Origin: Caldifarciminota bacterium
GTDB lineage: Bacteria; Hydrothermota; Hydrothermia; LBFQ01
NCBI GenBank assembly: GCA_015492295.1
Contig: WGFI01000059.1
Span: 1 to 52,375, forward strand
Direction: 5' to 3'
Length of the DNA: 52,375 nucleotides
Shown here piece by piece: positions 1-52,375 of the stretch. Under the pieces are notes generated by a model, which searched no databases, was not told the DNA's origin, and saw only the letters and a list, made by a program, of their open reading frames with translations. Every line of letters begins with the position of its first letter. Position 1 is the stretch's first letter. A program made the position numbers and the translations under genes.

Positions 1-1
1 G

Positions 2-316
2 CAGTATATATACACATCAACGGCGCCTCCTTTACCGATAAAAGATTTCACGGACAGCGTGCTTGTATATGACTACGATGTTAATATCATAAATCTGCCT
101 TTTGTGGAAGTTTTGCCGGATACCTTTTCATTAACGCTTGAATGTTTGGTTGGTGTTGGTGAGGGTGGTGATATATCCGTTTTGGATGGAGAGGTTGAGG
201 TTTATGATGTTTCTGGGAGGTTGATATACAAAGGATATTCGGATGGAATTAGTTTGAAGAGAGGCGTCTATTTCTTACGGAAAGGAAAAAAGGTTTATAA
301 GAGAATCGTAAGGTGA
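2..316 (+). CDS. C-terminal part of a secreted protein with T9SS-like sorting module (5' end outside window)
   Basis: Frame is open from position 2 to the stop at 316; C-term VEVYDVSGRLIYKGYSDGISLKRGVYFLRKGKKVYKRIVR matches the sorting module of other proteins in the window. Confidence 0.75.
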   Translation, partial: QYIYTSTAPPLPIKDFTDSVLVYDYDVNIINLPFVEVLPDTFSLTLECLVGVGEGGDISVLDGEVEVYDVSGRLIYKGYSDGISLKRGVYFLRKGKKVYKRIVR

Positions 317-357
317 TTTCGGTTATCTTTTTACTTCCTTAAAATTATCGGTTAGAC

Positions 358-1950
358 ATGTTTTTGATTTTTTTGAGTGCTCAGAATTATTTAAAGATAT
401 ATGTTTTGCATTGGAACGATGCTCATGGACATCTGAGTTATAACGAGGCCTTCTGGCTGGATCCTCAATTTCCTCCGACTCTGTCAAACGCGAGAGCTTT
501 GGCATATTTGGTTAAATATTACAGGGAAAAGGCTAAGAAAGAGGGCGCTTTGGTTCTGGTTTTTGATGCCGCCGATTATTTTCAAGGGGATCCCTTGGGA
601 GAGATGACGAAGGGAAAACTCTATATGGAAATTATGAATTACATAGGTCTGACGGCGGGAGCCGTAGGAAATCATGACTTTGATCTTGGTAGAGATATAC
701 TGGATTCATTGGCAAAATGGGCGAAATTCCCTCTGATATGCGCCAACTTGGTTGATACTCTCGGAAATAGACCCTCCTTCGTGAAACCTTACATAATCAT
801 TGATACTATGGGGGTTCGCATAGCGGTCTTCGGACTCATAACCCACTGGTTAAAGGGCATGGTTTCTCCCAAGAACCTGGGGGAACTTGAAGCGAAGTGG
901 GAATATACCTTTGTTAAGGATTTCGTTCCAAAGCTTATGAAGAAAGAGAAACCCGATATAGTTATAGCTCTGACGCATTCCGGTTTTAGACATGATATTA
1001 GGAACGCCGACAGTGTAAGGGGTATAGATCTCATAGTAGGGGGACACAGCCATACCGGACTTTATAAGCCTTACTTCTCAAAGATAAATTCTACGGCGAT
1101 AGTTCAGGCGTTCTCCCACATGGCGAATCTCGGTGTGGTTGAAATACTTTACGATAGGAAGAACAGAGAAATAGTTGATATAAAGGGAAAGATCATAACT
1201 CTACTTTCGGAAAGGGTCCCTTCGGATCCCTATGTTGATTCAATACTGAGTATATACGAAAGTAAGGTGGATAGTATCTACGGTGAGGTTATAGCGGAAA
1301 GTGAGGGGGATTTTAACAGAGGGGGCTTTATAGAGAGCTCTATGGGGAATTTGATTACCGATGCCATGAGATGGTTCGTTGAAAACAGAACGGGTGAAAG
1401 GAGTAAGTATCCCGTAATAGCCATATACAACGCGGGTGGTATAAGACATGCTTTCAGTTATGGCAAGATAACGAGGAAGGATATTTATAAAGCTATACCC
1501 TTTCCTAATACGCTGATGTACGGAAAGGTCAAAGGTAGAGACCTTTTAAAGATATTGGGGGTCGGTTTTAACGGGCATCATGCCATATTCTTAGTTTCGG
1601 GTTTGAAGCTGATTTACGATAATTCCGAATTGTATAACGATAGCATAACGGTTATCATACGGGACAGTATAACCTTTGAGGAAATAAATAGGAAGACTTA
1701 CACCTTACCTCTGGCTAAGGTGAAGATCGTTGATGTGAATGGTGCAGCTTTTCACCCGGATTCCACTTATATAGTCGCATCAAACGATTACTTGATAAAC
1801 GGCGGTGGTGAGTATGTGGTATTTCAAACCCTTTCGGATATAAAGGATACGGGAAGGAGAATATCGGATGTGGTTGAAGAATATTTACGATACAAGGGAA
1901 AAGTTAGGCCAAAGATTGAAGGCAGGATAAAGAAGGGTGTTCTAAGATGA
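358..1950 (+). CDS. 5'-nucleotidase / 2',3'-cyclic phosphodiesterase (UshA/NadN-like metallophosphatase)
   Basis: HWNDAHGHL, DAADYFQGDPLG, GNHDFDLG, GGHSHTGL, YNAGGIRHAF motifs. Confidence 0.88.
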   Translation: MFLIFLSAQNYLKIYVLHWNDAHGHLSYNEAFWLDPQFPPTLSNARALAYLVKYYREKAKKEGALVLVFDAADYFQGDPLGEMTKGKLYMEIMNYIGLTAGAVGNHDFDLGRDILDSLAKWAKFPLICANLVDTLGNRPSFVKPYIIIDTMGVRIAVFGLITHWLKGMVSPKNLGELEAKWEYTFVKDFVPKLMKKEKPDIVIALTHSGFRHDIRNADSVRGIDLIVGGHSHTGLYKPYFSKINSTAIVQAFSHMANLGVVEILYDRKNREIVDIKGKIITLLSERVPSDPYVDSILSIYESKVDSIYGEVIAESEGDFNRGGFIESSMGNLITDAMRWFVENRTGERSKYPVIAIYNAGGIRHAFSYGKITRKDIYKAIPFPNTLMYGKVKGRDLLKILGVGFNGHHAIFLVSGLKLIYDNSELYNDSITVIIRDSITFEEINRKTYTLPLAKVKIVDVNGAAFHPDSTYIVASNDYLINGGGEYVVFQTLSDIKDTGRRISDVVEEYLRYKGKVRPKIEGRIKKGVLR

Positions 1951-2624
1951 TAAGGATCTTCACGGTTTTCCTCATATTTCTGGCTTGCTCGGAAATGGAG
2001 ATATACAAGCGATGGAAGGATAAGTCGGAAAAATATCCAGTATCGGTGTTGAGGGAGATCGGGGATAGTTTGAACTCCCCTAAGTTCAGAAGGAGGATCG
2101 CAAGAACCCCTTTCGGACCCAAGATATTGGATCTCGCCTTGAATATATCCAAAAACTTAAATTATGCAAATTTACCTTTGGATTCGCTTGTAAAATGCGC
2201 TTATGGGATGAAGGGTGTGGTAATGTTCATATATGATTTTGGTTTGTTTGATGAGCGTTGGAGCGAATCCTTATTCGCATATAAAAATATACTCTCACAC
2301 GCTTTGAAAAAACTCTACAAGGTTCAAGATTTAGATTCCTTGGAGAAAATCACATACGCCTTGCAACCCCCGATCATGGCGGGTATATACAAGAAGGAAT
2401 ACCTATCCCTAATAGAGCTTTACAGGAGTAAGTCAATAGCGAGGGGGGAGGTAAGGTGGGGTATGAGCGAGGAGGATGTGATAAAGGCGTGGGGTGAGCC
2501 CGACAGTGTGGATACGGTTTATTCGGTTTCAAATGCTTCATTCGGTAAAATAATGCACTGGATAAAGGAAGGCAAAGGTGTTCTTATACTTGATGGTAGG
2601 GTTGAGGATATCTTTGAGGAATGA
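1947..2624 (+). CDS. hypothetical lipoprotein
   Basis: ATGA overlap with upstream gene; N-term MIRIFTVFLIFLAC lipobox. Confidence 0.65.
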   Translation: MIRIFTVFLIFLACSEMEIYKRWKDKSEKYPVSVLREIGDSLNSPKFRRRIARTPFGPKILDLALNISKNLNYANLPLDSLVKCAYGMKGVVMFIYDFGLFDERWSESLFAYKNILSHALKKLYKVQDLDSLEKITYALQPPIMAGIYKKEYLSLIELYRSKSIARGEVRWGMSEEDVIKAWGEPDSVDTVYSVSNASFGKIMHWIKEGKGVLILDGRVEDIFEE

Positions 2625-2658
2625 TACTCCTCCAACCTCTCAAACCAAGTTTTTTCGC

Positions 2659-3735
2659 CTAGCTTACATTTATAAAAGTTTTTTCCATCTTATTTTCAAC
2701 ATTTTTGATTATCGCCTCCCTGACCTCCTCTATACCTATCCTGCTTAAAGCGGGTTCAAAGAATCCTATAACTATCAGCTTCTTCGCTTCCGTTTCCTCT
2801 ATTCCTCTGCTCATCAAATAAAACATCTTTTCTGGGTCTATGGGTCCTACCGTGGCCCCATGCGTAGCCCTAACCTGATTTGCCATTATTTCAAGGCCTG
2901 GAATGGAATCCGCCCTCGCCCCAGAATTTAAAAGCATGGCGTGCTCGGATAGATAGGCATCCGCAAACTGGGCTTCCCTTTCTATGTTTATCAACCCGTA
3001 CATAACCGCGCGTGATGAATCTTTCAGAACCGCTCTTATGTTTGATTCTCCTTTTGTGTAAGGTGCGGAGAAATCCAAATTCGTGGTTATATCAAAGTGT
3101 TGTTCCTTATCACCGAACAACACCTGAACATCCTCTATGTGCGCCTCCTCACCGATCGGTTTTATAAAATGTTTTGACATAACGAACTTCCCACCGAACC
3201 ACGCACCGACCAGCTGTGAGCGACTGTACCTTTCAGATTTCACCCCTCTCGCAATAAAAACGATGGATTTATCGTCCATATCCTCCAGTACGGCCAATCT
3301 TATATCAGAATTCTCCTTTGATACCACCTCAACAACTTCCGTATAAAGCCCTGAACCTTTAACATATACGACCACCTCGCCCCTGCTATTCTTACCTCCA
3401 TAAACGACTATATGGGTGTGCATCCTGCCCCCAACATCAACCTTTATATATATAGGTTTATCCAAGATGAAATCATCGGGAAATTCCACCTTTATAACTT
3501 CATCCAAGTTGGCATAGTGCAAAGCTATGAACTTGTTCGTATCCGGCTTTACAATCCCTCCTACTGTGCCAAGATCCTTAATTATCTGAACTACGCTTCC
3601 TTCATCTTCAACCCTAACATCACCCCCCTTTTCAAGGAGGTATCTCTCCTCCTTCCACCACTTTAAGTTCGTATATTTACTCTCCGGAAGCGGAAGGCTT
3701 TGGTATAATTTCTTAGCTTCAAGCCTTATATCCAT
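2659..3735 (-). CDS. sufD: SufB/SufD family Fe-S cluster assembly protein
   Basis: LSEHAMLLNSGARADSIPGLEIMANQVRATHGATVGPIDPEKMFYLMSRGI. Confidence 0.88.
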   Translation of the reverse strand: MDIRLEAKKLYQSLPLPESKYTNLKWWKEERYLLEKGGDVRVEDEGSVVQIIKDLGTVGGIVKPDTNKFIALHYANLDEVIKVEFPDDFILDKPIYIKVDVGGRMHTHIVVYGGKNSRGEVVVYVKGSGLYTEVVEVVSKENSDIRLAVLEDMDDKSIVFIARGVKSERYSRSQLVGAWFGGKFVMSKHFIKPIGEEAHIEDVQVLFGDKEQHFDITTNLDFSAPYTKGESNIRAVLKDSSRAVMYGLINIEREAQFADAYLSEHAMLLNSGARADSIPGLEIMANQVRATHGATVGPIDPEKMFYLMSRGIEETEAKKLIVIGFFEPALSRIGIEEVREAIIKNVENKMEKTFINVS

Positions 3736-3782
3736 AATCGGATATTCTAAGGGTGAATTTTGACTTACTAAGTCAGGATTTA

Positions 3783-4259
3783 TTAATGGGGTATCAAAGA
3801 GAATATCTCCGGTAGGAAGTTCCTTCCTTCCTTAAAAAGTTCCCTTACAATCCTTGCCGTCGCTCCCCATATCACACCCAATCTGGTCTCAACCAGGTCG
3901 GAATAGACCAATGGCCTCAATTCTATAAGCGGTATAAAATCCCACTTTTCTATCTCCTCGGATGGTTTGATTTTGGTTTCATCCGATAGTAGTGCTACAA
4001 AAGGGTATATCTTTATATTTGTGGTCATCGTCTTTACTGGATTGAGCTGTCCCACTATGTTGTAATGGGTGTTGTTGAGCGATAGTTCTTCCTCAATTTC
4101 TCTATAAAGAGCGTTCAAGGGTGACTCTCCGATTCTAACCATACCTCCGGGAAAACCCACCTCGTTGGCATGCTGTATATGTTCCTTGGATCTTTTAACG
4201 AGGAGTATTGACATATCCTTGAATAAAATGCAAACGGATGCTTTTTTAACTCTTGGCAT
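3783..4259 (-). CDS. NUDIX hydrolase (CoA pyrophosphatase-like)
   Basis: Nudix box GGMVRIGESPLNALYREIEEELSL. Confidence 0.85.
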   Translation of the reverse strand: MPRVKKASVCILFKDMSILLVKRSKEHIQHANEVGFPGGMVRIGESPLNALYREIEEELSLNNTHYNIVGQLNPVKTMTTNIKIYPFVALLSDETKIKPSEEIEKWDFIPLIELRPLVYSDLVETRLGVIWGATARIVRELFKEGRNFLPEIFSLIPH

Positions 4260-5142
4260 ACTTATCCTCGGCGGAGAAACACTTTATTTTGTCCGTTATT
4301 TGCGCTATCAAACCGCAAAGGACCTTCTTGGGACCCACTTCCCAAACCTCATAAACACCCATATCAACGGCCGTATTTATCATATCAACGAACCTGACAG
4401 GGGACCTCAGCTGTACCCTTAGAGCCTCGTATATCTCATCCACCGTATTGGCAACTTTGCCCGTGGAATTCATTATAATCGGGACTTTGGGTTGCATCAG
4501 CTTAACATCTTCCAACACCTTTGAAAACTCATAGGCTGCTTTATCCATAAGGGGAGAATGGAATGCGGTACTGACCTTTAAAGGTATCAATCTGATCCTA
4601 TAACCGTTGGATTTTATATGATTCTCAAACGCTTTCACCTCGTTGCTATCTCCTGAGACAACGACCTGTTTCGGTGAGTTTATGTTTGCTATCACAGTCA
4701 TTTTTAGATTCAAGGTTCCAATGGCCTTTTCGGATATTTCATAGGCGCCATTTCCTATCACTGCGAGCATCTTACCCCCCTTAGACTTACCCATGATCTC
4801 GCCCCTTTTTACCACAAGCCTTAAAGCATCCTCAAATGACAACACGCCAGCGGCGTACAAAGCCGAAAACTCCCCAAGACTATGTCCGAAAACCACATCA
4901 AAGGAGAGGGTATTCCCAATTATCTCCAATAGAGATGCGGAATATACGAATATTGCGGGTTGTGTGTATTGGGTTTGCATTAACCTTTCCTCAGGCCCAT
5001 AGAAAGATATTTCTTTAATAGGGATGCCGGATATATCTTCCGCGAGATCGTAAATCCTCCTTGCCTTCTCATTGTTGTCGTACAGATCCTTACCCATACC
5101 CACATACTGGCTGCCTTGACCGGGAAACGCAAATGCTCTCAT
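4246..5142 (-). CDS. fabD: malonyl-CoA:ACP transacylase
   Basis: FPGQGSQYVGMG, VFGHSLGEFSALYAAG, STAFHSPLM. Confidence 0.95.
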   Translation of the reverse strand: MRAFAFPGQGSQYVGMGKDLYDNNEKARRIYDLAEDISGIPIKEISFYGPEERLMQTQYTQPAIFVYSASLLEIIGNTLSFDVVFGHSLGEFSALYAAGVLSFEDALRLVVKRGEIMGKSKGGKMLAVIGNGAYEISEKAIGTLNLKMTVIANINSPKQVVVSGDSNEVKAFENHIKSNGYRIRLIPLKVSTAFHSPLMDKAAYEFSKVLEDVKLMQPKVPIIMNSTGKVANTVDEIYEALRVQLRSPVRFVDMINTAVDMGVYEVWEVGPKKVLCGLIAQITDKIKCFSAEDKYAKS

Positions 5143-5570
5143 ATCAGGAGGAGTTCGTTCAGGAGTCCCTCAGGGTCATCCGATTTCTGAATTATCTTTT
5201 TGATTCTTTCGGAGGTAATATGGGGTTCCTTTTCCATCTTATCTAAGAACTTGACGAAAGGCGTATATGTATCCTTATTCTTGGCATCATAACCGTTTAT
5301 CGTGCTGAAAACTATGGAATACACTTCCACGAGTTGAGGATTCCTGAGTATATGCCTGTAATCGTATATGGGCTTCGCCTCCTCTAAGTAGTACAGCGTT
5401 CTACTCTTCTTAACGAACACCTCAAATGTCCCCAACATATACAGGCCCTTACCTACGATCTTTATTATTCCTAAATCCTCAGATGCCCCTATGTATAGCC
5501 TTGATTTACCTTTATACACCCTTTCATCAAGCACAAGAACTCTCGTTTTTGCTTCAAGGGTGTATTCCAT
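5139..5570 (-). CDS. possible short RecO-like protein / hypothetical
   Basis: ATGA overlap with fabD; N-terminal region resembles the RecO OB-fold but is short (143 aa). Confidence 0.4.
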   Translation of the reverse strand: MEYTLEAKTRVLVLDERVYKGKSRLYIGASEDLGIIKIVGKGLYMLGTFEVFVKKSRTLYYLEEAKPIYDYRHILRNPQLVEVYSIVFSTINGYDAKNKDTYTPFVKFLDKMEKEPHITSERIKKIIQKSDDPEGLLNELLLI

Positions 5571-6468
5571 ATTCTTTAACCTCCTTGTTTTTACCTCCTA
5601 TATATACCGCGGGCATATAAGGGGTATTATGATATACCCCTACATTTCCATTTAAATCAAGACCTATGATTCCCGCTGGATAATGGGTCAAATTTACAAC
5701 CTCCTTTGCGGCATCCATAGGTTTCATTCCAGATAAAACCAAATCGCAAAACCTCTTTGTCATCAGAACTTGAATTATACCTTCACCGACGCCCGTGGCG
5801 GATGCACCCACACCGCCTTCCGCCCATGTCCCGGCTCCTGGAATCGGGGTGTCTCCAACCCTCCCGGGAAGTTTTAGATATGTTCCCCCGGTTGATGTGC
5901 CGGCGCATACGCTCTTCCCATCCGTGGCGACCGCTCCGACCGTCCCTACGAACATCTCAGGATGCTCCTTTATAAGTTTGGCCGTTTTTTCCATAAAACT
6001 TTCAAACTCCCCATCTCTGATTTTTCTCTTAACCTCTTCCAATCTTTTCAGGGATCTATCGCTCACAACATTCGCCTCGGGTAGTTCAAAGATTCTCGCC
6101 AACCTTTCTGCACCTTCACCGTACATAATATGATGCGAAGTTTTCTCGGCGATCAACCTAGCCAAGGATATGGGATTCTTAACGCTTGAAACGCCTATGA
6201 CGGCACCTATCTTCAAGGGATCATCGTTTATTATACAGGCATCCATCTCAGGTTTTCCATCTATACTTAGACTGCTCCCCGTACCGGCGTTAAACAGAGG
6301 ATCATCCTCCAAAACCTTTATCGCCTCTTCAACGGCATCAACGGGGCTTCCGCCATCTTCTAAGATTTTCAAACCCTTTTGAGCCGCAAGCTTTAAAACT
6401 TCAATGGCTTTCTCAATTTTTTCCGATTTCCATCTTCCAGCACCACCATGAACAACTATCGCTAACAC
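5554..6468 (-). CDS. isoaspartyl peptidase / L-asparaginase (Ntn hydrolase)
   Basis: VVHGGAGRW, GTVGAVATDGKSVCAGTSTGG catalytic Thr; GTG start 8 nt from minus-strand TATAAT. Confidence 0.92.
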   Translation of the reverse strand: MLAIVVHGGAGRWKSEKIEKAIEVLKLAAQKGLKILEDGGSPVDAVEEAIKVLEDDPLFNAGTGSSLSIDGKPEMDACIINDDPLKIGAVIGVSSVKNPISLARLIAEKTSHHIMYGEGAERLARIFELPEANVVSDRSLKRLEEVKRKIRDGEFESFMEKTAKLIKEHPEMFVGTVGAVATDGKSVCAGTSTGGTYLKLPGRVGDTPIPGAGTWAEGGVGASATGVGEGIIQVLMTKRFCDLVLSGMKPMDAAKEVVNLTHYPAGIIGLDLNGNVGVYHNTPYMPAVYIGGKNKEVKEYGIHP

Positions 6469-6554
6469 AGTTTAATATTATAAAGGGGAAAAATTTTTTG
6501 TGGGCGGATGGAAGTTTCTTCCGGATAAATGCTCTTCCTTATAATACCATCTTG

Positions 6555-6998
6555 ATGTCCTTCTTAGTTGAGTATAAGGAGTTTTGGAGTATAGTGTTTT
6601 TCGTAGTAGGACTGATTCTTATGATCCTTGAAATGGGGATACCTACCAATTTTCAACTGTTCGCTTTCGGCATGGGATTCCTGGGGCTATCGGTGATGAC
6701 ATTTTTCGGCATAAATGTTTTAATACAAGTTTTCGTATTTGCGATTATAGTGATCGCCACGATATCTATAGCGCACATATTTACGAGCAAAACCACAGTA
6801 GGATCCAAGGATTTTTCTCCTTATGATCTCATAGGTAAAAAGGGTAAGGTCGTTAAAATAGAAAACGATAAGGTTATTGTTAAGGTTGAAGGTGAAGAGT
6901 GGTTGGCAGAGAGCGATGATATGTTGAAAACGGGGGATAAAATAATCGTGTCGGGTGTTAAGGGTGTAAAGGTTATCGTATCTAAAATGGAAATTTAA
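6555..6998 (+). CDS. NfeD-like membrane protein
   Basis: Short N-terminal TM segments plus OB-fold (IGKKGKVVKIENDKVIVKVEGEEWLAES); upstream of SPFH gene; start chosen from TATAAT at 6540-6545. Confidence 0.8.
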   Translation: MSFLVEYKEFWSIVFFVVGLILMILEMGIPTNFQLFAFGMGFLGLSVMTFFGINVLIQVFVFAIIVIATISIAHIFTSKTTVGSKDFSPYDLIGKKGKVVKIENDKVIVKVEGEEWLAESDDMLKTGDKIIVSGVKGVKVIVSKMEI

Positions 6999-7013
6999 AA
7001 AGGAGGTGAAGAA

Positions 7014-7964
7014 ATGAGCGGTTTGATAGGTATCATCTTAGCAATCGCGCTTTTGTGGTTTATAGTATCTATTATAGCATCGGCCATAGTGATAATAAGA
7101 CCCTTTGAGGCGGGTGTCGTTGAAAGGCTGGGTAAGTACCAGAGAACGATATATCAAGGTTTGCACCTGATAATACCATTTCTTGATAGGGTTAGAAAGG
7201 TTGATTTACGCGAGAGAGTCGTTGATGTTCCACCACAGGAGGTGATCACCAAGGACAATGTTATCGTAACCGTTGACGGTATAATATACTATAAGATACT
7301 TCAACCTGAGAATGTGGTTTATAAGGTTCAGAACTTCCAAGTTGCGGCCGTCGCCCTGGCTCAAACGAATCTGAGGAATATAATAGGTGAGCTCACATTG
7401 GATGAGACATTGACCAGTCGCGAGATAATAAACGCTAAGCTCAGAACTGTCCTTGACGAAGCTACCGATGCTTGGGGTGTAAAGGTGACGAGGGTAGAGT
7501 TGAAACGCATAGATCCCCCTAAGGATGTTATGGAAGCTATGCACAAGCAGATGAAGGCGGAAAGAGAAAAGAGGGCTATGATACTTGAAGCTGAGGGTTT
7601 TAGAGAATCTCAAATAAAAAAAGCGGAGGGTGAGAAACAGGCCAAAATATTGTCGGCGGAAGGTTCAAAGCAATCCCAGATACTTGAAGCGGAAGGTAAG
7701 GCTAAGTCAATTCAATTGGTTGCAGATGCCGAAAAATACAGAAAGATCGCGGAAGCGGAGGGAGAGGCTAAGGCGATAAGTTTGATATTTGGAGCCATAA
7801 AGAACATAGATCCAACCAAGGAAGTTATAATGCTTCAATACTTTGAGACCTTGCGGAAGATTGCGGATGGCCAATCAACCAAGCTATTCTTCCCTGTGGA
7901 GCTATCCTCGTTGGCTTCTGCTGTGGAAATATTCAAGGATAGCATGAAAAAGGAAGGTGAGTGA
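7014..7964 (+). CDS. SPFH/band 7 (stomatin/QmcA-like) protein
   Basis: VVERLGKYQRTIYQGLHLIIPFLDRVRKVDLRERVVDVPPQEVITKDNV; SD AAAGGAGGTG. Confidence 0.93.
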   Translation: MSGLIGIILAIALLWFIVSIIASAIVIIRPFEAGVVERLGKYQRTIYQGLHLIIPFLDRVRKVDLRERVVDVPPQEVITKDNVIVTVDGIIYYKILQPENVVYKVQNFQVAAVALAQTNLRNIIGELTLDETLTSREIINAKLRTVLDEATDAWGVKVTRVELKRIDPPKDVMEAMHKQMKAEREKRAMILEAEGFRESQIKKAEGEKQAKILSAEGSKQSQILEAEGKAKSIQLVADAEKYRKIAEAEGEAKAISLIFGAIKNIDPTKEVIMLQYFETLRKIADGQSTKLFFPVELSSLASAVEIFKDSMKKEGE

Positions 7965-8018
7965 TCTTTCCACCTTATAATACCCATTACGAGGCTAAGA
8001 AGTAAAAAGGAGGGTGAT

Positions 8019-8231
8019 ATGCCTCAGATATACAAAGGTCAAGTTCGTTGGTTCAGCCCTAAGAAAGGATACGGCTTTATAGATATAAGCGAGGAGGAGT
8101 CGGTCTTCGTGCATTTCTCCGATATAGAAGGGGAAGGTTATCGCACCCTCTATAAAGGGGAAACGGTTGAGTTTGAGGTTGTGGAGACCGATAAGGGCAA
8201 AAAAGCCGTAAATGTTCGCCGTATAAAGTAG
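8019..8231 (+). CDS. cold-shock domain protein
   Basis: GQVRWFSPKKGYGFIDISEEESVFVHFSDI (RNP1/RNP2). Confidence 0.95.
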   Translation: MPQIYKGQVRWFSPKKGYGFIDISEEESVFVHFSDIEGEGYRTLYKGETVEFEVVETDKGKKAVNVRRIK

Positions 8232-8274
8232 GGCATGAACCGGTGGGGTGGGTTGAAATAGACCCACTCCAATT

Positions 8275-9099
8275 ATGAGAAACATAGCGATAATCAGCGG
8301 AAGCGTGTTCTTCATTCTTCTAGCATGCGGTAAGTCCATTGATTACAGTAAGGCAAAGTTTGAGGAGGTTTTTCGTCCTTATGGTGTTAAAAGTGGTTAT
8401 ATCAAGTATCAGGTTACGGGAGATGAGGAAGGGTACGAGGAACTATGGTGGGATGGATACGGGTTATACACCCACAAACACAGGAGCGTTGTAAGCGTAA
8501 AATATGGTAAGGTTCCTATGGAGGGTTGGGACATATCAACACCTGAATACATATACTCTTATGGAAGAAGGTATCAGAAGAAATATATCAGAGAGAAGCT
8601 AACCTATGAATACACGCCAGATTCAATCATAGGTTCCATGAGGCCCAACAATCTGATAATAATGCTGAAAAGCAAGTGGGAGAGAATGACGCCTGAGCAG
8701 AAAAAGAAGCTCGGGCCTGTGATAGCAAAGTTCGCCAGGGACCTGCAACTCGGAATAGTATATAAAGGTAAAATAAGCAAGCCGAACGAGCTATTCACCA
8801 AGAAGATAGCGGGTAAGAAAACGGATGTTTATAAAGTTCGCGGTAGGGATATAAGGCTGTTTATATGGAAGGGAGTGCCTTTGGGATGGGAGGTTATAAC
8901 TGAAGGTGGTTCCTTCATAAAAACGGAAGCCGTTGAGATAAAAGAAAATATAAATGTACCCGCCGACAAGTTCGCGGCCTTGCAAGGTCCAAAAGTTTTA
9001 ACCAAGGTATATACTCAGGATTCAGTAGCCGTTCAGCAGGAGAGAATCCTTATAAACGAACTTTTAAGAACATATCTACCCGAACTATTCCAGGAATAG
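8275..9099 (+). CDS. hypothetical lipoprotein
   Basis: MRNIAIISGSVFFILLAC lipobox. Confidence 0.6.
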   Translation: MRNIAIISGSVFFILLACGKSIDYSKAKFEEVFRPYGVKSGYIKYQVTGDEEGYEELWWDGYGLYTHKHRSVVSVKYGKVPMEGWDISTPEYIYSYGRRYQKKYIREKLTYEYTPDSIIGSMRPNNLIIMLKSKWERMTPEQKKKLGPVIAKFARDLQLGIVYKGKISKPNELFTKKIAGKKTDVYKVRGRDIRLFIWKGVPLGWEVITEGGSFIKTEAVEIKENINVPADKFAALQGPKVLTKVYTQDSVAVQQERILINELLRTYLPELFQE

Positions 9100-9531
9100 G
9101 TGCTTAGATATATAACGGAATCCGAGGAAGAAACGGAAGAGTTAGGTTATTATACCGCTTGCAGATACAGAAATTACAAGGTATTTTTACTTGTAGGAGA
9201 ATTGGGTTCAGGTAAAACAACCTTCGTAAGAGGATTTGTAAGGTTTTTTGGTATATTGGAAGTTAGGAGTCCTTCATTCGTGATGATAAATGAATACTTA
9301 GGTAAAAAGAGGATTTTTCATGCTGATCTTTATAGAGTAAGAAGCGAAGAGGATATATTAACTACGGGAATAATGGATAATTTAAATAGAGGAATCTTAC
9401 TCGTTGAATGGGGAGAAAGGCTTATTAGATTCATAAAAGGGTATTTCGTTGAGATAAGATTTGAGATAATCTCACCAAATAAAAGGAAAATAAATATAAA
9501 AAGGCGGGGATTAAATCCCCGCCCATATTGA
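9100..9531 (+). CDS. tsaE: tRNA threonylcarbamoyladenosine biosynthesis ATPase TsaE
   Basis: LVGELGSGKTTFVRGFVR Walker A, FHADLYRV; GTG start directly after upstream stop. Confidence 0.88.
   Translation: MLRYITESEEETEELGYYTACRYRNYKVFLLVGELGSGKTTFVRGFVRFFGILEVRSPSFVMINEYLGKKRIFHADLYRVRSEEDILTTGIMDNLNRGILLVEWGERLIRFIKGYFVEIRFEIISPNKRKINIKRRGLNPRPY
9498..9523 (-). terminator. intrinsic terminator for the 9543-10352 minus gene
   Basis: Minus strand: GGCGGGGAT-TTA-ATCCCCGCC (9523-9503) followed by TTTTTATATTTATTTT. Confidence 0.7.
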
Positions 9532-9542
9532 AGAGTTCCGTA

Positions 9543-10352
9543 TTATCTAACTATATAGGGGAAGCCCCATGCCTCGTAAAGGTACTCGGTAGTTGAGGTA
9601 TCAAAGCTGGGTCTGCTTATTATATCTGCTACGGCATTATATCTGCCAGCTCTCGTGGTTATAGCATAAGTTCTGCTCATATATCCAACGGAAGTATCAA
9701 CTATCATAGCATCCCTGTGATGGGAGTTATTCCAGTGATGTATGTATCCATAGGCCGCATTTAGATCGCTCAGGAAAACTCTCACCTCAACATTTTCACC
9801 CGCGTTGTAGAATATCTGGGAAGTATCCAAGAATTCATTCAGAGGATCCTTAAACACCTTAGTTCCTGAAGAGGTCCCTATTACGATCACCGAATCTATG
9901 GTAAATGGCGCGCTTCCCATGTTCGGAGAGAATTTAACACCAGATATTTTAACGAGTCTCCATCTTCTGGCTATCTTCTTAAATATCGCATTCCTTTCGG
10001 CCTTATCTTCAAGTGGCTTGGCAACATAAGTTAGAGTATCAGCGGAGAAATCATATCCCGTTATAACTCTAAACTGCCCTTTAAATACCCAGGTTGCATG
10101 AACAAATGCTGAATCTCCAACGACGGTGATAGTATAGTTCTTTATAGTTGAATCAGGCCATATATGTCTGTACCAGTTTTGGGGTCCCATGGTTTTTAAT
10201 GAAGCGGTATCCGGAGAACCACCCCATATCAGACCGAGATTGAACAGGCCATCGGACTCAAGCAGAGCCCTTATCTCGTCTTCATCGGTGGTGGCTTTTT
10301 TACAGCCAACCACCACTCCTACGGCGGCTAGGAATAAAAACAACTTTTTCAT
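9543..10352 (-). CDS. hypothetical lipoprotein
   Basis: MKKLFLFLAAVGVVVGC lipobox. Confidence 0.6.
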   Translation of the reverse strand: MKKLFLFLAAVGVVVGCKKATTDEDEIRALLESDGLFNLGLIWGGSPDTASLKTMGPQNWYRHIWPDSTIKNYTITVVGDSAFVHATWVFKGQFRVITGYDFSADTLTYVAKPLEDKAERNAIFKKIARRWRLVKISGVKFSPNMGSAPFTIDSVIVIGTSSGTKVFKDPLNEFLDTSQIFYNAGENVEVRVFLSDLNAAYGYIHHWNNSHHRDAMIVDTSVGYMSRTYAITTRAGRYNAVADIISRPSFDTSTTEYLYEAWGFPYIVR

Positions 10353-10414
10353 ACCAGTATATTAGATTCCGATATGTTCCTGCTGCTTTTCCCTAAGGTA
10401 ATCATATAACCCGC

Positions 10415-10443
10415 TTGACAGATGATGATTCAAACCTTAAAAT
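10415..10443 (+). promoter_or_regulatory. sigma70-type promoter of ECF sigma gene
   Basis: TTGACA (10415-10420), 17-nt spacer, TAAAAT (10438-10443); ATG at 10452. Confidence 0.8.
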
Positions 10444-10451
10444 ACTCGGTG

Positions 10452-10970
10452 ATGTTAAAGTTTGAAGATGTGTATAAGCGGTACTATAACGATGTTTTTA
10501 GGTTTATTTTAAGTAAGATACGCAATGTGAATGATGCCCTTGATCTCACGAACGAAGTCTTTCTAAGAGCATTTAAAGGTTTTAACAAGTTCAAAGGTCT
10601 TTCCAGCGTAAAAACATGGCTATTTAAGATAGCGATAAATGAGATGAGAAGATATTGGAGGTACTATATCCATACGGTTCCGATATATGAGGATGATGAG
10701 AAGGACATAATGGATAATCCGGCGCTTTCTTACATTCATGAGGAAGAAGAATATCATAAACCTGAACCCGCGTATCCTTTGGATAAATTTAAAAGGGCCT
10801 TCTCTACGTTACCAGAAGGTTATCAGAGGGTGCTTTATATGTTTTACATTGAAAAGAAAACCTATTCCCAAATAGCCAAGGAACTGGATATAAGTATAGG
10901 TACGGTTAAATCAAGGTTGAATCGCGCAAAGGCAAGGCTTTTAAAATATCTTGAAAGCGATGAGCCATAA
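10452..10970 (+). CDS. ECF-family RNA polymerase sigma factor
   Basis: sigma2 (DALDLTNEVFLRAFKGFNKFKGLSSVKTWLFKIAINEMRRYWR) and sigma4 HTH (TYSQIAKELDISIGTVKSRLNRAKARL). Confidence 0.92.
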   Translation: MLKFEDVYKRYYNDVFRFILSKIRNVNDALDLTNEVFLRAFKGFNKFKGLSSVKTWLFKIAINEMRRYWRYYIHTVPIYEDDEKDIMDNPALSYIHEEEEYHKPEPAYPLDKFKRAFSTLPEGYQRVLYMFYIEKKTYSQIAKELDISIGTVKSRLNRAKARLLKYLESDEP

Positions 10971-11478
10971 AGAGATTCAAGAGAAGATACCGCTTTTGAT
11001 CATAGGTAAGTTGAATGAAGTGGATAAATGGGAGGTTGAAAATCACTTGGAAGGATGCCCCGAATGCCAAAGGATATACCTTATGGAAAAACTTTTAAGG
11101 CGGTCAATTTCCGAATCTTTTTCCGACTCGTGGAGGAGGGCTTTTTATAGAGGTATATCCTACTTTCTGTCATTCGTGCTGGCGATGTCCATGATAGTGG
11201 GGTTCTGGGAGAGGAAGAGTTTTGAGGTCGTAGGGATAGATGATATATGGGAAGGATATGTTATAGTCAATTCGGGAGGCTACATAAAGGTTCAGATTTT
11301 CATAGATGGAAATAAGGTGAAAGAAAAGTCGGGTTTTGGAAGTGTTTTCTTTGATTTGAAGGATCTTGATGATGATGTGTATCACATACAGCTCAAAGTT
11401 TATGATGGAAACAGGACTTACATTTATCAGCGTATAGTTGAAAAGATCAACCTGGCGAAGCTTGTTAATCGGCCTTAA
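10960..11478 (+). CDS. anti-sigma factor, zinc-finger (HxxxCxxC) with TM segment
   Basis: HLEGCPECQ motif; overlaps the sigma gene stop. Confidence 0.8.
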   Translation: MSHKEIQEKIPLLIIGKLNEVDKWEVENHLEGCPECQRIYLMEKLLRRSISESFSDSWRRAFYRGISYFLSFVLAMSMIVGFWERKSFEVVGIDDIWEGYVIVNSGGYIKVQIFIDGNKVKEKSGFGSVFFDLKDLDDDVYHIQLKVYDGNRTYIYQRIVEKINLAKLVNRP

Positions 11479-11490
11479 AATATTTGGCGA

Positions 11491-12261
11491 ATGTTAGAAC
11501 TTTTAACTCCGGGAATGGTTGAAGAAATAGAGGATGAAAGGGGGAGGAGGTTAATTGAAAGATTTAAGGAGTATATGAAAAAGGTAAGAAACATTCAGGA
11601 AATCGTAAAAAATGAGAATATTTTGGATATTATGCTGCGGATTAGATTCTTAGTGCTCTTGGAAATGGAAAAGCAAAAAGAAGAGATAGATTTGGAAAGA
11701 ATGGTGAAAGATTTCTACGATACTATGAAAGATAAAAAAGAGTTTATAGATCTATTGCCATATTTTGAAAATTATATATTTCCCATAGTTAAAGTATCTT
11801 CCGATATACTTAAATTTTCAGGATATATGGGGCAGGAAGGGCAAAGTGGGAAGATGGGAATTGAAGAAAGTGTAAAATATTTTGGTGGTGTTGAAAATAT
11901 AACTTACAGACGGTATATTGAATTTTTATACTCTATTCCTTTAAAACTTATATGCCTTTTCAGACGAGAATTCTGCGAGATTTTAAATGAGATAATTACC
12001 CTTTCTTTGATAACTGATGCCTTGATTTTTATATTTATATTGAAAGATGATATAGATGAAGAAATGTTTTTAGATGCTAAGGAAATGTTTAAATTTGTGG
12101 TTCAGCTTTACTTTATAGATATGGAAATATTTCTCAAAATGGTATCTGAGCCTAATAAGGGAGAGATTAAATTGAACTGGAGATGGGAAGGCGCCATAAA
12201 AGACAACCGCCCTGCCGTGGATATTCAACATGATATACTTAATTGGAGAATTGAAAACTAA
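11491..12261 (+). CDS. hypothetical protein overlapping a PIN gene
   Basis: Leaderless ATG 9 nt after TAAAAT; 32-nt overlap with the following ORF. Confidence 0.6.
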   Translation: MLELLTPGMVEEIEDERGRRLIERFKEYMKKVRNIQEIVKNENILDIMLRIRFLVLLEMEKQKEEIDLERMVKDFYDTMKDKKEFIDLLPYFENYIFPIVKVSSDILKFSGYMGQEGQSGKMGIEESVKYFGGVENITYRRYIEFLYSIPLKLICLFRREFCEILNEIITLSLITDALIFIFILKDDIDEEMFLDAKEMFKFVVQLYFIDMEIFLKMVSEPNKGEIKLNWRWEGAIKDNRPAVDIQHDILNWRIEN

Positions 12262-12733
12262 GGGATTTTTATTGGATACAAATATATTTCTTGAAATTAT
12301 GTTAAATCAGCAAAAGAAAAATCTTGCTAAAAAAGTTATAGAAGGGTTAATGAGATATTCTTATAGTCTTCACATGTCCGACTTCACACTACATACCATA
12401 GGGATAAAGTTCTGGGATTCTCGAAAAAATCCAAAACCCTTAGATGAGAAAAGGAGGGCTTGGGAAAGTTTTCTAAATGATATATTTCCTGAAACGGATA
12501 TAAGGTTTAACATATTGGTAGTTTCATTAACAAAACGACATCTGCACCTTGTTGGAGAAGTTATTGAGAAATATAATCTTGATTTTGACGACGCCTATCA
12601 AGTAGCCTTAGCGATGAAATTTGGTTTAGATATAATAAGTGAAGACGATGATTTAAAACGCCTTTGCGATTGTGATCCTCCACCTGTGCGTATTTATACT
12701 CTTACTGAGATAACCAAAATCCTAGGAATATGA
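12230..12733 (+). CDS. PIN-domain protein
   Basis: FLLDTNIFLEIML and LDFDDAYQVALAMKFGLDIISEDDDLKRL acidic pattern. Confidence 0.75.
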   Translation: MIYLIGELKTKGFLLDTNIFLEIMLNQQKKNLAKKVIEGLMRYSYSLHMSDFTLHTIGIKFWDSRKNPKPLDEKRRAWESFLNDIFPETDIRFNILVVSLTKRHLHLVGEVIEKYNLDFDDAYQVALAMKFGLDIISEDDDLKRLCDCDPPPVRIYTLTEITKILGI

Positions 12734-12840
12734 AACTCCGCTATGACTTTATATATACACTGCCTATTCGGATACTTGTGCAGCCCTTTTTTCTTCTACT
12801 CTCCTTTTCTTACAAAGAAATTGGCGAAAGTATGTTGATT

Positions 12841-12859
12841 TTGCCAAAGGTTATGGCAA
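12841..12859. promoter_or_regulatory. 19-bp palindrome TTGCCA-N7-TGGCAA (putative operator)
   Basis: ttgccaaaggttatggcaa overlapping the -35 region of the 12886 gene. Confidence 0.55.
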
Positions 12860-12885
12860 CCCACTTGACCGTATAATATCCCACT

Positions 12886-14310
12886 ATGTTATGGTTGTTA
12901 TCTCAGGCTTTATGGACATATAGGAGTAGCGGTTCCCAGATTTTTGTGGCCGATTCAAATACCTTGTTCATAAAGAGATACATAAACTCCTCAACGAGCA
13001 ACGATATAATAGGCGCCCGTATAAATCCTTCGGACGGAACGATAAATTACTTAAAGTTTTTCAGAGCGGCACCTGCTAGTGAGTTCATATACAAAGTTAA
13101 ATCTTCAAGGTTTGGCGGTTTTACCTTGGTCGGTTCAACATGGTCTTTCTCAGCAGGTCAGGATGACTATCTTATAATGCGTCTTGACGATTCTTTGAAC
13201 TTACTTTGGAGTAAATCTTTCGGATTCTCCGAAAATGATTTTTATACGAGCGTCGCGGAGGATCCCGCAGGGATATTACTCTCGGGTACATCATTCAGGA
13301 CATCCTACTGGTGGAACATATTCTTAGTGAAGCTTGATACCTTAGGGAACATGCAATGGTACAGGTACTTTTCAACGAGCGGAAACTATACCGATGCCGT
13401 ATATGACGCGATTTATTCATCTGATGGATATTATGTTCTGACGGGACATGTATGCGTTTCGGATTGCGATATACTGATTATGAAGATTTCTCCTTCTGGT
13501 GGAACGTTATCTTATAGGGTATTCGGAACATCGGGCTTGACTGAAACCGGTTTTGCGGTGGTGGATGTGGGAGGGTATTATTATGTATTTGGTAGAAGGA
13601 TGTATTCCTCTGATAGCTCGGATATATTGGTTTTAAAGGTTGATAGCTCCCTAAATTTAGTATGGGCAAAATCTTATGAAGGACCATCGTACAAACAGCC
13701 GACTTATGCTAAGGTTTTAAGCGATGGGAATATACTCATCGGTGGCTTCATATATACATCCCCTTATGCCTATCTCTGGTTGTCAAAGATGGATACTTCG
13801 GGGAACATTCTGTTTTCATTCAAGTACGATTCCATAACCGCCAGTAATACAGATAAAGTAACCTTCTATGAGTACAATGGGGATTATATAGTCTCCTTCG
13901 GAGGGTTCGTGGGTAGGATAAGGTATGATGGGCATTCTCCCTGCACATATACGAATTTCCCTTTAACCCAGCGCTCTTACCTTCCCCGTGTGGTAAATAT
14001 AACACTTTTGAGTTTATCAGGTACTCCCACCTACCAAACCCCATTCTTCACATATACACCCGATTCCTTACCTTATTCAAGCGTATGTATATCAACGGAT
14101 ATATACGAAGGGGAAAAGATATGTCGTAGGTATAAGCTGAAAGGGAATATGCTAATATTAGATACACCATCCGAGTTTGATGTGTATGACGCATCGGGTA
14201 GGATGATAGCAAAGGGTAAAGGTAAGTATATACCTATCAGAAAGGGAGTGAATTTTGTGGTTGTTAGGTCGGGTGATAAAAGGAGGGTTATAAAAATAAC
14301 AAAACCCTGA
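12886..14310 (+). CDS. secreted propeller-type repeat protein with C-terminal sorting module
   Basis: Repeats of type DGYYVLTGHVxxxDxDILIMKISPSG; C-term FDVYDASGRMIAKGKGKYIPIRKGVNFVVVRSGDKRRVIKI. Confidence 0.75.
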   Translation: MLWLLSQALWTYRSSGSQIFVADSNTLFIKRYINSSTSNDIIGARINPSDGTINYLKFFRAAPASEFIYKVKSSRFGGFTLVGSTWSFSAGQDDYLIMRLDDSLNLLWSKSFGFSENDFYTSVAEDPAGILLSGTSFRTSYWWNIFLVKLDTLGNMQWYRYFSTSGNYTDAVYDAIYSSDGYYVLTGHVCVSDCDILIMKISPSGGTLSYRVFGTSGLTETGFAVVDVGGYYYVFGRRMYSSDSSDILVLKVDSSLNLVWAKSYEGPSYKQPTYAKVLSDGNILIGGFIYTSPYAYLWLSKMDTSGNILFSFKYDSITASNTDKVTFYEYNGDYIVSFGGFVGRIRYDGHSPCTYTNFPLTQRSYLPRVVNITLLSLSGTPTYQTPFFTYTPDSLPYSSVCISTDIYEGEKICRRYKLKGNMLILDTPSEFDVYDASGRMIAKGKGKYIPIRKGVNFVVVRSGDKRRVIKITKP

Positions 14311-14337
14311 AATTTTCAGCAGTAGAATACCTTCCTA

Positions 14338-15696
14338 ATGCTCCTTATACCTAAGACGAGATTCACAAAGATACATTTTGTAGGCATAGGCGGTTCGGGA
14401 ATGAGCGGTTTGGCAGAGATATTGCATTTCTTAGGTTTTGAGATTCAAGGCTCCGATGTGGCCATTAAGGAAACTACTAAAAGGCTTGAAAGCCTGGGTA
14501 TTAAGGTATTCTACGGACATAAGGCTGAAAATATAAACGGCGCCCATCTAGTTGTATATTCCTCAGCTATAACACCCGATAATCCGGAGATAATCGCAGC
14601 GAAGGAGAAAGGGATACCGGTTATACACAGGGCTGAGATGCTTTCGGAGGTGATGAGAGTAAAGTTTTCCATAGTAATATCGGGATCGCATGGTAAAAGC
14701 ACCACGACATCCATGATAGGACATATACTGAAAAATGTTGGTAAAAAACCGACCATAATAGTTGGCGGCATTTTGAGGGATTCTGGATCCGGGAGTGTTA
14801 TGGGTTCAGGAGAATACTTGGTCGCGGAGGCGGATGAATCCGACAGGTCTTTTTTAAGGTTGCTACCTTCAATAGCGGTCATCACAAACATAGATAGGGA
14901 ACATATGGATACCTATAAGAGCATGGCTTCGTTGAAGATGGCTTTTATAAACTTCGCGAATAGCGTGCCTTTTTATGGCTCGGTGGTAATTTGCAAAGAT
15001 GATAAACATGCGAAGGATATAATCCCTTTCATTGAAAGGAGGTTATTCACTTATGGATTTAACATAGACAATGATGTCTTCGCGGATAATATAACTCTTA
15101 TCGGTTTGGGCAGCGAGTTTGAGGTTGTGGGTTTTAATCGTAGATATAAGGCGAAGTTATCCGTTCCCGGTAAGTTCAATATACTAAACGCCTTGGCATC
15201 ATTTACGGTCGCGTGGGAATTGGGAATATCGTTTAAGGATGCGATAGAGGCTTTGGAAGATTTCAAAGGGGTTGGCAGAAGATTTGAGATAAAGGGGGAG
15301 AAGCTTGGAGCCACTTTCGTTGATGATTACGGACATCATCCTACGGAAATTAGGAATGTTTTGGAATTTGCCAGAACCTTAAACAGGAGAATAATAACCG
15401 TTTTTCAGCCTCATAGATACACCAGAACTATGGATTTATACAAGGATTTCGCCGAAGTTCTGATGGAATCCGATCATGTCATTCTTCTACCTATATATCC
15501 GGCGGGTGAGAAACCTATAAGCGGAGTATCCACGATGCTTATATACAATGCTATGAAAGAGAGGGGTTATGATAATGTGGTTTTGGTTGATGATATGGAG
15601 GAGGCTGTGAATATATTGAGGAAGTTGATAAGGGAGGGTGATATGGTGCTTCTGCAAGGCGCAGGCAATGTGTATAAAATCTTTGATATGATATGA
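14338..15696 (+). CDS. murC: UDP-N-acetylmuramate--L-alanine ligase
   Basis: HFVGIGGSGMSGLAEIL, SGSHGKSTTTSMI, DDYGHHPTEIRN, FQPHRYTRT. Confidence 0.97.
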   Translation: MLLIPKTRFTKIHFVGIGGSGMSGLAEILHFLGFEIQGSDVAIKETTKRLESLGIKVFYGHKAENINGAHLVVYSSAITPDNPEIIAAKEKGIPVIHRAEMLSEVMRVKFSIVISGSHGKSTTTSMIGHILKNVGKKPTIIVGGILRDSGSGSVMGSGEYLVAEADESDRSFLRLLPSIAVITNIDREHMDTYKSMASLKMAFINFANSVPFYGSVVICKDDKHAKDIIPFIERRLFTYGFNIDNDVFADNITLIGLGSEFEVVGFNRRYKAKLSVPGKFNILNALASFTVAWELGISFKDAIEALEDFKGVGRRFEIKGEKLGATFVDDYGHHPTEIRNVLEFARTLNRRIITVFQPHRYTRTMDLYKDFAEVLMESDHVILLPIYPAGEKPISGVSTMLIYNAMKERGYDNVVLVDDMEEAVNILRKLIREGDMVLLQGAGNVYKIFDMI

Positions 15697-16460
15697 AAAA
15701 GGTTATGCTTCTTTTCCTGTTTATATGCTGCGGGGTTGATAATAAAGGGAAAATAGTATCTCTCGTTCCCTCTGCCGATGAGATCATAGATTTTCTCGGT
15801 GCGAAGGATGTACTCGCCGGCGTCTCAACATACAGTCCTTTGAAAGACGAAATAAGAGTCGTGGGGGATTTAATAAATCCGGATTATGAGGTCATATCAT
15901 CCCTTTCCCCTCAAATGGTAATAATAACCTTACCTATGCAGAAAAGGGTAAAGGAAAGACTTGAAGATATGGGTATAAAGACCTACGATTTTTCTCCTGA
16001 AAGCGTTGAGGAGTTAAAATCTGAAATACTGAACTTGGGAAAAATTTTGGGGAGAGAAAAGAAAGCGGATAAGCTCGCCGATAGTATAGATATGACCATT
16101 AAAACGATCTCTCCCATGCCCGAATTCACATTCGTGGTTGAAATATCGGATAAACCCGTTTATGTCGCAGGAAAGAACACTTATATATCGGAAATATTGG
16201 GGAGGTTTGGAGGAAAGAACGCTTTTTACGATATAAAAGGTTATAAACCCGTATCATCCGAGGATGTTATAAGCAGAAAATTTGATGTGATAATAGCACC
16301 CTATGATATAGGAAATCGCGTAGGTTTTGAAGGGGTTTGTAGAATCACATTGCCTCCCGATTATATGTCGCCGGGACTGAAAATTTTCGCTTTAATAGAC
16401 AGCTTAAAGTTTAACCTTATGCGCTGCTTTGAAGAAAACCTTGTCGGCTCTGTAAGATGA
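15693..16460 (+). CDS. periplasmic-binding lipoprotein (BtuF/FhuD-like)
   Basis: Short lipobox [41 protein letters not shown] fold signature. Confidence 0.8.
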
Positions 16461-17288
16461 TCTTACCAAGGGGCCGGAGAACACCTCTTTAAAACCGAGT
16501 TTGAGAGCCTCCATTTTATACCATAAGAACTTATCCGGATGGACATACTCAACAACAGGTAGATGCTTGGGCGTGGGTTGAAGATATTGCCCTATGGTTA
16601 TTATATCAACGCCAACATCCCTCAGATCCTTGAATGTCTGTATTACCTCCTCGTCCGTCTCGCCCAACCCGACCATAATGCTTGACTTGGTGTAAATGTC
16701 CGGCCTCAGTCTTTTGGCGTATTCAAGGACAAAGAGTGATAGTTCATAAGAAGCCCTTCGGTCTCTGACGGTAGGCGTCAATCTTCTCACGGTTTCAACA
16801 TTATGAGCAAAGACATCTAAGGGTGAATTAACCACCGTTTCTATACTGTTTTTATTCCCTTGAAAATCCCCCACAAGCGCCTCAACTTTGACATCAGGGC
16901 GCACGGTTTTTATATTGAAAATCGTCTTTGCGACATGCGAGGCTCCTCCATCCGGGAGATCATCCCTATCAACCATAGTTAGGACGATATATCTTAGATT
17001 TAGCTTACTTATGGCCTTCGCCACATTCATAGGTTCATTCGGATCCACCCAACCTTTTGGATTTCCGCTTTTCACGGCGCAGAACCTGCACCCTCTCGTG
17101 CATACATCACCCAGGATCATTATGGTAGCTGTACCATGTCCCCAACATTCATTTATATTTGGACATCTCGCTTCTTCGCATACGGTATATAGACGATTCT
17201 CCCTTAGAGTTGATTTAACATCTGCAAACTTCTCGTTGGTTCTTAATGTTATTTTTAGCCATTGGGGTTTTTTCTGAAACGTTCTCAC
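16404..17288 (-). CDS. lipA: lipoyl synthase
   Basis: [13 protein letters not shown] and [10 protein letters not shown] clusters; [16 protein letters not shown] start at 17288 overlaps apbE stop. Confidence 0.96.
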
Positions 17289-17932
17289 TCTATCAATTCT
17301 AAGGTTGAAAGAACATCTCCCTCCGTGCCCGATAGCGTTATGACAAAATCCCATTTATCATCTTTAATGTACGATCTTCTCTTTGGATCATATATATGCC
17401 ATTTGCCATCCCTTTTTGTCCTTGAAAATGAAACGAATACATTCCTAAAAGTCATTATACTTCCATCGGGTAGCACAAGCGCCCAAGTCCCCCTACCGTA
17501 TATGCTACTCCTTCCAAAGCTTATAAAAAAGCTGTCAAGTATATACCCACTTGAAACCTTTACGAAAATATCAAGGGCGAAGCCTTTGGCTATTCCCCCC
17601 GGGTCAAAGGTGGTACCATCCGGAAAAAACCATAAACCTCTGTTTAATCTCTTTGGTACCTTCCCACCTTTGTAAAAAGGATCAAATCTTCCCTTCGTTT
17701 TCTTTCTATAATAAAGAGATAGAACGAGCAAACTATCGGTGAGGGGATCAACTTTCAATGTTTCACCTTTACTTTTCCAACCGAGCCAAAAATCTCTCCA
17801 AAGGCTGTCCATATAAACGGCGAGTTTGAATACGGTATCACTGAATACTTCCGCATCTTTGCCGTACACCTCCACTTCCAAAATCGTCCCCATAACGACC
17901 TGCGCGCGCACCAAACATATAAGCAAACTCAT
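17285..17932 (-). CDS. apbE: ApbE-family FAD:protein FMN transferase
   Basis: [36 protein letters not shown]. Confidence 0.85.
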
Positions 17933-18399
17933 AGGTACATCTCTTTTATAACCGCCACACCCATAAATAACATCCCTGGAAGGAACATGGCCGTGCTTAT
18001 GAGTTTCATAAATACGAAAGGATATGGCAGATATTTTATCGCCCAGGGGGATAGTATGAATAGCAGGATGCCGATAAATGTCAGATTAATGATAAGAAGT
18101 TTAACCTTGCGATTTAAAGATGTGTAGGAGAAGAAAACGCTTATGATTCCAGCAACCAGAGGGGAGATGAACGAATGGAAATGTGATACCTCCGCGAGTT
18201 GCAACGGTGTTTTGCCATATATCATCTGCTCAGGATTTCCCTTGTAATAATCAACGAGTCTGTTTATAAAATCGGTTATAGGAAAGTGTTTAACCGTTAA
18301 ATCAACCATAATAAAGGAAAAGAAAAATCCAAGCAGAACGAATATGTAAAACCAAACGAAACTCAGCTTTATGCATGGGTTCAGATCTTTCAATTTCAT
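17929..18399 (-). CDS. 4-TM integral membrane protein (His-containing)
   Basis: Four hydrophobic segments, EVSHFHSFISPLVAGI; 4-nt overlaps with both neighbours. Confidence 0.7.
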   Translation of the reverse strand: MKLKDLNPCIKLSFVWFYIFVLLGFFFSFIMVDLTVKHFPITDFINRLVDYYKGNPEQMIYGKTPLQLAEVSHFHSFISPLVAGIISVFFSYTSLNRKVKLLIINLTFIGILLFILSPWAIKYLPYPFVFMKLISTAMFLPGMLFMGVAVIKEMYL

Positions 18400-18854
18400 T
18401 TTCTAAGCAGGTAATTGTAAAGTAGTAAGGCCCTTTTCACGCCTAAGGTTATAGCCCTTACGGAAATGGTCGCACCTGGAATGTTCCTGATGCTCTTAGG
18501 GTCAATTTTCCTTCCCTTAAACTGGCTTAGAAATCTTTTATCTTTGATCTCCCAACCGTACTCCTCCCTATAAATGAGTATCTCAACCGCTTTAACATCA
18601 CCCTCTCTGTCAAAAACCACCATGAAAGTTATAGGAAGGTGCTTTCCTTTAATATCGTCTATTAGCACAGTCGTTTCTCCATCGGTGTAAAAGGCCAGTT
18701 TTTTCCTTATGAAGGAGGGAAGTCCATTTCGTCTTATCAAATCTTCTATCCTCTTATCAACCTTTATCATCATCGTATCCACCTTTCCTTTCAGGTACCG
18801 TTTCATAACCTCCACTGAATCAACGAATACCGTATATGTTATGAATAATATCAT
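18396..18854 (-). CDS. FMN-binding domain protein (NqrC/RnfG-type flavinylation substrate)
   Basis: LPITFMVVFDREGDVKAVEILIYREEYGWEI...FKGRKID...NIPGATISVRAITLGVKRALLLY; adjacent to apbE. Confidence 0.8.
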   Translation of the reverse strand: MILFITYTVFVDSVEVMKRYLKGKVDTMMIKVDKRIEDLIRRNGLPSFIRKKLAFYTDGETTVLIDDIKGKHLPITFMVVFDREGDVKAVEILIYREEYGWEIKDKRFLSQFKGRKIDPKSIRNIPGATISVRAITLGVKRALLLYNYLLRK

Positions 18855-19612
18855 AACGGCAACCCTATTATCATTCTAAGGTTGAACTTCTCGTGCTCAT
18901 CGTGATTTCTGGTTATCTGAGGATATATTCCGAGAGTAGCCCAGATTTTTTCCGTTGAGTAATGTATAACCGGGCCTAAGAATAAAGCATGATGCTCAGC
19001 ATCGTTGAAGGTTCCAGGAAAGGATCTGTTAGGCCATTCACTGTGCGTCCAGTACTCCAAACCCAATCCCAAGTTTCTATAACCGATATTGAAAGTATAG
19101 ACTAATCCGCCGGTTAGCGAAAATATTCCTTCCTCTTCAACCTTATCATAACCTTCAAATTCAAACTCGGACTCGGTTATGATATTTGCAGCCAGCATGA
19201 GGTTTCCGAAATTCTTTGAGATGAGGAGTTTAAATTCAACCTCAGTTTCATAACCATAATAGTACAGCTCAGCGTAAAAGCCCAAAGGTGGTATCCTGTA
19301 TATCCAAGCCCATGCCATACCTTTAAAACTGGTTTTATGACTTTCGTCCGTAGGCGATGCTTTAAAGACTTTCGTAAAATCAAGATAGAAGTCCGTGCTG
19401 AGATTGGGAGTAAAAGCGTGTTCTATCTCAAACCTTATATCATAGGCGGTGTATCTCTGTCCTGTTCTACCATCCCTCAACGTGGTCCATACTTCAAATT
19501 CCGTAAAACCCGATGGCAAAAGATCCGTGTCGTATGTATAAACCAAAGTTCTGACATGCGCATAGGCGAATACGGGCAACACTATGCATATGGCGCATAT
19601 GACTTTTTTCAT
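18851..19612 (-). CDS. predicted outer-membrane beta-barrel protein
   Basis: Signal MKKVICAICIVLPVFAYA; alternating aromatic/polar strands. Confidence 0.65.
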   Translation of the reverse strand: MKKVICAICIVLPVFAYAHVRTLVYTYDTDLLPSGFTEFEVWTTLRDGRTGQRYTAYDIRFEIEHAFTPNLSTDFYLDFTKVFKASPTDESHKTSFKGMAWAWIYRIPPLGFYAELYYYGYETEVEFKLLISKNFGNLMLAANIITESEFEFEGYDKVEEEGIFSLTGGLVYTFNIGYRNLGLGLEYWTHSEWPNRSFPGTFNDAEHHALFLGPVIHYSTEKIWATLGIYPQITRNHDEHEKFNLRMIIGLPL

Positions 19613-19633
19613 AATGCGATTATTCTTGGATTG

Positions 19634-19660
19634 AAATCTTGACCTTTTTGGTCAAGATTT
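19634..19660. promoter_or_regulatory. 27-bp perfect palindrome between divergent genes
   Basis: AAATCTTGACC-TTTTT-GGTCAAGATTT, 11-bp arms. Confidence 0.55.
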
Positions 19661-19773
19661 GCGAATGGTTTTCATTTGCAAAAACATTCCAACGATATAT
19701 CCGATTTAAGTGTATAATTCCATACGAGTTTAAAGGAATGTTTCAATCCCTTATTAGAACAAGGAGGTGAGAT

Positions 19774-21276
19774 ATGAAAAATTCCAGCACTTCATATTGG
19801 GATTTTGAGATATGGCACAAGGCTATAAATGAAGGAAGCCAGGACGATATTCTATGGTTAATTGAAAATGGAGCGGATGTCAATGCTAAGGATAACAAAG
19901 GTAGAACGCCTTTGCATATAGCAGCGGAAAAAGGCGATCTTAAGGTTGTGAAAAGTTTGTGTTTTAATAAGAGAGACTATGCCCTTTTCACCTATCAAGA
20001 TAACGAAGGTAGGACACCTTTACATTTAGCTGCGAAGGAAGGGCACTTGGAGATTGTGGAGCACTTGATGAAAGAAGCGGGAACTTTTCCAAAGGATAAC
20101 GAAGATAGAACTCCTTTACACTTGGCTGCGATGAATGGTCATCTGGATGTTGTGAAGTATTTGATTAATCTGCATGTCCGTACCGGCATTGATGTTGGTG
20201 TCAATGTTAAGGATAATAAAGGTAAAACGCCGTTGGATTATATGTCAGGCGACTTTAAAAATTCTCTTTTACGCTGGACCGCGGAAAAAGGATATTTAAA
20301 TGTTGCAAGGAGTTTAATTGAAAATGGTGCCAATGTCAATGCTAAGGATAGGGAAGGTAAAACGCCTTTGCATATAGCCGCTGAGAAGGGTCGCTTAGAT
20401 ACTGCGAAGCTTTTGATTGAAAATGGTGCTAATATCACTGCTAAGGATAACAAGGGTAAGACGCCATTGGATTATATGTCAAACGACTTTAAAAACTCAC
20501 TTTTGCACTGGACTGCGGAAAAAGGATATTTGAAGGTTGTAGAGCGTTTAATTGAAAGCAAAGCCGATGTCAATGCCAAGGATAATAAAGGCAGAACTCC
20601 TTTACACTTAGCTGTGATGAATGGTCATTCGGATGTGGTGGAGCGTTTAATTGAAAAGCGTGCCGATGTTAATGTTATGGATAACGAGGGTAAAACACCT
20701 TTACACTTGACCGCGATGAATAACCGCTTGGATATGGTGAAGTTTTTAATTAAAAATCGTGCTGATGTTAATGTTGGGGATAAAAAAGGTAGAACTCCTT
20801 TACATCTAGCTGCTGAAAATGGACATTTGGATGTTATGAAGTGTTTAATTAAAAACGATGCCAAGGTTGATGCTGAGGATAACGAAGGTAAGACGCCTTT
20901 GCATTTGGCTGTAGAAAAAAGACATTTGGCTGTTGTGGAGTATCTGATTGGAGAAGGTGTGAATGTCAATGCTAAGGATAACAAGGGTAAAACGCCGTTG
21001 CATTGGGCTGCATTGAGAAACTACATAGATATCGTGGATTTTTTGATTAAGAAGGGTGCCGATGTCAATGCTAAGGATAATAATGGCTACACACCTTTGG
21101 ACCTTGCTAAGGATGATGAAATTAAGGAATATTTGAAAGGTCGTGGTGCAAAGAGTGGTGGATATAGGGAAATGAGAGAAGTTCTAGTATCCAGAAGAAA
21201 ATCACCGAGAGAAGGAATTATTGAACTTTGGTTATCTCCATCCCCTAACGCCGATAAGGATACATCGGGGGAATAA
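19774..21276 (+). CDS. ankyrin-repeat protein
   Basis: About 13 ANK units (DNKGRTPLHLAAxxGHLDVVKxLIxxGADVNAK); SD AAGGAGGTGAG. Confidence 0.95.
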   Translation: MKNSSTSYWDFEIWHKAINEGSQDDILWLIENGADVNAKDNKGRTPLHIAAEKGDLKVVKSLCFNKRDYALFTYQDNEGRTPLHLAAKEGHLEIVEHLMKEAGTFPKDNEDRTPLHLAAMNGHLDVVKYLINLHVRTGIDVGVNVKDNKGKTPLDYMSGDFKNSLLRWTAEKGYLNVARSLIENGANVNAKDREGKTPLHIAAEKGRLDTAKLLIENGANITAKDNKGKTPLDYMSNDFKNSLLHWTAEKGYLKVVERLIESKADVNAKDNKGRTPLHLAVMNGHSDVVERLIEKRADVNVMDNEGKTPLHLTAMNNRLDMVKFLIKNRADVNVGDKKGRTPLHLAAENGHLDVMKCLIKNDAKVDAEDNEGKTPLHLAVEKRHLAVVEYLIGEGVNVNAKDNKGKTPLHWAALRNYIDIVDFLIKKGADVNAKDNNGYTPLDLAKDDEIKEYLKGRGAKSGGYREMREVLVSRRKSPREGIIELWLSPSPNADKDTSGE

Positions 21277-21304
21277 ACCCTTCCACCGTAAAATATCCAC
21301 CATT

Positions 21305-21820
21305 ATGGCAAACCTCAAAGACAGAATAGAATTCGTTAAGAAAATGTTTCCAAAGGGGGATACCGCTCTGATAGCAGCGTTGCATGAAGTTCAAACCGAA
21401 TATGGATGGTTGCATCCAGAAGGTATAAATCTCATAAAGGAAACCTTGGGTTATTCGGAGGATCAGATAATGAGCGTTGCCTCATTCTATCACATGTTCC
21501 ATAAAGAACCGCCGGGAAAGTACCATATACATCTATGTACGAATCTTACCTGTATGCAGGAAGGAGCGTATAAACTGTTGAAGTTTCTAAGAGAAAATCT
21601 TAAAGAGGGGAATGAGGAATTCACCTATGAGGAGGTGGAGTGTATCGGTCTTTGCGATAAGGCGCCGGCCGCACTTATAAATGGTGAGCCTGTTATAGAA
21701 CTAACCGAGGAAAAGCTGAATGAAATTCTAAAATCTCCTGAGAAATTTGTAAAAGGATATAAAGCTACATATTACGATATGAGGGAAGTTTATGATAAGG
21801 AAGGTTCTGATAGCAAATAG
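21305..21820 (+). CDS. nuoE: NuoE/HndA-like [2Fe-2S] subunit
   Basis: HIHLCTNLTCMQEGA...VECIGLCDKAPAALING; start MANLKD 10 nt after TAAAAT. Confidence 0.9.
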   Translation: MANLKDRIEFVKKMFPKGDTALIAALHEVQTEYGWLHPEGINLIKETLGYSEDQIMSVASFYHMFHKEPPGKYHIHLCTNLTCMQEGAYKLLKFLRENLKEGNEEFTYEEVECIGLCDKAPAALINGEPVIELTEEKLNEILKSPEKFVKGYKATYYDMREVYDKEGSDSK

Positions 21821-23240
21821 GGGTGAAATAGCGATACGCATCGCGAGAACATTAAAGGATATGGGTATAAAAACCGTTGGTATCTTCGTAGAGGCGGACG
21901 AAAGTTGGCCATTCGTTTATACTATGGATGAATCCTACAAGGTTGATAGCTATCTTGATATTGAAGGTATAGTTAAGGTCGCTCTGGATTCCGGCTGTGA
22001 TGCCGTTCATCCGGGATACGGTTTCCTAGCCGAAAATCCTAAATTTGCAAAGGCGATTCTTGATGCAGGCATGGAGTTCATAGGACCGAGACCCCATTCA
22101 ATGGAGATGGTTGGGGATAAGGCGAAAGCCAAGAAGATAGCGGATCAAGTTGGGGTTCCAACGGTTCCAGGACTTCCTCCATCGGACGATATAGAGTTCT
22201 TAAAGGAAGGAATAAGAAGAATAGGCTTTCCTGCCCTCCTTAAAGCCGTAGCTGGCGGAGGTGGGAAGGGTATGAAGCTCATTGAGGATGAGACTAACAT
22301 TGATGAGAACATACTATCCGCACAAAGGGAGGCTCTAAACGCATTCGGAGATAGAACCCTCATAGTTGAAAAGTATGTTTTTCCTGCGAGGCATGTTGAG
22401 GTTCAGGTGATAGGGGATAAGTATGGGAATGTTTATGTTTTGGGTGAAAGGGAATGCTCCTTGCAAAGAAGGCATCAGAAGATAATTGAGGAGACACCTT
22501 CACCCGGGATAGATGAAGAGATCAGAAAGAAGCTGTTTGAATACGCTTTAAAAATAGCCAAAGGGGTATCTTATGAAAGTGCGGGAACATGTGAGTTCAT
22601 AGTTTCGGATGATGGTGAGGTATATTTTCTTGAAGTAAATGCGAGATTACAGGTTGAGCATCCCATAACCGAAATGACCACAGGTTTGGATATAGTCAGA
22701 TTACAGATAGAGGTTGCAAATGGTGAAAAATTAAATTTGGATGATATAAACAGATTTGGGCACTCAATAGAAGCCAGATTGTACGCGGAAGACCCGGAGG
22801 AGAACTTCCTTCCATCGTCAGGAAGGATTGAAGTTTTGGAATTTCCCCATATTCAAGGTATCAGGATAGATACAGGTGTGGTTGAGGGGACGGAAGTCTC
22901 ACCTTTGTTTGACCCTATGATAGCAAAGATAATATCTTATGGGGTTGATAGGGAGCAGGCGAGAAGGAAACTCGTATATGCCCTTGAAGAAACTCTACTC
23001 ATAGGCCCAAAAACCAACCAGCATTTCCTAATATACCTTCTTGAAAGCGAGGAGTTTAAAACTGGGAAAACCTACACTCATACCGTTCAAGATATATTGG
23101 ATAGGTATAAAAATGAAGAATTCCTCCTTCCCGAGGATATAAAAGAGAATCTGAAAGCTTTAAAGGATAACCGACATCAACTTCATATCTCCGAAACTTT
23201 TAACCCGATAAGTTTCATTAAGGGGAAGATTTACCCGTAA
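21792..23240 (+). CDS. accC: biotin carboxylase
   Basis: IRKVLIANRGEIAIRI, HPGYGFLAEN, AVAGGGGKGM, EVNARLQVEHPITEM. Confidence 0.95.
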   Translation: MIRKVLIANRGEIAIRIARTLKDMGIKTVGIFVEADESWPFVYTMDESYKVDSYLDIEGIVKVALDSGCDAVHPGYGFLAENPKFAKAILDAGMEFIGPRPHSMEMVGDKAKAKKIADQVGVPTVPGLPPSDDIEFLKEGIRRIGFPALLKAVAGGGGKGMKLIEDETNIDENILSAQREALNAFGDRTLIVEKYVFPARHVEVQVIGDKYGNVYVLGERECSLQRRHQKIIEETPSPGIDEEIRKKLFEYALKIAKGVSYESAGTCEFIVSDDGEVYFLEVNARLQVEHPITEMTTGLDIVRLQIEVANGEKLNLDDINRFGHSIEARLYAEDPEENFLPSSGRIEVLEFPHIQGIRIDTGVVEGTEVSPLFDPMIAKIISYGVDREQARRKLVYALEETLLIGPKTNQHFLIYLLESEEFKTGKTYTHTVQDILDRYKNEEFLLPEDIKENLKALKDNRHQLHISETFNPISFIKGKIYP

Positions 23241-23249
23241 AAGATTTAT

Positions 23250-23882
23250 CTATCTTATCTCATAGCAGCCTTTTATTTCAAGGGTCTGTTGCCAATTCTC
23301 AAACCATCCATCCGATACCCCTATGAATATAGCAACCGTATCGTTTATCAGAGAGGATGCACCGTTAAAAGAAACGGATACGGGTAAATTAAAGGAGTAG
23401 GATGAATCGGAGGGTGAAATCCAACCTATGAGATGATGTAAGGAGTTGGTTTTCCAACCCAAGTTCCTATAACTCGCTCCAATTGAAATCCTATTAACAT
23501 CGGAGAGGAGCAAGGTATCTTGATTTAAAACCTTAGGATCAAGTATTAGGATGTTCAGCATGGACATGTACTCTTCCATAAGCGAGTGGGATCTGAACTT
23601 TATATCAAAGTGTAAAGTATCTCCTGCGGACAGGAATATCTTTTTATAAATGCCTATTTTAACCGCGAATGACCCAGACTCTCCGTTTGAACATCTACCA
23701 TCTATCCCGCTTCCCTCCTTTATCCTCCATACACCCCCATAATACCTTGCCGAAAAGTTGGCATAGAATGGTAGAAATCCCCCACAATAATTGCAACCTG
23801 TTGCGCATGTGGGTATATATGCTGGCCTAAATGAAGTATCAATGGGTACGCATAGACTTATGATGAATACCATAACTTTCAC
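23250..23882 (-). CDS. hypothetical secreted protein
   Basis: N-terminal hydrophobic segment; ATGA overlap with the next minus gene. Confidence 0.55.
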   Translation of the reverse strand: MKVMVFIISLCVPIDTSFRPAYIPTCATGCNYCGGFLPFYANFSARYYGGVWRIKEGSGIDGRCSNGESGSFAVKIGIYKKIFLSAGDTLHFDIKFRSHSLMEEYMSMLNILILDPKVLNQDTLLLSDVNRISIGASYRNLGWKTNSLHHLIGWISPSDSSYSFNLPVSVSFNGASSLINDTVAIFIGVSDGWFENWQQTLEIKGCYEIR

Positions 23883-25123
23883 CTCCTTATAATCTTTAAA
23901 ATCTTTCCTCCGCGATAGACTTTGAAATACACACCCCTTCTCAAAGTGTCCTTTCCAACATATCTACCCGAAACATCCCATATACCTACGGGGATTTCAT
24001 CCTCGGAATGGGCATACTCAAACGCGCCCACCGGTGTGCAGCTATTATCAAATTTCCTTATAAGACCCATATACTTCTGGGCACTCAGAGTATGGAAGAA
24101 TCCCGCGATATAGACGAAACCGTACCGATCAATAGCCAAACCGCTACCTTGACTGAACCTTGGATTCCAGTTTGAGCCCAAATGATAATAGCACAGGACA
24201 TTTCCTCCAATCGTATCACGCTTATCAAGTCTGAGCCTCCAAGTGTAGGGAGCATCATCAAACCAACCTATAACCCATATATCTCGTCCATCAAAACCTA
24301 TCTCCCTCGTCATATCGGATACACCGTTCAAACCGTACTGCTGAAACCACCATCTTGCACCCGATGATGACCATTTTTCAATCCACCAGTTGAAATGACT
24401 ACTCCAATAGTATCCCACCGTATATGAATTTCCGTTGGATTGAGTAAATATATCGTATCCTTGATTGTTCGTAGAACTTCCCGAGCCGGATGGATTACTC
24501 CATATAACATTTCCTGAATCTGAAATTTTTTGCGTTTCCCATATCCAACCTGTACTATCATGATATTCAAGAACAGCGTAAATGTTTCCCGCTGAGTCCA
24601 AGGATAGAGACATATAGTAAGAGTTTTGCCCTGAGGAGTCTTGTTTTATATAGGATATGGTTGATAGGCTTATGGGCATCTTGTAAAGTGTCGCATGGTA
24701 TCTCGTACCTGCGTATTCGTATCCGGAGATATAAAGCGTGTCATTGAAAACATAGGCATCTTTAAAGTAGGATGGGGAGACGGGGTGGGAATAGGAGGTG
24801 AGGGAATCGCAAGTCTGGGATATTTTTAGAACGAACCCCTTATCGCTTAACGATGTGTCTGAAATGAAACCCACCAAGTAGAAGTTTCCGAAGGTATCCG
24901 TTATTACTCTATAAAACCAGACATCATAACCGTATAAAAATAACCTTTCGCATATAAGGGATCCGCTTGGGGAATATATGCCGAAACGGGAGCCGAATAT
25001 AGTATCATTCCATATAACTCCTATCGCTCCAACCAACCCATCCCTATTAACCTCAACATCCATCGTATATTGATCCCTATACTCATTCCATATAACGGGC
25101 CAGGCGGATGCTATCCAAATCAT
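23879..25123 (-). CDS. secreted propeller-like protein with C-terminal sorting module
   Basis: GIWDVSGRYVGKDTLRRGVYFKVYRGGKILKIIRR; ATG at 25123 preceded by GGAGGT. Confidence 0.7.
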   Translation of the reverse strand: MIWIASAWPVIWNEYRDQYTMDVEVNRDGLVGAIGVIWNDTIFGSRFGIYSPSGSLICERLFLYGYDVWFYRVITDTFGNFYLVGFISDTSLSDKGFVLKISQTCDSLTSYSHPVSPSYFKDAYVFNDTLYISGYEYAGTRYHATLYKMPISLSTISYIKQDSSGQNSYYMSLSLDSAGNIYAVLEYHDSTGWIWETQKISDSGNVIWSNPSGSGSSTNNQGYDIFTQSNGNSYTVGYYWSSHFNWWIEKWSSSGARWWFQQYGLNGVSDMTREIGFDGRDIWVIGWFDDAPYTWRLRLDKRDTIGGNVLCYYHLGSNWNPRFSQGSGLAIDRYGFVYIAGFFHTLSAQKYMGLIRKFDNSCTPVGAFEYAHSEDEIPVGIWDVSGRYVGKDTLRRGVYFKVYRGGKILKIIRR

Positions 25124-25125
25124 AT

Positions 25126-26562
25126 CTACCTCCTTATGACCTTCTTCCAACCCGATGGAGTTTTAACAAAGTATATACCCTTTTTCATCCTATTGACCCT
25201 CTTCCCTTCCACGGTGTATATATCCATCACCTCTTCAAAGGATTTGTACTCTTCTGAAACTTTAAGTCCCTCATCGTATCCAAGCGGACACAGTTCAACC
25301 TTGGTTAAACTCCGCGAAACGGCGGTTAAACTTACATTCGTTTGTGTAGGTGTATTGGAGTACATCACCATGGAAGGGGAAGCGACATTGGGGGTATATA
25401 CGGTGGTTAAAGGTGATAGGCTACTAGCCGCGCAGCTGGTATGTATGTTCCCCGCAGTATCGGTTTTCAATATAAATATACTGTTTGCACCCGTGTTTAT
25501 TAAAGAAACTATACCATCGCTACCCACGAGTTGCATGGCCACCCTTCTACCAAAACCGATGAATGTTCTCATCCATAGAACATTTCCGGTTATATCCATC
25601 CTCATCAGGTACTCCTGTCCCGAATAGCTACCGCTTACCCAGAAATCCGTTAGGACATTGTGTTGAACCAACCTATCACCTACGAAAGTTGAACCGAAGG
25701 ATCTAAACCAATCAACGAAACCGGAGGAGTTGGTTTTCATGACGAAGCCTTGCCAAGTTTCACTGCTACCCGTAAGAATCACACCTCCATCGGATGAAGG
25801 TGTGCAGGCATAGAAACCTTCCCTCCTGTAAGGATTTGAATAATATCTTTTTGCCCAGATGAGATTTCCAGAAGGATCAACCTTATATATAAGTCCATCC
25901 CACCAGTGTGTGTCGTTCCAATAAACCAGAGCGCAAAAGATGTAATTACCGTCGGGTAATCTATGAAGGACTCTTGGAAAACCGTACCCTGCATATGAAC
26001 CTTTTTCTATGGTGCGAAAGCTAACAAGGTTTCCCGAAGCATCAAGCCTCATAGTGAATATGCCGTAGTAAAATGTAGTAACCGGGAAAGGTTCATCAAC
26101 GACTCCATTCACGAGATAACCTCCACTGGATAGTTCAACCACCGATCTCGCGAATTCAACTCTCGTTCTGGAAAAACAAGTGACGCAATCCCCATTCGGG
26201 CCTCCGAATGCCCTCGCCCACTGGACATTACCAGAAGCGTCAGTTTTTATGATGAATATATCCCACTGTCCTGCTCCCCAACTGCGGGTTGATCCTCCGA
26301 TAACATAACCTCCGTCGGATGTTTGATATACGAAATCGCCCCAATCTTTATTCGGACCACCGTAAGTCTTTACCCACTGTATGTTCCCATAAGCGTCTGT
26401 TTTTAAAAGGAATATATCGTGCTGACCGGAGGATATCCAGGTTCCCACCACTGCATATCCACCATCGCTCGTTGATATTATCCATCTCCCATCAAGGGTA
26501 TCATTAACCCCAGCATCGTACCTGATGCCAAAGGTTATTGATAGTACAGCTAAGGTCATCAT
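25126..26562 (-). CDS. secreted repeat (delta-60/propeller-type) protein with sorting module
   Basis: Repeats GGPNKDWGDFVYQTSDGGYVIGGSTRSWGAGQWDIFIIKTDASGNVQWARAFGG; C-term MDIYTVEGKRVNRMKKGIYFVKTPSGWKKVIRR. Confidence 0.75.
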   Translation of the reverse strand: MMTLAVLSITFGIRYDAGVNDTLDGRWIISTSDGGYAVVGTWISSGQHDIFLLKTDAYGNIQWVKTYGGPNKDWGDFVYQTSDGGYVIGGSTRSWGAGQWDIFIIKTDASGNVQWARAFGGPNGDCVTCFSRTRVEFARSVVELSSGGYLVNGVVDEPFPVTTFYYGIFTMRLDASGNLVSFRTIEKGSYAGYGFPRVLHRLPDGNYIFCALVYWNDTHWWDGLIYKVDPSGNLIWAKRYYSNPYRREGFYACTPSSDGGVILTGSSETWQGFVMKTNSSGFVDWFRSFGSTFVGDRLVQHNVLTDFWVSGSYSGQEYLMRMDITGNVLWMRTFIGFGRRVAMQLVGSDGIVSLINTGANSIFILKTDTAGNIHTSCAASSLSPLTTVYTPNVASPSMVMYSNTPTQTNVSLTAVSRSLTKVELCPLGYDEGLKVSEEYKSFEEVMDIYTVEGKRVNRMKKGIYFVKTPSGWKKVIRR

Positions 26563-26606
26563 GATAAAGATATTCTAAATATGTTTCAATTTCGCATGCA
26601 GATTGG

Positions 26607-26625
26607 TTGCCAAGGTGTTTGGCAA
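26607..26625. promoter_or_regulatory. 19-bp palindrome TTGCCA-N7-TGGCAA (putative operator)
   Basis: ttgccaaggtgtttggcaa, upstream of the minus-strand 26562 start. Confidence 0.55.
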
Positions 26626-26636
26626 CATAGTCTTTA

Positions 26637-28229
26637 CTATTTATACACGACAACCTTTTTCACCTTTCCGTTCCCCTTAACAAAATAAACACCTTTTATT
26701 CTCTTAAACCCTTCAAATGGACCTTGATAAATGACCCTACCAGAAACATCATAAACCTTTACATTCGTATTCGGTGTTATCTCAACACTCTCATAAACAT
26801 CTATCAAACCGCATCCGCCTTCATTTGAAGTCGCGTCTATGGCGGCTACCTGATGGGTTCCTCCTCCCACAGCAACTATCTCTACACACCCATCACCATC
26901 TATATCCCCCACACTTATAGAGTTCAAAAAATTACCAGGTCTCACTTGCCACAAAAGCGTTCCATATGAGGATAAAACATAGATGGAAGAGTCCCCATGG
27001 GTTATAACCTCCATTCCAGAACTTGGGTCAATATCCGCTAAAACCACATCATTCATCCATATATAAGGGCTACCAACATAATAAGACCATAAAAGGGAGC
27101 CATCCGTCCCTTTAAGGGCATAGACATATCCATCCATACTACCCACAATAACCTCAACATTCCCATCATTGTTTATATCTCCTATCGTCGGAGAGGAAGA
27201 TATATCGCCACCCGTTTGATAGAACCATAACAGTGCACCATTCGTACCCCTAAGTGCATAAACCTTTCCATCCCTGCTTCCTACCACTACTTCAACTTTT
27301 CCATCTCCGTTTATATCCCCTATCGCAGGGGAAGATAACACCCAATCGCTTGGGGTAAAAGACCATAGCTTAATACCCCACCACAAAGCATAAACATTCC
27401 AATCCATATTCATGGTACCCACGACCACCTCCAAAAACCCTCCGTTGTTTAAATCTCCTATGGCAGGAGAGGAAAATACCCCACCTTGCGTCAAGTAATA
27501 CCACAATACAGAACCATTTGTACCCCTCAATACATAAACAGTGCTATCCGTATTTCTACCCATCAAATCAATGTATCCTCCACCTACAACTACTTCAATA
27601 TTACCGTCCCAGTTTATATCTCCTATCGCAGGTGAAGACAATACCTCGCCATTAGTTAAGAAAGTCCATAACATAGTACCATTTGTACCCCTTATGGCAT
27701 CCACCCTGCCATAATGAGTGGAATTATCACCAATACCCACAACTACTTCAATTAAACTATCATTGTTTATATCCCCTATTGCGGGGGAAGACCTTACAGG
27801 AGAATAACCTAGTTGGTAAGACCATAAAAGGGAACCATTTGTACCCCTTAAAGCATACACCTTGCCATTATAAATACTATCGCAATTAACACAACCCACA
27901 ACAACTTCAATGTTTCCATCATTGTTGATATCCCCTATGGCAGGAGAACCGGTTACATTACCGGTTGTTGTATAAGTCCATTTAATATATCTTCCCGATG
28001 TAAAGTTCCCCTTCATTCTTTGTCTTCCAGTATGATTCTGCGAACCGTTAAACATCTGCCAGGAACCCAATGCCCAGTCTGAAGGTGGAAGGCAGGTGGT
28101 TTGAAACCCACAGCTCTGAGCATTTGAAAAATCGGGTAGAAGAATCGGAATATATAGCGTTAAGCACACAAATATTCCATAGACTTTTACCTCCAAAACG
28201 CGCTTTATTGCTACTATTTTCCCTTTCAT
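26637..28229 (-). CDS. secreted FG-GAP/PQQ-like propeller protein with sorting module
   Basis: SSPAIGDINNDGNIEVVVGSxDGKVYALRGTNGSLLWSY repeats; C-term VKVYDVSGRVIYQGPFEGFKRIKGVYFVKGNGKVKKVVVYK. Confidence 0.85.
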   Translation of the reverse strand: MKGKIVAIKRVLEVKVYGIFVCLTLYIPILLPDFSNAQSCGFQTTCLPPSDWALGSWQMFNGSQNHTGRQRMKGNFTSGRYIKWTYTTTGNVTGSPAIGDINNDGNIEVVVGCVNCDSIYNGKVYALRGTNGSLLWSYQLGYSPVRSSPAIGDINNDSLIEVVVGIGDNSTHYGRVDAIRGTNGTMLWTFLTNGEVLSSPAIGDINWDGNIEVVVGGGYIDLMGRNTDSTVYVLRGTNGSVLWYYLTQGGVFSSPAIGDLNNGGFLEVVVGTMNMDWNVYALWWGIKLWSFTPSDWVLSSPAIGDINGDGKVEVVVGSRDGKVYALRGTNGALLWFYQTGGDISSSPTIGDINNDGNVEVIVGSMDGYVYALKGTDGSLLWSYYVGSPYIWMNDVVLADIDPSSGMEVITHGDSSIYVLSSYGTLLWQVRPGNFLNSISVGDIDGDGCVEIVAVGGGTHQVAAIDATSNEGGCGLIDVYESVEITPNTNVKVYDVSGRVIYQGPFEGFKRIKGVYFVKGNGKVKKVVVYK

Positions 28230-28260
28230 AATCTATATATTTTAATGTTGAAAAACTTTA

Positions 28261-29796
28261 TTAACGCACAATCACTTTTCTCACCTTCCCCTTACTCTCC
28301 GCAAAATAAATACCCTTTTCACCTTCAAACTCCTCAAACAAACCCTGATAAACCACCTTACCTGAAACATCATAAACTTTCACTTCCGTTTTCGGTGTTA
28401 TTTCCGCATTTTCGCCCACTGATAACTCGTCATCTGCACCAAGAACACCACATCCACCTTCGTTGGAAGTCGCGTCTATTACTCTGACCCAACTTTTACC
28501 AACTAGAACGATTTCTGCGCATCCATCACCGTCTACATCGCTTATATTAACACCCATAACACCTCTTGGAGAAACCCCAGACCAAAGTCTTGAACCACTA
28601 GAAGAAATTAAATATATATCGTATCCGAAACCCTCATGTGTAACTATTTCAAGACCGGGTGATGGATGGAGTTCGGCCGTAACTACATCAGGGTAATTCC
28701 CATACCAATATCCAACTCCACTAAACCTCCACACAAGAGAGCCATCGCTCCCTCTCAATACATACAAATATCCATCTCTACTTACAGTCATAATTTCCTT
28801 TGCACCATCACTATTTATATCCGCTACCGCTATTGAAGTTCCAATATCACCACCTGTCATATAAGACCATATAAGACTTCCATCTGTTCCTCTCAAAGCG
28901 TAAATTCTCCAATCTAAACTTCCTATAACCACCTCAACATTTCCATCGTTATTTATATCTTCTATAGTCGGAGAAACATCAACATCGGAGCCAGTAGTGA
29001 AACTCCAAATGAGGGTTCCATTTGTTCCTCTTAAAGCATAAACGTTATTGTCTTTACTACCTATTACGATTTCAATATTTCCATCGCTATTTATGTCTCC
29101 TATCGCGGGTGAGGAATATACTCCATTTCCCGTCGTGAAAGACCAAATTAAAGAACCATCCGTTCCTCGTAAGGCGTACACATTACCATCAGAGCTTCCT
29201 ACAACAACTTCTACATTCCCATCAAGATCTATATCGCCCACAGCAGGAGAAGATGCTACTGCGCTACCTGCACTATAAAACCACAATACGGATCCGTTGG
29301 TTCCCCGTAAAGCATATAATCTACCATTATTGCTCCCTATCACAACCTCAATATTACCGTCTCCATTTATATCGGCTATTAATGGAGAAGATGAAACACC
29401 TCCAGAAGAGAGAGAACCAATTGAACGTGACCAAAGAACAGCTCCATTTGTGCCTCTAAGAGCATATACTTTCCCTGTTCTATCTCCTACCACAACTTCA
29501 ATATTCCCATCGTTGTTTATATCTCCAACAGCCGGTTGTGAGGTTACATAGTTTGGGAAACCGGTACCCCATTTCCCATATATTCCTACCGAAAAATTCC
29601 CCCTCATCGCTTGCCTTCCCGTATGCTTCTGTGTTCCATAGAACATCTGCCAAGAAGCGTTGGCCCAGTCAGAAGGTGGAACGCAAGTCGTCTGGAATCC
29701 ACAACTCTGTGCGGTTGATACCTTTGGATATAGAGCAAAGAAACAAATTACCATAATCCCCCAGCAGATTTTTATATAACCTTTGATCCCTTTCAT
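28261..29796 (-). CDS. secreted FG-GAP/PQQ-like propeller protein, paralogue of 26637-28229
   Basis: Same repeats; mature N-term AQSCGFQTTCVPPSDWA; sorting module at C-term; start MKGIKGY at 29796. Confidence 0.85.
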   Translation of the reverse strand: MKGIKGYIKICWGIMVICFFALYPKVSTAQSCGFQTTCVPPSDWANASWQMFYGTQKHTGRQAMRGNFSVGIYGKWGTGFPNYVTSQPAVGDINNDGNIEVVVGDRTGKVYALRGTNGAVLWSRSIGSLSSGGVSSSPLIADINGDGNIEVVIGSNNGRLYALRGTNGSVLWFYSAGSAVASSPAVGDIDLDGNVEVVVGSSDGNVYALRGTDGSLIWSFTTGNGVYSSPAIGDINSDGNIEIVIGSKDNNVYALRGTNGTLIWSFTTGSDVDVSPTIEDINNDGNVEVVIGSLDWRIYALRGTDGSLIWSYMTGGDIGTSIAVADINSDGAKEIMTVSRDGYLYVLRGSDGSLVWRFSGVGYWYGNYPDVVTAELHPSPGLEIVTHEGFGYDIYLISSSGSRLWSGVSPRGVMGVNISDVDGDGCAEIVLVGKSWVRVIDATSNEGGCGVLGADDELSVGENAEITPKTEVKVYDVSGKVVYQGLFEEFEGEKGIYFAESKGKVRKVIVR

Positions 29797-29841
29797 AGCG
29801 TTAGTAATCCTATTCCTGAAACATGCTGATTTGTAACCTGG

Positions 29842-29860
29842 TTGCCAAGACCCGTGGCAA
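29842..29860. promoter_or_regulatory. 19-bp palindrome TTGCCA-N7-TGGCAA (putative operator)
   Basis: ttgccaagacccgtggcaa, upstream of the minus-strand 29796 start. Confidence 0.55.
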
Positions 29861-29861
29861 A

Positions 29862-31043
29862 TCATTTGAGGTATCTGATGAACAATTCTCTCAACTCCGG
29901 TTTATTTTTTAAAAAGTTTCCCCTTTCCACGCTCACCTTTAAGTCGGTTTTACAGTACGCGAGTCCCAAGTTCTCCAAGCGGGACATATACTCATAACAT
30001 CTTCTTCTTGGATCCCTTGATGTCGGGAAAATAAACTTAGCGTTATCTATAACGGCTTTCCTTGAACCGATTTTCATTAAGGCTAGGATGATTTTAGACT
30101 TCTCCATTCGCGGAAACCTGAATTTTTTACTGCCTTTGAACACTTCCAGATCGCTGAACCTGAGCCAATATCCTCCCGATGAAACCAGCATCAAATAATA
30201 AGATTGATGGTACAACCCTCTTAAAGGAGGAGTATCATTGCCGATGATGGTATAATATACCGACCTTAATACTGGCACATTTTCTATGGTTCTCCGGTAT
30301 ATTTTGAGCGTGTTTATGAAGTCCTTTCTTATCATACTTTGATAGATCAGCGCTTTTAAATAATTCAATCTATCTCCCGTTGATTCGCTAAGAACCTTGA
30401 TCTGCTCCAGACCCATTAGATCCCTCCTTAAAATGTATAAAATCATCGCGGATTGTAATCCCAATGGTAATATCCCCTTTTCCAGAAATAACGATGTGGC
30501 TCTCTCGTATATATTTATACTTTCCTCCACATTCCCTTCACCCAACAGATAGAAACCTCTCAACATCTCGGACAATAGAGCGTACAACTTGGGTACATCC
30601 TTAAATTTTGAGAATTCCTCATAATCAACCTTCTCCCCATTTAGGAGACGAATATTTAAATCTATTATTTCCTTTTCAAAACCTTTCAAATCTGAAACTT
30701 TCAATACCTTCTTGGCTTCTTTTGTAAATCCTAAATTTACCAGATAGGCCAGCTTTATATCGTTGGACACATAAGATAGAACCTTTTTAAATCCTTTAAG
30801 ATTGAGAGACTTTATATAACTCGCCGCAAGCATTTCGTAGGCACATGTAGGAATATAACCCTTATGTTTTTTGAATATCTTGATATAACGAATGACCCGA
30901 TTAAATCTTCCGAGTATGACACATGCGTTGAGCAATGTCCTTAGCGTTTCTTCACTTATATGCTCCTTAAAGGATCTTTCTAAAACATTTAAATCTATAT
31001 CTTCCTTAAAATCCAGAAAGACTTGTAAAATATCCTTGGACAT
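29862..31043 (-). CDS. hypothetical alpha-helical (TPR-like) protein
   Basis: Long helical ORF; TATAAT 7 nt upstream of ATG. Confidence 0.55.
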   Translation of the reverse strand: MSKDILQVFLDFKEDIDLNVLERSFKEHISEETLRTLLNACVILGRFNRVIRYIKIFKKHKGYIPTCAYEMLAASYIKSLNLKGFKKVLSYVSNDIKLAYLVNLGFTKEAKKVLKVSDLKGFEKEIIDLNIRLLNGEKVDYEEFSKFKDVPKLYALLSEMLRGFYLLGEGNVEESINIYERATSLFLEKGILPLGLQSAMILYILRRDLMGLEQIKVLSESTGDRLNYLKALIYQSMIRKDFINTLKIYRRTIENVPVLRSVYYTIIGNDTPPLRGLYHQSYYLMLVSSGGYWLRFSDLEVFKGSKKFRFPRMEKSKIILALMKIGSRKAVIDNAKFIFPTSRDPRRRCYEYMSRLENLGLAYCKTDLKVSVERGNFLKNKPELRELFIRYLK

Positions 31044-31064
31044 TTCGGAAATTATAAAGTCGCT

Positions 31065-31634
31065 TCAACCTCGTCTTAGCGCTATAAGTGCCATAACGAT
31101 GGACATCATGGAAAGGACGATATATCCCCAGAATCTATGGATGAATAGGATCGTATCGCCTATTATCAGTAAGGATATGACTATTGAACCTGCTATCCAC
31201 CTCTTTCCAATCTCGCTACCGGCGAAAGCGAAAGCCGCCCAGAAACCCGATATGACGGTGAGCGCATCGGCTAATACTATTATGAAATGCACCATTGAAA
31301 AGACTTCAAACCGCAATAATAGAATTATGGGTATAATGAGAAAGATCAACGACAACAGCGACCAGCCGATCCATTTATTGTGTGGAAAAGTTTTCAATCC
31401 TGCTGTTATGTAAGGTGAAACATATTGCAACACAGCGACACTTACCAGAATCCTTGATATGAGTAAGAGCGCATCGTACTCCGTTAAGGAATATACCGCT
31501 TGTAGAAAGAAAACCATAAATAATAACGAATAAAGTCTCCCTCTTACACTTAAAGGCCCAAGTTCAACGGATTTTAAAACCTGCGCTAATGCGGTTAATA
31601 GCGATATAATAAAGAATGCCCATTTCATATTCAA
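31065..31634 (-). CDS. integral membrane protein, hypothetical
   Basis: Multiple TM segments; 4-nt overlap with upstream gene. Confidence 0.6.
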   Translation of the reverse strand: MNMKWAFFIISLLTALAQVLKSVELGPLSVRGRLYSLLFMVFFLQAVYSLTEYDALLLISRILVSVAVLQYVSPYITAGLKTFPHNKWIGWSLLSLIFLIIPIILLLRFEVFSMVHFIIVLADALTVISGFWAAFAFAGSEIGKRWIAGSIVISLLIIGDTILFIHRFWGYIVLSMMSIVMALIALRRG

Positions 31635-32755
31635 GCACCTGTGAAAACCTCAATATGAGTTTTGGCAAATTTTTCTTCATCGGAAAATTTCGCGGCGAAC
31701 TTTCTTATAGATTCAGGGTCCAAAGGATTTCTGAAGGCTTCATCTATGGCTTCTGAGAGTTCATCGCTGTTCAACCCAACCCTTATGGCTATCCCCTCAG
31801 GAGCGACCTCCTCAGGTACCTCTTTTGAAACAACAACCGTCTTCCCAAACATCATAGCTTCAACTACGGATATACCAAAAGTCTCGCTTCTTGAAGGAAG
31901 AACGAATATGTCTATAGCGTTATAAAAATGCCAGAGTTTATCCCCATGTACATCTCCTAAGAACACGGCCTTTACATTCATATCTTTGCATATACTTACA
32001 GCATCTTTAAGGTTGGGACCGGAACCCGCAAAGAGAATCAACCAATCCCTACCCGCAGAAGATCTTATAAGTATATCCTCTCCCTTTCTACCCGTAAAGA
32101 TACCGGCGAATCCGACGACCCTTAAATCCTCATCTATACCCAAGTATCTTCTACTCTGCTCTTTGGTATAGTTAAATTCTGGTACCTTTACCAACGGATG
32201 TATCACAAAAGATCTCAGATGTTTTCCAAATAAGCTTTCCACCTTTTCTTTTAACTTATTGGAAGGATATATAACGGCATCCGCTTTCTTAAAGCTCATT
32301 TCCATATTCCTAAAATACCTCTCCTTCAAAATCTCGTCCTTTTCAAACTCATAAGCATGAAGAGAATGGAACATAACTATGAACTTTTTATCCTTTAAGT
32401 TTTCCACAAAGTTCGCGGGAGAATGAGGTATATGAGAATAAAATATGTCCGAGGGGAAATCTTTAAAAATCAAACCCATTCTTGAATTCCATAACCAGCG
32501 GCTGTTCGGCTGAAAAGTCTTAGAGTATAATATTTCTCTCCAAAACCAATATTTATTGGGAGGACCATATATACGAATCTTATGGAAACTTCTTTTGAAA
32601 AAACTAACATTTTCGGCTATCACACCGACATTTATACCTCTCTCAGTTAGGACTCTGATAAGATTACCTATGTACGTTGCTATGCCTCCCGTGATCTTCC
32701 CTCCGTATTCCTTCGGAACATATCCATAAATCATAATATTGGTGATTTTACCCAT
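31631..32755 (-). CDS. glycosyltransferase family 4 (GT-B)
   Basis: GGKITGGIATYIGNLIRVLTERG; GRKGEDILIRS; DIFVLPSRSETFGISVVEAMMFGKTVV. Confidence 0.9.
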   Translation of the reverse strand: MGKITNIMIYGYVPKEYGGKITGGIATYIGNLIRVLTERGINVGVIAENVSFFKRSFHKIRIYGPPNKYWFWREILYSKTFQPNSRWLWNSRMGLIFKDFPSDIFYSHIPHSPANFVENLKDKKFIVMFHSLHAYEFEKDEILKERYFRNMEMSFKKADAVIYPSNKLKEKVESLFGKHLRSFVIHPLVKVPEFNYTKEQSRRYLGIDEDLRVVGFAGIFTGRKGEDILIRSSAGRDWLILFAGSGPNLKDAVSICKDMNVKAVFLGDVHGDKLWHFYNAIDIFVLPSRSETFGISVVEAMMFGKTVVVSKEVPEEVAPEGIAIRVGLNSDELSEAIDEAFRNPLDPESIRKFAAKFSDEEKFAKTHIEVFTGA

Positions 32756-32841
32756 AAAGGGGTATTATAAAGGTGAGCAAATATTTTCCCTCAGGAAATT
32801 TTTCATCAGTATAATTCTCGCTTACAAAGGAGGTTGCGGAG

Positions 32842-34932
32842 GTGAAATACGATATAAATAAGGTTAGAAATATAGGTATAATAGCGCATATTGATGCGGG
32901 AAAAACCACGACAACCGAGAGGATACTTTATTACACAGGTAGAAAACATAAGATAGGCGAGGTCCATGAAGGTGAGGCTACCATGGATTGGATGGAGCAG
33001 GAAAGGGAGAGAGGCATAACTATAACATCCGCATCCACAACCTGTTTCTGGAAAGGTCATCAGATAAACATCATAGACACCCCGGGGCATGTGGATTTTA
33101 CGGTGGAGGTTGAGAGGGCTTTGAGGGTACTTGACGGAGCCATATTCATCCTGGATGCTTCGCATGGTGTGGAACCTCAAAGTGAAACGGTTTGGAGGCA
33201 GGCTGAGAAATACAAAGTGCCGAGAATCGCATTCGTAAATAAGATGGATAAGGTTGGGGCGGACTATTTCAAGTCCATAGAATCCATGGAGAAGAAACTC
33301 GGAACATTACCCCTTCCAATGCAGTATCCCATAGGCTCGGAATCCTCGTTTGAAGGGGTGGTGGATTTGGTTGAAATGAAAGAGATAGTTTGGCTTGATG
33401 AGACCTTGGGAGCGAAGTATGAGTACCGGGATATAAGGGATGAGCTGAAAGATGAATGTGAGTTTTGGAGGAATGTGCTTATAGAGAGATTGGCCGAGGT
33501 GGATGAGGAGATCTTGGAGAAATACCTTGAAGAGAAACCTATAAGCAACGAAGAATTAAAGAAAGCCATAAGGAGGGTGACTTTGGCCTTCAAAGCCGTC
33601 CCCGTGTTCTGTGGTTCCGCTTACAGGAACAAGGGCGTCCAACCCTTATTGGATGCCGTTATAGATTATTTACCCTCACCAATTGATAGGGGATCAATAT
33701 ACGGTAAATCTCCCGATGGAAAGGATGTTGAAAGGAAACCTCTTGACAACGAACCTCTGGCGGCGTTAGCCTTCAAGGTTCAGATGGATCGTTATATAGG
33801 AAAGTTGGTTTATGTTAGGGTGTATTCTGGGGTTTTAAGGTCCGGGAGCTATGTGTATAATATCAATAAGGGTAAGAAGGAAAGGATATCAAGGATCGTT
33901 AGGATGCATGCCAACATTCAGGAGGATGTTGAGGAGTTGAGAGCCGGCGATATAGGGGCGGTAATAGGATTGAAGGAAACTATAACCGGCAACACTTTGT
34001 GCGATGAGGAACATCCCATAATACTTGAAAGCCTTGAAGTTCCCGAACCTGTTATATCTCAGGCTATAAAAGGGGCAAACAAGGCCGATGAGGATAAACT
34101 ATCAAAGGCTTTAGCAAAGTTGGCCGAGGAGGATCCGAGCTTTAAGTTCTGGGTGGATAACGAGACGGATGAAACCATAATAGCGGGGATGGGTGAGCTT
34201 CATTTGGAGATAAAGGTGGATATATTGAAGAGGAACTTCAATCTCAATGTGGAGGTTAGCCCGCCGAGAGTCGCGTACAGGGAAACGATCAAGAAACCCG
34301 TAAATGCGGTTGAGGGTAAGTTTATAAGGCAGACGGGTGGTAGAGGACAGTACGGACATGTAATAATAAATGTGGAACCTCTGGAAAGGGGCAGGGGATT
34401 TTCATTCGTTGATAAGATAACCGGTGGTAGGATACCTAAGGAATTCATACCCGCCGTACAAAAAGGCATTGAGGAGGCTATGCAGAAAGGTATATTGGCG
34501 GGGTATCCCGTCGTTGATATAAAGGTTGAATTGGTTGATGGCTCATATCACGAGGTTGATTCGTCTGAACTGGCTTTCAAAATAGCCGCAAAAACCGCCT
34601 TGTGGGAAGCCTTGAAGAGAGGTAATCCTGTTCTCCTTGAACCGATTATGAGAGTGGAAATTACCACACCCGAGGAATATCTTGGTGATGTTATAGGTGA
34701 TATAGGTTCAAGAAGGGGACACATAAAGTCAATAGAGGATAGAGGAAATGCCAAACTGATAACCGCTTTGGTACCCTTAGCCGAACTCATGGCCTACGCC
34801 AGCGATCTGAGATCCATAACACAGGGAAGGGCGTATTTCGTTATGTTCTTTGATCACTATGCGGAAGTTCCGAAGAACATAGCGGAGAAGATCATAGAAG
34901 AGAGGAAAAAGGAGCTGCAAAAGGCGAAATGA
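32842..34932 (+). CDS. fusA: elongation factor G
   Basis: [38 protein letters not shown]. Confidence 0.98.
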
Positions 34933-35201
34933 AACACAAATGGTTAAAACTCAGGGATAGGCTGATAAGGATGGATAGGGTTCATGAGTTCTGGATAAAT
35001 AAGGAAGAGAACGGCACATATTCGGTCTATGTGAATATATTCGGATCTCCCACAGCCTTAGTGGAAAACTTTCCGACATACACTGAGGCGGAAGATTTCC
35101 TGAATAGAATAACCTATGCCTTAACCCGTAGGAGAATCATAGATGTCGAAGAGCTGCTGAACTATCCTATGGAAGATGAGGATGAGGATTTCTTTTTCTA
35201 A
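34929..35201 (+). CDS. hypothetical protein
   Basis: ATGA overlap with fusA, overlaps lspA start. Confidence 0.5.
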
Positions 35202-35718
35202 GATAAAGGGATTCCTATACCTGCTTATAATATCGCTTCTGGTGGGTTTGTTTGATATCGCCGTAAAGCATGTTATCCTAAGCAATTTCATCTATGGGAA
35301 GCCCGTCAATGTAATTGGAGATTTTTTGCGTATCACATTGGTTCTAAATCCCAACACGGCTTTCGGTATATCCCTCGGTGAAAACTTCCCTTATGCCTTA
35401 GTATCAACCATCTTGGCCGTAGTGGTGTTGGGACTTATGTTCGTAGAGAAGGATGGTTGGATAAGACTGATGTACGCCTTCATACTCGGTGGAGCGATAG
35501 GAAACATAACCGATAGGATATTAAACGGCGCTGTCGTTGATTTCATAGATGTTGGGATAGGAAACCTTAGATGGCCGACATTTAACATAGCGGACACATT
35601 TGTTTCCTTAGGAATAATCGGTATATTGGCGAAATCTTTATTCGGTAAGGATGAAAGTGTTCGTTCTGACGGCGGAGTACGGGAGCGGGCATGTAATAGC
35701 AGCGAAGGGAATAGCTGA
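35176..35718 (+). CDS. lspA: lipoprotein signal peptidase (signal peptidase II)
   Basis: LVLNPNTAFGISLG, GGAIGNITDRILNGAVVDFIDV, FNIADTFVSLG. Confidence 0.9.
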   Translation: MRMRISFSKIKGFLYLLIISLLVGLFDIAVKHVILSNFIYGKPVNVIGDFLRITLVLNPNTAFGISLGENFPYALVSTILAVVVLGLMFVEKDGWIRLMYAFILGGAIGNITDRILNGAVVDFIDVGIGNLRWPTFNIADTFVSLGIIGILAKSLFGKDESVRSDGGVRERACNSSEGNS

Positions 35719-36748
35719 TGCTTTAAATCACTTGGGGCATCGGTTTCTTTCACTTGATGTCGTAAAAGCGGGTGGTCTAATTGAAAAGGTATCCTCCTGG
35801 GCGTTTGAGCTTATGATGAGAAGGGGACATTTGGCGTGGAGAATGTTTTATTACAACCCAATACCATCCTCAAAACCCGCAAGGATGTTGTATAGATTCG
35901 TATTCAAGGATAAATTTATGGAACCTTTGAGGGAGTTTGAGCCGGATGTTATAATAAGCACACATTTCTTAACCAGCCTCATAGCGCTTATATACAAAAC
36001 TAAGAGACCCGATATGGGAGTTTTCACCGTTATTACCGATCTGGTTGCCCATCCCTTATGGGTGTGGGAGGGTACGGATGGATACTTTGTGGGAATAAAA
36101 GACACGAGCGACGATCTGAAAAGGTATGGGGTTGATGAAGATAATATATTTATAACCGGAATACCTTTGAGAAGGGATTTTTGGAAGCCTATAGATAAAA
36201 TCTACGCCAGGAAACATTTGAAATACCCTCCAAACGATAAAATAATCCTTCTATCAGCAGGATCATACGATTCCGTACCCATCGAACCCATAGTAAGGGG
36301 GTTGAAAGGGGAGGATGTGTTTGTGGTTATACTCGCAGGTAAAAAAAGGGAGGCTTATGAAAAGTATAACCGTTTATTGCAGGAGATAGGTTTGAAAGGT
36401 ATAGTTTATCCTTTCGTAGATTTCGTCCCGATTATCATGTGCGCATCCGATATATTCATAACGAAAGCTGGAGGTGTTTCAGTTGCTGAGAGTTTGGCGG
36501 TAGGTTTGCCTATGATATTCATAAGAAGTATGCCCGGTCAGGAAGAAGGAAACGCAAAAGTTATAGAGAAATATAAGGCGGGGATAAACGCCCAGACGCC
36601 GGAGAGTGCGTTGAATCACTTAAAATCTATACTGAAAGATCCGAATCTGTTAAAAGAGTTGCAAAAGAACGCCAAGACACTTGGAAAACCATCATCTTCC
36701 CTCAACATAGTGCATATAATTTCCAATAAATTCGGAAAACCCATGTGA
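35651..36748 (+). CDS. MurG/MGDG-synthase-like glycosyltransferase (UgtP type)
   Basis: LTAEYGSGHVIAAKGIADAL; PDVIISTHFLTS; TKAGGVSVAESLAVGLPMIF. Confidence 0.88.
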   Translation: MKVFVLTAEYGSGHVIAAKGIADALNHLGHRFLSLDVVKAGGLIEKVSSWAFELMMRRGHLAWRMFYYNPIPSSKPARMLYRFVFKDKFMEPLREFEPDVIISTHFLTSLIALIYKTKRPDMGVFTVITDLVAHPLWVWEGTDGYFVGIKDTSDDLKRYGVDEDNIFITGIPLRRDFWKPIDKIYARKHLKYPPNDKIILLSAGSYDSVPIEPIVRGLKGEDVFVVILAGKKREAYEKYNRLLQEIGLKGIVYPFVDFVPIIMCASDIFITKAGGVSVAESLAVGLPMIFIRSMPGQEEGNAKVIEKYKAGINAQTPESALNHLKSILKDPNLLKELQKNAKTLGKPSSSLNIVHIISNKFGKPM

Positions 36749-37426
36749 ATTTTTCGCATCCTCAAATCTCCCATCAAAGGCTATCCTTCCATCTTCAAGA
36801 TACATAACCCTATCCCCAAACCTTTTAACAAGCTCAATATCATGGGTTATTATAAGAGTTGTGCATATCAGCTTTTCGTTCAGCTCTTGCATTAAATCAT
36901 ATATGAGTCTTGAAGTGTAAGGATCTAGACCACTTGTAGGCTCATCGTAGAATAGATAGTCGGGATCCGAAACTATAGCTCTGGCTATGCCCACCCTTTT
37001 CCTCATACCCCCAGATAGTTCGGAAGGATATTTGTTCTCAACATCTTTAAGACCTACGCTTTCCAAAGCATAAATGGCCTTCTCAGCGGCTAGCTTCCTG
37101 TTTATGCCCACTTCAACCAAGGGGAGCATAACATTTTCTAAAACCGTCATCCAATCAAAAAGCGCCGAATGTTGAAATACATAACCGAATCTCTTCCTTA
37201 AAGAGTTTATCTCCTTCTCCTTTGCCTTATCAATTCTAACATCATCAATCCATATCTCCCCTTGATCTATATCCAGCAAACCCACTATGCACTTTATCAT
37301 AACTGACTTTCCAACGCCACTTTTACCTACTATAACAACGGTTTCACCATCATCTATTTGGAAGCTTACACCTTTTAAAACCTCATTCTTTCCAAACCTT
37401 TTATATAAGTTTTTGACGATTATCAT
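36692..37426 (-). CDS. mlaF: MlaF-like ABC transporter ATPase
   Basis: GKSGVGKSVMIKCIVGLL, LSGGMRKRVGIARAI, FYDEPTSGLDP. Confidence 0.9.
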   Translation of the reverse strand: MIIVKNLYKRFGKNEVLKGVSFQIDDGETVVIVGKSGVGKSVMIKCIVGLLDIDQGEIWIDDVRIDKAKEKEINSLRKRFGYVFQHSALFDWMTVLENVMLPLVEVGINRKLAAEKAIYALESVGLKDVENKYPSELSGGMRKRVGIARAIVSDPDYLFYDEPTSGLDPYTSRLIYDLMQELNEKLICTTLIITHDIELVKRFGDRVMYLEDGRIAFDGRFEDAKNSHGFSEFIGNYMHYVEGR

Positions 37427-38283
37427 TTTTTGAGACTTATTATAACATCCTTTAATGATTCTTTTGCGGCCATGTATCCGGCCCTCACCACTTCATCAAA
37501 TTTCGTAAAATCAAGAATGGTTGATATTCCTTTGAGTTCGGGCTCTATCAAAACCTCAGGTTTATAGGTTTCCAATGAATAATTGACCAATGCACCCTGG
37601 GAAGCCATAAACCAAGATATTAGACCATGAAGGACATTCTCCCTCTTGAAGGCAAAGGTTCTACCTATGAACTGCAATATTCCTCTTTTCCTATGAAAAT
37701 ATGGAAGTCCGATGTTTATATTACCTTTGGGAAATCTTTCAAGGACATTTACGGCTATGACAAAATTCGCCCCTATCCTCCTCGCTATATTTACGGGCAC
37801 AGGATTAACAACGCCTCCATCCATCAATGTTAGATTTTCCTTTGGAAAGTGTATAGATTCATATACACCGGGGAGGCTGGCTGACGCTCTCAGGGCCGAA
37901 AATAGGCTCCCTCTATCAAGTATAACTTCCTTTTGAGATATAATATCGTAGGCGTTAGCGGCGAATTTAATAGGTAGCTCTTCTATCTTTATCTTTCCTA
38001 CGAGTCTTCTTAGGAGTTTTTCAAATTTAACAGAATCGTAAAGCTCCGTTAATGAAAAGCTGGGCGATAGAAATTCCTTAGAAGGATCCAACGCTATTTC
38101 CCTTGCAACATCCTCTATAAGCTTAGCGGAGTATCCCGCAGCATAAACCCCTCCTATTATGGCGCCCATACTGCAACCCACGATAATATCCGGCTTAAAA
38201 TCAACCTCCGTTAAGTACTTTATTACTCCTATGTGAGCAAACCCCCTTGAACCACCTCCACCGAGAACCAAACCTACTTTCAT
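37423..38283 (-). CDS. patatin-like phospholipase (RssA/YchK type)
   Basis: LGGGGSRGFAHIGVI, GCSMGAIIGG (GxSxG), DGGVVNPVP. Confidence 0.92.
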   Translation of the reverse strand: MKVGLVLGGGGSRGFAHIGVIKYLTEVDFKPDIIVGCSMGAIIGGVYAAGYSAKLIEDVAREIALDPSKEFLSPSFSLTELYDSVKFEKLLRRLVGKIKIEELPIKFAANAYDIISQKEVILDRGSLFSALRASASLPGVYESIHFPKENLTLMDGGVVNPVPVNIARRIGANFVIAVNVLERFPKGNINIGLPYFHRKRGILQFIGRTFAFKRENVLHGLISWFMASQGALVNYSLETYKPEVLIEPELKGISTILDFTKFDEVVRAGYMAAKESLKDVIISLKK

Positions 38284-38293
38284 TTAAAAAAAG

Positions 38294-38365
38294 AGCGGGA
38301 GACGGGATTTGAACCCGCGACCCCCTGCATGGCAAGCAGGTGCTCTACCGCTGAGCTACTCCCGC
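38294..38365 (-). tRNA. tRNA-Gly (anticodon GCC)
   Basis: Minus strand GCGGGAGTAGCTCAGCGGTAGAGCACCTGCTTGCCATGCAGGGGGTCGCGGGTTCGAATCCCGTCTCCCGCT; full cloverleaf, CCA not encoded. Confidence 0.97.
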
Positions 38366-38473
38366 TTGAAGAAGATATTATAAGGGGGAAAAATTTTTAA
38401 GGGGCGTAATCTATTACAACTTGGTTTTCACTAACCCCAATATACTTTTTCAGGTTTATCATACACGGAACGA

Positions 38474-39694
38474 GTGAGTATAATTTATAGACTGAACAAG
38501 CTTATAAACTACGAAAGAAAGGGGGGATTTACGAAGAATTTACTCAATTTTTATGAGCTCCTTGAAAGCATAGGGAATCCCCACAGGAAACTAAAAAATG
38601 TTATACACATAGTTGGAACAAAGGGTAAGGGTTCAACGGCCAATATAATATCTCAATCTTTAACCAATGCAGGATTCAATGTCGGCCTATTTACATCTCC
38701 CCATCTGGTTTCTCCTCTTGAAAGGATAAAAATAAACAACGAAGCCATAAAGGAATCCGAATTGGAGGAGATAGCGGGGAAGATATTAAAAAAAACCGAT
38801 AGAAGAGGATTCCAAACATACTTTGAAGTCCTTACGGCATCGGCCATGCTATACTTTCTTAAAAAAAATACGGATTTTAATGTGTTTGAGGCTGGCTTAG
38901 GTGGAAGGTTGGATGCAACGAATGTACTGAATCAGAAGGTGATAGTGATAACGAGGATTGACTATGATCACACTCATATACTTGGTAAGTCCATTGAGAA
39001 TATAGCCTACGAGAAATCCGCGGTCATAAAAGGAAAAACTCCCGTAATCACAACGATAAACAATAAAAAAGTGATGGACATCATAGAGAGGAGGGTCAAA
39101 ATGTTCGGGGCGGATATTCATATAGTTGATTGGAAAGTTCTGAGAAACGACAAGTTCGGTTTGAGTATAGAGGTGGAAGGTAATGAGATCTCGGCACCAT
39201 TAAAGGGAAAGTTCCAAGCGGAAAATTTGGCGTTGGCTTATAAAACTTTGAGGCTCCTTGGAATAGAGAATCCGGATTTTTCAAATATATACATCCCCGG
39301 AAGATTTCATATACTCTCCGAGAATCCCCTTATAATCTTGGATGGATCGCACAATACCCTATCGGTGAGGGAGTTTCTGATAAGTTTAAAAGAAACTTTT
39401 CCTGAAAGGAATATGAATGTGATATTGGCTTTGAGTTCGGATAAGGATATAGAGGGTATCATAAGAGAATTCTCCCAATATGGGCATAGGTTATACTTGG
39501 TAAGATACCCATTTCCAAGATCCGCATGGATTGAAGATCTCTTTAAGATTTCCATAAAGTATGGGATTACACCGCGAATTTTAACATCAACGGCGGAGAT
39601 ACTATCCTTAATGAATGAGGGAAATCTGGTTATCTTAGGCTCTTTTTATCTGATCGGGGAGGTTATGGCGGCTTTAAAATATCAAGTTGGATGA
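38474..39694 (+). CDS. folC: folylpolyglutamate / dihydrofolate synthase
   Basis: VGTKGKGSTANIISQSL, TSPHLVSPLERIKIN, EAGLGGRLDATNV, LDGSHN. Confidence 0.93.
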   Translation: MSIIYRLNKLINYERKGGFTKNLLNFYELLESIGNPHRKLKNVIHIVGTKGKGSTANIISQSLTNAGFNVGLFTSPHLVSPLERIKINNEAIKESELEEIAGKILKKTDRRGFQTYFEVLTASAMLYFLKKNTDFNVFEAGLGGRLDATNVLNQKVIVITRIDYDHTHILGKSIENIAYEKSAVIKGKTPVITTINNKKVMDIIERRVKMFGADIHIVDWKVLRNDKFGLSIEVEGNEISAPLKGKFQAENLALAYKTLRLLGIENPDFSNIYIPGRFHILSENPLIILDGSHNTLSVREFLISLKETFPERNMNVILALSSDKDIEGIIREFSQYGHRLYLVRYPFPRSAWIEDLFKISIKYGITPRILTSTAEILSLMNEGNLVILGSFYLIGEVMAALKYQVG

Positions 39695-40269
39695 GGAAGT
39701 TTGTAATAGTTTTATTTATAACATCCTGCGCATCCAGCGCGCATAGGAAGGACCTCAACTACGCGATCTCCCCATCATTTAAAACGGACGAAATACAGAC
39801 CTTCGCGCTTATACCCGATATAGATATACCGAAGGAAGAGATTAAGAGGAAGGTTGATAAAAAGAGGCTTATAGAGGAAATATACAGCAAGGCTTCCATA
39901 GAGCTGATGAAAATCCCCTACCTTGATGTGGTGGATAGAAAAGATATTGACAAGATTTTGGAAGAGCAGGAATTTACGGCATCAGGCTTTGTAGGTGATT
40001 ACGCTCCTGAACTCGGGGAATTACTCGGGGCTAAAATCGTGGGATATTTCACCGTCCTTGACATTGAAACGGAAGGCTATCCTGTGGGACAAGGAATGGT
40101 TATTCAAAGTATAAAGGCCACCGTGAGTTTTAAAATAATAGATGTTGGAACGGGTAGAATCTTATATCAGAGTGTAGCAGAATCCACATCCCAGGAATCG
40201 GAATATGAAGCCCTGGTGGAATCTGCGATTAAATGCCTTTTACCTTTGAGAGATAAAAATAACAGGTGA
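39691..40269 (+). CDS. CsgG/LpoB-like lipoprotein
   Basis: MRKFVIVLFITSC lipobox; VVDRKDIDKILEEQEFTASGFVGDYAPELGELLGAKIVGYFTV. Confidence 0.75.
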   Translation: MRKFVIVLFITSCASSAHRKDLNYAISPSFKTDEIQTFALIPDIDIPKEEIKRKVDKKRLIEEIYSKASIELMKIPYLDVVDRKDIDKILEEQEFTASGFVGDYAPELGELLGAKIVGYFTVLDIETEGYPVGQGMVIQSIKATVSFKIIDVGTGRILYQSVAESTSQESEYEALVESAIKCLLPLRDKNNR

Positions 40270-40320
40270 TTTCCCCATAATCAACCAAGCGATATTTATC
40301 CGCCTTAAAATCTCCGTTTC

Positions 40321-41847
40321 ATGCGAAGGTCTGTTAGAATAGCGGGTTTTCTGATGGCGTTCGTTTTGGGTATAACATTTGGATATGCTTTAAAGGGTTT
40401 CGCAAAGGAAAGCGAGCCTAAGATATCATTCTCCCAGATGGCAGATCTGATGATTCAAGTGATAAATTACATAACAAGGTACTATGTGGTTGAGGAAAGT
40501 AAATCCAAACTGCTTGAAAATGCAATAAAAGGTATGGTTTCTTCACTTGATCCTCACTCAACATTTCTGACACCCGAGGAGAAACAGAGATTATACGAAA
40601 GTACGGAAGGAAGCTACGAAGGTGTGGGTATGCAGATAGGCCAGAGGGAAGGTTATGTGGTTGTTATAGCACCATTTGAAGGAACACCTGCATGGAAGGC
40701 TGGTCTGAAACCAGGAGATAGGATAATAAGGATAAACGATTCGTCGGCTTTGGGGTTGGATGTGGAGGAAGTTTCCAAGCGGTTGCGCGGTCCTAAAGGT
40801 ACAAAAGTTAAGGTGACCGTATATAGGCCTGCCATAAACGATACACTATCTTTTGAGATCATCAGGGATAGGATAGTTTTGAAAGCCGTACCTTATTACG
40901 GTATAGTTGATGGTGTCGGATACATTAAGTTGAATTCCTTTCAAGAAGATGCGAGCGATAGGGTGAAGGAAGCTTTGGAATCTTTACTCAGTAAAGGTGC
41001 GAAGAAAATCGTACTTGATCTTAGGGGAAATCCGGGAGGATATTTGAGGGAGGCGTTTGAAATAGGGGGATTTTTCTTGGGAGATGGGAAACTCATAGTA
41101 TATACCGATGGGAGAACACCCGATTCAAAGGAAAAGTTTTTTAGTGAGGGACATAGCATAGTTCCCGATGATATACCTGTGGTGGTTCTCGTTGATCAAG
41201 GTTCGGCAAGCGCATCGGAGATAGTAGCGGGTGCCATTCAGGATTGGGATAGGGGTTTGATAATAGGAGATACCACATTCGGTAAGGGTTCGGTGCAGAG
41301 GGTTTTACCTCTACCTTATGGGTATGCTTTGAGACTAACGATAGCACGATATTTTACACCTTCTGGTAGATCCATACACAAGGGGAAACTCGGTTCCCTT
41401 GAAAAGGATACGGGTACATACTTCACAAAGATACTCAAAAGGCCTCTAAAAGGAGGAGGGGGAATATCCCCGGATATAGTGGTGAATCCCAAGCATCTTC
41501 CCGCTCTGGTTCAGAAGGCGCAAGCGAAGGGATTGATATCCGATTGGGCTACGAGATACACATCAACGCATAAGAAACCTAAGAAACCCGAGGACATAGT
41601 TTTAACGGATAGGGATCTGAACCGATTCAAAAACTTACTTCATAAGTCCGGTATAGATTTTGATGATTGTAGGTTTGATGAGGCTAAGGAAGATTTTCGC
41701 AGGATCCTAACTATGGAGATCGCATATCAGTACTTTGGTGAAAAGGGTAGATATAGAATTTTCCTGAGATACGATCCCGTCTATCAAAAGGCTGTAAGTA
41801 TATTGAAAAAGGTAAATAAGACGGATGAGCTCTTCACCAAGAAATGA
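40321..41847 (+). CDS. ctpA: S41-family C-terminal processing peptidase
   Basis: PDZ domain; LRGNPGGYLREA; GSASASEIVAGAIQDWDRGLIIGDTTFGKGSVQ. Confidence 0.95.
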   Translation: MRRSVRIAGFLMAFVLGITFGYALKGFAKESEPKISFSQMADLMIQVINYITRYYVVEESKSKLLENAIKGMVSSLDPHSTFLTPEEKQRLYESTEGSYEGVGMQIGQREGYVVVIAPFEGTPAWKAGLKPGDRIIRINDSSALGLDVEEVSKRLRGPKGTKVKVTVYRPAINDTLSFEIIRDRIVLKAVPYYGIVDGVGYIKLNSFQEDASDRVKEALESLLSKGAKKIVLDLRGNPGGYLREAFEIGGFFLGDGKLIVYTDGRTPDSKEKFFSEGHSIVPDDIPVVVLVDQGSASASEIVAGAIQDWDRGLIIGDTTFGKGSVQRVLPLPYGYALRLTIARYFTPSGRSIHKGKLGSLEKDTGTYFTKILKRPLKGGGGISPDIVVNPKHLPALVQKAQAKGLISDWATRYTSTHKKPKKPEDIVLTDRDLNRFKNLLHKSGIDFDDCRFDEAKEDFRRILTMEIAYQYFGEKGRYRIFLRYDPVYQKAVSILKKVNKTDELFTKK

Positions 41848-42191
41848 GTAAGTGGATACTGACGGTTAAATACGAGTTTGATGCCGCCCACCGTCTTCCG
41901 GACTTTCCTGGGCCTTGTAGAAATTTGCATGGACATAGATGGATCGTTGAACTTGAAGTTGAGGTTTCAAAGGTTGATAAAAGCGGAGTAAGTATAGATT
42001 TCGGTGTATTAAAGAACGAGCTGAAATCGCTCAATCTGGATCATACCTACCTAAACGATGTATTACCTTATCCTCCGAGCGCCGAAAACATAGCGAGGTA
42101 CATATACGAGAAGATAAAAGAGAAAGGTTATAATGTCGTATCCGTGAAAGTTTGGGAAACTTCAAAGTATGCGGCGAAATATATGGAATGA
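41844..42191 (+). CDS. queD: 6-carboxy-tetrahydropterin synthase / PTPS family
   Basis: FDAAHRLPDFPGPCRNLHGHRW; LDHTYLND; WETSKYAA. Confidence 0.92.
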   Translation: MSKWILTVKYEFDAAHRLPDFPGPCRNLHGHRWIVELEVEVSKVDKSGVSIDFGVLKNELKSLNLDHTYLNDVLPYPPSAENIARYIYEKIKEKGYNVVSVKVWETSKYAAKYME

Positions 42192-42820
42192 TAGATAGAG
42201 AAAAACTCAGCGAGATATATGAGAACTATATTAACCGCAAGCGGGGTGAAAAAGGTAAGTACTTGGAGAAGGTTTCAAAGGAGATAGGAATACCTGTGAA
42301 TAAACTCAGAACTCTGATAAGCAGATTTTATGGACCTGCACGCAGCGTCAGGAGGAACCCTAGGAATTACGATAAAAATGATATACTCTATGCTATACAC
42401 TACTCCAACAAATCAGGCCTGAGTTTATACTATGTTTGTGAGATGCTCGTTAAGAACAAAAAGGTTAGACTCTTGTCTTACCACAGGCCGAATGATCCTG
42501 CGCAGGCGTTCTATCAGGCCGTTATAAGATTTTTGAGATCTCGCAATTCATCAAGAATAACTAGAACCACGAGGCGTGTAAGTAAGGATATTATAAAGAA
42601 GGGTATATTGAATTCGGATTTTTCCGATGTTGAAAAGATCCTACTTATTATGGCCACAGATGGAAAGATAAAATTGGGGGATCTTAATGAAGAATATAAG
42701 GAAGTCGCCAGGAATCTTATGTTGGAAGGATACATAACCCGTAAGAAAGGAAAACTCATAGTGACTTCAAAGTTAAAGGTTGAAATATCCCCTTTCATAG
42801 AAAAAGTATTACGCCAATAA
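42188..42820 (+). CDS. hypothetical, basic helical protein
   Basis: ATGA overlap with queD; basic HTH-like composition. Confidence 0.5.
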   Translation: MIDREKLSEIYENYINRKRGEKGKYLEKVSKEIGIPVNKLRTLISRFYGPARSVRRNPRNYDKNDILYAIHYSNKSGLSLYYVCEMLVKNKKVRLLSYHRPNDPAQAFYQAVIRFLRSRNSSRITRTTRRVSKDIIKKGILNSDFSDVEKILLIMATDGKIKLGDLNEEYKEVARNLMLEGYITRKKGKLIVTSKLKVEISPFIEKVLRQ

Positions 42821-42826
42821 ATGGTT

Positions 42827-43618
42827 CTATGCTACCCAAAGGGGTATTATAGCCAAAACCGTGGATAACTTGATCACCCTTTTCAAAAGGGAGTATTTGC
42901 CCATATATACCGTCCAGGCGAAGATTAAAAGAGGAGCATTCACAAACAATATAACAGCGATTCCGTAGTACATTGAATATCCTAATATCACAGGAACCAC
43001 ATCAACGATGGTTAAAACCAAGATACCGAAGAATATTACATGTTGGAGGAATCTTTCATTTACTATATGCGCTACCGTCCTGCGGTTTATAGCATCCCCC
43101 TTCCTATCTTCAAGCGTTTTAATGATTTCCCTTATGAGATGCATATACGCTCCAAGAATCGCCGCTGGTAATACACGGTAAGGATTATTCGGATTCGCCC
43201 CGTATAGAAAGGCCAGGAAGATAACGAAAACAACGGAAAGATTTCCTATAATCGGTATGGACTTCAACTCATAATTGTACATAAGTCCTACGAACATACC
43301 CAATGAACCTATCATAAGGGCCCACTGTGAATGTTTTGATGAAAAGTACAACCCGAGAAATAAACATATTATGGAAATCATAAAGGCATCCAAAAGTGTG
43401 ATCTCACCCGTTATCAAAGGCCTATCGGGATGATTTATTTTGTCCTCTTCAATGTCGGTTATGTCATTCGTAGAGTTAAGAAAAGAGGAGATAAAGAACG
43501 CTCCCAATATAAGGTAAAATAAACCAACAATGTCCCCACCTGTGATTTTGGAAGAAACCACAACCACCAACGAGGCTATTAAACCGTTAGTCGGCCTTAT
43601 AAGGCGCAGAACCGACAT
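42827..43618 (-). CDS. UbiA-family prenyltransferase (DGGGP-synthase-like)
   Basis: NSTNDITDIEEDKINHPDRPLITGE; REIIKTLEDRKGD. Confidence 0.85.
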   Translation of the reverse strand: MSVLRLIRPTNGLIASLVVVVSSKITGGDIVGLFYLILGAFFISSFLNSTNDITDIEEDKINHPDRPLITGEITLLDAFMISIICLFLGLYFSSKHSQWALMIGSLGMFVGLMYNYELKSIPIIGNLSVVFVIFLAFLYGANPNNPYRVLPAAILGAYMHLIREIIKTLEDRKGDAINRRTVAHIVNERFLQHVIFFGILVLTIVDVVPVILGYSMYYGIAVILFVNAPLLIFAWTVYMGKYSLLKRVIKLSTVLAIIPLWVA

Positions 43619-44375
43619 ACCTCTTAACTATAAGTATCACTCCCACAAGCATAAGCAGGATCGCTATCCACTGGTTAAATGTCAAAGGCAAACCGAATAT
43701 ATAGGAGTTGGGTTCATAAGCCCTCGTGAAATCGTTGAGGAACCTCACGAGAGGGGTGAATATCAGGGCTAAGGATCCGACGAAACCGGGCTTGGTCTTA
43801 CCAAACTTTTTAAGCAAAAACAGATATATAACGAACAGAAATGTATCACCGATTGATTCGTAAATCTGCGAAGGATGTATCGGAACCCCTCCAAATTCCA
43901 TATAAGGCAAGCTGCCTTCTGGAAAGACCACTCCCCAAGGGAGGTTCGTGGGTTTTCCATAACAGCAACCGTTGAAGAAGCATCCCCACCTTCCAACCGC
44001 TATACCGAGGGTTATTCCGGGTATTGAAGCGTCAAGTGCGGCCCAGAAGTTCCATCTTTCGTTTTTTATAAACCAGAGCGCAGGTGCTACTCCCAAGAGT
44101 ACGCCGTAGAATGTCATACCTCCTTCCCACAGGTAAAATATCTCCGCCAAATTGTTCTTGAAATATGACCAATGCTGTATTACAAATAAGGCGCGCGCTC
44201 CTATTATTCCAAAAATCATAACCCACACCGCCGCGTCCCACACCCGACTTTTGGGGATACCGAATTTACTAAGATGGTTGGCCGCAAACCATACGCCTAA
44301 TAGAAACGCAGAAAGAACTATTACACCGTAAGTTCTTATAGGAAAACCAAAAACCTCAAATAGTATAGGATGCAT
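43587..44375 (-). CDS. lgt: prolipoprotein diacylglyceryl transferase
   Basis: GVAVGRWGCFFNGCCYGKPTNLPWGVVFP-type core; HPSQIYES. Confidence 0.95.
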   Translation of the reverse strand: MHPILFEVFGFPIRTYGVIVLSAFLLGVWFAANHLSKFGIPKSRVWDAAVWVMIFGIIGARALFVIQHWSYFKNNLAEIFYLWEGGMTFYGVLLGVAPALWFIKNERWNFWAALDASIPGITLGIAVGRWGCFFNGCCYGKPTNLPWGVVFPEGSLPYMEFGGVPIHPSQIYESIGDTFLFVIYLFLLKKFGKTKPGFVGSLALIFTPLVRFLNDFTRAYEPNSYIFGLPLTFNQWIAILLMLVGVILIVKRYVGSAPYKAD

Positions 44376-44386
44376 ATATGCACATT

Positions 44387-45367
44387 CTACGGTTGAACGA
44401 GTTTCTCAAATTTATGCAAGTTTTCAACCTCTCCGATCACTATCAATATATCCCCCTCCAAAATCCTCTCATCGGCGGATGGGGGAGTTATGATTTTCTT
44501 ATCCCTTAGAATGGCCAGCACATATATTTTATGCCTCGTAAGATTCAGCTCTTTAAGGGTCTTACCCTCAAAAGGGGAACCTACATTGACCTTTATCTCC
44601 TCAACTCTCATATCGTAGAGATCAAGGAACTCAAATATGGCAGGATGAAGCAATGCCCTTGCTATCCTCAAACCAGCCCAATCATAAGGCAATATCACCC
44701 TATTCGCCCCTACCTTTTCCATCAATCTCGCCCCTTTTTCGGTGGTCGCCTTCGCGACGGTGTATATATTCGGGTTTATATTCTTAGCGTTGATTATAAC
44801 ATAAAGATTATCCGGATCGTTTCTAAGTAATGCTACGAGACCCTTGGCGTTTTCAACTCCTGCCACTTTTAAAGTATCCTCCTCTGTGGCATCCCCTTCA
44901 ACCACTGTATATCCCATACCCTCCGCCAACTGGATCTTTTCCGGATCATTCTCAACTATCAAAAATGGAACCCCCGATTTTTTCAGAAACTCAGCCACTA
45001 TCTTGCCCATCCTACCGAATCCGCAGATGATATAATGTCCTGAAAACTTCCTCTTCATCTTTCTCCTCCTTGCAAATAGATCTATAAAACTTTTACTCAA
45101 AAAATAACTCGCAACATTGGTTATCAAAACGCTAACGGAAGCCCATCCAAACAATATCACGAGAATCGTCCATATCTTGCCCACCGAACTGAGAGGCTTT
45201 ACCTCCCTAAATCCGACGGTTGATACGGTTATAATGGTCATATATAACGCATCAATTAAGGGCAAATCCTCTATGAGAATGTATCCAAAGGTGGATATCG
45301 TTATTATTGCAAGCACGAGGATTATGGACAAACCTATCCTTACTTCAACCTTCATAGGTGATGGCAT
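44387..45367 (-). CDS. K+ channel with RCK/TrkA-N and TrkA-C domains
   Basis: ITVSTVGFREVKPLS; HYIICGFGRMGKIVAEFL; start position uncertain (ORF opens at 45457). Confidence 0.9.
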   Translation of the reverse strand: MPSPMKVEVRIGLSIILVLAIITISTFGYILIEDLPLIDALYMTIITVSTVGFREVKPLSSVGKIWTILVILFGWASVSVLITNVASYFLSKSFIDLFARRRKMKRKFSGHYIICGFGRMGKIVAEFLKKSGVPFLIVENDPEKIQLAEGMGYTVVEGDATEEDTLKVAGVENAKGLVALLRNDPDNLYVIINAKNINPNIYTVAKATTEKGARLMEKVGANRVILPYDWAGLRIARALLHPAIFEFLDLYDMRVEEIKVNVGSPFEGKTLKELNLTRHKIYVLAILRDKKIITPPSADERILEGDILIVIGEVENLHKFEKLVQP

Positions 45368-45944
45368 TATAGATTCTGAGTTTGTCTCCTCTCCTGTGCG
45401 AAAAGAGTGAAGGGTCTTCATAGGTGCAGGAAGGCGGCGGTATGATATCTTTGACACCGAGGTTTAAAAGAATTTCCTTATTAAACTCGTACAGGTCAAG
45501 ATAATACTTTCCATTTCTCTTGATAACCCCATTCTTAAACATACCGGCAACATCATCCTTTACTTCATAGCACTTACCACATATTCCGGGCCCAAATATT
45601 ACGGTTATATCCGATGGATTCACATTGAAATCCTCATAAAGTATCCTGAGGCCTTCCAGTACTATACCCTTTATACTTCCCCTCCATCCCGCATGTAATA
45701 CACCGAAAGCCCTATCCGAAAGGAGAAATATGGGGTAGCAATCGGCCGTCTTCACACCTAAGGTTATGTTCCGAGGCCTTGAAATCACACCATCCCCCAC
45801 ATCTTCGGCTTGACCTTTATATATCACCACCTTCGCACCATGGACCTGCCTTAATTTCAACGAGAATCGGATCTCACGGGTTGATACTGAGACTCTGTAT
45901 TTACCCATTTTGATGGTATATCCCCACTTTTCCCTTAACCACAT
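45345..45944 (-). CDS. pgeF: YfiH/laccase-domain peptidoglycan editing factor
   Basis: GVKTADCYPIFLLSDRAFGVLHAGWRGSIKGIV; CGKCYEV. Confidence 0.88.
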   Translation of the reverse strand: MWLREKWGYTIKMGKYRVSVSTREIRFSLKLRQVHGAKVVIYKGQAEDVGDGVISRPRNITLGVKTADCYPIFLLSDRAFGVLHAGWRGSIKGIVLEGLRILYEDFNVNPSDITVIFGPGICGKCYEVKDDVAGMFKNGVIKRNGKYYLDLYEFNKEILLNLGVKDIIPPPSCTYEDPSLFSHRRGDKLRIYNAITYEG

Positions 45945-45953
45945 TCAGTAATT

Positions 45954-47378
45954 CTAACGCCGATATTTTAGATGTAGTGATATCGTTCTGTCCCTTATGG
46001 GATAACCTTCAACGAATTCATCCTCTCTATCCAAAAGGTTATCAACCTTTAAAACACATTCAAATTTTTTGATCTTCATCCTTAAAAACATACCCATCTG
46101 CAATACGAAATCAACGAATCTGGTATTTTCCTTGTTTGTAAATCTCGGATCAAGGTAAAGGGCGTACAAACCCATGAAACTGAGGTTAAAATTGATGAAA
46201 TACGAATTCTTAGGCCTATAAATCATCCTTTTGCCGTTATCATAATAAGCCCAAATCCTGTCATACTTGAACAGAAAATTTCCCTTTTTTATTTTCAAAC
46301 TCATACCCCAGATGTTCCCCGAGCCTTCATTGTAAGGTCTCCAAATACCGCTCACACTTTTCCACTCTATTATATTCCAAACTCTCCTGGCAAAACCCAT
46401 CAGATAGAAGACTCTATAAGATACTTCCGTAGATAAGAGTATGGAACTTTCATTTTTTAAATTGGGATTTCCCTCGGCACCCGCACCTTTCCAGTACAAC
46501 TCATCAAATGAAGGGATACGATTTGATAAGGTTGCCCTCACTATCAGCTTTCCATAAGCTAACAGCGAATAAAAGGAATAACCTAACCTTTTCAGATCAC
46601 TCCAAACATTCGCATTCAGACCTACGATACCCACACTGAAAGTTCTGGATGAGTATATTATAGGCCTTACATAAGTCCCTATATTCGTGCTTCTTACACC
46701 TTCAAGAATTATAAGATTTCTGAAACCCGATATTTCATAGGTTTCCGTTAAACGGAAGTTATCGTGAATGTAATCCCCGAATATATCATTCCACCTTCTA
46801 CGGAGAATTAAGAGCGAAATCCTCCCGACCTTTCCAGCCAATCTCATATCCGTTTGTATTCCCGATGTTTGGGGAAAACCTTTCATTCCGCTCGTTCTTT
46901 TTCGTGATACCCTCAAATCCCAAAATTGCCCCTCCTGTTTGAAAAAGCTCTCCAAAAAGATAATGGTGTCCCTTACACCGATCAAATTTCCTCCATCAAA
47001 ACCAGCGATATTCGTCTTATATCCTAAGGAAATTCCCCTGAATTGATTAACAAAAATATAACCCTCCTCAGCATCGTCATTTCTAATATCCAGATTTCCG
47101 TATATGGAATATGGCGTTATTCCCCCCTCAAATACGGTAATTCTGTTGAATAGAAATGGGGATATATCCGTAAGGTCCGCGTAGGAACTTTGAGGTTGAT
47201 TTATGAGTATTCCGTTGAGAAATAAGGCGTTTCCCTTCGGATGCCCTCCCTTTATGGATATACCTGATAGATCCGCGTAAGATCCATAAGTGTATCCGTA
47301 AATACCTGAGATGGATGAAGCTGACAACCAAATATCCGCATATTCTATATTTACGCTATCCCCGGGAGATGCCTCCAC
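45954..47378 (-). CDS. TonB-dependent receptor, BtuB-like (short, N-term uncertain)
   Basis: Plug-like ISIKGGHPKGNALFLNGILINQPQSSYADLTDISPFLFNRITVFEGG; barrel strands; in B12 riboswitch operon; frame continues upstream with ...FILPPITVEAS (TonB-box-like). Confidence 0.75.
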   Translation of the reverse strand: MEASPGDSVNIEYADIWLSASSISGIYGYTYGSYADLSGISIKGGHPKGNALFLNGILINQPQSSYADLTDISPFLFNRITVFEGGITPYSIYGNLDIRNDDAEEGYIFVNQFRGISLGYKTNIAGFDGGNLIGVRDTIIFLESFFKQEGQFWDLRVSRKRTSGMKGFPQTSGIQTDMRLAGKVGRISLLILRRRWNDIFGDYIHDNFRLTETYEISGFRNLIILEGVRSTNIGTYVRPIIYSSRTFSVGIVGLNANVWSDLKRLGYSFYSLLAYGKLIVRATLSNRIPSFDELYWKGAGAEGNPNLKNESSILLSTEVSYRVFYLMGFARRVWNIIEWKSVSGIWRPYNEGSGNIWGMSLKIKKGNFLFKYDRIWAYYDNGKRMIYRPKNSYFINFNLSFMGLYALYLDPRFTNKENTRFVDFVLQMGMFLRMKIKKFECVLKVDNLLDREDEFVEGYPIRDRTISLHLKYRR

Positions 47379-47401
47379 AGTTATCGGCGGCAGTATGAAA
47401 C

Positions 47402-48520
47402 TCAGCGTACTATCAACCTCCTGACCTTACCGTCTTCAACTATGAAATATACCCCTTTTGAGCGTATGCTATTGACCTTCCTTCCATCCAGTGAGTATAT
47501 CCCTCTCAACTTATTTTTCGTAATGATTTTCCTCTCAGAGGTGCTTAGGGTCGTTGGTGATAGGGTTATTGATATTGGACCTATATCAACCGTTGCAACA
47601 TGCTCAATTGAGTTTGTGGTCCTGTTATAGACTATTATGTTCCCGTTTGTGGTGTAGTCCATAGCCGCGGTGATAAACAGTCTGTCGTTGAAGATTTCAA
47701 CTTGGGAAAATCCATAGTATGTTACAAGAGGCAGGGGAACGAATATTCTGCTTGAATATATGAAATATCCGATCCAGGAATATCCCACCGCTATTACGGT
47801 ATCGGTTGATGGTATCCTACGAAGAAAACCTATGTTTGCGGGTGTTGAAATGCTGTCAATGACCCTAAGTGAGTCCGTTCTTATTATGTAGATCTTCTGC
47901 GTTGATGCGTCAAACCAATCCCCACCTGAAACTATCGCGGTATCCCCATCCATGAACTCCATATATAACATATTTATACCGAGTCGCAGCGAATCAAGGA
48001 CGATTCCGGTTGAGGTATCAATTTTATATATCGTTGAGGTATCGGTGGTATAAGAGTTCATATCATAACCCGTTGATATGGCGAATAAATATCCTCCTTT
48101 CATTCCTACATACTGGGGACTCCTCCATACACCAACGCTCCATATCTCGTTCTTCGTAGATAGATCGTACGAAACTATGCTGTCATAAAGCAAGAGGGAT
48201 ACGAATATCTTATTTCCCGATATGGATGCCATATATGGGTTGGAACTCGCGCCCGTGAATATGCTGTCAATCACAAAGGGTATATTATCATCCCGTAGGA
48301 TGTAGATTCTGTCGTTTCCCGAACTTATGGTATATAGGTACCCTGAGTTATACAGAACCTGATTGAGAGCCGAGCCATGGGGGGATACGTTGTTCCTCTG
48401 TTCAAAGGGAGAGGATACATTCATCAGGGATAGGGTGTTGGATATTGTATTGGCTACTACAACCCTTTGCCCGAAAGCATATAAAGGAAAGAAGATAAAA
48501 ATAAATATTCCCCTTTTCAT
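47402..48520 (-). CDS. secreted YncE/BtuG-like beta-propeller with C-terminal sorting module
   Basis: YVTN-like blades; signal MKRGIFIFIFFPLYAFG; C-term IYSLDGRKVNSIRSKGVYFIVEDGKVRRLIVR; SD CGGAGG. Confidence 0.75.
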   Translation of the reverse strand: MKRGIFIFIFFPLYAFGQRVVVANTISNTLSLMNVSSPFEQRNNVSPHGSALNQVLYNSGYLYTISSGNDRIYILRDDNIPFVIDSIFTGASSNPYMASISGNKIFVSLLLYDSIVSYDLSTKNEIWSVGVWRSPQYVGMKGGYLFAISTGYDMNSYTTDTSTIYKIDTSTGIVLDSLRLGINMLYMEFMDGDTAIVSGGDWFDASTQKIYIIRTDSLRVIDSISTPANIGFLRRIPSTDTVIAVGYSWIGYFIYSSRIFVPLPLVTYYGFSQVEIFNDRLFITAAMDYTTNGNIIVYNRTTNSIEHVATVDIGPISITLSPTTLSTSERKIITKNKLRGIYSLDGRKVNSIRSKGVYFIVEDGKVRRLIVR

Positions 48521-48590
48521 AGTTTTCAACCTCCGTTTGATTCCTATCTCTACCTCAGGGTGGCGAGCCCCGGCACCACCCTTGGAGGCG

Positions 48591-48739
48591 TACTCCGGGC
48601 AGGTCTTCCGGCTCGCGGGCCACCTACTCCCCCGGCCTTCCCATCCCTGTACGGGACAGTGGCCTTTTTGGGGTTTCGCTCCCGCTCACGGCCGCCGGGA
48701 CGGCTCCCGATTTTCACGGGATTCCCTCAACCCGGAGTA
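48591..48739 (-). ncRNA. class-I cobalamin (AdoCbl) riboswitch aptamer
   Basis: Minus strand: P1 TACTCCGGG/CCCGGAGTA (9 bp), GAGGGAATCCCGTGAAAATCGGGAGCCGTCCCGGC, GGCCACTGT, GGGAAGGCCGGGGGAGTAG, GAGCCGGAAGACCTGCC (B12 box). Confidence 0.95.
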
Positions 48740-48763
48740 GGATATTATAAGGGTGTAATATAT

Positions 48764-49153
48764 ATGTTCAGCCTTAGAATATCTTTGGTGAATAAGATAC
48801 TTGAAAAGGATCCTGTTCTCCGTAGAATCGTTGAAGTTATCGTTAAGGAGATAGACCCAGATAAGATAATCCTTTTCGGTTCAAGGGCGAGGGGGGATTA
48901 CAAAGAGGACAGCGATTACGATATTCTTGTGATTAAAGAAGGGGTTAGACCAGAAGAAAGGAGGCCGTTGCAGAGGAAAATAAGGAGGGCATTTTGGCGA
49001 GAGAGTATATATCCTTCTGTCGCTGTGGATGTGATAGTTCAGGATGCTGAGAGATTTAACAGATTAAAAAACGAGAAATATTTGGTATATTATTCTATAT
49101 CAAATGAGGGGATTGTAGTTTATGAGAAAGTTTTACGCAAAACTGTGGCTTGA
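48764..49153 (+). CDS. MNT-type nucleotidyltransferase (candidate antitoxin)
   Basis: IILFGSRARGDYKEDSDYDILVI; alternative leaderless GTG start at 48788 (TAGAAT 48775-48780). Confidence 0.88.
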   Translation: MFSLRISLVNKILEKDPVLRRIVEVIVKEIDPDKIILFGSRARGDYKEDSDYDILVIKEGVRPEERRPLQRKIRRAFWRESIYPSVAVDVIVQDAERFNRLKNEKYLVYYSISNEGIVVYEKVLRKTVA

Positions 49154-49511
49154 ATTTGCTGAGGAAGATCTGGAATCCTCGCGTGCACTTTGGGAAAGAG
49201 GTTTGATAAGAACCGCTGCATACCATCTACAACAGACTGCGGAGAAATCTTTAAAAGCTCTTTTGATACTTCAAGGCGTGGAAGTTCCAAGGACGCATGA
49301 TATAGACAAACTTATAAAATCTTTAAGTGATTTCTATGTGATCCCCAAAGATATTCAGGATGCGGTAAATCTGACGGAGTACGCCTTTACAACCCGTTAT
49401 CCTGATGATTATGTTCCCCTATCTGAAAAAGAATATGAGAAAGCGTATGAAACGGCGTTAAAGGTTTATAAATGGGCAAAGGGGATAATAGAAGGAACAG
49501 CCTTAGAATAA
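49122..49511 (+). CDS. HEPN-domain protein
   Basis: AAYHLQQTAEKSLKALLILQGVEVPRTHDIDKL; overlaps the MNT gene. Confidence 0.88.
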   Translation: MRKFYAKLWLEFAEEDLESSRALWERGLIRTAAYHLQQTAEKSLKALLILQGVEVPRTHDIDKLIKSLSDFYVIPKDIQDAVNLTEYAFTTRYPDDYVPLSEKEYEKAYETALKVYKWAKGIIEGTALE

Positions 49512-49516
49512 AGGTA

Positions 49517-49925
49517 ATGAAGGGAGGAAAGGAGATACTTGAAAGGGATCCGGTACTTCGCAGGATCGTTGAGGTAATTGTTAGGGAGATAGACCCGGAT
49601 AGGATCATCCTCTTTGGTTCAAGGGCGAGGGGAGATTACAAGGAAGACAGCGATTACGATATTCTTGTGATTAAAGAAGGGGTTATGCCTGAGGAGAGGA
49701 GAAACCTAGCGACCACTTTGGAAATGGCTTTTTTGGAAACCAAAATATTCCGCTATGCAAGTTATAAAAAACCCAGCAAAAAGGGGGCTTGGATTCGCTT
49801 TGAAGGATAAGACTATGGCCGATGCGGGATAGATCTTACGGCTTATCATCTTCAACACTCGTGGGGAAAAGTTTAAAAAAAAGCGATTATTATGTCTTTT
49901 ACGATTTGAGGGTGCCGAGTAGGGA
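49517..49925 (+). pseudogene. decayed tandem copy of the MNT-HEPN module
   Basis: MNT N-terminus intact (GSRARGDYKEDSDYDILVIKEG), then divergence; downstream cttggattcgcttt...ctatggccgatgcgg...gcttatcatcttcaa parallels the HEPN start with frameshifts and stops. Confidence 0.65.
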
Positions 49926-50015
49926 GTTTCGTACTCAATAAAGATTCAGTCTTTTGTTAAACCGTTGGTTAAAGTTGGCAACGATAGATAACCCGACTTG
50001 GAGATTTTTCACCCT

Positions 50016-50021
50016 TATAAT
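50016..50021 (+). promoter_or_regulatory. -10 element TATAAT of lipase-like gene
   Basis: CCTTATAATACCC 9 nt before ATG at 50031. Confidence 0.65.
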
Positions 50022-50044
50022 ACCCGCCCTATGAAAAGGCTGGT

Positions 50045-50094
50045 AAGCAAAGAGAAGCAAAGAGAAGCAAAGAGAAGCAAAGAGAAGCAAAGAG
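50045..50094. repeat. perfect 10-bp tandem repeat (AAGCAAAGAG) x5
   Basis: Directly visible; lies between ATG 50031 and the hydrophobic signal-peptide codons. Confidence 0.98.
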
Positions 50095-50142
50095 CTATGG
50101 CGTGTAGGGGTTATACTTCTATCCCTCTTCTCTTTCTCTCCG

Positions 50143-52308
50143 ATGCTTGCCAGTGTGGGAGATAACGATATCGTTGAACCTATGAATGAAAGGTGTGGCA
50201 TTAATGGAAGTCCGTGTTGTATAGATACCACAAGCGATGGAGGCGAGCTTGGGGATCCAAAACTTCCAGCGAGCTTCTGTTATTCCGGAATCTGCGTCAT
50301 AGACAGCCTCCATCCGTTCCCCGGTATATGCATGGGTGGCGATGGTGGGGGTGGAGGAGATGACGGTGGAGGTAGCGGTGGTGGATACCCTGGCGGAGGA
50401 TACGATGATGTATCAAGGCCCTGCCTTCCTACGATTATATGGAAGGATGTATGCGACGACGATACTGTGGGTTTGTTTTGGGATGGTAACGATGAGATAG
50501 CGGATCCAAGCAGGCCCGTGGTTCTTCTCGTTCATGGGACGAAGAACGATTGTAGAACTTGGCAAGATTATTATGGGTATTTAAAGAATGATGGTTTCCG
50601 CATAGCTGTTGTGAATCTCTATCCTTCAAACCACGATGCGGATGCGAAGGGATGCAGGTTCAGGGGGCCTATGTTTGAACCCAACGGGCAACTGTTGGAC
50701 TTTTTAATAGATACGCTGTACAGTTTCCTTGTGAATAACTATCCATCTGGTTGGAACAACGATATAGTCATAGTGGCTCATAGCAGAGGCGCTTTGGAAA
50801 GTGAGGTGGCTATATATAAATATGGTAATACGCATGTAAGGAGGGTTGTAACCATAGGTGGCCCATTTTTTGGATCAAAGCTTGCGGATGTATGTTCAAG
50901 TCCGAGCGATATAGAGATAAATTGCGATGTTTTTCCTATATGGTCCCGTGAATATTGGGAATGCCAGTCTATAAAAACGATTTTAGAGACTTTTAATATA
51001 ACCGTAGGAAATGTATGCGCGTACTTTACGACCCCAGATGTATGGAGGTTATCAACGGACGCCGTGATACCCTACCGAAGTAATTATATAGACCCATATA
51101 TGACTTACAGGTCCGTGAATTATTATGTTGGGATAGGTTGGACTCCCCATTGGTCATGCGGACCTTTTCCCGGAAAATCGCAAGCAGGTTGTCTTTTACT
51201 GAGATACGGCTTATGGCAAGGTTGCAACGATGGAACCGTTGAATATTCAAGCACTTCAAGGAGGGCTTCCTATCCGAACACCTGCTTTATTTCCACGAGG
51301 GCAGTTTCCCAGAATCCGTTTCCTTGGTCATGCGGTGGGGATCCTAGCTATTGGGAAAAGGATCACACTTCAAGTAAGAACGATGTAGAGATTTATAATA
51401 GATATGTTAAAAGGGCAATTTTGGGCAACTGTCCAACTCTATATCAGGTCTCGGACAGCACAGAACCTATGGATATACCCATAACTTCACCTAAGGAATC
51501 CGGGAGCAATATGTTTATCGTGGGGGTGGAGGGGAGTTTATACCTCCCTATATCGTCGGAGACGGACAGTATCATAGTTATATCCCCTTATCCTCTGAAT
51601 ATCATGTATGCTTCAAGGGTTAGGGAGTTTGACATTGAAGGTTTGTATGGATATATAGTATCTCCTCAATCCACGGGAGCGAACATACTGTTGGCAAGGA
51701 AGAGCGATGAATTTTCTACGGACGAGTACGATTTTACCCCCGTTATGGTATTTTATCCGAGTCCTCATTTGGCTAAGGTTAAGTTTAATAAGAGGATGTA
51801 CCTTGAAGGTGATGTGATAAGGATAGATTTCGTTTATCCATTGGCGGACAGCGTGAAAGGAAGCTATTTCAGGATAGGCGATCCTAACAGCATAAAATTC
51901 ATCACATTCAGAGAGATAAACGATACATTCAAGGCGTATGTAAGGATACCTTTCAGGGGTGTTTATAGATTCGTTTTCACCACATTCGGCAGAGAACCGA
52001 GAACCATAATGGAAAATGTTTGGGTTGTTCCGAGTTATGATACGGATGCTCTTATGTCTTTTATAAGCGATATGGAATATGGAAGGTTTGGGATTCCGAA
52101 GAGATCCGTAGGATCAAGGCAGAGGCTACTTTATGGAGGAGAAGTGATAAACATAGGATTGAGGGGAAATTATAGGATATACGATGTGAAGGGGAGTCTC
52201 GTTCTTAGAGGATACACGGGAGATGGTAGGATAGATATAAGAAGGCTTCCGAGGGGTATATATTTCGTCGTTATAAGGGGTAAAATATTTAAGGTGGTTA
52301 GGAGATGA
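50143..52308 (+). CDS. secreted alpha/beta-hydrolase (lipase-like) with sorting module; 5' part out of frame with ATG 50031 in this sequence
   Basis: VVLLVHGTKNDCRTWQDYYGYL, IVIVAHSRGALESE (GxSxG); C-term YRIYDVKGSLVLRGYTGDGRIDIRRLPRGIYFVVIRGKIFKVVRR; frame open from 50047. Confidence 0.85.
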   Translation: MLASVGDNDIVEPMNERCGINGSPCCIDTTSDGGELGDPKLPASFCYSGICVIDSLHPFPGICMGGDGGGGGDDGGGSGGGYPGGGYDDVSRPCLPTIIWKDVCDDDTVGLFWDGNDEIADPSRPVVLLVHGTKNDCRTWQDYYGYLKNDGFRIAVVNLYPSNHDADAKGCRFRGPMFEPNGQLLDFLIDTLYSFLVNNYPSGWNNDIVIVAHSRGALESEVAIYKYGNTHVRRVVTIGGPFFGSKLADVCSSPSDIEINCDVFPIWSREYWECQSIKTILETFNITVGNVCAYFTTPDVWRLSTDAVIPYRSNYIDPYMTYRSVNYYVGIGWTPHWSCGPFPGKSQAGCLLLRYGLWQGCNDGTVEYSSTSRRASYPNTCFISTRAVSQNPFPWSCGGDPSYWEKDHTSSKNDVEIYNRYVKRAILGNCPTLYQVSDSTEPMDIPITSPKESGSNMFIVGVEGSLYLPISSETDSIIVISPYPLNIMYASRVREFDIEGLYGYIVSPQSTGANILLARKSDEFSTDEYDFTPVMVFYPSPHLAKVKFNKRMYLEGDVIRIDFVYPLADSVKGSYFRIGDPNSIKFITFREINDTFKAYVRIPFRGVYRFVFTTFGREPRTIMENVWVVPSYDTDALMSFISDMEYGRFGIPKRSVGSRQRLLYGGEVINIGLRGNYRIYDVKGSLVLRGYTGDGRIDIRRLPRGIYFVVIRGKIFKVVRR

Positions 52309-52375
52309 AAAGGGTTTTACTTTTGATCGTTTTAGCGCTGGTAGGTTGCAAGAAGAAGGGAAATCCTTATGAGGA
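52305..52375 (+). CDS. lipoprotein, 3' truncated by window end
   Basis: ATGA overlap; MKRVLLLIVLALVGCKKKGNPYE. Confidence 0.65.
   Translation, partial: MKRVLLLIVLALVGCKKKGNPYE

Follow-up and report, generated by a model that had tools for sequence, protein, structure and literature searches.

A riboswitch-led locus of a WOR-3 bacterium probably encodes a B12 capture operon with a BtuG-like propeller bearing a T9SS-like tail and a BtuB-like receptor

The stretch of DNA analyzed here (the window, 52,375 nucleotides) is one contig, C59, of the 1.96 Mb, 90% complete MAG of a heat-loving uncultured bacterium that is WOR-3 / Caldipriscus-like; Caldipriscus is placed in Candidatus Caldipriscota by NCBI. 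The minus strand of the window carries a cobalamin riboswitch followed by the gene for a secreted β-propeller and by that for a TonB-dependent receptor (Table 1). The span that a sequence-only reading had singled out, 47402-48745, takes in the riboswitch and the propeller, but the receptor falls outside it. A gene pair divergent to the riboswitch (48560-49810, plus strand) encodes an MNT nucleotidyltransferase and a HEPN-like protein, and part of the nucleotidyltransferase sequence is duplicated at 49472-49810.

Table 1. Features of the locus, and one further candidate uptake gene, by position in the window.
Feature	Position	Strand	Basis or remark
Predicted class-I cobalamin riboswitch aptamer (RF00174)	48581..48750	-	cmscan
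P13 hairpin, AGGGUGGUG-CCGGGGCU-CGCCACCCU	48557..48582	-	folding; pairing kept in relatives
Shine-Dalgarno GGAGG of the propeller gene	48530..48534	-	sequence; 9 nt before ATG 48520
BtuG-like β-propeller with T9SS-like C-terminal tail, 372 aa	47402..48520	-	AlphaFold2, Foldseek, riboswitch linkage
Signal peptide MKRGIFIFIFFPLYAFGQ, signal-peptidase-I type, no lipobox cysteine	48467..48520	-	sequence
C-terminal sorting-domain-like tail, residues ~325-372, GIYSLDGRKV...KGVYFIV...KVRRLIVR	47402..47548	-	
Shine-Dalgarno AGGAGG of the receptor, within the 3' end of the propeller gene	47417..47422	-	sequence
BtuB-like TonB-dependent receptor	45954..47408	-	Plug, profile, model; start uncertain
BtuF-like periplasmic binding lipoprotein	15693..16460	+	PF01497, E 3.4e-20; not riboswitch-linked

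As a prediction, the identity of the leader is certain: cmscan aligns it with the full length of the RF00174 model (model positions 1-189) at 112.1 bits, against a gathering threshold of 31.5, and with an E-value of 2.3e-27. Both points of the sequence-only reading, class-I cobalamin riboswitch hallmarks on this strand and a perfect 9-bp P1, hold, the P1 arms UACUCCGGG (48739-48731) and CCCGGAGUA (48599-48591) forming nine perfect pairs on the minus strand. The loop of the P13 hairpin, GCCGGG (48574-48569), is complementary to the CCCGGC of L5 (48699-48694), giving the L5-L13 kissing loop. Within its 39-nt context, the hairpin has a folding energy of -20.3 kcal/mol, a value that only 5 of 200 shuffles equal or better, and its stem differs in sequence across the eight genomes of the family to which the window belongs (f1) with pairing kept. 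The L5/L13 words are CCCGGC/GCCGGG in f1 and covary in the sister family f2, where they read CCTAGCA/TGCTAGG in G009, and CCCAGCA in L5 with TGCTGGG in the hairpin loop in G011. In the window, no T run follows the hairpin on its 3' side, and the 3' arm extends into the ribosome-binding site in several relatives; for these two reasons, the riboswitch would more likely control translation than termination. The window copy is the sole cobalamin riboswitch found by a search of the host genome, and exactly one was found in 47 of the 59 other relatives searched.

The propeller open reading frame spans 48529 to 47402 with ATG 48520 as its likely start, so that the protein earlier read as 375 residues long probably has 372, while its description as a secreted propeller behind the riboswitch stands. 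As a single sequence it retrieved no meaningful family from Pfam, NCBIfam or phmmer, and an initial search of the genome contigs with the single protein returned nothing, so alignments were needed. When an AlphaFold2 model based on eight family sequences (pLDDT 84.6, pTM 0.78) was compared with the PDB using Foldseek, structures of BtuG1, BtuG2 and BtuG3 filled 15 of the 17 top places (E 2e-13 to 1e-11; TM(target) 0.74-0.80), which bears out the proposed likeness to BtuG; the other two places are held by an archaeal surface-layer propeller, which ranked first, and a designed propeller. The family profile (A1) also aligns with the riboswitch-linked lipoprotein propellers of WOR-3 (hhalign 99.8%, E 1e-27, 285 columns), a profile made from the lipoprotein propellers only scores the window propeller at 111 bits, and the lipoprotein profile matches the BtuG1, BtuG2 and BtuG3 structures (E 2e-12 to 2e-7) and, more weakly, YncE (3e-4). 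Direct hhalign comparison of the propeller family profile with BtuG2 gave no match. The riboswitch directly precedes the propeller in all eight f1 genomes. A BtuG-like assignment is thus supported by the structure search, by the profiles through the riboswitch-linked lipoproteins and by the position of the riboswitch; we write BtuG-like rather than BtuG because the protein has neither a lipobox cysteine nor a lipoprotein export signal.

The aromatic contacts of BtuG2 with B12 are Trp194, Tyr239, Trp272, Tyr316 and Tyr335 (PMC10404256). In an alignment, the family members shown have aromatic residues at the positions of Tyr239 and Tyr335, and the positions of Trp194, Trp272 and Tyr316 are either not kept or not alignable in the propeller family. 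With just two of the five aromatic positions kept, we only infer that the propeller binds B12. Family f1 also has a lipoprotein propeller (SCIERFEVVE...LTTLSPELWY; L137, L138, L139, L141 and L143), encoded at a distance from the riboswitch. This paralogue was considered as the real BtuG and rejected, as the flanks fetched contain no receptor gene and it lies away from the sole riboswitch.

The signal peptide of the propeller has counterparts at the same place in relatives (VSLFAQ, VPAFAQ and LPLFAE), and each of the eight f1 propellers combines a leader of the signal-peptidase-I type, free of a lipobox, with a tail of the pattern GxYDVSGRRV...RGVYFV...KVRKV. The tail falls below the cut-offs of TIGR04183 and PF18962 in the window propeller and its seven orthologues, is short and of lower confidence in the AlphaFold2 model, and has the gingipain R2 CTD as its best, albeit weak, sequence match in the PDB (E 0.2-0.6). 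However, a tail-only profile matches unrelated secreted ORFs of the host genome at their extreme C-termini down to E 2e-8, including four within the window (E 2e-8 to 3e-6), and some of the proteins sharing the tail pass TIGR04183, for example a 531-aa frame ending near window position 26646; the genome holds 74 TIGR04183 matches at E <= 0.001. The T9SS-like sorting module that had been read at the end of the propeller is real, though below the curated T9SS models. The host genome also encodes SprA (1844 aa, 361 bits in total), PorV (156 bits versus a cut-off of 90) and a PorU-like protein (308 bits, under the cut-off of 420). Because the tail is common to other cargo and these components are encoded, the propeller is likely to be exported by the T9SS. 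Within the window, a T9SS-type tail was seen on a 721-aa secreted α/β-hydrolase-like protein (50143-52308, plus strand; TIGR04183 E 0.001), and closely similar tails of this type end each of four tandem secreted ORFs of ~420-545 aa (23879-29895, minus strand).

The gene after the propeller had been taken for a BtuB-like TonB-dependent receptor, and this reading is upheld by a Plug domain (PF07715) above its cut-off (25 bits versus 23.9) and by a profile made with riboswitch-linked relatives (A3), for which the nine PDB sequences at E <= 0.01 are all BtuB (best E 2.5e-21), namely Bacteroides BtuB3 and BtuB2 and E. coli BtuB. The top Foldseek match of the receptor model (pLDDT 67.5, the barrel being better than the plug) is E. 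coli BtuB (1nqe), and together the profile matches and the model support the assignment. The receptor reaches 17.7 bits against the TIGR01779 equivalog, a proteobacterial-type model with a cut-off of 599.7, and is for that reason called BtuB-like.

Candidate starts of the receptor are ACG 47408 and CTG 47405, the first GTG standing at 47378. Upstream of the TonB box, the receptor frame contains no ATG, GTG or TTG in G000 and G001 (L031); the ACG codon is conserved in both, 8 nt after a perfect AGGAGG, and coding conservation begins at that codon, with synonymous changes at L, S, F and P. The receptor frame is -1 relative to that of the propeller, and a fusion of the two by frameshifting was considered and rejected. 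The absence of a slippery site and the presence of AGGAGG ahead of the coding conservation instead lead us to prefer re-initiation at a rare start codon as the way in which the receptor would be translated. No more than ~13 residues precede the TonB box, so that a normal signal peptide is not possible; in receptors of related families, too, the hydrophobic leader is very short or missing. The receptor adjoins the propeller in only two of the eight f1 genomes, and the orthologous receptor of the sister genus g2 is encoded elsewhere.

Throughout f1, the tail-bearing propeller comes first behind the riboswitch, and in g2 the propeller is the only one of these genes directly behind it, the genes that come next being unrelated or divergent in most g2 genomes. 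The order in f2 is receptor, tail-bearing protein of another family and then, in G009 and G011, a tail-bearing propeller. Behind the riboswitch, the Bacteroides-like arrangement of receptor and then lipoprotein propeller is found in some 15 other genomes from the class and in two from the phylum, and in f3 and f9 receptor, BtuF and BtuC stand there without a propeller. Since other families of the class have the arrangement of BtuB with a lipoprotein, the T9SS tag most likely took the place of the lipid anchor in family f1. The earlier suggestion of an alternative mode of anchoring is strengthened by the lipid-anchored propellers of sister families and by the T9SS machinery, but is weakened by the tail lying below curated cut-offs. 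According to profile scores, the f2 propeller is no closer to the f1 propeller than the lipoprotein propellers are, and the tag may therefore have been gained twice, in f1 and in f2. The T9SS-tailed protein of 361-381 aa encoded after the receptor in riboswitch-linked loci (L038 and L039 in G009 and G011, L071 in G008) has no match in Pfam and carries the motif DGQWYGQ...SLDVLSLGxFGFI...FENxFI. The f2 CTD proteins of 361 and 381 aa were considered as propellers, and profile comparison placed them in a different family; possibly, they are another B12-binding accessory.

Two TonB copies are encoded in the host genome, as are two methylmalonyl-CoA mutase large subunits and a B12-binding subunit, so that energy coupling and a need for B12 are both provided. 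It also encodes two Peripla_BP_2 proteins, of which one is the BtuF-like lipoprotein of the window (Table 1), and this protein could possibly serve the next uptake step. Only one FecCD permease was found in the genome, adjoining another receptor.

We compared the locus with BtuG/BtuB of Bacteroides (BtuG2, 3DSM/8BAI; BtuB2G2, 8BMX; BtuB3G3, 8P97; PMC6143338, PMC10404256). Both have a cobalamin riboswitch leader, an adjacent BtuB-like receptor gene, and a YncE-like propeller of the same fold that is predicted to lie outside the outer membrane. They differ in phylum (WOR-3 / Caldipriscota here), in gene order (the propeller gene is first here), in targeting (a signal-peptidase-I leader and a T9SS-like tail here, a lipobox and a lipoprotein export signal there), and in sequence, the window family having no direct match to BtuG2. 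The lipoprotein propeller loci of WOR-3 (G013, G018, G020, G030 and others) likewise combine a homologous propeller and receptor with one riboswitch, but have a lipobox cysteine, no CTD, and the receptor gene first. With T9SS type A cargo (TIGR04183 / PF18962), the propeller shares a Sec signal peptide, the tail pattern and the presence of the machinery in the genome, whereas it differs in having a short tail that scores under the curated cut-offs. The DUF4465 (BtuJ) and BtuH lipoproteins, some of which occur outside Bacteroidetes, are also accessory cobamide binders in riboswitch loci (PMC13398666, PMC8941943), but differ from the window propeller in fold, and no such Pfam match was found here. 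A survey of 313 human gut genomes described BtuG homologues as exclusive to Bacteroidetes (PMC6143338), and receptors with a lipoprotein cap have been described as seemingly restricted to that phylum (PMC10404256). Neither a T9SS-tagged BtuG nor B12 uptake in WOR-3 was the subject of any paper turned up by our literature search, whose coverage was incomplete.

We consider it probable that the locus is an operon for the capture and uptake of B12 (cobamides), consisting of the riboswitch, a T9SS-anchored BtuG-like propeller and a BtuB-like receptor. When intracellular cobalamin is scarce, the riboswitch would allow translation; the propeller would then take the Sec route and, by virtue of its C-terminal tail, cross the outer membrane by way of the type IX secretion system, to be attached at the cell surface by a PorU-type sortase. 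Cobamides would bind to it there and be handed to the BtuB-like receptor, which would import them in a TonB-dependent manner. In this scheme, the T9SS tag stands in for the N-terminal lipid anchor that riboswitch-linked BtuG-like proteins have in sister families and in Bacteroides. Several observations count against the operon: the fold is common among propellers and the best Foldseek match is the archaeal surface-layer propeller; the tail lies below TIGR04183/PF18962, the direct profile comparison with BtuG2 fails, and only two of five aromatic contacts are kept; propeller and receptor are encoded apart in g2, and the receptor has no standard start or normal signal peptide; and the single FecCD permease found is beside a different receptor.

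T9SS cargo may be released as well as attached, and a propeller that has no lipid anchor might be a diffusible, hemophore-like B12 binder that carries its load back to the BtuB-like receptor; the separation of the two genes in g2 means that a fixed 1:1 lid is not required. Release nevertheless seems unlikely to us, given that a PorU-type sortase is encoded, that in open habitats diffusion would carry a free binder away, and that the homologous BtuG of Bacteroides is a lid fixed on BtuB (PMC10404256). We are similarly doubtful of the larger proposal that BtuG-type capture extends beyond Bacteroidota and that one WOR-3 family has turned it into an untethered, T9SS-secreted 'cobalophore' made only when B12 is scarce.

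It is more improbable still that the propeller is a YncE-like protein of some other role (a binder of another tetrapyrrole, or structural) that came under riboswitch control incidentally. The fold is common, the B12-contact residues are only partly kept, and the same family has propeller lipoproteins unlinked to the riboswitch; however, riboswitch linkage in eight of eight family genomes, the same linkage of homologous lipoproteins in many other families, and the crowding of BtuG structures at the top of the Foldseek list all argue for a role in B12 capture. A periplasmic propeller that passes B12 to an inner-membrane transporter, its tail being no T9SS signal, would fit the short, less confidently modeled tail that fails TIGR04183 and PF18962 in the window protein, but has an equally slim chance, since the same tail ends ORFs that pass TIGR04183, such as the 531-aa frame, and BtuF-like proteins are already present for the periplasmic step.

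Read as an operon for surface capture and import, the locus suggests that B12 capture by BtuG-like proteins is not limited to Bacteroidetes and that there is more than one way to tether such proteins. By this comparison, riboswitch-linked BtuB/BtuG-like pairs occur across the WOR-3 group, and within one order surface targeting appears to shift from a lipid anchor to a T9SS-like tag. This shift would constitute a natural test of how far the 'pedal-bin' mechanism depends on an N-terminal lipid hinge, and the findings suggest that scavenging of B12 is under selection in these uncultured bacteria.
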